The notes under the pieces are model-generated. The model was not told where the DNA came from. It did not search any database and was given only the letters and a program-made list of their open reading frames with translations. From a candidate division KSB1 bacterium (GTDB lineage Bacteria > Zhuqueibacterota > Zhuqueibacteria > Residuimicrobiales > Krinioviventaceae), in the NCBI GenBank assembly GCA_034521575.1, contig JAXHMJ010000002.1, positions 466,706-530,705 on the forward strand: a DNA stretch of 64,000 bases. The letters are read 5' to 3'. Position numbers and translations under genes: made by a program. Below, piece by piece: positions 1 through 64,000 of this stretch. Every line of letters begins with the position of its first letter. Positions within the stretch are counted from its first letter, which is position 1.

Positions 1-20
1 ATATACAGTTGTATCTCCAG

Positions 21-283
21 TCATCTCAATGGATCAATTTGAAATTGTGTTTCTCCGTTTTGGGCTAAATTCCAATTTGCAAGCAGTTCATCTTTATGGA
101 GTTCAGCCCAGGCTTCGACCAATTTTCGTTTATTTAAAGGAAATTCTCCTTCCAGTCATTCACCTTGATTAATATCAAATGTTGATACTCCTGATAGTAG
201 GCATGAAAATGTGGCGGATTGTGTTCAATTTTTCCGGTATACAATCTGATAATTATGCCGTAAAACATACTAATCGTGGGCAT
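21..283 (-). pseudogene. DUF4160 protein remnant (frameshift plus in-frame stop)
   Basis: Reading the minus strand from an ATG at 283 gives a DUF4160-like N-terminus (MPTISMFYG, then HNPPHFHAYYQ). The frame breaks near 190. The rest of the domain continues in another frame (LNKRKLVEAWAELHKDELLANW, ending near QIDPLR and a TGA at 21-23) with one further in-frame TGA near 166. DUF4160 genes commonly sit next to a DUF2442 gene in a toxin-antitoxin-like pair of unknown function. The expected DUF2442 start overlaps this stop and runs off the window edge. Both lesions together argue for a true pseudogene. Confidence 0.7.
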
Positions 284-349
284 AGAGAATCGCTCAACAA
301 TTAATTACAAGATTTAGTTTTAGAATAAAAATTAATTTTCTGAATAAAA

Positions 350-1014
350 TCAAGTATAAAAGCCATCATCCTGCCAGTTCAACGGATTGTTTCTAATGTA
401 ATCCGAAATTCTTTCAAAAGCCTGATCATTGCGAATAATGTGATCATAAAACCGCGACTGCCAGGTGAAATCAAATCCCAGACGATGAGCATGCCGGGTG
501 ACCGCGGATTTATATGACCGTATGAGGGTGGAAACAGATCCCGATTTGGGTGAAATATCCGACATGAATTTGTTTTTGTCCGGGGGTGGGGTGGATGGAT
601 GGCCGGTTGATATATTACCTATGGGCGCGTTCCCCGTAGGCGCGTTCCCCGTAGGCGCGTTGCATGCAACGCGCCTACGGGGAACGGGATTACCACCATG
701 GTCCGGATGTTTGCCGGCCTTATTGCAATTAACCCCATTCACATCATTCAATATCAAAATCCCATGTACATGATTGGGCATGACCACAAATGCACCCAGA
801 TCCACGCATGGTTTGCATGATTTTTAATCTCATACCACAAAATATCGGCAATCACACCGATTTTGGACAATTGCATGGACTGGTTTACAACCGTACCGAA
901 ATAGTGTTCTCTGTTATGTGTACAGATGGTGATAAAATAGGCAGCATTCCATCGGTAATCCCAGTTTTTCAATCGGAGTGAACCGGAACGATGTCCGGTT
1001 TTGTGAGTTTTCAT
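350..1014 (-). pseudogene. REP-associated tyrosine transposase (RAYT, IS200-like Y1 family), frameshifted
   Basis: The N-terminal half (754-1014) has the typical RAYT opening (RLKNWDYRWNAAYFITICT). The second half (350-805) has the HUH metal-binding segment VVMPNHVHGI and, near its C-terminus, FTWQSRFYDHIIR with the family's conserved tyrosine, ending DYIRNNPLNWQDD. The halves overlap in different frames near 800, so one base indel splits the gene. A low-complexity segment (repeated NAPTG units) lies between the HUH motif and the C-terminal part and is encoded by a short tandem repeat and palindrome at 625-686. RAYTs are single-strand transposases linked to REP palindromes. No partner gene is recognisable. 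Confidence 0.8.
643..686. repeat. Perfect 44-bp palindrome inside the RAYT gene
   Basis: Bases 643-664 are the exact reverse complement of 665-686, with no loop. Upstream, the unit GGCGCGTTCCCCGTA is tandemly repeated from 624, so the element is a short direct-repeat array ending in a palindrome. It stays in frame with the transposase and encodes Asn-Ala-Pro-Thr-Gly repeats. It resembles the REP palindromes that RAYT proteins recognise. Confidence 0.85.
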
Positions 1015-1157
1015 TTTTTAAATTCCCCTTGTTTGTTGTCCCCAAAACCCCGGGAATCAATTGATAAACGTGATTAAACTGAAAAATAAAAAATAGCTCT
1101 GGTAAATGGCTGAATTTTCAGATTTAAATAATGTATCGAAAAAGCTGTATGAAAAAA

Positions 1158-1424
1158 CTAATACCGGTTCGCTGCAGGATTCACCGGCACACTCTGTTCA
1201 TACACATATTCAGGATGTAGTTCCACACCGTTATCCCATTCTATGGCATCAAAAGACATGTGAACGGTTACAAAGAGATTTTTATCCTTTAATTTTATGA
1301 ATTTCCCCTTTTGCAAATCGGGTCAAACGTTGAAAACCTTTTTCTCTCCATTTTCAAAGGTTAACAGTATTTCATATTCCTTTAGATATCTTACAGATTG
1401 AATACCGATATACAGTTGTATCTC
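1158..1424 (-). pseudogene. DUF2442 protein remnant (in-frame stop)
   Basis: The minus strand encodes VRYLKEYEILLTFENGEKKVF, then NV, a TGA (1323-1325), then PDLQKGKFIKLKD and MSFDAIEWDNGVELHPE. This is a recognisable DUF2442 domain interrupted by one stop. No good ATG is in frame at the 5' end. The upstream 31 bp matches positions 1-31, where the DUF4160/DUF2442 junction of the first copy lies, so two related gene pairs probably existed here. Confidence 0.65.
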
Positions 1425-1438
1425 CAGTCATGCCAATG
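1408..1438. repeat. Direct repeat of window positions 1-31
   Basis: Positions 1408-1438 repeat positions 1-31 with two mismatches. The repeat covers the end of DUF4160 and the beginning of DUF2442 in minus-strand reading. The RAYT pseudogene lies between the copies. Confidence 0.8.
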
Positions 1439-1582
1439 CAACATTAATCAATTATCTAAACAAAATCAAGAAGAAAAAGTATCGGCCTGCCTGGTTACTT
1501 GTGAATCGTGGACAAGTTGCAAAGAAGGTTTCTGAAATAAAGCTATAATTTGTATAAAATTAATTTATTATAATACGGTAAG

Positions 1583-1608
1583 ACAGTACGTACTACAGTA
1601 TGTACTGT
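1583..1608. repeat. 12-bp inverted repeat hairpin
   Basis: The arms 1583-1594 and 1597-1608 pair over 12 bp with one G-U type mismatch and a 2-base loop, inside AT-rich flanks that are also roughly inverted. It lies about 110 bp downstream of the EIIA-like gene (minus strand) and could end that operon, but there is no clear T-tract. Confidence 0.5.
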
Positions 1609-1717
1609 TATTATAAAACGATAATGGCATCAATATAAACCGATAGAGATGAGGCTACAGCCGGTGCGGCAAAACGGATTTCCCCCCAAAGTGAAAATTA
1701 CCTCGATACAGCCTGCC

Positions 1718-2173
1718 TCAATCTTCTCCCTGCAATATGGACAGCACCTGTTCCGGGCTGTCGGCTTTTGCCAGTTCATCGCAAAGCGACTGGTACTGCG
1801 ACAGTCTGGCGATTTCGGATAAAAGTGCGATATGGGCTCCGGATGAAGCGGGCGGCGCGATGACGAGAAAAATCAATTTGGAAGGCGTGTTGTCCATTGA
1901 CCCGAAATCAATGCCGTCCGGCGCGATGCCGATCGCTGCCGTGAGTTTTTCGGCCGCGCCTGTTTTGGCGTGTGGCACGGCAATACCTTTTTCCAGCCCG
2001 GTACTCGCCTTGTCCTCGCGCGTCATAACGTCATCATAAACTTGTTCTGCATCGGATATTTGACCATCGTTCTTTAAAAGCTCAATTAATTCCCGGATCG
2101 CTTCGTTTTTATATTGCGCTTTGAGCGGGACGGCAATCACCTCTTTTGTCAATATGTCAAGTAAACTCATCAC
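1718..2173 (-). CDS. PTS EIIA (PtsN/fructose-type) domain protein
   Basis: This 151-aa single-domain protein matches the EIIA mannitol/fructose/Ntr fold. The phospho-accepting histidine is His68 in GIAVPHAKTG, followed by the core FLVIAPPASSGAHIALLSEIARL. EIIA-Ntr proteins are phosphorylated by NPr/HPr and usually regulate transport or ion homeostasis rather than carry sugar. No membrane EIIC/EIIB component is nearby, which fits a regulatory role. It is the last gene of the V-ATPase operon, about 45 bp after the universal stress gene, so it may tie ATPase output to metabolic state; that link is inference. Confidence 0.85.
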   Translation of the reverse strand: MMSLLDILTKEVIAVPLKAQYKNEAIRELIELLKNDGQISDAEQVYDDVMTREDKASTGLEKGIAVPHAKTGAAEKLTAAIGIAPDGIDFGSMDNTPSKLIFLVIAPPASSGAHIALLSEIARLSQYQSLCDELAKADSPEQVLSILQGED

Positions 2174-2218
2174 AAGCTCCTGTAATCATTCAATAATTTT
2201 GTGCGTAAATTAGCTGTT

Positions 2219-2707
2219 CTACAACAGATGGTCATACATATTCCAGACCCGGTCTTCATCCTTGACCATGAGCACCGAACAGGGAACACTGCGCATGGCG
2301 CGTTCTGTTTCATCATAAAACTGATCACGTCGGGATTTTATCCGGGATAATTCTCCGATGATCAGCAGATCGATCTCGTTTTCTTTGATGCAGTTTTTAA
2401 TTTCACCGCTGACAGAACCGTTTTTGTTGTGCAGTTTAACATCCACACCTTTGGCCTGCGCAATTTGTTGAACATGTTTCAAATAGCGATCAGCGTCGGC
2501 ATTCAGATCGCGGCGGTATTCTGCCTCTTCATCCTGGAGAAAAATACGCGATTTCACCAGGGTGCCGAGAGCCTGGGTATTGACGACGAACAGAGCCGAG
2601 ATCTCTGTATGAAGTGTTTTCGCCAGACAGACGGCATAATGAGCAGCGACAATCGATTGTTCAGTCCCGTCTATGTACACCAATATGTTACGGATGATAT
2701 CGCTCAT
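2219..2707 (-). CDS. Universal stress protein (UspA family)
   Basis: The 162-aa protein starts with the typical beta strand IIRNILVYIDGTEQS and has the core segments AKTLHTEISALFVVN and IDLLIIGELS. It ends in a strand and tail (PCSVLMVKDEDR). The usual ATP-binding pattern G-x2-G-x9-G-(S/T) is not present, so it may belong to the non-ATP-binding class. It lies 10 bp after V-ATPase subunit D and before the EIIA-like gene, in one transcription unit. Its start ATG is preceded by a GGAGGA-type ribosome site. Confidence 0.85.
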   Translation of the reverse strand: MSDIIRNILVYIDGTEQSIVAAHYAVCLAKTLHTEISALFVVNTQALGTLVKSRIFLQDEEAEYRRDLNADADRYLKHVQQIAQAKGVDVKLHNKNGSVSGEIKNCIKENEIDLLIIGELSRIKSRRDQFYDETERAMRSVPCSVLMVKDEDRVWNMYDHLL

Positions 2708-2717
2708 ACGCTCCTCC

Positions 2718-3344
2718 TTAATAGGCCTTTTTTTCCAGCCGTTCTTTTATTTTTTTGAGTAAAATAACCGCATCCCGTTCATTTTCTTCAAGCCGGTTTT
2801 CGATATATTGAATGGCCTCGCGATATTCGGGAATGGCGATTTTTTCCAGAGCATTTACTTTTCTGATCGTCTTTTTCACTTCCGCAGCCAGACGCATCAC
2901 GGATATTTTCAGTTCGGAAAAACGTCCCATGATGTTCAACGCCTTTTTAAAATGCTCAATAGAACTGTCAATGTAAAAATGGGTGTCCAGGGTACTAAAA
3001 TAGGGTGAGCGTTCCTCAAAATGGGTTTCCACGACCGGCAATGAAACGCCCATAATATTGCGTGTGCTGATATCAATATCCGCATCAATATGAACAGCGC
3101 TTGAGAGACAGAATACTTTCATTTTTCCCATTTTGAGAACGGCCTCTTCCAGCGAGTTGTAGGCCGCCTGTAACGCTTCGTCAACCAGATTCTGGTAATC
3201 CACTGTTTGATCAACCAAATCCAAAAGCTCCATCACAAGAATATTTCTTTTTTGATCCAGAAGATCATATCCCAGGTTGGCAAAGGAAAGATCCTGTTTC
3301 AGTTGCAGTAACGTGGTGCGGGTTGGTGTATAGTTGTTATACAT
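2718..3344 (-). CDS. atpD: V-type ATP synthase subunit D
   Basis: The 208-aa protein is the central rotor shaft subunit that links the A3B3 head to the membrane ring. It shows the conserved N-terminus (PTRTTLLQLKQDL) and long N- and C-terminal helices (VNALEKIAIPEYREAIQYIENRLEENER) typical of the coiled coil. Length fits the family (about 200-220 aa). Its start overlaps the end of subunit B by 8 bases, consistent with translational coupling. Confidence 0.93.
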   Translation of the reverse strand: MYNNYTPTRTTLLQLKQDLSFANLGYDLLDQKRNILVMELLDLVDQTVDYQNLVDEALQAAYNSLEEAVLKMGKMKVFCLSSAVHIDADIDISTRNIMGVSLPVVETHFEERSPYFSTLDTHFYIDSSIEHFKKALNIMGRFSELKISVMRLAAEVKKTIRKVNALEKIAIPEYREAIQYIENRLEENERDAVILLKKIKERLEKKAY

Positions 3345-4827
3345 GATAATAGGTTTCGATTTCGTCTTCGGTCAAACGTGTCAATTCGTCAACGGGCAAA
3401 CTACGGAGCGCTTCCCAGCCGAGCTCAAGGGTCTCTTCTATGCTGCGGTCCTCATTGATGCCCTGGGTAATAAATTTTTCTTCAAAGATTTTGCCGAATT
3501 CAAGGTACTGAGTGTCCAGAGGCGTCAGTTCTTCTTCGCCGATAACCGAGGCCAGATTACGCACATCTTTGACATAGCTGTATGCGGCAAACAGCTGGCT
3601 GGCCAGATGCGGATGATCTTCCCGGGTCATGTCTTTGCCGATGCCGTCTTTCATCAAACGCGACAGGGAAGGGAGTCCGGCGACCGGCGGAAATATCCCG
3701 CGCGAGTTCATCTCGCGGTCAAACACGATCTGTCCCTCTGTGATATAGCCGGTGAGATCCGGGATCGGATGCGAAATATCATCATTGGGCATGGTCAGAA
3801 TCGGCAGCTGTGTGATCGAGCCTTTGGAGCTTTTCAGCATTCCGGACCGCTCGTAAAGCTCTGCCAGATCCGAATACAGGTAGCCGGGATAGCCTTTACG
3901 CGACGGTATTTCACCGCGTATCGTCGAGATCTCGCGCAGCGATTCGCAATAATTGGCCATGTCAGTCAAAATGACGAGCACGTGCATATCTTTTTCAAAG
4001 GCCAGATACTCTGCCAGTGTGAGCGCGCTTCGCGGTGTGATCAGCCGCTCGATGGAGGGTTCATCCGCGAGGGATAAGAACAGCGCGACTTTGCTGGACA
4101 CGCCGGATTCTTCGAATGAGCGGATAAAATAATTGGCCACATCGTGTTTCACACCCATAGCGGCGAAAATAATGGCAAATTCGGATTCGGTGCCGCGTAT
4201 TTTGGCCTGCCGGGTGATCTGCGCGGCAAGCTCGTTATGAGGCAGACCGTTTCCGGAAAAGATAGGAAGTTTCTGACCGCGTATCAGCGTGTTCATGCCG
4301 TCGATCACTGATAATCCGGTCTGGATAAAATCGCGCGGGTATTCGCGAGCCGTCGGATTGATGGCTTTGCCGTTCACATTGTAATAGTTTTCAGCCCGTG
4401 GGGCGGGGCCGCCGTCCAGTGGATGTCCCAGACCGTTGAAAACCCGGCCGAGCATTTTTTCCGAAACGCCCAGTTGATGCGCCTGCCCCTTGAAACGCAG
4501 ACGCGTATTCGGCAGGGTGAGAGACGCAGTGCCTTCGAACAGCTGAACCACAACCACATCCGCCGATGTGTCCAGGACGATTCCCAGACGCACAGCGCCG
4601 GAGGGATCGATACATTCAACGAGTTCCCGGAATCCGATAGGATGCGTGTTTTTGATGAACAACAGCGGTCCGTCCACTTTGTTGATTCCGACATATTCTT
4701 TGCCGCTTTTCAGTTGTTCAATCAGATTTGACGACAATGATGAGGAATCCGCTGCTTTAGGTTTTCCTTCGGTAATCTGTGTATCTTTTGTTTTATCGTT
4801 ATTCAAAAATAGCCTCCAACTGGTCAA
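3337..4827 (-). CDS. atpB: V-type ATP synthase subunit B (non-catalytic)
   Basis: The 496-aa protein is the non-catalytic nucleotide-binding subunit of the head. After about 35 N-terminal residues it has the beta-barrel domain, then the RecA-like domain with [20 protein letters not shown] in place of a Walker A loop, as expected for B subunits. [15 protein letters not shown] and the conserved [20 protein letters not shown] follow. The C-terminal helical domain ends DEIETYYHV. It overlaps subunit A by 29 bases and subunit D by 8. Confidence 0.95.
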
Positions 4828-6599
4828 AAGAACGTCCCAGACGCGTCATCAGTTTATCAAATTCCGAGACATCCTCATTGGAAATTGAAAATTTCATTTT
4901 TACAATATCCTGATAGACCTTCATTTGTCGAAGTTTCACCAGGGTGATGCCGCTTTTAATCGCTTTTTGGCCGCGATAATAATAATGCAGAATAAGTTCA
5001 AGCATTTTATACTGTTTTTCGATGGTTGAGAACCGGTCCGTTTCGTCAAAGGCATTTTGCTGCAGAAACGCGTTTTTGAACAGTCTGCACACATCAATAA
5101 TAAAGCGTTGTGAATCGGGAAGCGCGTCCGGGCCCACAAGCTTGACCACCTGGTTGAGCCGGACTTCCCGCTGCAAGAGATCCATTATATCTTTGCGGTA
5201 TTTGCTCCATTCTGTTCCTGCATGCTGTTCCCACCAGGCTGCGATATCCGTCAGGTATTCGCTGTAGCTTTCCAGCCATGAGATGGCGGGATAATGGCGT
5301 GCATTGGCGAGCTGACGGTCCAGACTCCAAAAGCAGCGCACAAATCGTTTGGTGTGCTGAGTGACCGGTTCGGAAAAGTCGCCGCCCGGCGGCAAAACTG
5401 CGCCAATCAGGGTAACGGAGCCGTTTTTACCGCTCAGGGTTTCCATATATCCGGCGCGTTCGTAAAATTCAGCGACACGCGTCGGCAGATAGGCGGGAAA
5501 GCCTTCTTCGGCCGGCATTTCTTCCATACGTCCGGATAATTCGCGCAAGGCTTCCGCCCAGCGGGATGTGGAATCCGCCATCACCGCCACATGATAACCC
5601 TGGTCGCGGATATATTCGGCAAGGGTGACACCGGTATAGATGCTGGCTTCGCGGGCGGAGACCGGCATATTCGATGTATTGGCAATCAGAATGGTGCGTT
5701 CCATCAGGCTTTTGCCGGTACGCGGATCGATGAGGCTCGGGAAAGTCATTCAGGACATCGGTCATTTCATTGCCGCGCTCGCCGCAGCCGATGTACACGA
5801 TAATATCGGCGTCGCACCATTTGGCCACAGCGTGCTGGGTAATGGTTTTCCCGGTTCCGAAACCTCCGGGGATGGCCACGGTACCGCCTTTGGCGATGGG
5901 AAACAGCGTATCAATAACCCGCTGGCCGGTAACGAGCGGTGTGTTCAGAGGCGCACGCGCGCTGACCGGCCGGCCGCGGCGTATGGGCCATTTCTGCGAC
6001 ATGCGCACGGGAATAACCGAATCTTGCGTTTTAATTTCGGCAATGGTGTCCTCAACTGTATATTCACCCCTGGAGACAATACGTTCAAGTGTTCCCTGGA
6101 CAAACGGGGGAACAAGAATACGATGCTTGAACAATTCCGTCTCCTGGACGCTGCCAATGATCATGCCGCCGTGAACATCATCTCCTTTCGAGACCTCGGG
6201 TTCAAATAACCATTTCTTTTCATGATCGATTGGGGGGGATGATATGCCGCGGTCCAGAAAATCACCGCTGATATCGAGCAGCGCGGACAAGGGGCGCAGA
6301 ATACCGTCATAGATCGTCCCGACCAGTCCGGGACCCAGTTCCGGAGATAATAATGCGCCGCTGCCGTAAACCGGCTCGCCGGGTTTGACCCCGGTGGTAT
6401 CCTCATAAACCTGCACAATGGCTCTGTCGTTTTCCAGTTTTACAATTTCGCCGGTTAATTGATGGCTGCCGACTGCTACCAGTTCCAGCATCATGGCGTC
6501 TGTTATGCCGGTGACTTCAATAACCGGGCCATTGACTCTGAAAACAAATCCGATAATGCGTTCTTGTTTATCACTGCTGTCCGGCGTATATTTATTCAT
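4799..6599 (-). pseudogene. atpA: V-type ATP synthase subunit A (catalytic), single-base frameshift
   Basis: This is the catalytic subunit that hydrolyses or makes ATP. The first part (from 6599) has the N-terminal barrel, the subunit-A-specific bulge domain (HGGMIIGSVQETELFKHRI) and Walker A GGFGTGKT. The rest (reading to 4799) continues with [35 protein letters not shown] and the C-terminal domain. The two parts are in different frames. On the minus strand the codons after VLNDF read TTT-CCC-GAG, whereas TTT-CCG-AGC restores the family sequence, so one extra C (GGG at 5739-5741 on the plus strand) breaks the gene. Restored length is about 600 aa, normal for the family. Since the rest of the operon is intact, a sequencing error is as likely as a mutation. 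Confidence 0.93.
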
Positions 6600-7224
6600 C
6601 GAAAATATCCTCTAATACACGTGCTTCTATCCTGTCTCTATGTCGGTAAAGCCGGGTTTGCAAAAGATTGTTATAGACGGTTCTTCCGTTTTCGGCTTGC
6701 AAAATAATACCGTGTCCTTTATTAATAACATCGGGAGAGCGTTTTAAATGTGTTGCTTTCCCGGTGAGATTTTTATATCGGCGCTCCGCCTCCCGGCAAA
6801 ATGAATCATCAGCAAATGGTTCACACGATTCGGTTACTTTGAGAACGGCATTACTCTCCTCAAGCCCCAGCGCTGCTTCAACGGTCCATTTCAATATCAT
6901 CTCTTTAAATTCCGGGGTCTCGACAAGCGCCTCAAATTTTTCTCTCACGCGTTCTGTTACAACATCAATAATCTGCTGTTTGAGAGCCAGCTGCTGTTTT
7001 CTTTTTATGGATGCGATTTTACGTTCGCTCTCGTGGGCAATGGCGGCTGATTGCTGTTCGATTCGTTTTTGAGTTTCTTTTTTCAATTCACTGATGCGTT
7101 GATCCGTACTTTTTTTCCGCTCCTGAACCGTCCGCTGCGCGTTATCCAGAATCTCCTGAGCTTCATCCTGGGCCGCTTGCTGAATACTCTCGATAAGAGC
7201 GGTTTCCTGATTGTTTGTGGTCAT
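6592..7224 (-). CDS. atpE: V-type ATP synthase subunit E (peripheral stalk)
   Basis: The 210-aa protein has a long charged N-terminal helix (QDEAQEILDNAQRTVQERKK) that forms the stator coiled coil with the G/H subunit, then a globular C-terminal domain that caps the A3B3 head. The C-terminal segment YNNLLQTRLYRHRDRIEARV is typical. It overlaps the subunit A start by 8 bases. Confidence 0.85.
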   Translation of the reverse strand: MTTNNQETALIESIQQAAQDEAQEILDNAQRTVQERKKSTDQRISELKKETQKRIEQQSAAIAHESERKIASIKRKQQLALKQQIIDVVTERVREKFEALVETPEFKEMILKWTVEAALGLEESNAVLKVTESCEPFADDSFCREAERRYKNLTGKATHLKRSPDVINKGHGIILQAENGRTVYNNLLQTRLYRHRDRIEARVLEDIFDE

Positions 7225-7242
7225 GTTGATCGCCTTGTAGAC

Positions 7243-7548
7243 TTAGAGTTTTACACCAATCGCTTCGTTCACCATCTGGCGTATACCGGGTTTTCCCTGC
7301 ATTTTACCGCTGCGGTCCTGTATTTCAACAATCAGCGGAAAACTGGAGGTAAACAGATACGAGTTGACCAGCGGCCGAATGAGTTCGGCCGTTTTTTCCG
7401 TAATAATGATAATGCCAATGTCTTGATTCTGCAGTGCTTCGTTAAATGAATGTTCCGCTTCGGCCTTTGTTGTGGCGACAGATCCTTTAACACCGACCAG
7501 ACCAAATCCCAAGACCGTGTCTTCATCACCGATGACAGTATACTTCAT
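7243..7548 (-). CDS. atpF: V-type ATP synthase subunit F
   Basis: The 101-aa protein is the small central-stalk subunit that binds subunit D. The N-terminus YTVIGDEDTVLGFGLVGVKG and the strand IGIIIITEKTAELI are characteristic, and the length fits. It sits between subunits K and E in the operon. Confidence 0.92.
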   Translation of the reverse strand: MKYTVIGDEDTVLGFGLVGVKGSVATTKAEAEHSFNEALQNQDIGIIIITEKTAELIRPLVNSYLFTSSFPLIVEIQDRSGKMQGKPGIRQMVNEAIGVKL

Positions 7549-7606
7549 AAAAACATACCTTTATAATCAAATGGTTTCCGGCTGCCGGATGTTCATGATT
7601 GCTGTA

Positions 7607-8011
7607 TCAGACTTTGCCGAGTATCATCAATGCGGTGATAAAGCCGAATACAACAAGACCTTCAGCCAGGGCTATAAAAATAAGCGCCTGACCGGCGATT
7701 TCCGGTTTTTCGGCAACAGCGCCCATGGCTGCAGCGCCCACATGCGATATGGCAAAACCGGCAGCAAGTGCGCCTGCGCCAAAGGCAATAGCCGCGGCCA
7801 GAAATCCCATTTTGGAGACGTCAGCCTGCTCTTTGGAGAGCGGCGCCACGGTTGTTTCTTCTGTCGTGGCCTGGCCTTCTTCCTGTGCGGCAAAAGTGGT
7901 AAACACCGCGCCCGAGATGAACAAAAGAGCTGTGAGGACAATCAAGCTGATTTTGATGCTTGCTTTTAATTGATCTGCTGCAGAATTTGTGTTACGAAAA
8001 GTTTTCATCAT
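7607..8011 (-). CDS. atpK: V-type ATP synthase subunit K (membrane ring, single hairpin)
   Basis: The 134-aa proteolipid has a long N-terminus with a probable signal peptide or signal anchor (residues 18-41), then one hairpin of two membrane helices (about residues 68-91 and 104-132). The ion-carrying acid is the glutamate in ALAEGLVVFG. A single hairpin with an N-terminal signal resembles the Thermus-type c subunit rather than the duplicated Enterococcus NtpK. The helix-1 glutamine and the Ser/Thr next to the glutamate that bind sodium in Na+ rings are absent, suggesting proton coupling; this is inference. Confidence 0.9.
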   Translation of the reverse strand: MMKTFRNTNSAADQLKASIKISLIVLTALLFISGAVFTTFAAQEEGQATTEETTVAPLSKEQADVSKMGFLAAAIAFGAGALAAGFAISHVGAAAMGAVAEKPEIAGQALIFIALAEGLVVFGFITALMILGKV

Positions 8012-8052
8012 ATGCTCCTGAAAGTGTGAATCTGTATGAGTTTGTTATTTTA

Positions 8053-10101
8053 TTATTCACTCGACGAAAATGAAATGGGATTGTAACGATATCCGGTTTC
8101 CTGGAAAAACTTTGAAAAGAATTCATAATAGTTCAGCCTGAGTGACTGAATACCGGCTGAAAGTCCTTCGAGCAAAATAACAAGAATGTTACCGGCAATC
8201 AGCACAAAATAGGACATGATTCCAAAGCTGCCGTTTTGTGAGACCATGGTTGCAATTTGATAAAAAGCGATCATCAAGCTCACATGCGCGATACCCAGGC
8301 CGGCAACACGCATAAAGGAAAGCGTATTTGCCAAAAATCCGCTGAATATTTCCAGCATCTCGACGATCCATTCCATCATGATATCAATCAGGGTAAAGAA
8401 CGAAAACGAGTGCTGTTTGTTTGCGTTTTTATCCGGGAAAATAAAACCGATAATCGGCTTGAGAAAAAACAGCAGCGCCGGCAGCGCGATCATGCTTAAC
8501 AAAAAACGGCTGTCCGGCAGTGATTTATAGTCATTGGTGATAAAATAAAAAGCCGTATAAATGCCGGAGCCATATAGCCAGCCGCCGAGCAGTCCGGTTT
8601 TATCGAAAACAAGACGTTTCCATTGATGATTACGAATCGCTGTGATCCAGTTAAACAGCATGCCGGCTGCGATAATAAAAATACCAAAATAGATTGTTAT
8701 TTTGAGGATGCCGTAAATATCATTGACAAATTCATTGCCTGAATCGTGGCCTGCAACAATACCGTGATAATCAAACCAGACAGGCTCGAACACACTGAAT
8801 CCGAAATAGGAACCGAAAAGAATTCCGAAAATCACGGCGGAGGCGCCACAGTAGGCGATCAACTGGAACAGTTTTTTCGTTTTATTGTTTTCTTTGATCA
8901 GGCGGCTACCGAGCAATCCGGCAAGAATTAACACCAGGCCGTGACCGACATCGGAAAACATCAGACCGAACATGGTCAGATAGGAGAGCGCCACAAACGG
9001 GGTGGGATCAATGGTTCCATAAGCGGGGATGGCAAAATTTTCAACCAGCATTTCAAAGGGAGCGAGAAAACCGGGGTTGTTCAGTTTAACCGGCGCCGGA
9101 GGTTGTTCAACCGGAGATAATTCGCCGGGATGGATCCATTCAAGATAGACATTCCCGGATGTGGCTTGCTGCATGGTGCTCTCAAAATCCTTTTTGCGCT
9201 TCAAGGGAATCCATCCGGTGAACAGAAAGGTATGATCGGTCGTGTTGAGGTAGGATTTTACCTTGAGACTCAATTCATTCAAACGCGCCCGGGTGTAAAT
9301 CTCCATGAGATCATCTTTGCTTTCGGCAAAGATGTTGTTCACCTCAGAGGCTGTTTTTTCCTGTTCTTTTTTCAAGCGGGCTTTCTTTGCGTCCAGTTCC
9401 GATAATGCGTTGGTTTTGATATCGCTCGCATAGGACGGCATATCGGCATCGGTCCAATGATAGCGTTCCTTTATGCTTTTTACGGCGCGCTCATCGCGTT
9501 TCATATTGATGACGAGGAGATATTTTTCCACGCTATCTTTTCCCAGTTCGAGCACCAGCGAGGGCAGGGATGCAAATTCCTTTTTAAAGTCTTCCAGCAG
9601 TGAAGGATCAATACTGCCGATATGGGATTGCAGAAAGGCATGCGGCAGACGCTTTTTGATAATGCTGTTAAAGTCGCCGTACAGGTCGATTTGACGTTTA
9701 ATGTCATCAATTTTTAATATATTCGACTGCAACTTGCTCTGTCGGTTCCGCAGGGATTCCAGCCGGGAGGCCAGCGAATCCAGTTCTTTTCCCGCCTGTT
9801 CACGGTTTAAAAGCGGTTCTGCACCTTCTGGTAAGGAGGAGGGTGCATAGTCGGAGAATCCGCCCATTTTTAAAAAATGTTCGGCGCGTTTTCTGATATC
9901 TGTAACAGAAGGACTCTTTGGTTCTTTTGCAGGATCGGAAGATTCTTCTGTCGTCTTTATTTTATCCTGGGTGTCCTGATCTATATAATGCAGATTAATA
10001 AAATGCACAAGTTCCTGACGTAACAGTTCCTGGGTCACTTTATCGTTGAACTGACGCGGGATGATACCGAACACTTGGATCATTTTTTCAGGAAACATCA
10101 T
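8053..10101 (-). CDS. atpI: V-type ATP synthase subunit I (membrane a subunit)
   Basis: The 682-aa protein has a soluble N-terminal half with coiled coils (DSLASRLESLRNRQSKLQ) that anchors the peripheral stalks. About seven membrane helices follow in the C-terminal half (from FGLMFSDVGHGLVLILAG onward). The conserved helix FMRVAGLGIAHVSLMIA carries the arginine that works with the K-ring glutamate. The C-terminus LRLNYYEFFSKFFQETG is diagnostic. ATGA overlap with subunit C. Confidence 0.94.
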   Translation of the reverse strand: MMFPEKMIQVFGIIPRQFNDKVTQELLRQELVHFINLHYIDQDTQDKIKTTEESSDPAKEPKSPSVTDIRKRAEHFLKMGGFSDYAPSSLPEGAEPLLNREQAGKELDSLASRLESLRNRQSKLQSNILKIDDIKRQIDLYGDFNSIIKKRLPHAFLQSHIGSIDPSLLEDFKKEFASLPSLVLELGKDSVEKYLLVINMKRDERAVKSIKERYHWTDADMPSYASDIKTNALSELDAKKARLKKEQEKTASEVNNIFAESKDDLMEIYTRARLNELSLKVKSYLNTTDHTFLFTGWIPLKRKKDFESTMQQATSGNVYLEWIHPGELSPVEQPPAPVKLNNPGFLAPFEMLVENFAIPAYGTIDPTPFVALSYLTMFGLMFSDVGHGLVLILAGLLGSRLIKENNKTKKLFQLIAYCGASAVIFGILFGSYFGFSVFEPVWFDYHGIVAGHDSGNEFVNDIYGILKITIYFGIFIIAAGMLFNWITAIRNHQWKRLVFDKTGLLGGWLYGSGIYTAFYFITNDYKSLPDSRFLLSMIALPALLFFLKPIIGFIFPDKNANKQHSFSFFTLIDIMMEWIVEMLEIFSGFLANTLSFMRVAGLGIAHVSLMIAFYQIATMVSQNGSFGIMSYFVLIAGNILVILLEGLSAGIQSLRLNYYEFFSKFFQETGYRYNPISFSSSE

Positions 10102-11171
10102 AACAGTTCGCTTATCCTTTGCGGCTGATAGTTATAGTTTTTTGCATTCAGAATCGTCATTATTTTTTTTATTTCATTCTTTTTCAATATAAAATAGGCA
10201 AGTATGATACCGATATTAAACGGGGGGCCTGAAAGTATTTTCTGTGCATTATAGAGGAGTATCTGCTCGGTTATTTTTTCAATAAACAGCAGCTTTGCGT
10301 TGCGCTCGCGCATGTCTGATTGGAAAAAAGATTTTAACGATTTGTCACTTTTTGACATCAAAGCGGATAGAATATCGGATATATCTTCATTTTCGTACAT
10401 TTGTTTAAAGGCATCAGGCTCCCGGGGAACCAGACCATAAGGAGTTATATGGCTTTGCGCGGTTTCCACATCCATATCGTAGAACTGCTTGAATCTGATC
10501 ATCTTGCCGATATTGTCAAGATCTATATCAAGGTAAACAACCCGGAGCGCGATCTCTTTGTCTTTTCTGGACAGACAGGAAGATATCTGCTGAATGACAT
10601 TGTCGTAATAAAAGCGATCCAGGGCGGTTTCAATGGGAAAGACTGTTAAGGTTTTGTCGAGTCGGAGAATATTTGATTTGACGATATCATAATAGGGCGT
10701 ACCTGACAGTCCTTCAATCAGCTCGTCCGGAGAACCGGCGTAAATGATGCGGTCACAATTCATTGGATGAATTATGTTGTCATAGATGAGATAAGGGGTC
10801 TGCGACGAAATATCCCGTTCGCGTATAAACCGATCAAAAAAAAGACGGATGCAGTTTTTGAGATTATTGATTTCATAACGCAACGCAAGCGCCCTGATAA
10901 ACCCGACGGTTTTTTTGTCAACGTAATTCAATAGCTCAAGGTAGAGCGCAATTTCTTTTTTGAGCAGCTCTTTCTCTGCCGTTAATAGATCGCCGGTTTC
11001 GGAATAGACCGCATAAATGGTATCGTACGGTGTGCCCTTGAGATGCTCAATGGATTCAAGAAATGATTTTGCCTGGATCATCTCATCCAGGAGCTCATCG
11101 GGCAGCATTTTGCTAATGCGAGCGCGAACTTTGGCGTTAATAAACGCATATTTTTTTAATGCGCTACTCAT
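10098..11171 (-). CDS. atpC: V-type ATP synthase subunit C
   Basis: The 357-aa protein is the V0 subunit (C/AC39/d type) that joins the central shaft to the membrane ring. It is all-alpha, and the C-terminus GPPFNIGIILAYFILKKNEIKKI is the typical family ending. It overlaps the G/H-like gene by 8 bases at its start and subunit I by 4 at its end. Confidence 0.88.
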   Translation of the reverse strand: MSSALKKYAFINAKVRARISKMLPDELLDEMIQAKSFLESIEHLKGTPYDTIYAVYSETGDLLTAEKELLKKEIALYLELLNYVDKKTVGFIRALALRYEINNLKNCIRLFFDRFIRERDISSQTPYLIYDNIIHPMNCDRIIYAGSPDELIEGLSGTPYYDIVKSNILRLDKTLTVFPIETALDRFYYDNVIQQISSCLSRKDKEIALRVVYLDIDLDNIGKMIRFKQFYDMDVETAQSHITPYGLVPREPDAFKQMYENEDISDILSALMSKSDKSLKSFFQSDMRERNAKLLFIEKITEQILLYNAQKILSGPPFNIGIILAYFILKKNEIKKIMTILNAKNYNYQPQRISELL

Positions 11172-11496
11172 TCAGTGTTTTATGCTGCGGGGTTTTAATC
11201 TGCGTTAATATCTTGTCAACCGCCTGTTCAATGTCGTCGTGTTTGGCCTTGAGCAGGTCAGAGTACAAGGTGTCTTGAGCAGAACGGGTTTGCTGGATTT
11301 TTTCTTGCCATTCTTTTTGGGTCTTTTCAATAGAGTTCTGATATAACGATGCTGCTTCTTTGCGTGCGGCATCCACGCGGGCAGCGTTTTCTTTTTCTGC
11401 TTTTTCTTTCATGTCCCGCGCTTTTTGCTGCGCGTCCTGGACGACTTTTTTAGATTCGTCTTCGACTTTGATAACCGTATCGAGAATTTTATTCAT
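11164..11496 (-). CDS. V-type ATP synthase subunit G/H (peripheral stalk)
   Basis: The 110-aa protein is almost entirely a charged alpha helix (VQDAQQKARDMKEKAEKENAARV), as expected for the stator subunit that pairs with subunit E. It is the first gene of the nine-gene ATPase operon, so the promoter should lie in the 250 bp upstream (11497-11748). I could not place -35/-10 boxes with confidence. Confidence 0.8.
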   Translation of the reverse strand: MNKILDTVIKVEDESKKVVQDAQQKARDMKEKAEKENAARVDAARKEAASLYQNSIEKTQKEWQEKIQQTRSAQDTLYSDLLKAKHDDIEQAVDKILTQIKTPQHKTLNE

Positions 11497-11748
11497 ACTT
11501 TACCTGCATGTTTGAACGCATTTTATAAGAACGGGGCACTATAAAATTCAGTTTGCTGGACAAGTCTTTTGCCGAACCGGTTGATTTGAACTGTAAATCT
11601 GCAGACAAATATTGAGTCTAAAAAATTGAAGCAATAAAATAGCTATTAATGACCCGAAAGTCAAGAAAAAATAAAGTGCAGCAGACGAATGCAATGCCAT
11701 TCATCAAACAGACAGGTGGGAAAGGGTGAGTTTGGTGGCTGGGACCTG

Positions 11749-13929
11749 TTATGAATCAAATGAGGTAAAATGAATGTTGCTTGGAGGATTGTTTAGCAAT
11801 TTTTTATAGTATCTTTTACGTTGTTTGAACATGTTTTCAAAGTAATCAATCTTTGAATCACGATAATCAAAAATAACGGGTGGTTTTCCAGAGCGTTGAA
11901 TTCTGCCAATATACTGGATGAGTTTACCCTCAAATGCAAAGGGATAAACAATAAAAAGACAATCAAGATTATTGATATCAATACCTTCTCCAAAAAATTG
12001 CCCTGTTGAGATTACTATTTTATAATGCCCTTGCTTTATCTGTTCTAGTTTGTTTTTTCTAGCGGTTTCCGAGTCACCGCCATGAATGGTTATCGTTTCA
12101 TATTTTTCTTTCAAGTACAGGTTTAAAATATCTACATGAGCCTTTCGCTCCGTCAATATCAAAATGGTTTTGAAGCGTTCTGCGTTGTTATCAATATCTT
12201 TAATGATCAGAGAATTCCTATGTGTGTCATGTACAAGTATACGAGAAATTGTTTCATATTTATCAGTTTTATAATTGAAAGGAACAAATAGTTCCGTTTC
12301 TCTTATATTAAGTTCGGTTTGAATTTTATTCTTGGCGAGAAACTCGTATTGTTTTACATGATAAAGAATATCGCCAATAAAAACAAAAATCAATTTCTGA
12401 TCATTGTGTTTTCTTTTGGGCGTTGCTGTCAACCCATACAAATAATAAGAATTGAAATGAACAATGGTTTCCCTAAAGGATTTGGCGGGTATGTGATGAC
12501 ATTCATCAATGATAATTGTCCCAAAAGCACTGGCCAACTTTGTATAATCTGTCATTCTTGACAGGGTTTGAATCATTGCAACCGTAATTGACTTTCCGAT
12601 TTTATTTTTTTGATTGCCTATTTGCCCAATATCTTTTTTGGGGATTTTTAAAAAGTCTTGGATTCGTTCAATCCATTGGTCGAATAATTGTTTTCTATGG
12701 ACAATAATCAAGGCCGGCTGTTGTTTTTCGGCGATGAGCGCTAATCCAATCACAGTTTTCCCGGAACCCGGCGGTGAAACAATAACACCAAAATCCTTTT
12801 CTCGTGTTTTTTCAAGTGCCAGCTCCTGATGACTTTCAAGTTCAATTTCCGAACCAAAATCAATGTAAATTTTTTTCTCTCGTTTGTCTATTATCTTTAA
12901 TGGTATGTTCTCATCTTTGCAAAATTGGATTAATTCGGAAGAAAAACCCCGGGGAATCATTACTTTATTATCTGATTCCTGAATGAGTTTAAAAAATTTT
13001 TCTGTATTAAACGTGCTTTTTCCGAGCTTTCTTTTAATTAAAAAATCAGCGTTGTAAAAGTTTAATTCCTCTCTAAGGAATGTAATCAATTTATGATTTA
13101 ACTCAGCTTTGTGAAGATATACCTGATTGCTGATAATTATTTCCAGTTTTTCAGACCCTTCTGTATTTGGGCTTATCATAAACATGCTGTGGTAGGGTTG
13201 TTTAAATAAACTATTATAGATATCTCTAAACTGTTGTTCGGGAATTTTTTTGATTGTTTTAAGAAATTCCCATTGATTCTCCAAGGGTTTGAATGTTTCT
13301 GGATTTAAAAAACATGAATTTCCGTGTTTTAACGATTTTCCTTGTAAGGGAAGAGCTATCAAATTGCCCATGCCTTTACCCGAATGGTAATTTTGATTGG
13401 GAAACACGCGGTCAAAACTGGGCTCTTTATCAAACTGGGAGATTATTTTAGATCTTTTCAGTATTTCAAAGATAATTTTACGACTGCTTTCAGCGGGAAA
13501 TGACTTTTGAAAAAATATCCATAAATGTCCTCCATTCCCTGAACGGGATCGTTCTATATAGCATGGAATATTGTATGTGTTGCATGTGCGGTAAAGTTGA
13601 AGAATAGTTTTTTGCCAATTTTGATTGTCAAAATCCACGGCAATAAAAAATGATGTGTTATCTTGTAAAAGCGGGTAAATTCCACAACATTTTTCACCTG
13701 CAAGATGCGATGCAATAGCACTGTTGTCTACTGGTAAAAGTTTTTTGTTTTTATAATTTTTGAATGTTCCCCCTTTTGCCTTGTGGATTTTATACAATGA
13801 CCAATCGACCTTATATGCGGGCATATACCCACTGTAGCCATTTTTTTCCCATCGAATAGCATATATATCTGTTCTTCCTTTGAACAATGACCGATAGAGT
13901 TGAATATTTTTTGGGGAAATGATCATCAT
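11749..13929 (-). CDS. Primase-helicase (TOTE-type AEP primase domain + superfamily 2 helicase)
   Basis: The 726-aa protein joins two enzymes. Residues about 1-260 form an archaeo-eukaryotic primase-like domain: the catalytic pair is in FIAVDFDNQ, the following conserved histidine in GNGGHLWIFF, and the strand GMGNLIALPLQGKS is typical of TOTE-conflict-system primases. Residues about 365-720 form a DEAD/DEAH-like helicase: Walker A SPPGSGKT, motif II DECHHIP, motif III TATPKR and motif VI QYIGRIQRSGK. Such fusions are known from predicted bacterial conflict (defence) systems. It stands alone, facing away from the sigma-factor gene, and is AT-richer than the ATPase operon, which hints at transfer. 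The start could be either of two adjacent ATGs. Confidence 0.85.
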   Translation of the reverse strand: MMIISPKNIQLYRSLFKGRTDIYAIRWEKNGYSGYMPAYKVDWSLYKIHKAKGGTFKNYKNKKLLPVDNSAIASHLAGEKCCGIYPLLQDNTSFFIAVDFDNQNWQKTILQLYRTCNTYNIPCYIERSRSGNGGHLWIFFQKSFPAESSRKIIFEILKRSKIISQFDKEPSFDRVFPNQNYHSGKGMGNLIALPLQGKSLKHGNSCFLNPETFKPLENQWEFLKTIKKIPEQQFRDIYNSLFKQPYHSMFMISPNTEGSEKLEIIISNQVYLHKAELNHKLITFLREELNFYNADFLIKRKLGKSTFNTEKFFKLIQESDNKVMIPRGFSSELIQFCKDENIPLKIIDKREKKIYIDFGSEIELESHQELALEKTREKDFGVIVSPPGSGKTVIGLALIAEKQQPALIIVHRKQLFDQWIERIQDFLKIPKKDIGQIGNQKNKIGKSITVAMIQTLSRMTDYTKLASAFGTIIIDECHHIPAKSFRETIVHFNSYYLYGLTATPKRKHNDQKLIFVFIGDILYHVKQYEFLAKNKIQTELNIRETELFVPFNYKTDKYETISRILVHDTHRNSLIIKDIDNNAERFKTILILTERKAHVDILNLYLKEKYETITIHGGDSETARKNKLEQIKQGHYKIVISTGQFFGEGIDINNLDCLFIVYPFAFEGKLIQYIGRIQRSGKPPVIFDYRDSKIDYFENMFKQRKRYYKKLLNNPPSNIHFTSFDS

Positions 13930-14323
13930 GATTCATCTGAAACATACTTTAAAGATGTGAATAGGTTGCTATTTGAGGATTTTATTATTACCGAGCTGGT
14001 CGTTTCTTAGAAAAATAAATAACCTTTTGGGATTATAATAGATTGTTATTATTTTAATTAAGAAAAAATCAACTAAAATCAATCCACGCACCAGGTGATA
14101 ATAATATGAAAAAAAAACCAATTCAAAGCAAGGATAAATCTCAAAAAACGAGGTCACGACGGACAAAAATGAGCGGGCGCGGCGGCCTGTTTTTTGTTCT
14201 GGGTTAAAATCGCTCTATTTAGAATAAAACAGCAATTCATGATAAAAATGTAATGATAATCGAGCAAGTTTTTGCTACATTTCGGGTCTTGTATACGGGT
14301 ATTTATAAAATAAAAAAACGGAA
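13930..14323. other. Intergenic region, no gene seen
   Basis: AT-rich divergent spacer between the primase-helicase and the sigma-factor gene. It should hold both promoters. No reliable ORF, repeat or RNA was recognised. Confidence 0.5.
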
Positions 14324-14863
14324 ATGAAAGCCAACAAACAAAAGACGTTCAAACAATTATTCAATGATCATCATGACTGGGTTTACAATGTTTGTTATCG
14401 CATGAGCGGCAGCCGGGCGGAAGCCGAAGATATTACCCAGGATGTGTTTGTTAAAATTTTTCATTCTATAGAAAAATTTCGCGGCGAGGCGAAATTATCT
14501 TCCTGGATTTATAGGATTACAGTGAATACGTGTTTAAAAAAACAACGCCGGAAAAAACTGGAAAACCTGATGTCTTTAGAGTTTATGTTTCAGGATAAAG
14601 GAAAAACACAACTGCCGTCGCCGGACCATACGCCGGACCAACAGGTTGAAATTTCTGAAAAAGAACAAATTGTTCAGCGCGCCATTCATCAACTTTCTGA
14701 GCGGCAAAAAACAGCGCTGATTCTGCAACGCTATGAAGAGTTGTCCTATGACGAAATTGCTGCAATTATGGACATCAGCTTGTCGGCGGTAGAATCGTTG
14801 CTGCGCCGGGCCAAAGAAAATCTGGCCAAAATACTGATTCACCAGAAAAAAGACCTGCTCTAA
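14324..14863 (+). CDS. ECF RNA polymerase sigma factor (sigma-70 family)
   Basis: The 179-aa protein has sigma region 2 (residues about 15-80, with EAEDITQDVFVKIF and WIYRITVNTCL) and region 4 (about 120-170, with LILQRYEELSYDEIAAIMDIS, a helix-turn-helix, and VESLLRRAKENL). No region 1 or 3 is present, which places it in the extracytoplasmic-function group. The next gene encodes a zinc-finger anti-sigma factor, 51 bp downstream, so this is a sigma/anti-sigma module that likely answers to envelope stress. Confidence 0.93.
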   Translation: MKANKQKTFKQLFNDHHDWVYNVCYRMSGSRAEAEDITQDVFVKIFHSIEKFRGEAKLSSWIYRITVNTCLKKQRRKKLENLMSLEFMFQDKGKTQLPSPDHTPDQQVEISEKEQIVQRAIHQLSERQKTALILQRYEELSYDEIAAIMDISLSAVESLLRRAKENLAKILIHQKKDLL

Positions 14864-14914
14864 GCGCAAGTTTTTTACATGACATGGGTCTAATAAACAG
14901 AAACAGGACTTGAT

Positions 14915-15391
14915 ATGAACCATAAAACGATCAAAAAAAAGCTGCTGCGGTATCTGGATGACGAATTGCCACAAAGGCAACGCAACGAAATCGCTGAACA
15001 TTTGCAAAACTGCCGCGCCTGCCGGGAAAAGTTAAAATATTTTGAAACCCTGTGGCAGCCTGACCATCCCGTCGAACCTGTCCTCGCGCCGCCGTTTCTG
15101 TGGACGCGCCTTTCTATCCGGTTGGAAGAGGAAAACAGGCGCAGCTTTATCAGCAAAGCTAAAAATACCTTGCCGGCCCTGTTGCGTCCCGTGTTGACAG
15201 CGGTGGCGCTGCTGTTTACGGTTTGGGCAGGAATTCAGTTGGGAACTTTTATGACCTTGTCGACCCCGGACTTGTCCGACGTTGCACAACAAACAGCGGA
15301 TTCTTTTGGTTTGAATTATTTTGAGGTTTTGCCGCCGGGTTCTCCGGACATACGGATATTGGCATTAACCGAAAGCGAGACACGGGAATGA
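14915..15391 (+). CDS. Membrane anti-sigma factor with zinc-finger domain
   Basis: The 158-aa protein begins with an anti-sigma zinc-binding fold (YLDDELPQRQRNEIAEHL, then the H-x3-C-x2-C pattern in HLQNCRACREKL). One membrane helix follows near residues 92-112 (TAVALLFTVWAGIQLG) and a short periplasmic tail. It should hold the upstream sigma factor at the membrane until a signal releases it. It overlaps the Spy-like gene by 4 bases. Confidence 0.88.
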   Translation: MNHKTIKKKLLRYLDDELPQRQRNEIAEHLQNCRACREKLKYFETLWQPDHPVEPVLAPPFLWTRLSIRLEEENRRSFISKAKNTLPALLRPVLTAVALLFTVWAGIQLGTFMTLSTPDLSDVAQQTADSFGLNYFEVLPPGSPDIRILALTESETRE

Positions 15392-15879
15392 ATAAAAAAA
15401 TTTTAATACTGATCATCATTGTTACCCTGATCAATCTGAGCGCGCTGGGCACAATGATCTATCAACAATGGATCAATCCAAGTCCCTGCGCCGGCGTGCG
15501 TGAATTTCGCTTTGAACAAGTCAAACGTGAACTCGATTTAACCGCGACACAAATCGAAAGCTTTGAGGAAATCCGCCGCGCCTTTCACTCCAAAATGGAT
15601 TCTTTGAATCAGGTGTTGGAAGGGCTCAATAATCAATTGCTGCAGGAAATCTGGCAGCCGCACCCACAGGATGGTCGTATCGACACCTTGCTGAATCAGA
15701 TCAGCCAGCTGCAAATGGAATCTCAATATCTGGTCATCTGGCATTTTTACCAATTCAAAAAAGTATTAACGCCGGACCAATGGGATAAATTTTACAGCAT
15801 TGTTTCTGAACGGTTTCCCAATATGAGAAGAGTCGCAGGATCAAGGCGCGCGGCATCTGCCAAAGAGGATCGGGAATGA
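15388..15879 (+). CDS. Spy/CpxP-like periplasmic sensor protein
   Basis: The 163-aa protein has an N-terminal membrane or signal segment (ILILIIIVTLINLSALG) and an LTxxQ-type helical repeat: LDLTATQIESFEEIR and, further on, LTPDQWDKFYSIV. This is the heavy-metal resistance/Spy-like fold. Such proteins act as periplasmic chaperones or sensors in envelope-stress modules, consistent with ATGA-type coupling to the anti-sigma gene and the efflux genes that follow. Confidence 0.8.
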   Translation: MNKKILILIIIVTLINLSALGTMIYQQWINPSPCAGVREFRFEQVKRELDLTATQIESFEEIRRAFHSKMDSLNQVLEGLNNQLLQEIWQPHPQDGRIDTLLNQISQLQMESQYLVIWHFYQFKKVLTPDQWDKFYSIVSERFPNMRRVAGSRRAASAKEDRE

Positions 15880-15888
15880 ACATGAAAT

Positions 15889-16461
15889 ATGCTAAATTAT
15901 TTGCAAATAGCTTTTCAAAACCGGCCAGAGCTGGACCGCATTAAAAGGCAAATCAACGCTCAACATGCAAATATAAATATTGCCCGCAGTGAGTATTTGC
16001 CGACTCTTTCTCTGGACGGCAGTTATAATTATGCCGGAGATACAATGTCGGAGATGAATTCATCTTCTTATATTGGCATGAGTTTAAGCCTGCCGCTGTT
16101 CAGCGGTTTTGTCCGGCCGGCGCAAGTAAAGCAGGAAAATTTGACGATGCAGAACCTGATCCGGCAGCAGGAGAGTATTCGTCAACAAATAAGTCTGGAC
16201 GTTTGGAACGCGCATCTGCAGCGTAAGGAAGCAGCCGAACGGGTACTTTTCTCTCGTATTTTTTATGAAAACGCACTGGAGAGCCGCGATATCGCTGAAG
16301 GCGAATACCGTGAAGGCCTGGGTTCCATGCTAAATGTGATCGATGCTCAGACTGTCTTTGTGAATGCCGAACAGACATTAATTGAAGCCCTTGCGGATTA
16401 TCAGATTGCTCTTGCTGAACTGGATCGTGCAACCGGCGTTATTCATCAGCAAAACAATTGA
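15889..16461 (+). pseudogene. TolC-family outer membrane efflux protein, C-terminal half only
   Basis: The 190-aa ORF corresponds to the second repeat of a TolC-type channel: ARSEYLPTLSLDGSYNY, a beta strand pair (ISLPLFSG-like, here SLSLPLFSG), and the long helix with EYREGLGSMLNVIDAQ. Family members are about 430-480 aa with a signal peptide, so the N-terminal half is missing. The ATG immediately after the Spy-like stop opens a different short frame (MNMKYAKLFA) that looks like a signal-peptide start, suggesting a deletion joined the original start to the middle of the gene. Confidence 0.8.
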
Positions 16462-16576
16462 TTTGCAGGATGATTTTAATAGTTTGAAATTAAAAAAATT
16501 ATCATTCTCTGACGAATTGTAAATATGTTGGATAAAATGATATTGCCACCAGGTATTTTTGCCGTAATGAAGGGAC

Positions 16577-17604
16577 ATGTATAAAATGAAAAAAATATAT
16601 ATCGGAGCTGGCGTTGTCATTGTTTTGATCGCGGTTATTTTGCTGGGCAATTCTCTGCTGCAAAAAAACAATGATTCCGACAGCGCTTTTAAAACCGCCG
16701 TGGTCACACGTCGCGATATTGGCTCCAGTGTGCTGGCGACCGGTATTATCAAACCCATGGTCGGCGCGGAGGTGAGGGTGGGTTCGCGGGTATCGGGTCT
16801 GGTTAAAAATATTTACGCCAATGTGGGCGATGTTGTCAAAAAAGGGCAGATTATTGCCGAACTGGAACCATCGGAATTGCAGGCCAAATATAATCAGGCG
16901 CATGCAAACTGGCAGAATGCCGGTGCCAATTTCGAATATGCCCAACTGGACCTGAGGCGGCAAAAGTCATTGTTTGAACAAAATTATATCTCTCAAAACC
17001 AGCTGGACGTTGCGGAAAAATCCTTTGCCGTGAACAAGGCGCAGTTGGAACAGGCGCGGGCTAATCTGGAATTTGCCCAGGTTCAACTGGACTATAGCAA
17101 AATAACCGCGCCGATTGCCGGGATTGTGGCATCGGTATCGACTCAGGAAGGCGAGACCGTGGCCGCCAGTTTTGCCGCGCCGACGTTTGTGACAATTATT
17201 GATCTGAACCGTCTGGAGGTGCAGGCTTTTGTGGATGAAACTGATATTGGCCGAATTCAGGAAGAACAAACCGCCGGTTTTACAGTGGATACTTACCCCG
17301 ACACTGAATTCGATGGAAGGGTAACCGCTATTTATCCCAAAGCGGTGATTCAGGATAATGTGGTGAATTATATTGTCACCTTGAAAATTACAGATCATAA
17401 AAACAAAAAGCTGCGCCCCGAAATGACCGCCAATGTGACGATTCGGCTGGAAACACGCAACAATGTACTGACCATTCCGCTTGCTGCTATTTATCGAGAA
17501 CGTGGAGAACGCTTTGTCACTGTACTGCAAGGCGATCAGCGTGAACCGCGAAACGTAAAGACCGGCTGGACCAGCGATGGTTTGATCGAAATTACAGACG
17601 GACT
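16577..17604 (+). pseudogene. HlyD/MacA-type periplasmic adaptor, split by an IS element
   Basis: The protein has an N-terminal membrane anchor (IYIGAGVVIVLIAVILLG), a lipoyl-like half (VGDVVKKGQIIAELEPSELQAKY), a coiled-coil hairpin (about residues 95-165), the second lipoyl half (YSKITAPIAGIVASV) and a beta-barrel domain (VQAFVDETDIGRI). The gene is cut at 17604 by the IS at 17605-18913. Its last codons resume at 18923 and end in GLKEGEKIVISE and a TAA at 18954-18956. Precise excision would restore a full adaptor. The start at 16577 is the longest; the ATG at 16586 has better spacing from AAGGGA. It is the membrane-fusion partner of the TolC and MacB-like genes. Confidence 0.9.
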
Positions 17605-18913
17605 CAGTAACGTCCGGTTAGGTTTTTGCACGTAAGTAATTTCGTCGATTTTTTCGATGAGATTTTCTACGATTTTTCTTGTCGGAATCTCGCACTTCAT
17701 TTTGAATTTGAATACGGAGTTCTCGCACTCTTTCGATGTTAACTTTTTCGTTATAATTTTCATGACAATAGATTGCCAGTAGCAAATATGTAATGAGGCC
17801 GCCGAGAATTTGAACCATAAGTCCGTACTGACTTCGAGCTATGAGATGATAGACTTTGAGATGGCGTTTCCACCAAGCGAAGAAATTTTCAATTTCCCAA
17901 CGAAGTTTGTATGCCTGAGCAACATCTTCTGCAGAGAGGTCATAACGATTTGTCGCGATCCAGTATTTTACATTGCCGATTTTATAACCGACAAGTCGTA
18001 TCGACTTTTTTGTTTGATTGGTGCCCGGCGTCCCCAATAAAACTATAGCATCATAAAAAACAATGCTTTCTGGTTTTATGTCATGTGCATAAAGACATTT
18101 TTTTCGTCGATGCTTTGATGCGGCAGAAAAATTGACGACCGTCCTCCTGCCATTGGTCAAAGCGTTTATGGCATTGATAGCCCCGATCAAGAACGCCGGA
18201 CTGGTCAGAAGAGAGTATTTGATCGACAAATGGTCGTTCACCGGCTAAACCGCCTGTGAGATATAGTTTTGTTGGAATGGACCGATTAATATCAAAACCG
18301 AGATGAACTTTTGCCTTTTTAGAGCCGTTTCTATAATCAGCCCAAGTCATTGAAAGAACAGCATCAATCAAAGAACCGTCGATGGCAACAAGCTCCCCCA
18401 AATGTTCAAATTGCTTTGGGATAGTGGTCGCAGCTTTGGCTTGAAGTTCATTAAAAACAACAGCTAGTTGTTCGAGGCCGCGATTGTTGATAGCCTCAAA
18501 AAAGCTACTTTTTTTGATTCCTTCTTTCGGGGCAATATGCTCCCGAGCAAATGTATCTTCTTGAAGAACCTGGACAAGATGAGTCCCTGATTCATGCTCT
18601 TCAAGATGATAAAACACGAGGGCATTGAGTTGATCTTCAAATGTCATTTGCAGAGGTCGATCTCCTCGTGAAACTAATGGTGGTACCTTGGACAAGATAG
18701 CCTTGATCGGTTCCATTAGTCTTTTGAATGTTTTAGATTTTTGTCGAGGCTTAAACTTTTTGAATTTACGTCGCATTTCCATAACACCTTATATTTATTA
18801 ATGTTATGAAAATCGACTTCAAAATTTTTGACGTAATGTCAAGTGTTTTTTTGTGTTATGTCATATTTTTTTGTATAATCTGAGCGTTGCAATTACCTAA
18901 CCGGACGTTACTG
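17605..18913 (-). mobile_element. Complete IS4-like insertion sequence (1309 bp) with 9-bp target duplication
   Basis: The element is bounded by perfect inverted repeats of 19 bp that begin CAGTAACGTCCGG. The host sequence AGACGGACT occurs immediately outside both ends (17596-17604 and 18914-18922), a 9-bp target-site duplication typical of IS4 relatives. It carries one transposase gene on the minus strand and interrupts the adaptor gene near its 3' end. Perfect ends and duplication point to a recent insertion. Confidence 0.93.
17618..18782 (-). pseudogene. IS4-like DDE transposase, frameshifted in a 7-A run
   Basis: The N-terminal part (18081-18782) contains the first aspartate in VAIDGSLIDA and the second in GVLDRGYQCH. 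The C-terminal part (17618 to about 18100) holds the YREK-type signature Y-x2-R-x3-E-x6-K in YKLRWEIENFFAWWK. The parts join at seven consecutive adenines (plus-strand T run 18098-18104); one A fewer would give a single frame of about 385 aa. The stop codon lies within the terminal inverted repeat. It is either inactive, expressed through slippage on the A run, or a sequencing indel. Confidence 0.88.
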
Positions 18914-18970
18914 AGACGGACTGAAAGAAGGCGAGAAAATTGTTATTTCTGAGTAAATAAAAGGAAACTG

Positions 18971-19723
18971 ATGATGAATAAAACCATTATTCAAGCGCGA
19001 CAGGTATCCAGGATTTACGGCAAGAGCGGCGCGCAAGTGGCGGCTGTTAACGATGTTTCGCTGGATATCCGTCAGGGTGAATTTGTCGCGCTCATGGGCG
19101 CGTCCGGATCCGGTAAATCGACTTTGATGAATTTATTAGGCTGCCTTGATAAACCCACTACCGGCGCGATACAGCTTGACGGCAGCGATGTCGGGGCATT
19201 GAACGATGAGCAATTGGCGGGAATCCGCAACCAAAAAATCGGTTTTGTTTTTCAGGCATTTAATTTATTGCCCCGCACCAATGCGCTGGAAAACGTGGAA
19301 CTCCCGTTGATTTATTCGGATAAACAGAATATTACCCAACTGGCCAAAGCGGCGCTGACCGCCGTCGGTTTGGCTGACCGCATTGACCATCATCCGGGCG
19401 AACTTTCCGGCGGACAGCAGCAACGGGTTGCGATAGCCCGGGCGCTGGTCAATGATCCGGAAATTATTTTTGCTGATGAACCCACAGGCAACCTGGATAC
19501 CCGTTCCGGTTTGGAGATTATTGCATTATTTACCGAGCTTAACAATTCCGGACGCACGATTGTGCTGGTGACCCATGAACCGGATATTGCCGCGCATGCC
19601 GGACGCATTATTCAAATCGCTGACGGTAGAATCGTTGCAGAAAAAGAAAATAAAAATCCGGTCAATGCGAAACATGAATTGGAAAAAATTTCTGCAACGG
19701 AGGCCAAAGATGAAAACCAATAG
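18971..19723 (+). CDS. MacB/LolD-type ABC transporter ATP-binding protein
   Basis: The 250-aa ATPase has Walker A GASGSGKST, a Q-loop in FVFQAFNLLPR, the signature LSGGQQQRVAIARAL, Walker B IIFADEPTGNLD and the H-loop VTHE. The FNLLPR segment and the two following FtsX-like permeases place it in the MacB group, which drives TolC-dependent export through an HlyD-type adaptor. Its 3' end overlaps the next permease by 14 bases. Confidence 0.92.
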   Translation: MMNKTIIQARQVSRIYGKSGAQVAAVNDVSLDIRQGEFVALMGASGSGKSTLMNLLGCLDKPTTGAIQLDGSDVGALNDEQLAGIRNQKIGFVFQAFNLLPRTNALENVELPLIYSDKQNITQLAKAALTAVGLADRIDHHPGELSGGQQQRVAIARALVNDPEIIFADEPTGNLDTRSGLEIIALFTELNNSGRTIVLVTHEPDIAAHAGRIIQIADGRIVAEKENKNPVNAKHELEKISATEAKDENQ

Positions 19724-20927
19724 ACTTTTTAAAATTGCTTATATCGGACTGGGACGAAACAAACTGCGCACCTTTTTGATGATGATCGGCATTGTCATTG
19801 GCATAACCGCACTGACGCTCATTGTTTCGGCCGGGTTGGGCGCGCAAAAACGGGTGATGGACCGCGTGAAAAAGTTTGGTCTGCACAGCATGATGGTGTT
19901 TGCCGGCGGTGGCAGAGAGAGGGGGCAACCCGTTGGCGAAGGACCAACCACCACGTTGACCCTGCGGGACGCTAAAGCGATTAAACGCGAAGTGAACGGC
20001 ATTGCGGAGGTGGCGCCCTTTAGCCGCAAGGGTAATGCCGAAATCAAATATTTGGATCAATCGACAACCGCTGCTGTTTTCGGCATTACACCGTCCTGGG
20101 CGTATGTGTGGGACTGGGATGTACAGTCGGGCGACTTTATTTCACAAACGGATATGGATCATTTGAATCGTGTCTGCCTGGTAGGGCCCACGGTGCAGAA
20201 AGAACTGTTTGGCGATACAAATCCCGTCGGACAGCACCTTCGCATCGGTAATGTGCAGTTCGAGGTCAAAGGCGTGATGCAGCCCAAAGGCACAAGTCCC
20301 GGTGGCGGTGATATGGACAACCGGATCAATATTCCACTCACGACCTTTATGCGCCGGGTGGCGAATGTGGACTATACCTTTGGGATAAAAATTCTCTTGA
20401 CCTCCGCCGGTGAAATGGATCAGGCTGCCGAAAATATTACCGCCATGTTGCGTGAGCGGCATGTTATTTCACCGGGCATGCCGGATGATTTCCGAATCGT
20501 AACCCCGGACGAGGTGACGGAATTTGCCGGAAAAGTGGCGGGGACTTTAAATATTTTTCTGGCTTTGGTTGCCGGTATCGCACTCATCTCCGGAGGCGTT
20601 GTCGTTGCCAATATCATGCTGATTTCCGTGAATGAACGGAAAAAAGAAATAGGTTTACGCCGGGCTGTGGGCGCGCGCCGCAAGGATATCAAATTGCAAT
20701 TTTTGGTCGAAGCCGCAGTCGTTACATCAGCCGGCGGCGTCCTGGGCATCATTCTGGGTGGAATCGGCGCCCGGATTTTACAAATCATCACCGGTATGCC
20801 GGTCCTGTTGTCCTGGGAAGCGATTGTACTTGGCGTTGTTTGCTCCGGTTTGGTAGGAATTATCGCCGGTATGCAGCCGGCCAGCCGCGCCTCCCGATTG
20901 CAGCCGGTAGAATCGTTACGTTCATGA
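19710..20927 (+). CDS. MacB-like ABC transporter permease (FtsX domain)
   Basis: Starting at the ATG at 19710 (preceded by CGGAGG) gives 405 aa. An N-terminal membrane helix (LRTFLMMIGIVIGITALTLIV) is followed by a periplasmic MacB domain (about residues 40-270) and three C-terminal helices with the conserved NERKKEIGLRRAVGARRKDI loop. Longer in-frame starts upstream lie inside the ATPase gene and were rejected. Confidence 0.92.
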   Translation: MKTNRLFKIAYIGLGRNKLRTFLMMIGIVIGITALTLIVSAGLGAQKRVMDRVKKFGLHSMMVFAGGGRERGQPVGEGPTTTLTLRDAKAIKREVNGIAEVAPFSRKGNAEIKYLDQSTTAAVFGITPSWAYVWDWDVQSGDFISQTDMDHLNRVCLVGPTVQKELFGDTNPVGQHLRIGNVQFEVKGVMQPKGTSPGGGDMDNRINIPLTTFMRRVANVDYTFGIKILLTSAGEMDQAAENITAMLRERHVISPGMPDDFRIVTPDEVTEFAGKVAGTLNIFLALVAGIALISGGVVVANIMLISVNERKKEIGLRRAVGARRKDIKLQFLVEAAVVTSAGGVLGIILGGIGARILQIITGMPVLLSWEAIVLGVVCSGLVGIIAGMQPASRASRLQPVESLRS

Positions 20928-20963
20928 GATTGCCCACGAAAGACACTACCAAAAGGAAAAATT

Positions 20964-21142
20964 ATGGCTGAATTGATTTATCCTGATGAAAGTTATGCTA
21001 TTATATCGACAATTAAATAGCCCGCGAAACACGCAGAATATATGAAAAAAAAATTGATTGTGAAAAAAATGGATAACTTGGTTAGATTTCTAACAAAAAA
21101 TATTTGTTTAATTTTTGTTGTTTTTTCGTGTTTTTCGCGGGC
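20964..21142 (+). pseudogene. GxxExxY-gene remnant flanked by inverted repeats
   Basis: A 19-codon reading frame (20964-21020) encodes MAELIYPDESYAIIS and then stops. That matches only the first residues of GxxExxY-family proteins. The stop overlaps the left arm of an inverted repeat (21020-21033) whose partner is at 21127-21142, enclosing AT-rich DNA. It separates the two permease genes and looks like an inserted, decayed small element. Confidence 0.5.
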
Positions 21143-21151
21143 AGCAAAACT

Positions 21152-22373
21152 ATGAAAATAGCGCGCAGTGTAAAAATATCACGCAAACAGCTTTTGGCGC
21201 ATAAAATGCGCACCGCCCTGGCGCTGACCGGCATTATCATCGGTGTCTCCGCGGTGATTGTCATGGTCGCTATCGGCAAGGGGGCGCAAAATGAAGTTTT
21301 GGGCAAAATCGAGGCCATGGGCACCAACCTGATCATCGTCAATGCCGGACAGGTGCGGAAATCGCCCGGGCGTATGCAGATTCGTGGCACTGTGACCACA
21401 TTGCGACTTGAAGACGCCGAGGCGCTGCAACAGGCTTTGATCATTGAACGCGCCGCGCCAGTGCAAAGCAAAAAAATGCAGGTCAAGTTCGGCCATTTAA
21501 GCACGAATACCACCATTGTGGGAACCAGTGTTGAATTTCCCGAGGTGCGCAATTTTCGCCTTGAAAAAGGCTTTTTTTTCAGTGAAAAAGAAAACCGCGC
21601 CTCGCGGCGGGTCGCGGTTTTGGGACAAACCATTGTTGACAATCTGTTCGACGGCGCCAACCCGGTCGGCGAAACGATCCGTATTGGCAGAGTTCCATTT
21701 TTGGTTATCGGCGTCATGGAAGCCAAAGGCGTTGATCTGAACGGCGTTGACCAGGATGACCAGATATTTATTCCCATTCAAACAGCCCTGCGCCGGGTGT
21801 TTAATCAGGATTATATTGCTTCAATCAATATTCAGGTGGTGAGTCAGGATAAAATGGCCGCAGCGCAACAGCAAATCAGACAAGCGCTGCGTGAACGACA
21901 TCGTCTTGACAAAAGCGACAAGCCGGATGACTTTACCATTCAGAACCAGACCGAATTGCTGGAGACGCAACGCGAGACTACGGGCGCTTTTACCGCCCTG
22001 ATTACCAGCATTGCCGGCATTTCGCTGCTGGTGGGCGGCATCGGCATTCTGGCTATCATGCTGATTGCCATCCGCGAGCGAACCCATGAAATTGGACTGC
22101 GTATGGCGGTGGGCGCCACTCGTAAGGATATTTCTGTTCAATTTGTTTTAGAAGCTGCTATGTTGAGTATAGGAGGCGGGGTGATGGGACTATTGATCGG
22201 TATCATTGTATCTGTAATCATTGCGGCTGCAACGGAATGGGCGCTCAGCTCTTTCACTGCCTTCCATGATGTATTCGTTTGTCTTTTCGCTGATCATCGG
22301 TTTGTTTTTTGGCGTTTACCCGGCGCGCAAAGCCGCCGGACTTGATCCTGTCATTGCATTACAGGATGAATGA
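21152..22373 (+). pseudogene. MacB-like ABC permease (second copy), frameshifted near the 3' end
   Basis: The ATG at 21152 opens a permease with the MacB layout: helix MRTALALTGIIIGVSAVIVMV, periplasmic domain, and the C-terminal helices with REREHEIGLRMAVGATRKDI-type loop (here RERTHEIGLRMAVGA). Near 22255 the frame changes. The continuing frame gives LPSMMYSFVFSLIIGLFFG and ARKAAGLDPVIALQDE with a TGA at 22371-22373, the correct family C-terminus. One base indel therefore truncates the last helix. It probably formed a heteromeric pair with the preceding permease. Confidence 0.88.
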
Positions 22374-22450
22374 GCAGGAACCATCATGTATATTTTGTTA
22401 TAAAAACCGGAAGATATTTTATAGCGTTCAAATACTTTCAGGAGTAATTT

Positions 22451-22933
22451 ATGAGGTCTACAACGATCATTATCAATGTTTTGGCGTTAATCCTATTAAT
22501 CATTGCGTTTGTCAAAGATCAAAGCCGCGCCTGGAAAGCTCTGCGCATCGCCGGGCGTTCGTTTCTGAGGATTCTGCCGACTATTTTAACGGTTGTGGTG
22601 CTGATGGGGCTCATTGTGGGGCTCATCACTCCTGATAAACTGGCTCACTGGCTGGGCGGAAAATCCGGTGTGACCGGCGTGGTGTTAACCGGTATGGCGG
22701 GAGCCGTGCTGCACATTCCATCCCTGATCGCGTTTCCCATGGCCGGCTCCCTGTTGCGCAGCGGCGCTTCTGTAACGATTATTGCCACCTTTGTGGCGAC
22801 GCTGACCATGATCGGGATTGTGACTTTTCCCATAGAAGCCAAAGAGTTGGGCAAACGCTTCGCGCTATTGCGGAATGGTCTCAGCTTTATTTTTGCGCTG
22901 GCGCTCGGTATGTTGATGGGGGTGATTTTATGA
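22451..22933 (+). CDS. Permease, ArsP/DUF318-like half (first)
   Basis: The 160-aa membrane protein has about five helices, with the core GAVLHIPSLIAFPMAGSLLRSGAS. The next gene encodes a similar half-size protein and overlaps it by 4 bases, so the two likely assemble one permease. DUF318 permeases export organoarsenicals or other small solutes in known cases; the substrate here is unknown. Confidence 0.8.
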   Translation: MRSTTIIINVLALILLIIAFVKDQSRAWKALRIAGRSFLRILPTILTVVVLMGLIVGLITPDKLAHWLGGKSGVTGVVLTGMAGAVLHIPSLIAFPMAGSLLRSGASVTIIATFVATLTMIGIVTFPIEAKELGKRFALLRNGLSFIFALALGMLMGVIL

Positions 22934-23474
22934 GTGTACAATCCAAACGTCCATGGAAGGAATGGATTGTTCTGATCCTGTTGCTGATCATCACGGCGAT
23001 TGTTGCAATCCTCTTTCCGGCACATCAGTCCTCGATACTGAAAGAATCCTGGTCATTAGGCAGAGAGATGCTGATGATTTTGCCGGCCGTGCTCATATTG
23101 ATGGGATTGTTCTCGGTGTGGATTTCACGCGAGATGGTGGTCAGGCATTTGGGACAAACATCCGGTATTCGCGGCGTGGCTCTGGCGCTGCTGTTTGGCG
23201 CTACACCGACCGGCCCGCTTTACGTCGCCTTTCCGATCGCAGCCGCGCTGCGCCACAAGGGCGCGCGGCTGTCAAATATCGTTATTTTCTCACAGCCTGG
23301 GCCTGTATTAAACTGCCCCAGGAGATGGTAGAGTTGGAATTTCTGGGCGTACGGTTTATGATAACCCGGCTCATTCTGACCAGTACGTTTGCTATCCTGA
23401 CCGGCCTGATCATCGAAAAGATACTTGACCGGCAAACCACAACGACGCATACTATGAAAGGAGATGACCTGTGA
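22930..23474 (+). pseudogene. Permease, ArsP/DUF318-like half (second), frameshifted
   Basis: The first frame reads through LLFGATPTGPLYVAFPIAAALRHKGARLSNIVIF, the conserved motif region mirroring the first half. It then goes out of frame at a T run near 23285. The other frame continues with LTAWACIKLPQEMVELEFLG and a last helix (LILTSTFAILTGLIIEKIL), stopping at 23474. Adding one T to the run restores about 180 aa. The stop overlaps the cupin gene start. Confidence 0.82.
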
Positions 23475-23782
23475 AAGTTTTTAATTTGAAAACCATGCCA
23501 TTTTTCCCCTATGAGCAACGGGACAAAAATGTGTTCCATCGCTCTCCGGAATTCAAAGCCCGGATCATTGAATTGCCGCCAGGCGGTTCCCTGCCGGATT
23601 GCGACATGGACTCTTTTGTCGTCTTTACTGTGATCCAGGGAACGGCGACAGTGAATGTTAATGGAAAAGAAAGCCGTCTTCATGCTGGGGAGTGTCTGAT
23701 CACTGAACCGGCCAGATTATCGATGAAGACGCAAGACGGGGTTAGAATCATGGGATTGCAAATCATTAAAAAACAGGAATAA
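23471..23782 (+). CDS. Small cupin-domain protein
   Basis: The 103-aa protein fits a single cupin barrel with the pattern LPPGGSLPDCDMDSFVVFTVIQGTATVNVNGKE and LHAGECLITEP. The usual metal-binding histidines of motif 1 (HxH) are replaced by aspartates and serine, so metal binding is doubtful. ATGA-type overlap with the permease half suggests one operon; it may sense the transported compound. Confidence 0.75.
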   Translation: MKVFNLKTMPFFPYEQRDKNVFHRSPEFKARIIELPPGGSLPDCDMDSFVVFTVIQGTATVNVNGKESRLHAGECLITEPARLSMKTQDGVRIMGLQIIKKQE

Positions 23783-23972
23783 AACAGGTAAAAGACATTG
23801 TTGAAAGGAAAACATACCATATCATTTAATAAGAAAATTCACATCGCACTCAAATAAATTAGTCAGAGAGATAAAAAGAACTGGAAAAAAATGTAGCAAT
23901 GCAATTGTTTCAAAGAACAATTTGAGCAATGCATTGCTTTTTTAACGAATTTTGGATTTTATCGAAGGTAGC

Positions 23973-24332
23973 ATGCAAAAAATACTCATCATTATTAACG
24001 ATGCTCCCTATGGGACGGAAAAGGCCTACAATGCACTGCGCATGGCCATGACTCTGCAAAAAGAACACGGCGACGCGGTTGAAATTCTAATATTTCTTCT
24101 GGCTGACGCGGTGACTTGCGCTCTTCCCAATCAAACCACACCGGATGGATACTATAATATTGAGCGTATGCTAAAATCTGTGATTCGGCAGGGCGGAAAG
24201 GTTAAAAGCTGCGGTGGTTGTTCGCAGGCGCGAGGTATTCATGAACTGGAATGCGTTCAAGGCGTTCAGTTGAGCAATATGAAAGAGTTTGCGCAATGGA
24301 CTGTGGAAGCGGATAAAGTGTTGACATTTTGA
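23973..24332 (+). CDS. DsrE/YchN-family sulfur-relay-like protein
   Basis: From the ATG at 23973 the protein is 119 aa with the DsrE fold: KILIIINDAPYGTEKAYNALRMA, VEILIFLLADAV and a cysteine pair in KSCGGCSQARG. DsrE-like proteins move sulfur or act in redox relays through such cysteines. It lies 190 bp after the cupin gene and just before a membrane ferredoxin, suggesting a thiol or sulfur-redox context. Confidence 0.82.
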   Translation: MQKILIIINDAPYGTEKAYNALRMAMTLQKEHGDAVEILIFLLADAVTCALPNQTTPDGYYNIERMLKSVIRQGGKVKSCGGCSQARGIHELECVQGVQLSNMKEFAQWTVEADKVLTF

Positions 24333-24397
24333 TGTTGTTTTTTAAACCTTGAAATATTTAAAACTGATATGAATTTTCAAAAGAAACGGAAACAGTA

Positions 24398-25810
24398 ATG
24401 CTGAACGTTGTCAATCGATTGTTAAAGCGAATCTGGTTTCCCGTTGGAGCGCAGATATTCACCTTTATTATTTTTATCCTTTTAATTATCATCGGATTAA
24501 AAGCCAATACGGATGATATGGCGTTTGCCAAAATTCTAAGGAACACCAATGCGGCCAATCTAATTGTGTGGTCTTATTGGTGGCCGTTGATTATTATATC
24601 AGCAGTTTTTCTTGGCAGGGTTTGGTGTATGATATGCCCGATGGAGCTGGTGACAACGCTGTGCGCCAAAATGGGTTTGCGTCGAAAACCGCCGGCGTTT
24701 TTACATTCCGGCTGGGTAATTACCCTCTTTTACGTGCTCATCTTGTTCGTTGGCATCCATACACTGGCTATTCACCGCGTGCCGTACCGGATGGCGGTGT
24801 TTATGATATTGCTTTTGATCACCTCGGCAGGGTCCGGGCTGTTGTTCAGACGCAATACATTTTGCGCGCATATTTGTCCGGTGGGACATCTTTTGGGGCT
24901 TTATGCGCGTCTTGCGCCTCTGGGGTGGGGTGTGCGTCATCAGGAGATTTGCAACGACTGCAAGGACAAGTCCTGTATTTCTTCAAAAACCGCTTATCAT
25001 TTCCAGGGGCGCAGTTGCGGTGTCGGGTTGTATCCTGTTCACCTTGATCAGAACACGGACTGTCTGTTATGCGGACAATGTCTGAAAGCGTGTGACCACA
25101 ACAATCCCGGTATTGAACAAAGACCGAATCCAGGTTGGTTCCGGCGGCAGTGGTTCAAAGATGTATTGACACTGTTACCGTTCACCGCGGCGCAGGCTGT
25201 GTTTGCACTGGTGGTTTCAGGATTTGTTATTTACGAGGTGTTCACCGAATGGTCGGTGACGTCTGGCCTTTTATTGTGGTTACCGGAAACCGTCAGCCAG
25301 ACTGTAAATGCAGACGGCATTTGGGGAATCGGTCTGATAAAATCCATTACACTGTTTGCAGCGCTGCCAACGTTCATTTGGCTTTTGCCCTTTGGGCTTT
25401 TCCGCCTTTTCGGGGGACACCTTGGCCTCAGCGATTATTTTTTGAAATTTGGTATCGCCTTTATTCCGATTATGGGTGCTGCACATGTGGTCAAGGCGCT
25501 GCTCAAAATGACATCGCGTTTGCCATATTGGGCGCATACGATTTCTGATCCTGTCGGAATAAAGTCGGCAAACGACATTTTACAAAATAGCAGTCAACTT
25601 TCGGTTCTGCCTGTATGGCGTGATCCGACGATAATGATTCTTTCGCTGCTTTTAATGGTAACCGCCATTGCACTGAGTTTTGTAATTGTGCGCCAACTGA
25701 TCGCTGCACATGTTGCGCAATTCAATTGGAAAGCCTTGGTTTTTTATTTGATTCCGTTTATTTACGGCGGCGGATTTTTAATAATGCTGATCGGCTGGAG
25801 TTTGTTTTAA
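24398..25810 (+). CDS. Membrane 4Fe-4S ferredoxin (NapH/NosR/CcoG-like)
   Basis: The 470-aa protein has about nine or ten membrane helices. Cysteine groups include CMICPMELVT, HICPVGHLLG, ICNDCKDKSC and the classical CLLCGQCLKACDHN binding site. This architecture is seen in electron-transfer proteins that pass electrons from quinols to periplasmic or cytoplasmic partners. The partner here is not clear; the neighbouring DsrE-like protein is a candidate. Confidence 0.85.
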   Translation: MLNVVNRLLKRIWFPVGAQIFTFIIFILLIIIGLKANTDDMAFAKILRNTNAANLIVWSYWWPLIIISAVFLGRVWCMICPMELVTTLCAKMGLRRKPPAFLHSGWVITLFYVLILFVGIHTLAIHRVPYRMAVFMILLLITSAGSGLLFRRNTFCAHICPVGHLLGLYARLAPLGWGVRHQEICNDCKDKSCISSKTAYHFQGRSCGVGLYPVHLDQNTDCLLCGQCLKACDHNNPGIEQRPNPGWFRRQWFKDVLTLLPFTAAQAVFALVVSGFVIYEVFTEWSVTSGLLLWLPETVSQTVNADGIWGIGLIKSITLFAALPTFIWLLPFGLFRLFGGHLGLSDYFLKFGIAFIPIMGAAHVVKALLKMTSRLPYWAHTISDPVGIKSANDILQNSSQLSVLPVWRDPTIMILSLLLMVTAIALSFVIVRQLIAAHVAQFNWKALVFYLIPFIYGGGFLIMLIGWSLF

Positions 25811-25896
25811 AATCATCGTGGGACAATGTTTGCGCCTGTTATCCGTTTTATTTATCCTACTAAAGATATTGATAACAACAAGAGTATTCACAGCTT

Positions 25897-26875
25897 GTGC
25901 AAACACCTGTTTTGGAAGCGCGTCAATTGACCAAATATTTTGACGGATTTACGGCGTTACGCAATCTGAATTTTTCTGTGATCAGAAATGAAATTTTAGG
26001 GCTTTGGGGGACCAAATGGCGCAGACAAGATCACGACCATCAATATGCTGACCAGCCTGGCTCGTCCCACGTCCGGCAACATTTTTTTCAATGGTATTGA
26101 TTATACCGCACATATCAAAAAAGCGCAGGACCTGATCGGTATTGTCCCGGACGAAAGCAACTTGTACGATGAACTGGACGGATTTAATAACCTGTGTTTT
26201 TGCGCCTCGCTGTACGGGATCGGCAAGGCCGAACGAGAGCGCCGGGCGAAAAAACTACTGAACCAATTCAATTTAACGAATGCCGGTGAAAAGCTTTACA
26301 AGTCTTATTCCAAAGGCATGAAGCGAAAACTTACCATAACAGCAGGCATCATTCACAAACCGAGCGTTTTGTTTCTGGACGAGCCGACTACCGGTATCGA
26401 CGTTGCCAGCGCCCGGCAAATCCGTTCCCTGATTAAAAATCTGAATTGTACCGGCACCACGATTTTCATGACCACCCATTATATTGAAGAAGCCGAATGG
26501 CTGTGCAACCGGATTGCTTTTATTGTGAACGGTCAGATCATCAAAATCGGGACGATCCATGAATTGATGCAAGACATGCAAAAAGAACGGATTATTCAGT
26601 TTTCATTCGACAGTGCGACGCAACCTAACCGGTTCGCACAGGATTTTTGCCGGCAGTTCAGTCAATGTCAGTTGACACAAATTCAAGATTCTGTGTTTCA
26701 GGTGCGATCGGAAACCGTGCTGGATTTAATACCGTTCATGACGTTCTTCAATGCCCGGGGCATCAAGGTGATGGAAACCAAAATTATCAAACCACCGCTG
26801 GAAGAGGTGTTTGTGAAAATTACCGGCATTGAACGAGATATGATGAAAAAAGAAAAGGAAGGCAAAATAAAATAA
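25897..26875 (+). pseudogene. ABC-2 exporter ATP-binding protein, frameshifted and with altered Walker A
   Basis: The N-terminal 30 codons (LEARQLTKYFDGFTALRNLNF) are in one frame and the rest, from GPNG to the C-terminus (signature YSKGMKRKLTI, Walker B VLFLDEPTTGID, H-loop TTHY), in another. Joining them near 26010 gives GPNGADKIT where the family has GPNGAGKTT, so the Walker A loop has lost the second glycine and the first threonine after lysine. Frameshift plus altered P-loop argue for a dead gene. Confidence 0.85.
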
Positions 26876-26913
26876 AGACTGGCGTCGCCTTTTGGAATAT
26901 CCTGAAAAAAGAT

Positions 26914-27402
26914 ATGCGCAACTATTACCTGAAACCGCCCAATATCAGTTGGGGCATCATTTTTCCTTTTGCCTGGATGCTGATGTTTTTTCTCAAATCA
27001 CAAACACCGGTGTTTATCGCCCTGTTCTTTGTCAATATTTCCAATATTCATTGGCTCACTGTCATGACAAGCGTCGTTTTAATCGCCGTGACCTCCTCGT
27101 TTCTGGGATTATTCATTGCCGTATCGGTCAGTGAAGTTTTTGAAGCGCAGACCTTTTCCAGCTTTTTTCGGTTTCCTATGGTTTTCCTGTGCGGCTTGTT
27201 CATCTCCATCAGTCAGTTGCCGGTTTTTCTACGTCCTCTTTCCTATCTTTTTCCATTAACCTATGGGTCTGATCTTTTGAAAACAGCCATTAATGAAAAC
27301 GGTCATATTGCCGTAAGCCAGAGTGTGTTGGTGTTGCTTGCATTTTCCATTGTTATGTTTTTAATCAGCAAACGCAACATCTGGCATCGATGGATATATT
27401 AG
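26914..27402 (+). pseudogene. ABC-2 type permease with internal deletion
   Basis: The reading frame starts with the typical N-terminus (KKDMRNYYLKPPNISWGIIF, upstream codons from about 26882 also fit) and ends with the conserved FLGLFIAVSVSEVFEAQTFS and FPLTYGSDLL segments. At 162 aa it is some 70-80 residues short of the family length of about 240-250. The missing part is the middle, between MFFLKS and the ISNIHW segment. It partners the broken ATPase just upstream. Confidence 0.82.
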
Positions 27403-27466
27403 TAGAGAAACGTAAAAAATCAAATGGAAATTTTTAAAATATAGGAAAATTCCTTATTTTAAAAAT

Positions 27467-29446
27467 CTATTGTTCCTTTTTACATCCCCGGAAAAATATA
27501 CTCTCTACCGATTCCTGCACATACCGGTCTATTTGCTTCTGCACTTTAGATATTATAGATTTGGGCATCGCATTGCGTTTTATCGAGTCATCGGTCATCT
27601 CTTTGAGCCCCTGAATCAACGCATCCACATCTCGATGCGTGTTCTCCAGCCCCAAACTCACGCGCACCACGCCGGGCAGCCGCAATTTGGGAAACAGGAG
27701 CTGTATGACGCGCTGGAGACCTTCAAAAAACGGCGGCACACCCACCATATGTTTGACCAGAATATGCGCGCAGTGACAGCCGTAGCGCACACCGATTCCG
27801 CCCCTGATGGCCAGTTGTTTGGCCGCCTGATTGGGGATTTTGCCCTTGACGTCGAATACGATCACGCCGATTTTATGCGCAAATTCGGGAGAATCCGGGT
27901 TCGTGATGCCGTAAAGCTTAATGCCGGCGAGCTTTGACAATTCCCGATAGGCGTACCGGGTCAGAGAACGCTCCTCCTCCTGAATCACAGGCATGCCGAT
28001 GCGCTGCAGCAGATTCAATGCTTTGCCGAGCGCGGCAATGCCGCCGATATTTTCCTCGCCGGAGGCTTTTATCAACTCGAATTGTTCAGAACTGAATTTC
28101 AACAGTCCCTTTTGCACCGCCAGCACACCGCAGCCGAACGGCGCGTACACTTTGTGCGCGGAAAACACCAGATAGTCGATGTTGACAGCGGACATGTTGA
28201 TTTGCCGGTGCGCGGTCAGCTGTGCGGCGTCCACCAGAAGCTGTGCACCGTATTGATGCACAATGCGGCTGATTTCAGCAAGGTCATTGCAAGTCCCGAG
28301 CACATTCGATGCGCCGTTGACCGCCACCAGTCTGATGCGTTTGCAGCCGTGCACGCCGTCCCGGTTATAGGCCTTTAACAGATTCTCCAACTCTCCCAGA
28401 TCCATGAATCCGGTTTTGTCAACGGAAAGGCGCAGCAGCGTGTGTCCCGGTAGCGCACGCCATGGCAATTCATTGGACGAGTGTTCGAGCAGGGTGTTGA
28501 CAATGACCGGCTCACTCTCGTTAGTTTTGTCCGGAGTGAGGTTTTCTGCAACTGTATTGACGGCTTCAGTGGTATTGGATGTAAAGATGATGTCATATTC
28601 CGCTGGCGGCGCATTCAGGAACCCGGCGCAGATGGATTTGACCTCCTGAATGATCTTTTGTTGTATATCGGGCGGCTGCCGCCAGAACCGGCAAAACGCA
28701 TCCCATATCGGTTCGAATGTCGGGGTGCTGGCGCTGTTGTCCAGATTGATAAAGGGCTGGTCGCCGTTCAGCGTTGGAACCCGGCTGTCCCGGCCGATGA
28801 GCGTGTCTCCGAGTTTGCGCAGCAGTTCACGTTGCGTATATCCCGCCAGTTCATCCCGGTACAGAATTTCTTTGACATCTGCCGACCTGTTCTCTGATCT
28901 CTGGAACGCATCATTCCCGAATTGTCGCTTTAAAAGCAGGGCTTTGGCAAAGGCAATCACATTGATGATGGCCGGGGTGCCGGCTTCGTATTTATCCGGT
29001 GCCTCCGCCCAGATCACCCAGTCGCGCGACATCAGCTTGGCGGTGCCGCCGCCGCTCTCCACCGGCGGGCCTTTGGGAAGCGCGGATTTGCGTACTGCCA
29101 GAGCCCGTACACCCAGGGATAATCCGTGATCGCGGCTGGACAGAGTATGCTGTACCGCTGCCCCCAGTTGTTTCTTGAGCAGAACGGCGCGCCGCGGACT
29201 GGAAAAGATCACGGTGTACTGACGCTTGTCCAGACCGAGTTCGTTCAGGATGACCTCGCGCGCCTGTTCATACAGATGCGTGGTCAACATGGAATGCTGT
29301 CCGCTACCGCGATGCACATTGGAATAGGTCTGCAGTGCAGTGTATATGCTTTGCTCAAGTTGTAAAAGAGCGGGCGACAGGGATTCCGATCGTAATTGGT
29401 CTGCTGTGTTCTGATGCGTTGAAGATTCAGGTACGAATTTGTCCAT
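27467..29446 (-). CDS. Aminotransferase class V (cysteine-desulfurase-like) with extra N-terminal region
   Basis: The 659-aa protein has a complete PLP-dependent fold-type-I domain in its last ~430 residues: INLDNSASTPTF, substrate loop NTLLEHSSNELPWR, aspartate in LLVDAAQLTAHR and the PLP lysine in FSAHKVYAPFGCGVL. The first ~210 residues resemble a fragment of the same fold (NVHRGSGQHSMLTTHLYEQAREV, then YTVIFSSPRRAVLLKK), which is unusual. It may act on a cysteine-like or small amino substrate. No Fe-S scaffold gene is nearby. It is transcribed toward the ABC-2 remnants. Confidence 0.85.
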   Translation of the reverse strand: MDKFVPESSTHQNTADQLRSESLSPALLQLEQSIYTALQTYSNVHRGSGQHSMLTTHLYEQAREVILNELGLDKRQYTVIFSSPRRAVLLKKQLGAAVQHTLSSRDHGLSLGVRALAVRKSALPKGPPVESGGGTAKLMSRDWVIWAEAPDKYEAGTPAIINVIAFAKALLLKRQFGNDAFQRSENRSADVKEILYRDELAGYTQRELLRKLGDTLIGRDSRVPTLNGDQPFINLDNSASTPTFEPIWDAFCRFWRQPPDIQQKIIQEVKSICAGFLNAPPAEYDIIFTSNTTEAVNTVAENLTPDKTNESEPVIVNTLLEHSSNELPWRALPGHTLLRLSVDKTGFMDLGELENLLKAYNRDGVHGCKRIRLVAVNGASNVLGTCNDLAEISRIVHQYGAQLLVDAAQLTAHRQINMSAVNIDYLVFSAHKVYAPFGCGVLAVQKGLLKFSSEQFELIKASGEENIGGIAALGKALNLLQRIGMPVIQEEERSLTRYAYRELSKLAGIKLYGITNPDSPEFAHKIGVIVFDVKGKIPNQAAKQLAIRGGIGVRYGCHCAHILVKHMVGVPPFFEGLQRVIQLLFPKLRLPGVVRVSLGLENTHRDVDALIQGLKEMTDDSIKRNAMPKSIISKVQKQIDRYVQESVESIFFRGCKKEQ

Positions 29447-29906
29447 GCGAAAATCCTGGTGTTTGATATTGTGAAGGATTTATAGAAAATCTGATTAATA
29501 GTGTATGCAGCATTTACCCGGAATGTACAAATAAGAATGATATTCAACAATTAAAACGCAGGTTGCATGGGTTTGTTACAATTTAATATTCAAGTTGTAA
29601 ATGCGCTTCGTCATACGGGACAAGGAGGCGACGGGACGGTTTTTCTGTCAATCAGGTCTATGTGATATCAATCGAATCCTTTTTCGTAACAAAGTTTTTT
29701 ACCACGACTCATGAAGGTAACAGAATGCAGCAGGGCAGTACCCAGGTGGACTTTATAATCCATCGGTTAAATGGGTTTCATATCCAAGTTCCTCCTGATC
29801 GACATCTATTTCATGGCCTAGATTTATTTTTTTGGTGTAAAGTGGTTTGGTGAAAAGAAAGATTGGTTTTGATATTTAATCAGTTTTTAGAGAGAAACTC
29901 TTCGAG

Positions 29907-30171
29907 TCAGGGATATTGAGGTAAATTTAAACCTTGGATTTTGCACCATTTGTTCTTGCATTCGGTTTCTCTGCGGTCGCGAACCCAGCGAACGCTGTCT
30001 TCAAATTACTCGCAATCCTGCCATATACCCACAAAATCTTTATTTGACAGGTCTGATTTATCAGATTGAAGCGTCTTTGATTTTTTATAACGTTCCTGCA
30101 AAAAATCAATAAAATCAGCGACTTTTTGCCTGGCGTTTTCAGGTAAAGAATTGAATATAATATTTTTTCAT
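29907..30171 (-). pseudogene. Antitoxin remnant (DUF2281/VapB-like)
   Basis: The minus strand encodes SLPENARQKVADFIDFLQER, SNKDFVGIWQDCE, a TAA, and then FEDSVRWVRDRRETE, a layout common in small antitoxins paired with PIN toxins. The ATG (30169-30171) is one base out of frame because of a six-A run. No toxin gene follows. Frameshift and stop together indicate decay. Confidence 0.6.
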
Positions 30172-30330
30172 TGACGTGTAAAAAGTCTTTATGCGGATTA
30201 AAATACTATCCGTGTCTGAACAATTTATCCTTTGCAAATGATTGTTTTCGATTTTAAAGAGGGGGCGGAAGACAGGCAATCGAGCGGCCGGCCTGCGTTA
30301 TTCAGCAGGACGATTAAGAGTAATCTTTGG

Positions 30331-30768
30331 TTATTTATTTTCTCTAATTGAGGGCAATTTTATCTCCCCAGTGACAAGTTGAGACAGTTTTTTCTCTATT
30401 TCTGAAATGAATTTGATCGCATTCTTGATTTGGGATTCCGATTCCTCACTGCTTGGATTATAAAAATCCTCATAATCGTTTTCCTGTCTCGTGTCAAAGG
30501 CTTTATGAGCAATTTTGCTGAATTCTTTGTCAAATATTTTGGTTTTAACAAAGTAACGGTCAAAATATGACAAGATGCCACTGTGCTTGGAACTGTCTAA
30601 TTCAACCAGGGCCAATAGACCTCTGACGGCGTTGAATATGGCATAATATGATCTGTTGATGCTGCCATCATACTTTTTGTTTTTATGGAGCAATTTAGCC
30701 TGGGAAAACAAATCTTTGGCTTTATCAATCCTGTAACTTGCCAAATCAATGTTGGGCTGGTTGATCAT
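30331..30768 (-). CDS. HEPN-domain protein (toxin of HEPN/MNT pair)
   Basis: The 145-aa all-helical protein shows the HEPN signature INRSYYAIFNAVRGLL. Further on, KHSGILSYFDRYFV is typical of the family. HEPN partners of minimal nucleotidyltransferases can act as RNases that are silenced by the partner, for instance by AMPylation. It follows the nucleotidyltransferase gene with a 4-base ATGA overlap. Confidence 0.87.
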   Translation of the reverse strand: MINQPNIDLASYRIDKAKDLFSQAKLLHKNKKYDGSINRSYYAIFNAVRGLLALVELDSSKHSGILSYFDRYFVKTKIFDKEFSKIAHKAFDTRQENDYEDFYNPSSEESESQIKNAIKFISEIEKKLSQLVTGEIKLPSIRENK

Positions 30769-31088
30769 AATTCTTTCCCATACTTTTGAATTTCTTTATA
30801 AAAGTATGTATTGTATTTTTTGTTTTTATCCCATGTTTCATGATCCTTGAGTATCGGCGAGATGATTACACCTTGATTCAACGAATAATCTGAGGACAAG
30901 CTGCTGATTTTATCACGAATCTCCGGATTGAGTGATTTGACGATGATAAGAATATCAATATCTGAATGTGATGTATATGTGTTTTTTGAGTAAGAACCAA
31001 ACAAGTATTCGGCAAGCAGGTTGTCCTTTAAAATGGCCTGTGTGTCTTTTTTAAAATGTCTTATGATATGTTGTATTTGTTTTGTCAT
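30765..31088 (-). CDS. Minimal nucleotidyltransferase (MNT, antitoxin of HEPN/MNT pair)
   Basis: The 107-aa protein has the nucleotidyltransferase motif GSYSKNTYTSHSDIDILIIVK with the catalytic aspartate pair in SDIDI. The length is typical for the MNT antitoxins paired with HEPN toxins. The gene comes first in the two-gene operon. Confidence 0.88.
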   Translation of the reverse strand: MTKQIQHIIRHFKKDTQAILKDNLLAEYLFGSYSKNTYTSHSDIDILIIVKSLNPEIRDKISSLSSDYSLNQGVIISPILKDHETWDKNKKYNTYFYKEIQKYGKEL

Positions 31089-31645
31089 TTTATGTGCTCA
31101 ATAAAATAGTTGTAAGGCATTAAATAACATTCCAGTCATATTTGCCAAACAAGTAGTAAATCCAGATAATTTTTGTATCTATCAAAAAATCCATTTTGAT
31201 TGATTGGCAGTCAATTTACCTATAAAATATAGTCAGCTTGATTTTTTTTCTGATCCAGTCCTTTTGCTCGTTCAATTAGGGATAATAATTCTTTGAGTAT
31301 CATTTTATATGAATATCCCATATAGATGTCCCCGCTAATAAATAAAAATTATTCAGATTATTTTTATGTGGTTGAGATATTGCACTTCTAATTTAGCATT
31401 TTTTATTTGATATGCAAACAATATTGAATGAATTGTGCTAATTTTGTTTAATCAATTAGGAAAAACTATGTAAAGTTTGGCTGAATCGATGAGGAAAATA
31501 ACTCCAGAAATAATTTGGAAATTACATCGATTCTTGTTTATCCTGCGATCATTCCTATCTGTCCGGAATGCAGCAACCGAATCAACTGTTTAACCAGTCA
31601 AAACACTGTTTATCAATCCCAATACTTTTTCATGTCGAGGATCAC
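31089..31645. other. Intergenic region, no gene seen
   Basis: AT-rich spacer between divergent operons. One short minus-strand frame (31220-31303, 27 codons) was noticed but has no support. The promoter of the ABC exporter operon should lie in the right part. Confidence 0.5.
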
Positions 31646-32335
31646 ATGCTATTACATATTGAAAATTTGGTCAAAACCTTTGCGACTCCGGCCAACAATG
31701 AGCCCCTGACGGTCCTGAACGGCCTGAACCTGTCTGTCAATGCCGGTGCGGCGCTGGCGGTGGTGGGACCGTCCGGGTCCGGCAAGAGCACGCTGCTGAA
31801 TCTGATCGGCGGACTGGATCAGCCGGACAGCGGCGAAATCCGGTTCAACGGAGAACATATTGCCGACTATGACGAAGCGCGGCGCGCCCGCTGGCGCAAT
31901 GAACAGATCGGCTTTGTGTTTCAGGAACATCATCTGCTGCCGCACTCTGACGGTGCTGGAAATGTGCTCATGCCCACCCTGGCGTTCCGGAAAACGAGTC
32001 CGGACGACGCGCAGGAACGCGCCGGGAATTTGCTGGAATCTGTCGGACTTGCTGAGCGACAGGACCATCATCCCGCGCAACTGTCCGGGGGTGAAAAACA
32101 ACGCACCGCTCTGGTGCGGGCGTTGATCAATCGTCCCCGGCTGCTGCTGGCGGATGAACCCACGGGGTCTCTGGATCAGGATACGGCGGCGGCGCTGGCG
32201 GATCTGCTGGTGCAGCTGAATGAACAGGAGGGAACCGCGCTGATCATGGTCACGCATTCACTGGACCTGGCGCGACGGATGAACACGGTTTACCGCCTGA
32301 CCGAGGGTCGTTTGCAGGAGGGGGCATCGGTATGA
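31646..32335 (+). CDS. LolD/MacB-type ABC transporter ATP-binding protein
   Basis: Starting at the ATG at 31646 (GAGG nine bases upstream) the protein is 229 aa. Motifs are Walker A GPSGSGKST, Q-loop FVFQEHHLLPH, signature LSGGEKQRTALVRAL, Walker B LLLADEPTGSLD and H-loop MVTHS. It overlaps the large permease gene by 4 bases, so the two form one exporter. The 31568 start would add residues without family similarity. Confidence 0.92.
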   Translation: MLLHIENLVKTFATPANNEPLTVLNGLNLSVNAGAALAVVGPSGSGKSTLLNLIGGLDQPDSGEIRFNGEHIADYDEARRARWRNEQIGFVFQEHHLLPHSDGAGNVLMPTLAFRKTSPDDAQERAGNLLESVGLAERQDHHPAQLSGGEKQRTALVRALINRPRLLLADEPTGSLDQDTAAALADLLVQLNEQEGTALIMVTHSLDLARRMNTVYRLTEGRLQEGASV

Positions 32336-35300
32336 AGCGTTCCGATGTTGTGAAAAAATCCCTGACCCGGTTCCCGCGACGGCATGTGAACGTGATACTC
32401 GGCACGGCGGTCGCGACCGCCATTCTCGTGGGTGCTCTGGTGATCGGCGATTCGGTGCGCGGCAGTTTAAAGAGCATTGCGCTGATGAATCTGGGTCAAA
32501 CACACGTCGCCATGGAGAGTGGCGACCGCTATTTTACAGAAAGCCTGGCGCAGGACATGAGCGCCGATCTGGGTGTAACAGTGGCGCCGGTGCTGAATCT
32601 GCAGGCGATGGCCGTGTTTCAGGGCGGCGATCAGCGCGCCAATCAGGTTCAGGCGCTGGGCGTAGATTCAACCTTTTGGTCTCTTGCACCTGAACCGGTC
32701 ACGCCTGAATCGAGTGAGGGTGTGATGATCAATTCGCATCTGGCGCAAACACTCGGCTGCGGCGCCGGCGACGAGCTGTTGATCCGCCTGGACCGTCCCG
32801 ATGCCATGCCGCTGGATACGCCGTTTGCGCACGCCGATGCTATGACCCTCACCCGCCGGTTTACGGTCGCTGCGGTAATCGATGACCGGCAGTTCGGACG
32901 CTACACCCTGCGCACCACGCAGGTGGCGCCGCTGAATGTGTATCTGCCGCTGGAGCAGCTGGGATATCTCGTTGATTTGCCGGGCCGCGTCAATACGCTG
33001 CTCGCAGGTAATGTTTCAGCTGATTCCGCACAGTCGGTTCTGCAGCGGCATTATACGTTAGAGGATGCGGAATTGTTATTATCGGAACACGACGGCGGCA
33101 CCCGCATCGAGTCCCGGCGCGCGTTCATCGAGTCGACTCTGGCGCAGAACATTAAACAGATGGCTGATACTCCCGATGTACTCTTGACCTATCTGGTCAA
33201 TTCTCTAAATCATAACAACCAATCCACGCCTTATTCCTTTGTCACCGCCGGAACGCCTGCGGGCAACGAGCTAAACCCGGACAAAATCATTGTCAATGAC
33301 TGGCTGGCCGCGGATCTGAATCTGCGCAGCGGTGATGCATTGACACTGCGTTATTATATTCTGGACGCGAATCAGACCCTGCGGGAAAAGCAGCGGGCAT
33401 TTACGGTCGCGCGTATCCTGCCGATGACGCATCCGGTGTGGTCGCCGCGGTTGATGCCGGATTTCCCCGGACTGGATCAGGAAAACTGCCGTGACTGGGA
33501 ATCCGGTTTTCCCATTGATTATGACCGCATCCGCGACAAGGATGAAGCCTACTGGGATGCCTATCGCGGCACACCCAAGGCGATTGTATCCCTAAAGGCG
33601 GGACAGGATATGTGGGCCAACCGGTTCGGGGCAGCCACAGCCATTGATATTGAACCGCAGCCCGCACGTACAGCAGAATTATTAAATCAGCGCCTGCATC
33701 CGCGCGATACCGGACTGCTGTTTCAGCCGGTGCGTGAACGCGCTTTACAGTCGGCACAGCAGTCCACGAATTTTTCCCAGCTGTTCATCGGATTGTCGTT
33801 TTTCATCATTATCGCGGCGCTGATTCTGACGGCGCTGCTGTACGCTCTGAATGCCGAACGGCGCCGACGTGAAATCGGATCGCTGCTGGCCATGGGATTT
33901 ACGGTAAAAGGGGTGCGGCGCCTGCTGTTACAGGAAGGGGCTATTCTTGCAGTAACCGGCGGACTCGTCGGGATACCGCTGGGACTGGCGTATAACGGTC
34001 TGCTGATCCTGGCGGTCAAGACCATCTGGCACGAGATCGTCGGCACCACCAGTCTGCACATGCTGGTCACCTGGCAGTCGCTGCTCACTGGATTTGCCGC
34101 CGGAGTGCTCACGGCCCTCGCTTCGATTCTGATCGTCATCCGCCGGCATGTTAAACAGGAAATCGTACAGCTGCAGCAGGGGACGGCCGCGGGGCCGTGG
34201 AAATCCCGCCGGGACCTGATTATCGGCAGCATCACGGTCATCGCTGCGCTGATTCTGATTTTGACGACAAATCCGGGACAGGACCGCCATGCGGCGGTGA
34301 CGTTTTTTATCTCCGGCGCCTGTCTGCTCATCGGCGGACTGGCCTGGATTTGTGTGGGCATCGCCCGGCTATGGCACGCCACCTCAAAAACGGTAAATCT
34401 GCGCAACGCCGGATTCCGCAACATCGCGCGGCGACCGGGACGCAGTTTGTCGCTGGTCGGACTTTTGGCCATGGGCGTGTTTCTGGTGTTCATGGTCGGC
34501 GCCAACCGCACCAGCACAAAGCAGGACCAGTATGAACGGTCCGCAGGTACCGGCGGATTTGCCCTGTTTATGCAGACGCGGGTACCGATTCTGGAAAACC
34601 TGAATAGCCGGCAAGGCCGGAGTGAATACAATCTCAAATTACCGGATTCCGTCCGTTTTGTGCCGTTCCGGGTGAAAGAGGGGGATGAAGCCAGCTGTTT
34701 GAATCTGAACCGGATCTCCAGACCGCGGATTCTCGGACTGCAGCCGGAGAGACTGGCGCAGCGCGACGCGTTCAGTTTTGTCAGTCGCACAAAAGCCGTG
34801 CCGGAAGATGATCCCTGGACCGCGCTGGATCAGCGGTTCGATGAACACACCATCCCCGGGATCGCGGATCAGACCGTGATCACCTGGAGCCTGCAAATGA
34901 CGGTGGGGGACACGCTAAAATACTTGGATGAGAACGGCGATGATCTGAATATCGTGCTGGCAGCCGGACTGGCGAATTCGGTGTTTCAGGGTAATATTCT
35001 GATTTCGCAGGAGCATTTTGTCCGGCATTTCCCGTCGGTCAGCGGTCACCGGTTGTTTTTAGTGGACGCTCCCCCGGCCAAAGCGGATACGGCCTTGTCC
35101 GAGCTCAGCTGGGCGCTGCAGGATTACGGGGTGGATATCAGTCATACCTCGGAACGGCTGATGCAGTTTGCGCGCGTGCCCAACACCTATCTGTCTATTT
35201 TTATGATTCTGGGCGGACTCGGGTTGCTGCTGGGCAGTATCGGATTTGGTCTGGTGGTGCTGCGCAATCTGGACGTACGCCGCAATGAACTGGGACTGCT

Positions 35301-35565
35301 GCTGACCGTGGGATTTGATCACCGACAGCTGCGTTTGATACTGTTTGCCGAACACGCACCCTTGATGCTCACCGGCATCCTGTTCGGCGCTCTGGCGTCG
35401 CTGCTGGCCGTGTGGCCGGCGATCACCGCACCGGGCGCGGACGTGCCGGTCGTGACCATGCTGGTAATTGTAATCGTCCTCCTGATCAGTGGAGCAGGGT
35501 GGACGCAACTGGCGATCCGCAACGGATTAAAAGGTCGGATGATCGAGGCGCTGCGGAGTGAATAG
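32332..35565 (+). CDS. Large FtsX-like ABC permease (1077 aa)
   Basis: The protein has an N-terminal helix (VILGTAVATAILVGALVIGDSVRG), a long extracytoplasmic region (about residues 45-470), and a first FtsX bundle (LFIGLSFFIIIAALILTALLYALNAERRRREIG, near 480-610). Two more helices follow near 630-680, then a second extracytoplasmic region and a final FtsX bundle (near 960-1070, with LDVRRNELGLLLTVGF). Such fused double-FtsX permeases are typical of DevC/LolE-like or macrolide-type exporters that work on lipoproteins or peptides. Base composition is clearly GC-richer than the flanks. Confidence 0.9.
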   Translation: MKRSDVVKKSLTRFPRRHVNVILGTAVATAILVGALVIGDSVRGSLKSIALMNLGQTHVAMESGDRYFTESLAQDMSADLGVTVAPVLNLQAMAVFQGGDQRANQVQALGVDSTFWSLAPEPVTPESSEGVMINSHLAQTLGCGAGDELLIRLDRPDAMPLDTPFAHADAMTLTRRFTVAAVIDDRQFGRYTLRTTQVAPLNVYLPLEQLGYLVDLPGRVNTLLAGNVSADSAQSVLQRHYTLEDAELLLSEHDGGTRIESRRAFIESTLAQNIKQMADTPDVLLTYLVNSLNHNNQSTPYSFVTAGTPAGNELNPDKIIVNDWLAADLNLRSGDALTLRYYILDANQTLREKQRAFTVARILPMTHPVWSPRLMPDFPGLDQENCRDWESGFPIDYDRIRDKDEAYWDAYRGTPKAIVSLKAGQDMWANRFGAATAIDIEPQPARTAELLNQRLHPRDTGLLFQPVRERALQSAQQSTNFSQLFIGLSFFIIIAALILTALLYALNAERRRREIGSLLAMGFTVKGVRRLLLQEGAILAVTGGLVGIPLGLAYNGLLILAVKTIWHEIVGTTSLHMLVTWQSLLTGFAAGVLTALASILIVIRRHVKQEIVQLQQGTAAGPWKSRRDLIIGSITVIAALILILTTNPGQDRHAAVTFFISGACLLIGGLAWICVGIARLWHATSKTVNLRNAGFRNIARRPGRSLSLVGLLAMGVFLVFMVGANRTSTKQDQYERSAGTGGFALFMQTRVPILENLNSRQGRSEYNLKLPDSVRFVPFRVKEGDEASCLNLNRISRPRILGLQPERLAQRDAFSFVSRTKAVPEDDPWTALDQRFDEHTIPGIADQTVITWSLQMTVGDTLKYLDENGDDLNIVLAAGLANSVFQGNILISQEHFVRHFPSVSGHRLFLVDAPPAKADTALSELSWALQDYGVDISHTSERLMQFARVPNTYLSIFMILGGLGLLLGSIGFGLVVLRNLDVRRNELGLLLTVGFDHRQLRLILFAEHAPLMLTGILFGALASLLAVWPAITAPGADVPVVTMLVIVIVLLISGAGWTQLAIRNGLKGRMIEALRSE

Positions 35566-35726
35566 GTTGGCGTGAAATATCCGTGAGTTTTCACCGGTTA
35601 GCGTCATGGTAATATCTACAAATTCAGTGCACAGCGTCGGACCGTCGCCATTTATCTGCAGGATCGATCCTGTTCGGCAATATCATGGATGTTGGGCACC
35701 ATAAATATTTAACGCAGAGCAGTATT

Positions 35727-35820
35727 TCATAGTACAACTGCTTTTTGTTGTGCTATGAATGCTCTGGGGCAGGTATTGGACGAGGCGTTGAGATTCCCGA
35801 CCGCGCCTTGCAAGACAACA
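35727..35820 (+). repeat. Dispersed repeat, partial copy (D)
   Basis: Begins with the same hairpin as copies at 40634, 40898 and 53620 (GTACAACTGCTTTTTGTTGT with inverted flanks) and shares the following GGGGCAGGT stretch, then diverges. The rest of the 35566-35983 spacer has no gene I can support. Confidence 0.7.
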
Positions 35821-35983
35821 TCACGGATGTTTTACTCGTAAATTTTTTTTGAGGTGAAAGAACTCTACTATTTCACACATTGACGTCAAAAGAAGATGGT
35901 CAGGCATTCAGGAACTGGTCTATGATGGTAGATTGTTGTTTGATCAACAGGTCGTCGATGGTAATATCACAAACATTGCAAAA

Positions 35984-36406
35984 TTATAAAAATGGATCAA
36001 GAATGGTGAGAGAACCCACTGATTGTCCATGCTGCATATCTTCGGAATATAGTATACCACAATTTGCCTGGATTGCTGCGGCAATGATCAAGGAATCATA
36101 GAATGAATATTTCCACCGTTGCATGATGTCAAGTGCATACTGATATAAATCTACACTTGTAAAAACCTGGCACAATGGGGATAAAACGGATTGCAGATAC
36201 CGCTGACAATCTGAAATGGATAATGGCTGCTTGAATTTGTTTGTAGCCACATTTAAAAATTCCTGAATCACCTGGTAACTGATACAACCCTTGCGTTCAA
36301 TGTGCGCATCCTGAATCAACTGGTTTGCAGTGTGTTGCTTGTTTTTGTCGCTTTGATCAAATGCATACACAAAAATGTTCGTATCAATAAAGTATTTAGC
36401 GTTCAT
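35984..36406 (-). CDS. PIN-domain ribonuclease toxin (VapC-like)
   Basis: The 140-aa protein has the PIN acidic residues in YFIDTNIFVYAF, SYQVIQEFLNVA, KYSFYDSLIIAAA and LYSEDMQHGQ. Family members cleave RNA in a magnesium-dependent manner. It overlaps the antitoxin gene by 11 bases, the usual arrangement. Confidence 0.9.
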   Translation of the reverse strand: MNAKYFIDTNIFVYAFDQSDKNKQHTANQLIQDAHIERKGCISYQVIQEFLNVATNKFKQPLSISDCQRYLQSVLSPLCQVFTSVDLYQYALDIMQRWKYSFYDSLIIAAAIQANCGILYSEDMQHGQSVGSLTILDPFL

Positions 36407-36617
36407 TCATCTCATCTCTGCTGAATTTTTTGCCGGGTTTTGCATAGCTTAGCGACTGCATGAGGGACTGGTATTCATTTCTTTTTAAATTTGAATGTAC
36501 ATATTGTAGAAGCCACTGCCGGAATTCATGGTTCAAGGTTGAATGTTCACGCTGAGCTTTCTGTCTGGCTGTTTTTATGAGCTCCTCTTCAGCACTGAGT
36601 GTAATATTTTTCTTCAT
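36396..36617 (-). CDS. VapB/CopG-like antitoxin
   Basis: From the ATG at 36617 (a strong GGAGG lies just upstream) the product is 73 aa: KKNITLSAEEELIKTARQKA forms a ribbon-helix-helix-like DNA-binding N-terminus, and the charged tail binds the toxin. The longer frame starting at 36677 was rejected because the added residues are not family-like and the ribosome site supports the shorter form. Confidence 0.82.
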   Translation of the reverse strand: MKKNITLSAEEELIKTARQKAQREHSTLNHEFRQWLLQYVHSNLKRNEYQSLMQSLSYAKPGKKFSRDEMNER

Positions 36618-36772
36618 AAAACCTCCGCATACATATATAGTGTACACAAAAATAGTGTATATGGCGCAAAAATGCAATAAAAAACTATGATGAAAATGTA
36701 TAGCGGTTTGAAAATCAAAAGCAGGATAAGGCTTTTTAAATCCTACGTGTCAAGTCAATTGTTTTTAATGTT

Positions 36773-38065
36773 TTACCTGCCATCCGGATTCTGCTCCACA
36801 ATCACCCCGACCCCGTCCGGAATAACCGTGATATCAGCATCCGCACCCTTGATGCGCTGCGCTTTACGCAGCGCTTCGGACATGCTGAATGCGTGATCAA
36901 TGTGCATATCCAAGATGACTTGCGGATCGCATTGATCGGTCACCAGAATGACCCGATGCTCCTTGAGCACGCGTGCCAGAATCTGAAACTGCCATTGGTC
37001 GGGGACAGTCTCGTTCTGCGGGGTACGCAGCACGGCTTTTAGGACCTGTTCCGGACTGTCAGCCTCCGCCATGGAGCGGTAAAATCCCTCACCGCCGTGA
37101 CCGTCCGCGCAGGAGGCAGCCACAATAAGGACCGCACCCGGTTTGGCCGTGGCTGCTGCGGTGTTCATGGCTTTGACGGACTGGTAGATATTCTGATCCA
37201 GGGGATAGCCGTTGTTGGAACTGATGACAATGTCTGCCGGGGCTGCGGGAACCCGGCAATACCTGTTCAAAAAACGGCAGCCTTTGCTGTGGGCTTTTTC
37301 CGAATCTCCCGACACGGCCGAAATGATTTTTTTATCCTGGTTTAGAATTAGGTTAAGAATGAATTGTAGGTTGAGTTGCCTGGCGGCATACAGCATATCT
37401 TTATGCAGCGGATTGCCGTCCAGGATTCCGCTTTTGGCGTTCGGATGTGCGATAAATGTTGAACAGTGATTGGCGAGTACGGTCTGGTAGCCGGCTATTC
37501 CCGGTAGCACACTCTTGCGGCCGCCGGAAAATCCGGCGAAAAAATGCGGTTCGATAAATCCTTCTGCAATCAGTAAATCCGCTTCAGATGCTTCTTTGTT
37601 CACCCATAATTCGCCGCCGGACGGCAGTGTTCCGAGATAGCTCAAGTTCTCAGGGTCGTGGCAGTCATGCATCAGAAGGGTCTCTGTTTGAACAACCGAT
37701 TCTCCCATCATGGAGACCAGCTCGTTCCGGGAGGGAGGCCGGTGTGAGCCAGTCGCGACCAGTATTTTGATCTGCGCGGCAGGATTGCCGCGACGAATGC
37801 GCTCTAATAGCCTCGGCAGTGTCAAATGACTGGGCAGCGGACGCGTGTGGTCACTGGTGATGATAACGATATTGTATTTATTCTGTGATAATGATTCAAG
37901 GGACAGGCTGTCGACGGGCTGGTCCAGGGCCTGATCGATCAGGCGGGTTTCCGAAGCGGCGGGTTGATAATCGTCCAGTCTGGATTTCAGCACGTTGACG
38001 GATATCGAGTCCGGAATCTCCAGCGTCAGATTGGTTTTATGAAAAGGAATTTTGAAATTCGGCAT
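36773..38065 (-). CDS. larA: LarA-like nickel-dependent racemase (DUF2088)
   Basis: The 430-aa protein matches the lactate-racemase family: SDHTRPLPSHLTLP, LVATGSHRPPSRNEL, the GFIEPHFFAGFSGGRKSVLPG segment with the residues that bind the nickel pincer cofactor, and STFIAHPNAK. Several LarA homologues act on other 2-hydroxy acids, so the exact substrate is open. The cofactor genes larB, larC and larE are not in this window. Confidence 0.88.
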   Translation of the reverse strand: MPNFKIPFHKTNLTLEIPDSISVNVLKSRLDDYQPAASETRLIDQALDQPVDSLSLESLSQNKYNIVIITSDHTRPLPSHLTLPRLLERIRRGNPAAQIKILVATGSHRPPSRNELVSMMGESVVQTETLLMHDCHDPENLSYLGTLPSGGELWVNKEASEADLLIAEGFIEPHFFAGFSGGRKSVLPGIAGYQTVLANHCSTFIAHPNAKSGILDGNPLHKDMLYAARQLNLQFILNLILNQDKKIISAVSGDSEKAHSKGCRFLNRYCRVPAAPADIVISSNNGYPLDQNIYQSVKAMNTAAATAKPGAVLIVAASCADGHGGEGFYRSMAEADSPEQVLKAVLRTPQNETVPDQWQFQILARVLKEHRVILVTDQCDPQVILDMHIDHAFSMSEALRKAQRIKGADADITVIPDGVGVIVEQNPDGR

Positions 38066-38294
38066 GGGGTCATTGATGTTTTGAATAGATGTTTATAAAA
38101 TCAAGGTATGAAAAAAATCGATGTTTTGCAAACAAAGTCGGATGTGATATAGATTAATGCATTATCTTGGATAGCCATAGATCCGGCAGGGTAGAGGTGA
38201 ATCGGATTATTCGCGCGCAAAACTGTTGGAAAGGGCTGTAAACGGAACGGGCGTTCTCAGCCGTGAAAAAGAGTTAAAAATGAAACAACCTACA

Positions 38295-38331
38295 GCATCT
38301 GGTTTCCAAATACAATTTGAAAACCAGATGC
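38295..38331 (-). terminator. Strong hairpin downstream of ftsH
   Basis: Two 17-base arms (38295-38311 and 38315-38331) pair with one mismatch and a 3-base loop. In minus-strand reading a T-rich stretch follows, about 30 bases after the ftsH stop. It probably ends the ftsH transcript. Confidence 0.6.
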
Positions 38332-38358
38332 GTTTCAATGCAAAAAAAAGAGAGGTTT

Positions 38359-40284
38359 TTATTCTCCGTCATTCTCGATAATTTCATCCAGCTCTTCACC
38401 GGCAATTTCTTCGTCTTCCAGCAGCCGCTTTACCACTTTGTCAAGCACCTTGCGCCGGTTTTCAAGGACTTTTCGGGTTCTGTCATGTGCTTGCTTGAGC
38501 AATTCCTGTACTGCCTTGTCGACTTTATATGCTGTGGATTCACTGAAATCGCGTTTCTGCGATAGCTGCTGTCCGAGGAACACCTGACCCTGCTGTTGAC
38601 CCAGAGCGATGTTCTGGAATTTATCGCTCATACCCCATTCCAGCACCATTCGCCGGGCCAATTGGGTCGCCTGTTTCAAATCGTTTTCCGCGCCGGTGGT
38701 GGCGGTGTTGAAAAACAGCTCTTCGGCCGCGCGGCCGCCCATCATGACGCTCAGCTGATCCAGCATATACTCTTTTTTGTACACATATTTTTCCTCTTCC
38801 GGAAACTGCTCAGTGACACCCATGGCGCGGGTGCGCGGAATAATCGATATTTTGTGCACCGGATGCGTTTCGGTCAGAATCACGGAACTTACAGCATGTC
38901 CGGCTTCGTGATACGCGATCATTTTCTTTTCTTCATCCGACAGCACCAGACCGCGGCGTGTCAGGCCCATCATCACCTTGTCGCGCGCCTGATCGACATC
39001 CTGCTGGGTGATTTCGCTTTTATTTTTGCGTCCCGCCATGAGCGCCGCCTCGTTGAGCAGATTCTCCAGATCCGCGCCGCTGAATCCCGGTGTGCTTTTG
39101 GCCACCTGTTCCAGGTTTACATCATCCGCCATGGTTTTGCGGTCGGCATACATTTTCAAAATTTCCAGACGGTCTTTCAGTTTGGGAGCCGGCACAATCA
39201 CCTGGCGATCAAAACGACCGGGTCGGCGCAGAGCCGAGTCCAGGATGTCCGGCCGGTTGGTCGCGGCCATGGCAATGACGCTTTCATTGGGTTCGAATCC
39301 GTCCATTTCGGACAAGAGCTGATTCAGCGTCTGTTCGCGTTCATCATGACCGCCGCCGAGTCCGGCGCCGCGCTGGCGTCCGATGGAATCCAGTTCATCG
39401 ATGAAAATGATGCTGGGGGCGTTTTTTTTCGCCTGCTCAAACAGATCGCGCACCCGTGAGGCGCCCACCCCGACAAACATTTCCATAAAATCAGAGCCGG
39501 TGATGCTGAAAAACGGCACACCCGCTTCTCCAGCCACGGCGCGTGCCAGCAGGGTCTTGCCGCATCCCGGTGGTCCCAGCAGCAGCATACCGCTGGGGAT
39601 TTTACCGCCTAATTTCTGGATGCGTTCCGGTTCTTTAAGATAACTGACCACTTCCTGCAGCTCTTCCTTGGCGGATTCCGCTCCGGCGACATCCTCAAAT
39701 GTGGTATCCTCTTTGGATACGGTGTGCAGTTTGGCGCGGCTCTTGCCGATGCTGAACAGTCCGCCCTGGGATCCGCCGCCCTGCATGCGTTTGTATTGAC
39801 TGTAGAAAATCAAACCCAGAAAAATCAGAGGCGCAAATATCAGCAGGGTGGTCCACCAGTTGGTGTCCCGTTCCGGTTGGGTTGCTATCGTGACCTGATT
39901 TTCTTCGAGCATGGACATGAGTTTTTCATCACCGAATTTGGGGAAAAAAGTGACAAAGTCGCTATATTGTACCGTATCACCGCGGGCGTTCACCAGTTGC
40001 GCCTGATTTTTCAGAGAGCCCTGAATGCGGCTGCCGCGTACGGTAACCTGAGTGATTTTGTTCTCCTGAAGATGCGTTTTAAAGCTTGAATAAGGAATTT
40101 TTACCGACTGGTCGAAGGAGCCAAACGCCCACTGCAGGATGAGATACACAATGATGGCAAAAAACACCACCCGTATCCAGGATACGGGTCCCGCCTGCTG
40201 CGGCGGTGGCGGTGGAGTCGGTTTGTTTGAAGAATTCTTGCGAGTCTTTTGATTTTTGGATTTTTTGTTCTGCTTTTCCGGCAT
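38359..40284 (-). CDS. ftsH: ATP-dependent zinc metalloprotease FtsH
   Basis: The 641-aa membrane AAA+ protease has two N-terminal helices (about residues 36-55 and 145-165), Walker A GPPGCGKT, Walker [12 protein letters not shown], the second region of homology [20 protein letters not shown] and the zinc site [10 protein letters not shown] conserved aspartate lies further on in [11 protein letters not shown]. It degrades misfolded membrane and regulatory proteins. The N-terminal tail is unusually rich in Lys and Pro ([13 protein letters not shown]). It appears to be transcribed alone. Confidence 0.97.
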
Positions 40285-40308
40285 GTTGTGTCCTGTTTTT
40301 TATCATTT

Positions 40309-40634
40309 TCATAACTCTTTATTATAAACATGTGGCCGGATGCAACTATTTCTAATAATTTGCGAGATGAGAAGAAGTAGATTGAACCTGGATAGAAAAT
40401 ACATATGATCAAAGCGAAATTGGTTCGACTCGAACAGTTGCATGAAAAAGGCATAGGCTTTTTCATGATCACAGTCGGTATAATATCCGTTCAACCTGGT
40501 TAATGTATCAGTTGCAAAAATACCACACGTTTGTTGCCGTCGATAAAAGGATGATTCATGACCAGGCTTTCCATTAACGCGGCAGATTCCTCAATAAGAT
40601 TCTGATAATATCCGGTTTGTGGACGCATTAAATT
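40309..40634 (-). pseudogene. Doc/Fic-type toxin remnant, 5' end replaced by a dispersed repeat
   Basis: The minus strand encodes RPQTGYYQNLIEESAALMES and the Fic-like motif HPFIDGNKR, then after a frame change near 40520 the Doc-like C-terminal part (TDTLTRLNGYYTDCDHEKAY). The N-terminal 40-50 residues are missing because the dispersed repeat copy A begins exactly there. The gene is dead by truncation and frameshift. Confidence 0.75.
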
Positions 40635-40857
40635 CGTAGTACAACTGCTTTTTGTTGTGCTGCGAATGGTCGGAGCAGGTGCTGGACGAAGCGATGCCGC
40701 CGAAAGCTGTCGGAGTGGATGACGAGACGGTAAATCCGCGTGTATCACCGGGATGCTGTCTTGCAGACAGGGTGAAAAAACGGGCAGCGAACAAGACGAA
40801 CGAAACGAACTACAGCATCAGACGGTGATGAGGCTGTAGTTGAACCTGTGCCATGGG
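40634..40857 (+). repeat. Dispersed repeat, diverged copy (A)
   Basis: Starts with the hairpin GTACAACTGCTTTTTGTTGT, shares GGAGCAGGTGCTGGACG, CGGGATGCTG and the GGTGAAAAAACGGGCAGCG block with copies B and C, and lacks part of their middle. It is directly followed by copy B in the same orientation. Short ORFs that cross this region are artefacts of the repeat. Confidence 0.75.
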
Positions 40858-40859
40858 CC

Positions 40860-41160
40860 GGATTCGCGGCTGAATTCCTGAATTCTTGGCAGCGCCTCCG
40901 TAGTACAACTGCTTTTGTTGTGCTACGAATGGTCGGGGCAGGTGCCTGACTGGCAACCGGGATTTCCGCTCTTGCCCTGCACGCTAGCATCGCGGATTGC
41001 TGCACTCCAAAAAACGATGACACCGGAGCTTTTCAGAGCGGATGACAGGACGGGAAATACGAGCGGAACGCCGGGATGCTGGATTGCGGTCAGGATGAAA
41101 AAACGGGCAGCGAACAAAACGAACTGAAAAATAAGACAGGGGATGGGGGCAGGGTTTGAA
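40860..41160 (+). repeat. Dispersed repeat, full copy (B)
   Basis: Nearly identical over about 270 bp to 53579-53850 (copy C), same orientation, including 40 bp before the hairpin. After AAAACGGGCAGCG it ends in GGGGGCAGGGTTTGAACCTG, which resembles the T-arm and 3' acceptor of a tRNA read in antisense, then the small palindrome TCCGCCGACTGGCGGA (41167-41182). Confidence 0.85.
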
Positions 41161-41391
41161 CCTGTGTCCGCCGACTGGCGGAAAAGAGACTGACGATATT
41201 AAATAGAAAATTAATGATATTATTGGTATTAAAGGCTCCTTGGGAACGACGCGGGTATGAGGGGTTTTGAGCTTTGTCCTGGTTTATCAAGTTTGATTCT
41301 CATTCTATCATTTTTTACTTTGGTTGAGATCAGCGGTGTGGAGAGTGTGATTAAATTTAAATATGCCTCCCATCACTGGAAGGCTGTAAAA

Positions 41392-44300
41392 TCAATCCCG
41401 GACGCAGCGAATCGAGAACCCGGTTCGCTTACTGCGCTCGTTGCGACCCACGTATGTACTGCTGTAATTCAGATGGCGGTACCACGCGTGGTAGCTATAG
41501 CTTTCTGACGAGGACCAAAAGTAGGCGTCGTTGCCTATACCGTCGTCATAAACACGATTGTCTAAGCTGTACCCGCCAGGCAGCGCATTAAAGCCACTGG
41601 CTCCAAAGGCGGAATTGTTTTTCAAGTCACCATCACTCCAGAGTGAAGCATTATCGGCCAACTTGCTGCCTTGACTGTTGTTGCCGCGCCATCCAACAAT
41701 ATCGGTTTTTGATTGACTCATGCCTAAAGCCATCTCCAACTCTTTCCACTCATCATCTGTAGGCACATGCCAACCCTCAGGAGCGATATTTCGGCTGTCA
41801 TCAACCGCATACCAGTTGTATAAATAACCAAAAGTTTCAGCATTGCTTTCACTATTGTCGTAGGCGCAATACGCACCGCTTTCTAAATTCATCCATTCTG
41901 AATTGCTCGTCACATTGGGAATCGTGTCTCCGTTGCTATAGTGTGTAACTTTCAAGTTTTCAGCCATCCACCATTGATCACCGATCTTGATGGTTTTGTA
42001 TGTATTACCATCGATGTCGGTCACTGTGCCAGTTGTCTTTTCTGAAACAGTAATATCCAAAGTGAAAGTGTCTGTCAATCCCTCGGTATCGATAACCTCC
42101 ATGTTTATTGTCCGGGTTCCTTTTGTTGAATATTGATGCGTTGCCGTCTTTGAAGTTGAGTACTCCGTATCCCAGTTTCCGTCATTTTCCCAGTCCCAGC
42201 GGACCTGCAAACCTGATGTTGCATCCTCGGCATCGGAACAGTCCGAGGCGTCAAATGTAAAAGTGGTTTCGGTTGTGCCGGAATCAGGAGATATGGCAAA
42301 TGAAGCTTGAGGTGCTGTATTTGTTATTGGGGTATGTTCGCCTTTTATACAGCGAACAGGAAAACCATACCTTTTATTATCATTATTTCGATAGATATCA
42401 GCATGGTCATGATATAAATAACGACACCATGCATCGACGATATCATATCCGGTGCATGACCAAAAGTAGCCGAAATTATTTTTCTTGTGAAATTCACCTA
42501 AATGATCGCGGAATCCGCTAGGCAAGGCGCCAAAACCGCTTGCATTTGTCGCGCCAGTATTGGGTGCAGTCCAATGATCAATACCGGTAGCTTTTAACTT
42601 CCCCCCTTCATCCGTTCCTCTCCATCCTGTTAAACCAGCTTCCTGCAGACTCATTCCCAATGCCATCTCTAACTCTTTCCACTCCTCATCAGTGGGCACA
42701 TGCCAGCCCTCGGGCGCTATATTTCGTGTATTATCAACTGCATACCAATTATACAAATAACCGTAAACATGCGCATTGCTTTCAAGATTATCATAAGCAC
42801 AATAGGCACCAGATGCTAATGCCTGCCATTCCGAATCGATTGTCACATTATGGATTGCATCCCCATTGCGATAATGAGTCACCCTGAGATTCTCCGCCAT
42901 CCACCACTGATCACCAATCTTGACGGTCTGATAGGTATTTCCGTCAATGTCCGTCACCATGCCGGTTTCATAATTTGCATCTAAAACGGTAACCTGCCTC
43001 GTGGTCGAATCTGTCAATCCGCCGCTGTCCACAACCTGTAATTTTACTGTTTTTGTCCCCGGATCTACAAAAGTGTGTGTTGCGGTTTTGGTTGTCGAAT
43101 ACCCGGTATCCCAGATTCCGTCGTTTTCCCAGTCCCAACGTACCTGTAAGGCCGAAACAGCATCCCCTGCATCGGTACATCCTGAAGCATCAAACGTAAA
43201 AATAGTTTCGGTTGTGCCAAAAGAATGTGATATAGAAAACGATGCATTGGGCGTATTGCTCGGTTGAACCGATCCATTTTTGATGCACCGTATAGAAAAA
43301 CCTCTGCGCTTATCACTGTAATCTCGACTTGTGCCTTTGCTATCAAAACTTAATGTCCTGCTCCATGCCACCCCTTGATTCGGCTCAGCTTGGCTTGACG
43401 ACCAATAATTTGCACTTTGCCCAAGCTCATAGAAAATACCATCTTCAAAATAACGAAGTCCACTTGGTAATGCAGTAAACCTGCTTTCATTCGTACCTTG
43501 TTCATCCGAATCTTGCCAATATTCAGTACCTTTATCTTTTAATTTTACACCGGCTATATTCGGTCCACCTAAAAAATTAATAAGCTTTTTCCACTCCTCA
43601 TCAGTCGGCACATGCCATCCTTCTGGAGCAATTACTCTTGGATCCTTTACCGCAAACCAGTTGTATAAATAGCCATACAATTCTGTATTGTTTTCATCAT
43701 TGCCATAGGCGCAATAAGCACAACTTGATAAATTTATCCATTCAGAGTTACTGGTAATATTCGGAATTAAGTCTCCATTGCGGAAATGCGTCACTTTCAG
43801 ATTCTCCGCCATCCACCATTGGTCACCGATCTTTATTGTTTTGTATACATTGCCGTCTTGATCCGTCATCTTTCCTCGTTCAGGAATTTTAAAGTACCAA
43901 ATTTGTGACCAGCTACCATAATTTCCATACATATCCACTGCTCGGACCCTCCAGTACCAAATACCTTGAGTTATTAAATTTCCGGGTGACTCTGTTGATG
44001 TGAGGTCGGCTAAATGGATTTCAGGATTGGTAAAGCTCTGTTCATTACAGACTTGCAGTTCATAAGCCGAAGCATCATCTAAAAAAGACCATTTAAAAGT
44101 TACAATACTGTCTATTAAAGTCGTGTCGTTTATGGGTGACATCAATGGCGGTGCGTCCGGCCCCTGTGTGTCAATGCTGAACGACCAGGTCTCAGACCAA
44201 TCTCCCCAGTTCCCGTGAGAATCACTACCGCGAACCTGCCAACGATAAACGCTATCAGGCAAAGCGATTTGTACTGTATATTCTGGCTTTACAATATCTC

Positions 44301-45687
44301 TATCCGCGATAAAGGGTGAAGCAAATGATCCATCCGAATATATACGAATGTTATAGCCGGTAGCGTCAACAGAGTACCAGCTGAACTCCGGCAAAGAATC
44401 CGCAACCACACTCCCATCGGTCGGACTCTGCAGCTCTGGCGCCTCCGGCACCCGTGCATCAACAACAAAAGACCAAATTTCCGACCACGCGCCCCAATGT
44501 CCCTGCGCATCACAAGCCCGCACGCGCCAGACATAGGACGCATCGTCCAGGGATGACGGCGTGTACAAGGTTTCATTCAAGGCCGTATCGCGAGCCACCG
44601 GTGCCGTGAACGCCGAACGGGTGTCAATCACCACCTCGTAGGTCTGGGCTTCACTCACCTGCTGCCAGCTGAGCGTTGGAGTGTCTGTGTCAAGCACGCT
44701 CCCGTCTGCGGGCTGGGTGAGTGACGGCGCCTCGGGACCGCGGGTATCCAGGGTAAAGCGCCAGACATCCGACCAGTCGCTCCATTTTCCGTTGCGGGAG
44801 GCACGTACCTGCCAGTAGTATAGACCATCATTGAGTGAATCTGGTAGAAAAGAAGGTACAGTCAGTGCCGAATCCTGTGACTCTGGCGATGAAAATCCCG
44901 GTTGATCATCCAGACGAACATGCCAGCTCTGAATGCCCTGCTGTTTCTGCCATTCTAACGTCGGCGGTGAACTGAGCACCGATTGATCCACAGGAGAGAT
45001 TAATTCAGGCGCAGCCGGCACCCGGGTGTCAACGCTGAATGTGCGTGAATTCGACCAGCGTCCGGGTGTGTCCTGTTCATCGCGCGGCCGCACGCGCCAG
45101 TGCCAGGTTGCGGCGCTCAATGGCGTTTCGAGCTTGAATTCTGTGGCGGTCAGGGCAGATTCATTGACCTCCGGGGCCGCGAAATCCTGTTGATCATCGA
45201 TCTGCAGGTCATAGCTGACCGCTCCGGGACAGTCCTGCCACGCCAGTTCGGTTTTATTCTGAAACAGCAGACTGTCCGAGCCCGGCTGCAAAAGTTTGAC
45301 AGTGAACACGTTCCAGGTCAACACCACCGTACGCGTTTCACCTTGATTCAAATCAATACTGTCCTCATAGGCCTGACCGACGGTCACGCTCTGATGCCGT
45401 CCCAGTAAACTCACCGAATAGCCGTTGCCCGGATCCAGTTTGATATCATTTTGAAACCGGCCGTTTTCGGGCCTCAATATCTCATTGTAAACGATCTTGT
45501 TATTGCGCTGAACAATGCACTGCATACTGTCAATGGACGTCTGCGCTTTGGCCAATGTTTCCGGTTCCGCCTGCCGTATCTGCAGCAGCAGATGCGCGGA
45601 TTGATCCTGCGGCTGAAAGATGCCGCAAGACAGGGTGAATAACAGGGCAAGTGCCGGGGTTGTTTTAATGAGTGATGAAATCTTCAT
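41392..45687 (-). CDS. Giant FISUMP-domain lipoprotein with FN3-like and PKD repeats
   Basis: The 1431-aa protein begins with a lipoprotein signal (lipobox ending LSC, Cys21). Residues about 145-600 form five fibronectin-like repeats, each with a WRVR and a closing GxWSxxWxF motif. FISUMP domains start near 606, 908 and 1220, each opening with DGNxYxTxKIGDQWWMAENL and ending in (F)(S/P)(I/V)RC. PKD-like domains of about 75 residues (SGTTETTFTFDASDCSDAED-type) lie before the second and third. It is probably surface-exposed and binds cell-surface or polysaccharide ligands; FISUMP function is unknown. It follows the PEGA gene by 30 bp in the same operon. Remarkably, no frameshift occurs in 4.3 kb. 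Confidence 0.92.
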   Translation of the reverse strand: MKISSLIKTTPALALLFTLSCGIFQPQDQSAHLLLQIRQAEPETLAKAQTSIDSMQCIVQRNNKIVYNEILRPENGRFQNDIKLDPGNGYSVSLLGRHQSVTVGQAYEDSIDLNQGETRTVVLTWNVFTVKLLQPGSDSLLFQNKTELAWQDCPGAVSYDLQIDDQQDFAAPEVNESALTATEFKLETPLSAATWHWRVRPRDEQDTPGRWSNSRTFSVDTRVPAAPELISPVDQSVLSSPPTLEWQKQQGIQSWHVRLDDQPGFSSPESQDSALTVPSFLPDSLNDGLYYWQVRASRNGKWSDWSDVWRFTLDTRGPEAPSLTQPADGSVLDTDTPTLSWQQVSEAQTYEVVIDTRSAFTAPVARDTALNETLYTPSSLDDASYVWRVRACDAQGHWGAWSEIWSFVVDARVPEAPELQSPTDGSVVADSLPEFSWYSVDATGYNIRIYSDGSFASPFIADRDIVKPEYTVQIALPDSVYRWQVRGSDSHGNWGDWSETWSFSIDTQGPDAPPLMSPINDTTLIDSIVTFKWSFLDDASAYELQVCNEQSFTNPEIHLADLTSTESPGNLITQGIWYWRVRAVDMYGNYGSWSQIWYFKIPERGKMTDQDGNVYKTIKIGDQWWMAENLKVTHFRNGDLIPNITSNSEWINLSSCAYCAYGNDENNTELYGYLYNWFAVKDPRVIAPEGWHVPTDEEWKKLINFLGGPNIAGVKLKDKGTEYWQDSDEQGTNESRFTALPSGLRYFEDGIFYELGQSANYWSSSQAEPNQGVAWSRTLSFDSKGTSRDYSDKRRGFSIRCIKNGSVQPSNTPNASFSISHSFGTTETIFTFDASGCTDAGDAVSALQVRWDWENDGIWDTGYSTTKTATHTFVDPGTKTVKLQVVDSGGLTDSTTRQVTVLDANYETGMVTDIDGNTYQTVKIGDQWWMAENLRVTHYRNGDAIHNVTIDSEWQALASGAYCAYDNLESNAHVYGYLYNWYAVDNTRNIAPEGWHVPTDEEWKELEMALGMSLQEAGLTGWRGTDEGGKLKATGIDHWTAPNTGATNASGFGALPSGFRDHLGEFHKKNNFGYFWSCTGYDIVDAWCRYLYHDHADIYRNNDNKRYGFPVRCIKGEHTPITNTAPQASFAISPDSGTTETTFTFDASDCSDAEDATSGLQVRWDWENDGNWDTEYSTSKTATHQYSTKGTRTINMEVIDTEGLTDTFTLDITVSEKTTGTVTDIDGNTYKTIKIGDQWWMAENLKVTHYSNGDTIPNVTSNSEWMNLESGAYCAYDNSESNAETFGYLYNWYAVDDSRNIAPEGWHVPTDDEWKELEMALGMSQSKTDIVGWRGNNSQGSKLADNASLWSDGDLKNNSAFGASGFNALPGGYSLDNRVYDDGIGNDAYFWSSSESYSYHAWYRHLNYSSTYVGRNERSKRTGFSIRCVRD

Positions 45688-45717
45688 AGATGTCCCGCCG
45701 TTGATGTTGATAGTGAT

Positions 45718-46680
45718 TCAATTACCGACTTGATCCGGCATATCAATGCGCAGAATCGTAGATGGCTTGTCCTTTTTTACATGATTGATATAATAATATC
45801 CGCCGCCTGCAGCCGCAACTCCGAGAGCCCACCAGTACCATTTTACGGATTTCAATCCGATTTTTTTAGGGTCCACCGGCTGCATACTGATCCGTCCTCT
45901 GAGCCGCCGTCCGGCCTTGACGCTAATCTGGCCGGTTCTTGGTTCATAGCCGCGATGAGTAATCTGGTATTCAAAATCACCGGGCGGAAGATCGGCGAAC
46001 GTATGACTGCCGTCTGCGGTAAAGGTTCGTCCGGTTGTATGTGTTAACAGGATAGAAGCGTCCGGAGGTGTGACCGCAATGTCAACCACGGCCTTTTCTG
46101 AGCGTGCCTGCAGACCGAGACGCACCAGGGCGTGGTTGAGGTCAACGGATACGACTGTATCCGTGATTGCGTATCCCGGTTTTGCCGCTGAAATGCGGTG
46201 CATACCGGGAACGAGCAGGTGCTGGAGTTCAGCGCTGGCAGGTCCGCCATCAATGCGAATTGCAGCGCCTTGCGGTTCTGTGAGAATGGTCACCGGAATG
46301 GGATCTTTTTTCTCATCACCCGTGATTTGAATTTCCCAGACAGCTTTGCTTTGCAATCGGATACCGGCATCATACAATATGATCTTTTTCGGTCTGAATC
46401 CTGTGTAATAAATTTCCAGCACCCGTTCATTCGGTGACAAGTAGACCATATCCTGGCCCGGCAGATCATCGACTCGCACGATACCATTGTATGACGTATA
46501 CCGGAGTCCGTCAAGATCAGAAATGACTTTAATCGCCGCGCATAGTCTTCCGTTCACATCGCGTACACCGACAAACTCATTTTCAGAAAACACGGGTTCA
46601 CCAACCAGACGCAATTCCGGAATATCTTGAGCAATTGCGGAAATTGCAAAAAGCAGTGTCATCCATATCAAACGTTGCAT
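45718..46680 (-). CDS. PEGA-domain protein with C-terminal membrane helix
   Basis: The 320-aa protein has a signal peptide (RLIWMTLLFAISAIAQ) and two PEGA-like beta repeats in the second half (VTILTEPQGAAIRIDGGPA; VDIAVTPPDASILL, with PPGDFEYQITHRGYEP). A membrane helix near residues 287-303 (WWALGVAAAGGGYYYI) is followed by a short charged tail. PEGA domains are extracytoplasmic, found in surface-layer-like or envelope proteins. It is cotranscribed with the FISUMP lipoprotein and may help present it. Confidence 0.85.
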   Translation of the reverse strand: MQRLIWMTLLFAISAIAQDIPELRLVGEPVFSENEFVGVRDVNGRLCAAIKVISDLDGLRYTSYNGIVRVDDLPGQDMVYLSPNERVLEIYYTGFRPKKIILYDAGIRLQSKAVWEIQITGDEKKDPIPVTILTEPQGAAIRIDGGPASAELQHLLVPGMHRISAAKPGYAITDTVVSVDLNHALVRLGLQARSEKAVVDIAVTPPDASILLTHTTGRTFTADGSHTFADLPPGDFEYQITHRGYEPRTGQISVKAGRRLRGRISMQPVDPKKIGLKSVKWYWWALGVAAAGGGYYYINHVKKDKPSTILRIDMPDQVGN

Positions 46681-47011
46681 GCGACCCCTTTTGATTTGTC
46701 ATGTCCTGAGTGAATTGACATCTTTAATATACTATTTTCCTGAATAAATACAAATATTGTTTAAAAAAGGCACCAGCTGTCGAATCGCCTATGGGGGTCT
46801 TGGCAGTTTGCCGGAACCTATGGCAGTCAAAGCAGTTTGACAAAGGCTTAGCTTAAAAAAACAGGGTCTTGTTTCAGTCCGCGATCTCTGGATCGCTTTA
46901 CACTATCCAAAGTGATCTATGATGAACCCCAATGGATAAATCTGCCTGGTTCATAACATAAAAGTGTAATTTGGAAAAAGCTTTATGCTGCATCGAATTT
47001 TTCTGCTTATA

Positions 47012-47093
47012 TCCAACGGGGTGAACCGCCGGATGCGGACCCGCATGTCCGGTGGTGTGGGGAGGACCGGAGAGAATTCGGCACTTACCCGAT
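47012..47093 (+). ncRNA. Group II intron 3' fragment (domain V/VI-like)
   Basis: The segment 47023-47058 folds into a hairpin of arms 47025-47037 and 47042-47056 with a 4-base loop and a 2-base bulge on the 3' side, the shape of domain V. The flanking GGGGTGAACCGCCGG and TGGTGTGGGGAGGACC follow the pattern seen at the 3' end of bacterial group II introns, with a plausible 3' end near 47092. No reverse transcriptase is present, so only a fragment remains. The rest of the 46681-47186 spacer shows nothing I can name. Confidence 0.5.
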
Positions 47094-47186
47094 TAGCAGT
47101 TTTTGCTGCTTGTGTGCATTTATTTGGACTATTGCGATTGATTTTCTTCAATGGACCGTTTTTAAAATCGCTTTATTGCAAATGAT

Positions 47187-47513
47187 CTATGAACGTAACA
47201 GTCGTTTTTCCAGTAAAGCTTGTAACTCGCGGCGTCCATCTAATATGCAATGAATATACATTTTTTCATCCATCACCTGATACAGGATTCGATACGGCTT
47301 GTAATGTATTTCGCGATATTCATATATTCCAATTCGTTCTAATTCCGGTGGGAAATGCCCCCTATTTGGCTGTTCACTCAAGCTTGCACATTTTTCCTCA
47401 ATATTCCTGTAGACATATTCTGCCTTTTCCAAGGAATCCGAATGTGATATATAATCATAGATTTCCAGTATATCTTGCTCGGCATCGGCAATAATATAAA
47501 CTTTATAGCTCAT
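47187..47513 (-). CDS. RelE/ParE-family toxin
   Basis: The 108-aa protein has the typical RelE/ParE fold: YIIADAEQDILEIYDYISH, EQPNRGHFPPELERIG, EIHYKPYRILYQVMDE and a C-terminal ILDGRRELQALLEKRL. It overlaps the antitoxin gene by 4 bases. ParE-type proteins target gyrase while RelE-type cut mRNA; I cannot separate the two. Confidence 0.9.
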   Translation of the reverse strand: MSYKVYIIADAEQDILEIYDYISHSDSLEKAEYVYRNIEEKCASLSEQPNRGHFPPELERIGIYEYREIHYKPYRILYQVMDEKMYIHCILDGRRELQALLEKRLLRS

Positions 47514-47794
47514 TCAGCCTGTCGTTCGTCAATTTTTTGTCTGATATCCTCGAAAGCTTTCGCTGCAGGTTTATATTTATCTTCATTTAAACTTTTATTG
47601 CTTATTGCCAATATTTTTAGCAAGGCAAGGCTTTCTTGTAATTGCTCGTACGAACGAACATCCTGCAGAATAACTTTAGCTTCACCATTCTGGGTGATGA
47701 TCATGGTTTTTTTATTATCAAATACATCTCGCACTACTTTGGATGCATGAGCTTTAAAATAACTGATGGGTTTTACTGCTTCGCTATATTTCAT
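47510..47794 (-). CDS. Phd/YefM-family antitoxin
   Basis: The 94-aa protein starts with the Phd/YefM DNA-binding region (VKPISYFKAHASKVVRDVFDNKK, ITQNGEAKVILQDVRSYE) and ends in a toxin-binding helical tail. It precedes the toxin in a two-gene operon. About 350 bp upstream (47795-48149) holds no gene I can support. Confidence 0.9.
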   Translation of the reverse strand: MKYSEAVKPISYFKAHASKVVRDVFDNKKTMIITQNGEAKVILQDVRSYEQLQESLALLKILAISNKSLNEDKYKPAAKAFEDIRQKIDERQAE

Positions 47795-48149
47795 ATTATT
47801 AATCTCCTTTTAAATTGACCACAATATAGCCTGTTTTAGGGTCTTTTGCAAGAAGTTTTATTATCCAAAATTGTTTGGTTGTAAATTATTTTAAACCTGA
47901 TTCATCGAGATTCCATGATTCATTTGCTTATTATACCAACAGGCATAATTTGGATTTTACGGGTTGTAGTAAAAATTCAAACAAAAGTGAAAATATTGAA
48001 TAAAAAATTACTTGCCATTCCTCATTGAAATCACTTTTTGGCTTCAAGACAATTTATTGCCTATAGAGCAACCCAAAGCAATCAATCCAGTTGCAAGTGC
48101 AATAATACCCAAATCATGAGAATGATAATTGTTCATAATTTACCTTTAA

Positions 48150-48494
48150 TTATAATGATGCGGATTTATTTTTCGAACCGGGAAGCGCCCCATGGTTTAA
48201 ACGATATTCATAGGTTTGTTCTTTTGCACATCTATTCACAATAGTGGTTTCTTCAACCGGGGCGCCCATCGTCCAATAGACCATTCCATCCTCATCAAAG
48301 TAGGTGATTGATTTGTGATAAAATTTGCCCTCGTATCCATATTTACGAATATGGTGGACGAGCGAGACAAAGAGGCGTTTGTCAACCCGGTCACAAACAA
48401 TGTATTCGTGAGGCCAGGTTTTTGCATAGGTCTTTGCGAATATCCAGAGAGACTCGTTTACAAATGCTTTGAGATCAGAGGGAAACCGCATCAT
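48150..48494 (-). CDS. Small conserved protein of defence-type cassette
   Basis: From the ATG at 48494 the product is 114 aa (RFPSDLKAFVNESLWIFAKT, CDRVDKRLFVSLVHHIRKYG, ITYFDEDGMVYWTMGAP, ETTIVNRCAKEQTYEYRLN). It has no signal peptide or membrane helix. I recall close relatives as hypothetical proteins scattered in accessory and restriction loci, but assign no function. The start overlaps the 3' end of the PD-(D/E)XK nuclease gene by 20 bases, so it is translated with it. Confidence 0.75.
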   Translation of the reverse strand: MMRFPSDLKAFVNESLWIFAKTYAKTWPHEYIVCDRVDKRLFVSLVHHIRKYGYEGKFYHKSITYFDEDGMVYWTMGAPVEETTIVNRCAKEQTYEYRLNHGALPGSKNKSASL

Positions 48495-49584
48495 TGTTCT
48501 CTTTTGTATCACTTGTAGGCAGTGGCGGCAGATGTGCCAGAACGCCGGCGATTTTTTTCAGGTCATCCGCCAGTGAACGTATCACGGCATCTTTTTCTTC
48601 TCCTATGGGAATCTCCAAAGCAATGGCAATGCCATGATCATAAACAGCTGTGAGATATCCCTCTTGTGCAGCCCAGGGTTCGACAAGTGCACGGACTTTT
48701 TGTCCACGACCAAAGTCTGTGTTATAAAAAAACAGCCAAACAGGGGATGTACCGTGAGTCTTCCAGAGACTGAAATCAATACCAAACCAGGCGCCGGCTC
48801 CGATGGAGTCTTGACATGGGAAACGAATATATCGTCCGATCCTGTCCCAGTTCGCCTGAGGATTAAGTCCCTTGATTAAAACTGAATTTTCACTCGCGGC
48901 CCTGTCAACGGCGGCTTGAACAATAACGCCGAGTTGCAGTACAAAAGCCGGAGTGCGCTGGTCCGAGACTGCCTCACGGGAAACCGGTGTGTACGCATCG
49001 GCATCGGCGGAATCACAGAGTGCACGAAGCTGCACAAGGTCTCCTCTTGCGCATGGATCATTCATGCAGTCATGTTCCAATACAGATAAAACCTTATTCC
49101 ATGAGGAGAGTGCGATTACGGTTCCGTTTGGCGTATCGGCAGAACACGGGATAATGGCGGTGCCGGCGCGGTTGGTTATAAAGATATTTTCAGCAGCAAG
49201 TCTATTCTTCAGCTCACGCCATAGTGTCTGCTCACGCATAGCAGGTGCGATGACGAAAAGTACGGTGGGCTGTTCATAAGAACCAAGTTGTTCAAGATAT
49301 GAAACCGGCTGATGGTCGGTTAATCCCGCCCAAAACTTGTTTTCTATAAAGACCCGTGGTTGATCCTCAGCGTATCCCCACATGTCGGGGCGAATATGAC
49401 CCTCCGTTTGCTGGGTTTTAAACCGCAAGTCAGGAAGATTCGGCGCAATGCTGCGTAAAAGCTTTATCATGCCGTAACGGGCAGACTCGCTTGATTTGAG
49501 GATATAAGCAAGAGCATCGGTTGCAACATCCTCATTTTCCCGCGAGAAACGTTTTTGGATAATGTGGCTAAATACGGTGTTCAT
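48475..49584 (-). CDS. PD-(D/E)XK nuclease family protein
   Basis: Starting at the ATG at 49584 the protein is 369 aa. The N-terminal half has the nuclease core: a conserved glutamate in FSRENEDVATDALAYIL, the catalytic aspartate in GHIRPDMWG and the E-x-K in RVFIENKFWAG. The C-terminal half (IGRYIRFPCQDSIGAGAWFGIDFSLWK) resembles a specificity or sensing domain. The frame stays open up to 49782 and an ATG there overlaps the DprA-like stop (TGATG), but those 66 residues look non-coding. It is the third gene of a four-gene cassette. Confidence 0.78.
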   Translation of the reverse strand: MNTVFSHIIQKRFSRENEDVATDALAYILKSSESARYGMIKLLRSIAPNLPDLRFKTQQTEGHIRPDMWGYAEDQPRVFIENKFWAGLTDHQPVSYLEQLGSYEQPTVLFVIAPAMREQTLWRELKNRLAAENIFITNRAGTAIIPCSADTPNGTVIALSSWNKVLSVLEHDCMNDPCARGDLVQLRALCDSADADAYTPVSREAVSDQRTPAFVLQLGVIVQAAVDRAASENSVLIKGLNPQANWDRIGRYIRFPCQDSIGAGAWFGIDFSLWKTHGTSPVWLFFYNTDFGRGQKVRALVEPWAAQEGYLTAVYDHGIAIALEIPIGEEKDAVIRSLADDLKKIAGVLAHLPPLPTSDTKENNDAVSL

Positions 49585-49778
49585 CGTTTGCTTTCTTTTT
49601 CGAATATGTCGTGCTGGTCTGCTGCAACAGCATGTGAATTCAGATTCGGCATAAATGCTTTTCGTGCAACCACGTGTTTGGTTGATCGTCCACTTTTTGT
49701 TAATCCGGCCTGATGGAAATAGCATCATTCCGCCGATGGTATATCGACGAGCGTAACCTGCCAAAAGGCTTGTTTGCA

Positions 49779-50888
49779 TCAAACTTGATTAAATAATTCT
49801 GGTTGTGCTGGAATAGAATCCTTTAAAAAATAATATGTTTTTCGTTTTGCTGATTTTGAATCAATAAATGATAAATTTGAGAGCAGTTTTTGAAGATTTT
49901 TCTGGTCAATTTCAATATCTAATCTTTCATTTATTGCCTTTGCTGTCAAATGACCTTTGGATAATATTTGTTTTAGTTTTTCTTCTATATTATTTTCAAT
50001 TGACTCAATGGGATTTCCAAATGTGTCTACCGGGATAGCGCCCTGTAAAATTAACATATTATTTGCATTTTTTTCATTTGGGTCTGGTTTACGAATAAAT
50101 ATTTTTCGACCTTTTTTTAAACCACTCATTACACCATTCCATGTGCCACCTTTAGTATCCGATTCCGCAACATAAATCGTTTTTGCAAGGCCATAAATAA
50201 AAGTATTTCTATTCATTGCCAGGCCAACGGACCATGGCGCTTTTGGATGATACGTGCTTAAAATTAACACATCACCATTGATTATTTTTTTATAGTATTT
50301 CTTAATACCGCTGCCAAATGTTAATATACCCTGGGGAAGAACAATAATACTGTGCCCATTAAACTCTAATGTTGCATCAAGAGCCATTTTATCAACACCT
50401 TTTGCAAAACCGCTAACCACTACTTTATAATTTTCTGCACATTGTTTTGCAATCGTTTTTGTAAACTCTAATGAAATTTCGGACGCTTTTCTCGAACCTA
50501 CTATAGCAATGGATTCTTCATTCAAGAGCTTTGTATTACCTTTTACATATAATAATGGGGGCGAAGCTTTTCTTTTCAAGTTTTGTTTCAGTGTTTCTGA
50601 ATAGTCTTTAGAGTTTATGGGAATGAGCTGGAAACCCTGTTCTAACAAGTTTTCAGCAAGGAAAGAATAGTTGGGCAGTTCTGACTTTACTTTTTGAATA
50701 TCAGCTATTTGATTATCAGAAAGACGAAATTTAGCTTTTAAATCTTTTTCATCTAAAGCAAAAAACTCTTGAAATGATAATTTTTTTGTAACAAGGATAT
50801 CTATGATTAGCTGGTTTATTTTTTCATTTCCCCATTTTGGAAGATGACTTAGAGCCATCCAATATGGATATTTGCTTTCTATATTCAT
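49779..50888 (-). CDS. DprA/Smf-like protein (SLOG-type Rossmann domain)
   Basis: The 369-aa protein has an N-terminal helical region (residues 1-90), then the DprA Rossmann core: PPLLYVKGNTKLL, SIAIVGSRKAS, VVSGFAKGVDKMALDATLE, SIIVLPQGI and GGTWNGVMSGLKKGR. A small C-terminal winged-helix-like part (KGHLTAKAINERLDIEIDQKNL) follows. Classical DprA loads RecA on incoming single strands. This copy differs by its operon: its ATG overlaps the stop of a RecQ-PRTase gene by 4 bases, which points to a shared role in a DNA-processing or defence system rather than in competence. Confidence 0.88.
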   Translation of the reverse strand: MNIESKYPYWMALSHLPKWGNEKINQLIIDILVTKKLSFQEFFALDEKDLKAKFRLSDNQIADIQKVKSELPNYSFLAENLLEQGFQLIPINSKDYSETLKQNLKRKASPPLLYVKGNTKLLNEESIAIVGSRKASEISLEFTKTIAKQCAENYKVVVSGFAKGVDKMALDATLEFNGHSIIVLPQGILTFGSGIKKYYKKIINGDVLILSTYHPKAPWSVGLAMNRNTFIYGLAKTIYVAESDTKGGTWNGVMSGLKKGRKIFIRKPDPNEKNANNMLILQGAIPVDTFGNPIESIENNIEEKLKQILSKGHLTAKAINERLDIEIDQKNLQKLLSNLSFIDSKSAKRKTYYFLKDSIPAQPELFNQV

Positions 50889-52900
50889 GCTATATCACCA
50901 CCGACTGTTTTTGCAATGACTAATGGCGCAACCAATGCTGCACCTGATGTTGTTAAATATTTTCCAATTTCTTTAATCGTTGCACCGCTATCAAAGATAT
51001 CATCAATGACCAATATTTTTTTACCATTCATATCATCAATGGATTCATAGGAAAAAGCATGATTTACGTTGTCCCGTTTGAGCACGGAATTCGTAAATAC
51101 CTTTTGTGGTTTTGTAGCTCGCGTTTTCTTTAAATTATGGGAAATGGGAATTTTTAGCACTTTGGATACTTTTTCTGCAAAATTTTTCACCAGATCACCT
51201 GACTCTGTTGGTGGAATATAAAGAATAAAATCGAATTTTTCACTACCAAATTTAAATCGAAAAGCCCGCAGCGTTTGTTTTAACAAGTGATCAGGAAAAT
51301 CACCCCCATTTTCGTATTTACAACGATGAATTGTTGAACCGATATTTGAAACACCATAATAGGAGGCTGCAACACCATTTATAATATTAGATGATTTGCT
51401 TTCAAACGGTAATTCGGGGAAATAAGAATTTCTAAATGAGTGTATCTTTGATCGCCAAAAATTGTTAATACTTACTTTATGTGTTATATTTCGATCGTTA
51501 TCACATTTTCCACACGTTACAACACTGTAATCACCTAAATACTTGCACAAATATTCCATCCTGCAAGTTCCTGAGCGAATATATTCGAACATTTGCTCAA
51601 GTTCATGAAACTTGAACTTTCGCAATTCTTCAAATGGTTTGGTGTCCAAATCAGGAGCGTTGAACTGATATTCATATTTATTCCTTTTGCTGTATAATAC
51701 TTTTCGGATAATCCTTTGATCCATCAAATCTGCTTTTATGACTCTGATTTGAGTTTGGGTCAGATTGGTTTTTCTCATCAAATCCCACTCGCCAAGCGGT
51801 TCTTCCTTTAAAGCATCAATAACACGTTGATATTTTTTTAATGATGGCCTGCTGTTTTTAATGAAATGTGTTGGAAGTTTCAAATCTTCAGGGCTATAAA
51901 GCAGAAATAATTGTGTTGGTTTCCCATCCCGACCAGCTCGTCCAATTTCCTGATAATAATGAATGAGTGATTGTGGAATTTGGGTGTGAATAATAAATCG
52001 AATATCCGGCTTATCAATACCCATGCCCAGAGCATTTGTAGAAACTACACATTTCCAACGATTTGATTGTAGCCCTTTTTCTATTTCATTTCTCGAAATA
52101 GCATCCAGGCCAGCATTATAGTTTATTGCTTCGATATGATTAAATTGTAACCAGGCGGAAAATGTTTCAGTTGTAACCCGAGTGCCCGTATAAATTAGCC
52201 CATTTCCTTTAACTTTCAACAGAAAATCAGCCAGCCAGACCATTTTTTCATCTTTATCATTTACAATAACAACATTTATCGAAAAATTATCACGTAACAA
52301 ATTTCCACGGATTAGAGTAACATTTTTACCCATTTGCTTCATTATGTCTTTCGCAACACGATTTGTAGCAGTAGCCGTGGTGGCTAATACAGGGAAATTT
52401 TGGGGTAATAAATTTACCAGATTTATGATTCTTCGAAATGCAGGACGGAAATCATGACCCCACACCGAAATACAATGTGCTTCATCAATAACGATTATTG
52501 ATATATCAAAACTGCGAACAGCATCAAGCCATTCCTGGTTGTCTTGTCTCTCAGGTGCGATGTAAAGGATTTTAAGTTGATTGCTTTTTGCTTTTGCTAA
52601 AATTCTATTATTATCTTCCGGCTTTTGCTCGCTGTTTATACATGCTGCTTTGATACCAATAGATTTTAAATAATTTACCTGATCTCGCATAAGAGCTATT
52701 AATGGTGAGAAAATGACAGTTAATCCTTTGAATTGGGTGGCGGGAAATTGATAGCATAATGATTTGCCATAACCTGTTTTTTCAATTAGCAACAATCGTT
52801 CACCATTTAAGATTCTTGAGATCGTAGCCCATTGATCATCATAAAATTTGTCAAAATTGAATATGCGTTTTAATCTACTTTCGGCTTCAGTTCTTGTCAT
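50885..52900 (-). CDS. RecQ-type helicase fused to a phosphoribosyltransferase domain
   Basis: The 671-aa protein opens with a RecQ helicase (about residues 1-350): Walker A EKTGYGKSLCYQFP, motif II VIDEAHCISVWGHDFRP, motif III ATTATAT and motif VI YYQEIGRAGRDGKP. The RecQ zinc-binding cysteines follow (GTCRMEYLCKYLGDYSVVTCGKCDN, near 450). Instead of the HRDC domain, residues about 500-670 form a type-I phosphoribosyltransferase with the PRPP loop ILVIDDIFDSGATIKEIG. It is the first gene of the cassette and overlaps the DprA-like gene by 4 bases. Confidence 0.9.
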   Translation of the reverse strand: MTRTEAESRLKRIFNFDKFYDDQWATISRILNGERLLLIEKTGYGKSLCYQFPATQFKGLTVIFSPLIALMRDQVNYLKSIGIKAACINSEQKPEDNNRILAKAKSNQLKILYIAPERQDNQEWLDAVRSFDISIIVIDEAHCISVWGHDFRPAFRRIINLVNLLPQNFPVLATTATATNRVAKDIMKQMGKNVTLIRGNLLRDNFSINVVIVNDKDEKMVWLADFLLKVKGNGLIYTGTRVTTETFSAWLQFNHIEAINYNAGLDAISRNEIEKGLQSNRWKCVVSTNALGMGIDKPDIRFIIHTQIPQSLIHYYQEIGRAGRDGKPTQLFLLYSPEDLKLPTHFIKNSRPSLKKYQRVIDALKEEPLGEWDLMRKTNLTQTQIRVIKADLMDQRIIRKVLYSKRNKYEYQFNAPDLDTKPFEELRKFKFHELEQMFEYIRSGTCRMEYLCKYLGDYSVVTCGKCDNDRNITHKVSINNFWRSKIHSFRNSYFPELPFESKSSNIINGVAASYYGVSNIGSTIHRCKYENGGDFPDHLLKQTLRAFRFKFGSEKFDFILYIPPTESGDLVKNFAEKVSKVLKIPISHNLKKTRATKPQKVFTNSVLKRDNVNHAFSYESIDDMNGKKILVIDDIFDSGATIKEIGKYLTTSGAALVAPLVIAKTVGGDIA

Positions 52901-53105
52901 TTTTGCTTCCGTGAGTTGATTTTTTTATGTTTTATAAGCAGGCTAACCCATAGCAAAAGTCACCTGGTTCCGGGTCAGTTACCATTTCCTTTATGCGTGA
53001 GTACCAACAGAACAAAGGGATTAGAGTCACTCGATTACCAGAGTTTACTTATATCCGAACCGTGATGCAGGTATTATAGGGCACTTTTTTGAACGAGATC
53101 AAAGA

Positions 53106-53387
53106 CTATACTGTTCGGCAAAGGATTATTCCAATAAAAGCTGATGATATCTGTAAAGAGAGGATCCAGGTATCCAAGGCTGTTCCCAAGGGTGCGTCCG
53201 ACCGAAAATCGAATGTGGTGTCCATCGTACTGCCGTTGTTCATTACGTTGATGGCCCGTTCTGTTTTCATTTCCGGCTCACTTTTACCCTGTATTGAGCC
53301 TGGAAAAAACTGCACGTGGTGATCATTATCTACAATAAAAGGTAAGCCAATTTTTGCAAAATCCTCCCATGATAAAAAATTGAACAT
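53106..53387 (-). CDS. Hypothetical protein fragment, doubtful
   Basis: A 93-aa frame (MFNFLSWEDFAKIGLPFIVDN, then SIQGKSEPEMKTERAINVMNN) has a protein-like composition in its first 75 residues but ends in unlikely sequence and matches no family I recognise. It lies in the 680-bp spacer between the RecQ-PRTase gene and dispersed repeat C; nothing else was found there. Confidence 0.3.
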   Translation of the reverse strand: MFNFLSWEDFAKIGLPFIVDNDHHVQFFPGSIQGKSEPEMKTERAINVMNNGSTMDTTFDFRSDAPLGTALDTWILSLQISSAFIGIILCRTV

Positions 53388-53578
53388 CAGGACTCCCCGT
53401 GATTCCCATGGACGCCCTGTTGAAAATAAGAAATTTGATTATGGTTTACAAGACATTTTTCAAATTATAAAGCAGGAGAAACGACCGGCAATCGGCAACC
53501 GCCTGCTGGCCCACACAGGACAATCAATTCGGTGACGTTACGTATATTTCGACCCTGCACTTGATTGCTTTTGCACCG

Positions 53579-53893
53579 GATTCGCGACTGAATTCCTGAA
53601 TGTTTAGCAGCGTCTTTGTCGTACAACTGCTTTTGTTGTGCTACGAATGGTTGGGGCAGGTGCTGGACTGGCAACCGGGATTTCCGCTCTTGCCCTGCAC
53701 GCTAGCATCGCGGATTGCTGCACTCCAAAAAACGATGGCGCCGGAACTTTTCAGAGCGGATGACAGGACGGGAAATACGAGCGGAACGCCGGGATGCTGG
53801 ATTGCGGTCAGGATGAAAAAACGGGCAGCGAACAAAACGAACGAGACGAGCTGAAAAATCGGAGAGGGGATGAGACGAATTTGAATCTCTGCC
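53579..53893 (+). repeat. Dispersed repeat, full copy (C)
   Basis: About 97 percent identical by eye to copy B over the block from the 5' flank GATTCGCG(G/A)CTGAATTCCTG to AAAACGGGCAGCGAACAAAACGAAC, in the same orientation. Ends in a sequence again related to a tRNA T-arm (GAATTTGAATCTCTGCC). B and C bracket 12.4 kb. Confidence 0.85.
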
Positions 53894-54041
53894 TGCGCTG
53901 CCTGGGTACTCACCACAGATCTTAAAAATTTGTACGTAAGGATTGAGCCAGTTTATACGTATAAAAGCACGCGTGCATGACGTATAAATGTGCTCGGGCA
54001 TGATGTATACTAGGCGGCGTTGATTGTAAAAATGTTCAGGG

Positions 54042-54114
54042 GTAGGGTGGGTTCATGATTTGGAAAAATTTATTAATAGGTAATGAAGCAAGGTGAGTCA
54101 TGAACCCACCCTAC
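54042..54114. repeat. 73-bp element with perfect 17-bp terminal inverted repeats
   Basis: The arms 54042-54058 (GTAGGGTGGGTTCATGA) and 54098-54114 are exact inverted copies around an AT-rich centre. The arrangement is REP/MITE-like. It lies between repeat C and the GIY-YIG gene. Confidence 0.85.
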
Positions 54115-54182
54115 TTAATTCGGAGCTCGACACAAGGATGGGAGGTCCGGCTATGGATTCCGGATTTTCTGTATTTCGGTCA

Positions 54183-54262
54183 TGGTGTGCGATGAAAACG
54201 GGCAGCGAATAAAACGAACTGAAAAATAAGACAGAGGATGAGGCAGGGTTTGAACCTGTGTC
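54183..54262 (+). repeat. Dispersed repeat, 3' part only (E)
   Basis: Matches the last 80 bp of copy B (AAACGGGCAGCGAA, GAACTGAAAAATAAGACAG, then GGCAGGGTTTGAACCTGTG). It leads into the tandem palindromes TCCGCCGGTTGGCGGA (54261-54276) and TCCGCCTACTGGCGGA (54281-54296). Confidence 0.75.
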
Positions 54263-54315
54263 CGCCGGTTGGCGGACAGGTCCGCCTACTGGCGGATATG
54301 ATCCCAACGAGCTAC
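54244..54315 (-). pseudogene. Degenerate tRNA-fMet copy (D arm, anticodon, T arm) with inserted palindromes
   Basis: In minus-strand reading, GTAGCTCGTTGGGATCATA matches the D arm and anticodon region of the intact tRNA-fMet at 54642, with the CAT anticodon kept. Two palindromes replace the variable region, and CAGGTTCAAACCCTGCC supplies a T-arm-like end. No acceptor stem forms. The stop codon of the GIY-YIG gene lies in the D-arm part. Confidence 0.55.
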
Positions 54316-54563
54316 TTGCGATTATTAATTAAATGCCTTATAAACTGTCTGCCTTTATAAGATTTTAATTGCTTTTCTCGTTTCATGGCCTCAGATTTCG
54401 TCAAGTATTCCTCAGTATATAAAATTTCCCATGGCCGGAATTTGATTGTCCATCCTTTTGTAGCCAATTTGTTATGAGATTTGAAGCGGGCTTGCAAATT
54501 TGAGGTGTAGCCAATATAGATTTTATCATACTTTGATGAGTATAAAGCATAGACAGTAAACAT
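54312..54563 (-). CDS. GIY-YIG nuclease family protein (UPF0213-like)
   Basis: The 83-aa protein is a stand-alone GIY-YIG domain: VYALYSSKYDKIYIGYTSNL with the catalytic arginine in LQARFKSHN, a glutamate in YTEEYLTKSEAMKREKQLKS, and the usual C-terminus GRQFIRHLI. Such small nucleases are widespread and often lie beside tRNA genes. Here the gene ends inside a tRNA-fMet-like remnant and starts about 80 bp downstream of an intact tRNA-fMet. Confidence 0.88.
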   Translation of the reverse strand: MFTVYALYSSKYDKIYIGYTSNLQARFKSHNKLATKGWTIKFRPWEILYTEEYLTKSEAMKREKQLKSYKGRQFIRHLINNRK

Positions 54564-54602
54564 ACATCCCCTGGAATTGATGTGAAAAAAGTATAGACCA
54601 AT

Positions 54603-54636
54603 AAAAAAGGAGATCCATTATCGAATCTCCTTTTTT
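54603..54636 (-). terminator. Rho-independent terminator of tRNA-fMet
   Basis: A 12-bp perfect stem (54603-54614 with 54625-54636; core GGAGAT) is flanked by A and T runs, so it can work in both directions. It lies 6 bases after the tRNA 3' end. Confidence 0.88.
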
Positions 54637-54641
54637 CCTAG

Positions 54642-54715
<74 letters not shown>

Positions 54716-54855
54716 TCATTGTGAGTATATAATATAAGAAAAATTTATTAAATGTCAAGGTATTTTTGGCCATATCCGGTGTAAAACTGTGATTTAATTT
54801 AAAAAATATTTTGATTTGTAGAAAATTTGAATACATTATAAAAAGGAGGTGCCGG

Positions 54856-57480
54856 ATGAACCTTAGTCTGTATCGAATCCGATCGTTAAACGTTACGATT
54901 TTAGCTATAGTGATATGTACACTGTTGCCGGGTTATGTAAATGCGCAAAGCGGGCAGGCGTTGGATGTATGGCCTGAGATTCAAAACCATCACAAACCCG
55001 CCTGTTTCTGGTGGTGGCCGGGGAATGCAGTGGATTCTGTAAATATCGACCGGATTCTGACCACTATGCACGCAACCGGGATCGGCGGGGTGTCGATTGT
55101 GCCGATTTATGGCGTCAAGGGGTATGAGGATCAGTTTATCCCGTTTTTATCATCAAACTGGCTGAATATGTTGCAGCATACGCTGAACGAGACAAAGCGT
55201 CTCGGGATGTGGGTGGACATGAGCACCGGCACGGGATGGCCGTACGGGGGGCCGCATGTGACTCTGAACGATGCGGATGCCCGGGTGCATTACGAGAACG
55301 GAGAACTGTCACAGCGCTTTTCAGGAAGAAAAGTAAAACGTGCCGCACCCGGAGGTGAAGGTTTTTCCATTAATCCCTATTCGCCCGCGGCCATGCGCCG
55401 CTATCTGAGTCGGTTCGACAGCGTGCTGAATACTATCAATACAGGAAATCTGCGCGCGCAATATCATGATTCCTTTGAATATAGCGGCAACTGGTGCACC
55501 GGATTTTTTCAGGAATTCAAAGCGCGCCGGGACTATGATCTTGAACCCCATCTTGGTGTTTTATTTGGTGGAAGTGATCCTGAAAGCCGGGCCCGGATCA
55601 AATCCGATTATCGAAAAACGTTATCCGAATTACATTTGGAATATATGAACACCTGGCATAGCTGGTCGAACCGACGCGGCCATTTGACGCGCAACCAGGC
55701 GCACGGCGCTCCGGCCAATCTGCTGGACGTGTATGCGGCCTGTGATATCCCGGAAACGGAAACCTTTGGCGCCTCCGAGTTTGATATCCCGGGTTTGCGC
55801 CGGGATTCCACGAATGTGAGCCGGCAGGATAAACCCAGACCCCTGGTCATGCGCATGGCCTCTTCGGCCGCGCATGTGACCGGCAAGACCCGGGTGTCTT
55901 CAGAGTCCTGCACCTGGCTGCGCAATCATTTCAACACAGCGCTGTCGCAGATCAAACCGGAAATCGACCAATTGTTTCTTTGCGGGGTCAATCAGGTCAT
56001 TTATCATGGATATTGTTACTCTCCTCAGGAGGCGCAATGGCCGGGCTGGCTGTTTTATGCCTCCATACAAATGAATTCACGAAATTCCATCTGGAAGGAT
56101 GTCAAACCGCTGAATGACTATATTGCCCGCTGTCAGTCTGTGCTGCAGTCCGGGAAACCCGCCAATGATATTCTGCTCTACTGGCCGGTTTATGATATCT
56201 GGCATGATCCGGACGGATTGCAGAAACAACTCAAGGTGCATGACCCGGCCTGGATAAAAGAATCTGAATGCGGGAAAACCGCAAAATGGCTGATCGAGCA
56301 CGGGTATGCATTTGATTATATATCGGATCATCAGCTGCGGACTGTTCGGGTTGAAGGGGAGCATCTTTGGACTGCGGATGTGCCGTATCAGACCGTGCTC
56401 ATCCCCGAAACGCAGCACATGCCGGTGCAAACCCTGCGGCGGCTGCTGAGCCTGGCTGAACAGGGTGCGGATATTGTGTTTATCGAGAATCTGCCAAAGG
56501 ACGTTCCCGGATTCTATCAGTGGGAACAACGCAGAAAAGCGTTGCAGACGCTGGTATCCGCTTTAAGGTTTGAAAATGCAGGAGCGGGTAAAGACAGGCA
56601 GCACCGCGCGACCCATGCCAACGGCCGTATTTACAAGAGCCCCCTGGCTGTTGAACTGTTCAACCGGATCGGCATTGCGGGTGAGGATATGTGTGGGGCC
56701 GGACTCGAGTTTATCCGTCGTCGGCACCCGGACGGCATGAGTTATTTTATTGCAAATCTGTCTGCAGAGCCTGTGAATGACTGGATATCTCCGGCGGTTG
56801 CGTTTCAATCCGCCCGGATCATGGATCCTTTAACAGCAGAAACCGGTGTGGCGCCGTCGCGCGGTCCACGGGAGGAGCGGCAGCTTTTTTTACAGTTGCA
56901 ACCCGGACAAAGTCTGATTGTAAGAACGTTTAAGGATAAAACTATAACCGGGGATATCTGGCCGGTGATGCAAGCGAGCGATGAACCGGTGCCGGTCACA
57001 GGCGAAATGGCAGGTGCGCTTTATCAACGGCGGACCGGAGCTGCCGGAATCCTGCAGCATAAAGCGTCTGGGGTCCTGGACTGAATACGGGCCTGAAGCG
57101 CAACGCTTTGCCGGTACCGCGGTTTATTCAACAACGTTTGAGATCCAGGATAGGAGCGACGACTGGATTCTCAATCCCGGGAGGTGAGAGAGAGCGCTGA
57201 AATCTATGTGAATGATGAATACGCCGGAACGCTATGGTGTCTGCCGTTTGAACTGTCAGTCGGAAAATACATTCAAAAGGGAATCAATACGCTTGAGATC
57301 AGAGTCACCAATCTCTCCGCCAACCGTATTCGCGACCTGGATCGGCGCGGCGTGAACTGGAAACGCTTTTATGATATCAATTTTGTTGATCAGAATTATG
57401 AGGAATTTGATGCGTCTGACTGGCCGGTGGCCCCGTCCGGATTACTGGGGCCGGTGCGGCTTATTCCCGTTGCGCAGTAA
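54856..57480 (+). pseudogene. GH106-like alpha-L-rhamnosidase, two frameshifts near the 3' end
   Basis: The ATG at 54856 follows a strong AAGGAGGT. A signal peptide (VTILAIVICTLLPGYVNAQ) precedes a GH106-type catalytic region: KPACFWWWPGNAVD, MWVDMSTGTGWPYGGPHV, GEGFSINPYSP, NQAHGAPANLLDVYAACDIPETE, VSSESCTWLRNHF and GVNQVIYHGYCYSP. Frame changes near 57003 and 57180 (each one base) separate the beta-rich C-terminal parts GGPELPESCSIKRLGSWTEYG and SAEIYVNDEYAGTLW. Repaired length is about 875 aa. It would release rhamnose from plant or algal polysaccharides outside the cytoplasm. Confidence 0.85.
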
Positions 57481-57813
57481 CACGTGGGGAGAGGTGTAAA
57501 CGAAAAGCCGGATTTGAAAGTTCCCGCCAATCGGCAAACGGAAACGGTGATGTCAATAGGTGACCGCAAATCTATACTGCCGGCCTTGTCTTTATATCGC
57601 CCGGTCACAATCTCTTTGCCGTCTTTGTCAATTGGCGCTAATGTTGAGATGGGACACCTCTGGGGATGCGTCATATGGATGGGAGTGGATATTGGTAATC
57701 TTTGCTTTCAAAGTCATAAAAATCATATCCATCCGATCATTTAATTTTCCTGGTATCAGAACGGTGCCAGTCTGCTGATAACAGAATAATAGCGGGTTAT
57801 TTTTATCTTTTAC

Positions 57814-58110
57814 CTATCTAAATTTTTTCGACACCTCGGCATCCACGGATTTCAGGTAAATTATCAATTTCTTATCCAGATCTGCAACCCTGGCTGGCCC
57901 GGAATCGAACAGGTCCAGGGTTTCACCCAGATCATTGTCCAAATCTTCGGTCATGACGGCAAATGGAATATTTCTATGCCGTTTGCAGAATCAATCGAAC
58001 GTTTTGCGGAGAATCGACCACAAGATCACCGAAATTTACATGAGCCTGGTCTGTCACGGCGGCCGGCCGCTGCCAGCGGGTGTAGCACAGGGGGTCCGAT
58101 TTTGTAAATA
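57814..58110 (-). pseudogene. Sulfatase 3' remnant
   Basis: The minus strand ends in NDLGETLDLFDSG, VADLDKKLIIYLKSVDAEV and SKKF, the usual tail of arylsulfatase-like proteins. A less clear upstream piece (QNVRLILQTA then stop) is in a broken frame. No catalytic half is present. It sits downstream of the intact sulfatase and may be the leftover of a second copy. The rest of 57481-58178 has no gene I can support. Confidence 0.55.
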
Positions 58111-58178
58111 GTAAATGTTGTAACGTTCACTGGTGTGTCCGATAACCCGGCATAGATGATAATTGAACAACACTATGA

Positions 58179-59705
58179 TTAATAGGCTTTAAAAATTTCC
58201 TGCATTACCGGATAATTTTCATCCGTATCTCCCAGATCCTGCCGCAGACGTTTCAGTTCCTGCTTGAGCTCAATCACGATATTCCGATAACCGGGATCAG
58301 AGTAGAGATTCTGCATTTCAAGCGGATCGGTTTTCAGATCATACAGTTCCCATCCGGTTTTAGTCGGTTCGGGATCAGTACCAGTCATATCCAGTGGTTG
58401 ACCGTAAAAAAAGATCAGTTTGTAGCGCTGCGTGCGCACGCCCATATGTGCAGGACGGCTGCAGTGCATCCAGTAGCGGTAGTACATGGCCTGACGCCAA
58501 TCTTCAGGGGAGTGACCGGATAAATTCTTTCGAAAACTGCGGCCCTGCATACGATCCGGTGTTGGCATTCCCGCATAATCCAGAAACGTCGGTGCAAAAT
58601 CGGGATTAATGATGATATCTTTATTCACGCTGTCTGAAGGAATTTCTTTCGGATAGCGGACCACAAACGGCATGCGCAGCGATTCCTCATACATCCAGCG
58701 CTTGTCAATATAATCATGTTCCCCCAGAAAATACCCCTGATCCGAGGTGTAAATCACAACTGTATTTTCAGTTAATTGATGATCATCCAGATAGTTGAGC
58801 AATCTGCCAACATTATCATCCACACCTTTGATGGTACGCAGGTACATTTTGACAAACTGCTGATAAGCCGCTTTGCGGATTTGGCGGTTATTTAAATCAC
58901 TGGTATCAAGAGCCGTCTCTGTGTGATAATTCTCACGCGCCAGCCGGCCGGCCATGGTCTCCAGGGTATAACCATACTCGCGTGAACCCGGAGACCGATG
59001 GCCTTTATCTTCCCACATGCTCTCAGGATCCGGCAGATCCGTATGTTTGAGGAAATTCCGATAACGGTCGGCATATTCCCAGCGTTCGTGCGGCGCCTTG
59101 AACTGGCACATGAGAAAAAACGGTCGTTTGTTCTCGTGGTTCTCCAGCCAGGCCAGGGTAAGATCGGTGATCACGTCTGTGGAATGGCCTTTATATACCT
59201 GTTCATGACCGGTTTTGTCAATCAGCACCGGATTGTGATAGCGGCCTTGTCCCGGCAGGACGTTCCAGTCATCAAATCCATCCGGATCAACTGAAAGATG
59301 CCATTTCCCGAATAGAGCTGTCTGATAACCGTTGTCTTGCAGCAGTTTGGCTACATTGGGACTGGCCGGATTCAATTTATCGCGCAGGGTGTATACTTTG
59401 TTAACATGACTGTACTGACCGGTCATGATCGTTGCCCGGCTGGGTACACAGATGGAATTGGTGCAGAAGCAATGATCCAGCCGCGCACCTTCTTTTGCCA
59501 GACGGTCAATATTTGGTGTCTGCATCACCGACTGCAGTCGTGAGCCGTAGCAGCTGACGGCGTTCACGGCGTGGTCGTCGGACATGATAAATAGAATATT
59601 TGGTTGTTTATTCTGAGCAGCCGGCAGCAACAGGCGGGGATGCGCAAAAGCCGCAGTTGCCAGGCCGATATGTTTTAAAAAGACGCGCCTGTTCTGATTT
59701 TTCAT
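58179..59705 (-). CDS. Arylsulfatase-family sulfatase
   Basis: The 508-aa protein has a Tat-like signal (NRRVFLKHIGLATAAFA). The alkaline-phosphatase-like domain follows: metal site PNILFIMSDDHA, the formylglycine signature CVPSR with Cys86 as the residue to be modified (SICVPSRATIMTGQYSH), LFGKWHL, and YTSDQGYFLGEHDYIDKRW with the second metal residues. The C-terminus has the usual WELYDLKTDPLEMQNLY. It removes sulfate esters from glycans in the periplasm or outside. It needs a formylglycine-generating or anaerobic maturase, not seen here. Confidence 0.93.
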   Translation of the reverse strand: MKNQNRRVFLKHIGLATAAFAHPRLLLPAAQNKQPNILFIMSDDHAVNAVSCYGSRLQSVMQTPNIDRLAKEGARLDHCFCTNSICVPSRATIMTGQYSHVNKVYTLRDKLNPASPNVAKLLQDNGYQTALFGKWHLSVDPDGFDDWNVLPGQGRYHNPVLIDKTGHEQVYKGHSTDVITDLTLAWLENHENKRPFFLMCQFKAPHERWEYADRYRNFLKHTDLPDPESMWEDKGHRSPGSREYGYTLETMAGRLARENYHTETALDTSDLNNRQIRKAAYQQFVKMYLRTIKGVDDNVGRLLNYLDDHQLTENTVVIYTSDQGYFLGEHDYIDKRWMYEESLRMPFVVRYPKEIPSDSVNKDIIINPDFAPTFLDYAGMPTPDRMQGRSFRKNLSGHSPEDWRQAMYYRYWMHCSRPAHMGVRTQRYKLIFFYGQPLDMTGTDPEPTKTGWELYDLKTDPLEMQNLYSDPGYRNIVIELKQELKRLRQDLGDTDENYPVMQEIFKAY

Positions 59706-59720
59706 GAGAATTCCTGTAAA

Positions 59721-61399
59721 TTATTTTTGATTCCAAATTGATTTCAGTGGGTAGATTTCCAGATTTTTTAACAAGGTAACACCATTTCTTGAAAACAATT
59801 CTATGTGTTTTGGTTGATCAACTGAATTATAGGCTTCAGCCAAATAAAATCTGCCGTGATTGGCAAAAATTTCGATCGAATTTCGGTCCAACAGTATTTC
59901 CAGATAAATTTTATGATCGACCGGACTGACAAACTCTCCATTCAGCAGGTTGTCTTTCAGATCATATTTCACCGTGTATCCGTGTACTCTGATACCAAAA
60001 CGTCTCGCCAACTGAATTTCAAACTCTGCCTTGATATGCAGCAGCTCATCGTTGACCGGTTGCGGTAATTGGAATGCTTTTCCCTTAATTTTGAGATTCT
60101 GCCACTGATACTTTTTAACATGCAGCTTTTCAATTTCCCGTACGGGCTCGGAGAAAAGCCGAATGCCTTGATGAGTCGTGCGCAGCGACAATTGCGTCGG
60201 AAAGGTCATCATCTGGTTGAACGGCATATCCGGTGCCGGCAGCACGGCCCCAGCCGATCTGGATTCGTCTGCCGTCAGGGGAATTGTTATAGGTCTGCGC
60301 TGCATACATGACACTTTTGTGGTACTGGTGTTTACCCGATTGTAGCGTAAACGTTTCTCCGTCAAAATCACCGATCATATACGTTCCGGACGCCCCATAC
60401 ATGACCCATTTTTTACGGTCAGGATACCCCATCCACTGGCAGTTCAAACAATTCGGGACATTCCCAGAATCCTTTGACATGGCTTTTATACTGCCAGTCT
60501 GTTAGATTATCGGAATTGAATATGGAAAATCCGGTTCCTTCAAACAGCACCATGATCCATTGATTTGTCTGATCATGCCAGAATACTTTGGGATCCCGTA
60601 TGTTGCTGCTGCCCACAATATCCCTTCTGTCACCGATCACCGGATTCCCTTTGTATTTGCTCCAGGTTCTCCCTTTGTCATTGCTGTATGCGATGCACTG
60701 CACCTGCATCTCCGGTCCATCTGCGGTATAGGCGGCAACCATGACCTTTTCATCGCCGGTTTGAAATCCGCTGGTGTTTTGACTGTCAATCACGGCCGAT
60801 CCTGAAAACATGGTTCCCAGTTCATCCGGATACAGGGCGATGGGCAGCTCCTGCCAGTGAATCAAATCCGGACTGACCGCATGTCCCCAATGCATGTTGC
60901 CCCAGTTCCAGCCATAGGGGTTATGCTGATAGAACAAATGGTATTCATCGTCATAATACACCAAGCCGTTCGGGTCATTATTCCATCCGCGTCTTGAAGA
61001 AAAGTGAAACTGCGGCCGCAATTTTTCCCTGTACAACGAGTCCTGATGATGAATTTGCCCGCTCTGGTAAATGAGATCAAATCCCCGGGACGATTCAGGC
61101 GCTTTTTGCAGCTTTAACAGAGCTGTTTTTCCCCTGTATCTGCCCATATCCATGAACACCCAGAAATCAACCGTATCCACAGCCAGCTCAATCTCAAACC
61201 CGCGCACCGGTCCATGGTTCACATCCACCGTCATTTCCTGCATTGGAGCATTGTTTTGCACGGGTAAATTCAGATAACGGGATGTTAATTTCAAGGTTTT
61301 TGTTTTCTGAACACTTTTCTCTTTGTTATCAGCCGGTACATTGTTAAACAGGCCGGCCGCTATGCAAATCAAGATAACTAAAAAAATAGTATTTCTCAT
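59721..61399 (-). pseudogene. GH32 fructan hydrolase with N-terminal beta domain, two frameshifts
   Basis: The ATG at 61399 has GGGAG upstream and encodes a signal peptide (TIFLVILICIAAGLFNNVPA). Residues about 30-125 form an N-terminal beta domain (DUF4980-like), then the five-bladed propeller: nucleophile in GWNNDPNGLVYYDD, transition-state aspartate in IRDPKVFWHD and acid/base glutamate in FWECPELFEL. The frame breaks right after that, where GGGG (CCCC at 60427-60430) should be one base shorter, and again near 60230. The C-terminal beta-sandwich (KIYLEILLDRNSIEIFANHGRFY) is in the third frame. All catalytic residues precede the first break. Confidence 0.87.
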
Positions 61400-61400
61400 T

Positions 61401-62144
61401 TTATTCTCCCAAAACATATTCCTGAACTTTTGGTATTTTGCCGCCTGTGGCATCTGAAAGTCTGGCTCTGGCAGGGCGACCGGCTACCGCTGCGACCACA
61501 GCGGATTGGCAGTAAAAATTACCTTCTTTGAACATCTGGGTTAATACGATATACCCATTCTGCTCAAATAACCGGGAAATTGCGGAATGATGCTTGGTAT
61601 ACACTTCTGCGGGTCTCAGCATCCGCAGCTTGACGTGCACGGGTTCAGGCTGACTGCGCTGATCATCAATCCGGAACGCCATCACATCCTGATGCACCCA
61701 GGCCAGCATTTCCGTTTGAACGCCGTTGCCGTTCGCGGTCAAGAACGCATCATACAGGGACAAATGCTGGCGCGTATCGGTGTGCGGAAACACATCATCT
61801 CCATAGTTGGTAAAATTGATGTCGAAATAACCGCATCCGGCCGCATAATCCATATCGCGCTGGTTAAAACTCTGCGTATTGCGATTGACAGCAAACACAT
61901 CCACGCGGTTGATTTGCAGTTTCAGGACGGCGGGACTGGTCCAGACCAGGCTTCCCATCCTGCCGTTGCCCAGCGGCAGTCCGGCCTCGCTTCTGTCAAC
62001 GGTTTCAGAATAGTGTAAATCCGCACGCGACACAAGGGATTCAAAATCCACATCCATCAGTGAAACGGGTGCAGATGCGAAGGTGGTCGAAACGATAAAC
62101 GCCAAAAAATATATTGCCATCAAATAGGATTGAGTCTTTTGCAT
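61401..62144 (-). pseudogene. DUF5703/GH95-like glycosidase, N-terminal fragment
   Basis: The 247-aa frame has a signal peptide and the beta-sandwich start of DUF5703/GH95-related enzymes: ETVDRSEAGLPLGNGRMGSLVWTSP and LQINRVDVFAVNRNTQSF. Members of this group are about 700 aa or more with a large alpha/alpha barrel, which is missing here; the reading frame ends one base before the GH32 start. Probably a truncated gene fused by deletion to the GH32 locus. Confidence 0.65.
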
Positions 62145-62299
62145 GATAGTTTTTACCGCCTGTTGTATTTAATAAATTTAAAATCTGCTGCCTCCGGAAT
62201 ACTGAATTCAATCAAACCTGTTCTGTTAATCTGTATATTTTTTTGCATACTTTTGATTTTCGGATATCATGTATGGATGTCAATAGTGGACAAAAATCT

Positions 62300-63805
62300 C
62301 TATTCTGCAGTTAATCGTTCTTCATTCAGTACTTCACCATCGACACTGTAATGCCGAAAGATCAAAACCGGCGCTCCATTTTCATACTCTACTATACCGG
62401 CAAGAAATCCGCCGATGACATTCAGATACTTGTGTTCAGGATAGCGCTGATCCTCACTCCAGCCGCCGGCGTGTTCATTGCTGGCGGGACCGCAGGAAAA
62501 TTCCATCACGCCGGTATCCGCATCGCGGGATGCATACTGCCAATGCCGATCTCCGCACACCACAACCATATTATCCTGGGAACGAAGAAAACGTCGCAGC
62601 TCCTGTCCTTCATGAGCAAATGCCTGATTCGAGTGGTTGTCGCGTTTGCTGGTGCGGTCCGGACCTACCACGGGTGTGGGACTGACGAGTACGCGGAACG
62701 TCGCATCCGAGGCCTCTACGGTGCGTTTAAACCAGGCTTTTTGTTCTTCTCCCCAGATGGTTTTTTCCGGGCCGTCCGGCATGGTATTGGGACTGCGGTA
62801 ATCGCGGCCTTCCACCAGCCATATCTGCAGATCTTTGCCCCAGCGGTAGGTGCGATACGTGATGGAATCCGCCATGGGAAACTGTTCCAAAAACACCTCT
62901 TGTCCTTCTTTAAAGGTAAACCGGCCCATGAATTGGGTTTTGAGATTCGGCCAGCAGTCGTTCATCCAAGTATCGTGGTCATCCTTGATAAAATAACTGG
63001 CCACTTGGCGGTGAAATTCAATATTGGTCGGCAGGCTATAGATGCGCGCCCAGTGCCAGCGCGCCAAAGGCAGAGTCTTGGCATAATAGTCATAATAGAC
63101 AATATCACCGGTATGCACAAAAAAGTCAGGCTGCAGTTTCAATATCTGCGGATAAATTTTAAATCCGCCGCCCGGCGCATCTTGATCTTTATATTTTTGT
63201 CCGGTTGAGACCGCAAACACCACTCGATCTGATTCGTCCAGTGGGGGAGCGGTGATAAAACGACCGTTGATCGTTTCACCGGCTTTACCCTTTAAAGATT
63301 TGCATTCTGTTTTGAGTGCATAGGAGGTATTGGGCTGCAAATCAGTCAAAACAAACTGCCGGGTGTAATCTTTCAGGGGGGACACCGCCTGCCAGGCAGT
63401 CATTTGCCATTTCTGTTCCTGTTTCGGCTTGTACAGGACCCGGACTTTGCCGGTTGCCCCCGGCACGGCTCCTTCTATTGTATCCACATCATAGCCATCG
63501 GGATACTGAACGAGCGGCTGCCAGTCCGGTCGGCTGCGTACGCCGTCTGTTGCCATGCACTGTTCACGCGTAAATAGTTTTCCAGTCTTTGGCTGGATGT
63601 AATATACATCGGGGACAGGAGCATCCAGGCCGACAGGCTTTTCATGCTCAGTCAAACGCGTCCATACAATCGCGCGTGTATCAGATACCTCTCCGATACG
63701 TATGCCGGTTGCCTGGAACGGTACGGCAGCCAAAGCGCTGTATGAACAACTGAAAACCGTTAAACACAAAATCAAACCTCTTATCCATTTTTCCATTGCC
63801 TTCAT
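62300..63805 (-). CDS. PhoD-like alkaline phosphatase / phosphodiesterase
   Basis: The 501-aa protein has a signal peptide (LILCLTVFSCSYSALA), an N-terminal beta domain (ATGIRIGEVSDTRAIVWTRL) and the metallophosphatase core: DFFVHTGDIVYYDYY, FIKDDHDTWMNDCWP, and MVVVCGDRHWQYASRD. Secreted PhoD enzymes cleave phosphate esters and use Ca/Fe. Within a sulfatase/glycosidase locus it may release phosphate from phosphorylated glycans or simply scavenge phosphate. Confidence 0.88.
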   Translation of the reverse strand: MKAMEKWIRGLILCLTVFSCSYSALAAVPFQATGIRIGEVSDTRAIVWTRLTEHEKPVGLDAPVPDVYYIQPKTGKLFTREQCMATDGVRSRPDWQPLVQYPDGYDVDTIEGAVPGATGKVRVLYKPKQEQKWQMTAWQAVSPLKDYTRQFVLTDLQPNTSYALKTECKSLKGKAGETINGRFITAPPLDESDRVVFAVSTGQKYKDQDAPGGGFKIYPQILKLQPDFFVHTGDIVYYDYYAKTLPLARWHWARIYSLPTNIEFHRQVASYFIKDDHDTWMNDCWPNLKTQFMGRFTFKEGQEVFLEQFPMADSITYRTYRWGKDLQIWLVEGRDYRSPNTMPDGPEKTIWGEEQKAWFKRTVEASDATFRVLVSPTPVVGPDRTSKRDNHSNQAFAHEGQELRRFLRSQDNMVVVCGDRHWQYASRDADTGVMEFSCGPASNEHAGGWSEDQRYPEHKYLNVIGGFLAGIVEYENGAPVLIFRHYSVDGEVLNEERLTAE

Positions 63806-63868
63806 AATCAGTTCTCCAAAGTATTAAACACTACACCTGATTTATTACATTATTTATCAACACATTAT

Positions 63869-64000
63869 TTATATACGATGCGCCAGAGGATCGTTCTGTT
63901 TTTTTATCCAAATAGTCAAGTGCTTACGCAATTCGAGCATTGGTTTCTGATATTCCGTATATCCTGCCAGATTATTCAATTCAAACGGATCGTTTTGCAA
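63869..64000 (-). CDS. Sulfatase, 3' end (partial, runs off the window)
   Basis: Minus-strand codons entering at the window edge encode LQNDPFELNNLAGYTEYQKP, LRKHLTIWIKKQNDPLAH and a TAA at 63869-63871. The DPFELNNLA motif is the usual C-terminal sequence of sulfatases. The gene lies just upstream of the PhoD-like gene in the same direction. Confidence 0.75.
   Translation of the reverse strand: MQNDPFELNNLAGYTEYQKPMLELRKHLTIWIKKQNDPLAHRI

Follow-up and report, generated by a model that had tools for sequence, protein, structure and literature searches.

A TOTE-type primase-helicase gene, probably gained by horizontal transfer, in a candidate division KSB1 bacterium

Known Prim-Pol-helicases and the architecture of the gene

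Prim-Pol enzymes, which carry an archaeo-eukaryotic primase (AEP) domain, are defined by three motifs, hhhDhD/E (I), sxH (II) and hD/E (III) (PMC10345425). Among the CAPP enzymes, those of class A type 3, named CAPP-Helicase, combine the Prim-Pol with a helicase (Zabrady et al. 2021, PMC8211822). The same study described Prim-Pol-helicases as the commonest form among the non-CRISPR homologs, typically in mobile elements, and reported priming, polymerisation and strand displacement by CAPP enzymes in vitro (PMC8211822). In Thermus thermophilus, a Prim-Pol and a helicase (Ppol-Hel) are likewise encoded together in a mobile element, ICETh2 (PMC7693054), as separate genes and with a different helicase, unlike the fusion described here. 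Loss of the ICETh2 Prim-Pol raised transformation, which was first read as the loss of a DNA-uptake barrier (PMC7693054). All such Thermus mutants had lost addAB function through secondary mutations, and genome maintenance was argued instead (PMC9751324); as a precedent for defence, ICETh2 is therefore ambiguous. The nearest described family is AEP-TOTE (PF22548), which has the same AEP domain and the same order, AEP followed by a superfamily 2 (SF2) helicase. The TOTE assignment was made here through the Pfam model and through the RefSeq name of the Escherichia coli copies, "TOTE conflict system archaeo-eukaryotic primase domain-containing protein."

We analyzed a stretch of 64,000 nucleotides, referred to as the window, which belongs to a chromosome-sized contig of a candidate division KSB1 bacterium. 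The gene under study is one unbroken open reading frame (ORF) of 726 aa that runs from position 13929 to position 11749. Its borders agree exactly with the initial annotation, which gave no strand. The coding strand is the minus one; read on the plus strand, this interval is interrupted by many stops. The features of the locus, in window coordinates, are as follows.

11749..13929, minus strand: TOTE-type primase-helicase gene P0001 (single ORF and Pfam)
13198..13914, minus strand: archaeo-eukaryotic primase (Prim-Pol) domain, residues about 6-244 (PF22548, CAPP fold, invariant residues)
12874..13155, minus strand: XPB/UvsW-type N-terminal DNA-binding region, residues about 259-352 (alignment to XPB and to UvsW 1rif)
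11788..12873, minus strand: SF2 helicase core of XPB type, residues about 353-714 (ResIII, Helicase_C, XPB fold, invariance)
11497..11748, no strand: gap of 252 bp to the V-type ATPase operon, with no remnant of an AlbA_2 partner
13930..14323, no strand: A+T-rich gap of 394 bp to a divergent ECF sigma factor gene, presumably containing the promoter of the primase-helicase gene

Pfam detected AEP-TOTE over residues 8-235 (280 bits, 2e-83; curated cut-off, 27), ResIII over residues 362-506 (8e-31) and Helicase_C over residues 582-681 (3e-12). This analysis confirmed that a TOTE-type AEP domain and an SF2 helicase are joined in one gene, as initially proposed. The VDFD and GGHLW motifs cited in that proposal were also present: motif I is AVDFD (residues 97-101, with the acids in D99-F-D101), and motif II is SGNGGHLW (S130-G-N-G-G-H135-L-W137, with GGH at 133-135). 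Motif III was assigned to FD (172-173, acid D173). The helicase motifs comprise a Walker A (G388-x-GKT392), DECHH (475-479), TAT (501-503) and QYIGR (672-676). Across 36 aligned homologs, the invariant residues were D99-F-D101, S130-G131-G133-H135 and D173 in the Prim-Pol half and, in the helicase half, G388, G390, K391 and T392 of the Walker A, the whole of DECHH, T501-A502, Q672-Y673 and G675-R676. Judged by these residues, both catalytic sites are complete. D173 is the least certain of the three Prim-Pol motif assignments, because aligning this stretch to CAPP takes a gap of one residue and the structural model is weaker over residues 170-190 or so.

That model, built with AlphaFold2 from 36 sequences, had a mean pLDDT of 82.7, with lower values around residues 170-190. 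Comparison of the N-terminal part with AEP structures, which had been suggested as a check, gave the CAPP Prim-Pol (7nqd) as the nearest structure (Z 24.4, root mean square deviation of 2.5 Å over 194 residues; Foldseek TMt 0.83), and this part of the model thus has the AEP fold. Besides the shared order of Prim-Pol and helicase, there were differences from CAPP. The window protein scored 95.4 bits on the CAPP model of NCBIfam (NF040561), below the cut-off of 200. The best match in PADLOC was the CRISPR-associated "PrimPol" model (212 bits). Reading the window ORFs by eye, we saw no cas genes and, beside the gene itself, none that was Cas1-like; the only Cas1 match in the genome was a 93-aa frame on another contig. 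On these observations, a role as a CRISPR adaptation protein was rejected for the window copy.

Residues 259-714 matched both T4 UvsW and archaeal XPB, the latter with a Z of about 25 and beginning at its first residues; XPB aligned from its residue 0 onward, and UvsW (1rif) aligned from model residue 260. Because the match begins at the start of XPB, residues 259-352 are interpreted as the N-terminal DNA-binding domain of XPB and UvsW, and the helicase half thus aligns along the whole of XPB. According to the model, the protein is a Prim-Pol fused to an entire XPB-like helicase; the pTM of 0.59 is modest, so the model does not fix how the two halves are placed relative to each other. The protein differs from XPB itself in this fusion and in its score on the XPB model of NCBIfam (NF045503; 88.8 bits, below the cut-off of 610). 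After helicase motif III it reads TATPKRKHND, at the position where the RED motif lies in XPB. The best helicase matches, XPB, UvsW and RadD, are all repair enzymes, and the whole XPB form is present, N-terminal DNA-binding domain included. These matches would fit a host factor for DNA repair or replication restart, whose helicase would find stalled or damaged forks and whose Prim-Pol would reprime beyond them. There are other Prim-Pols that reprime forks or help to keep the genome stable (PMC9751324). We regard this role as possible, with a probability well short of even, for reasons given with the distribution and neighbours below.

Distribution and origin

The gene was found in 8 of 82 genomes of the phylum, its own genome included, and within the order only in its own genome (1 of 22). 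Two relatives hold remnants: a copy with stops in G038 and, in G043, a frame of 91-99 aa that joins the start of the gene to its end. Conservation at one locus across the phylum, as of a housekeeping gene, was named in the initial annotation as an observation that would refute its proposal; it was not what we observed. In relatives G007, G013 and G015, other genes lie upstream of the V-ATPase operon. Both this and the presence in only 8 of 82 genomes rule out a housekeeping or V-ATPase-linked gene. Because the operon has other upstream genes in relatives, its proximity to the window gene is incidental. We noted separately that subunit A of the V-type ATPase (4799-6599, minus strand) is split into two overlapping frames of 376 and 316 aa, whereas it forms one frame of about 599 aa in G007 and G015; the split is a frameshift, either genomic or made by the assembly.

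Identity to the closest copies known is 74%, and most of these come from Bacteroidota metagenome assemblies. In two trees, the window copy fell inside a clade of 12 rows, mostly Bacteroidota, with SH-aLRT support of 99-100. Vertical inheritance together with the only close copy of the same class, that of G046, was tried as an alternative; this clade was rejected by the AU test (p-AU 1.8e-74). The trees leave the exact donor open, because they are quick trees with some long branches. G+C content drops from 0.43-0.47 to 0.34 across the gene, and when codon use was compared inside the window, GC3 was 0.31 against a mean of 0.51, the third lowest of the 30 window genes. The patchy presence, the Bacteroidota clade, the rejected same-class clade and the low GC3 together provide good support for gain by horizontal transfer, and the gene is probably foreign.

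Other parts of the window also deserve mention. The two genes of lower GC3 are PsyrA and PsyrT, a defence pair 36 kb away. This PsyrTA anti-phage toxin-antitoxin pair (49779-52900, minus strand) comprises a RecQ-type helicase with a phosphoribosyltransferase end (PsyrT, 889 bits) and a DprA-like protein (PsyrA, 265 bits). In a MacAB-type efflux operon, a two-frame transposase (17618-18782; 233 and 207 aa) lies at the end of the membrane-fusion protein gene, which the insertion seems to have truncated. Between the genes at 46680 and 48475, Rfam matched a group II intron (47024-47093, plus strand; 47.6 bits, cut-off 40).

Mobile elements and neighbours of homologs

Full-length single-gene copies of the AEP-helicase were collected from 44 genome loci and 91 plasmid records; among the plasmid matches listed, the best were 31-34% identical. 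The initial annotation had stressed that the gene stands alone next to an ATPase operon. Both observations are correct, the operon beginning 252 bp downstream, yet a single AEP-helicase gene is the usual form in the family, so standing alone is no special feature, and the operon is an incidental neighbour. Extra nuclease domains, said to be frequent in known examples, were not seen in the homologs. The only large extension was C-terminal, about 400 aa long and carried by Chitinophagaceae-type copies (L059, L060, L062, L064, L069, L070 and L071); Pfam scans of two examples gave no match for it. In relatives from the same order as the window genome, an AEP-TOTE-like part occurs within longer genes of 924-977 aa (L085, L086, L087, L088 and L089); four of the five adjoin Cas1/Cas2-like genes, L086 being too short to tell. 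From their sequences, these are apparently reverse transcriptase-Prim-Pol fusions of CRISPR systems, a different type.

Of 5426 E. coli genomes, 868 gave a match to a close copy of the gene found in this species, and in 681 the match spanned 80% or more of that copy. All six whole-copy E. coli records inspected showed an apparent integrative element in which an inovirus Gp2 gene is followed by the TOTE-type gene. Each of these elements also contained a gene for YfjI or DUF3987 and a regulator of the AlpA or helix-turn-helix type. A tyrosine integrase was present in four of these six stretches. In M11 and M19, the anti-phage pair ShosT and ShosA comes next after the TOTE-type gene (M11 was scanned; M19 was assigned by identical protein accessions). 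Moreover, nine predicted viral contigs matched over the full length or most of the gene, and in one of them (L114) a gene judged from its sequence to be AlbA_2-like precedes the primase-helicase.

These results agree with the placement of the family among conflict systems in mobile DNA, as far as the homologs in plasmids and integrative elements are concerned. The window copy, on its chromosome-sized contig, has the low G+C content, and no mobile-element or defence gene was seen at its borders. A search of both flanking gaps for remnants of the homologs' neighbour genes gave no credible match; the best (78 aa, 3e-4) was to a gene that lies beside the L035 copy and was not seen again near other members of the TOTE-type family. 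Primase-helicase fusions replicate plasmids and phages, and homologs reside on plasmids and in integrative elements, as would be expected of an initiator primase-helicase left behind after its mobile element had decayed. We consider such an origin of the window copy improbable. The E. coli elements carry separate YfjI/DUF3987 and Gp2 genes and therefore seem already equipped for replication, no integrase, relaxase or origin-like feature was seen beside the window copy, and some copies stand alone on chromosomes beside ordinary genes.

Downstream partners were counted at the 40 of 44 genome loci with at least 250 bp of downstream sequence. A gene with SLFN_AlbA_2 and HATPase_c_4 domains lay directly downstream in 12 of the 40. 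In 10 of the 40, the partner was a gene of about 442 aa, intact or cut by the contig end, at a distance of -8 to +4 bp; in the other two, L039 and L066, this partner was present but broken. L067 has a different AlbA_2 gene, 1 bp downstream and only 23% identical to the first kind. A narrow literature search found no earlier mention of this pairing, which we do not claim as new. The window copy has no such partner, the 252-bp gap to the V-ATPase operon being free of any remnant, and a search of the rest of the genome for the partner gave nothing closer than a distant 206-aa frame on another contig. In L039 and L066 the AlbA_2 partner is broken while the primase-helicase is whole. Taken with the pseudogenes and deletion remnants in relatives, these two loci raise the prospect that the window gene is a decaying, functionless orphan whose partner was lost. 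This is the least probable of the explanations that we weighed: the window ORF is intact, it has kept all invariant residues at 74% identity to its nearest known relatives, and many copies show no partner.

We then compared genes near the primase-helicase with genes far from it. Among the families listed for the 142 neighbours no more than three genes away, AlbA_2 occurred 12 times, AbiEii 6, RhuM 4, HSDR_N 4, YhcG nuclease 2 and Fic 2. None of these six was among the families listed for 123 genes more than 4 kb away at the same loci, which include some restriction and TIR genes; a few genes are common to both sets. Each list names 25 families, a length at which one far match could be hidden. 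A HipA gene was also recorded beside TOTE-type copies. With one far match allowed for, the excess of AlbA_2 gave a p of 0.003 and that of AbiEii was weak (p 0.09); these values are rough, because the tests assume independent genes and related loci violate that assumption. The defence neighbours are an association only. For a host repair factor, such mobile and defence neighbours would be unusual, as would the patchy presence, frequent loss and foreign composition of the gene.

Proposed function

The window gene is an ordinary member of a known, widespread family and not a new system. On balance, the analysis favors, by a modest degree of confidence, an intact, horizontally acquired, single-gene TOTE-type Prim-Pol/XPB-like helicase that most likely serves as anti-invader cargo. 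Defence is preferred because of the company that the family keeps, namely mobile elements and defence-gene neighbours. According to our model, the XPB-like half would load on irregular DNA, such as forks, ends and bubbles, and would spend ATP to open the DNA or to move along it. The Prim-Pol half would then start and extend new DNA on the exposed single strand, probably with a purine start, as in CAPP. The most likely targets would be replication or entry intermediates of invading DNA, and the primase-helicase would be carried as cargo for this anti-invader function. The AlbA_2/HATPase partner, which shares the operon in many Bacteroidota, may regulate the primase-helicase; the window copy would have to act without this partner in cis. 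Repriming of stalled forks, which would use the same biochemistry, is our second choice.

A more specific version of the anti-invader proposal is speculative, and we rate it as unlikely. In it, the protein would be an immune device on its own: the XPB-type domain would find and open irregular invading DNA, and priming would block or mark that DNA. The AlbA_2, AbiE and RhuM partners found elsewhere would then be optional regulators.

Roughly every sixth E. coli genome has a member of the TOTE-type family, as do many Bacteroidota, and we found no open paper that tests the primase-helicases of this family. The recurrent AlbA_2/HATPase partner, together with the AbiE, RhuM, HipA and restriction neighbours, makes the conflict hypothesis testable.
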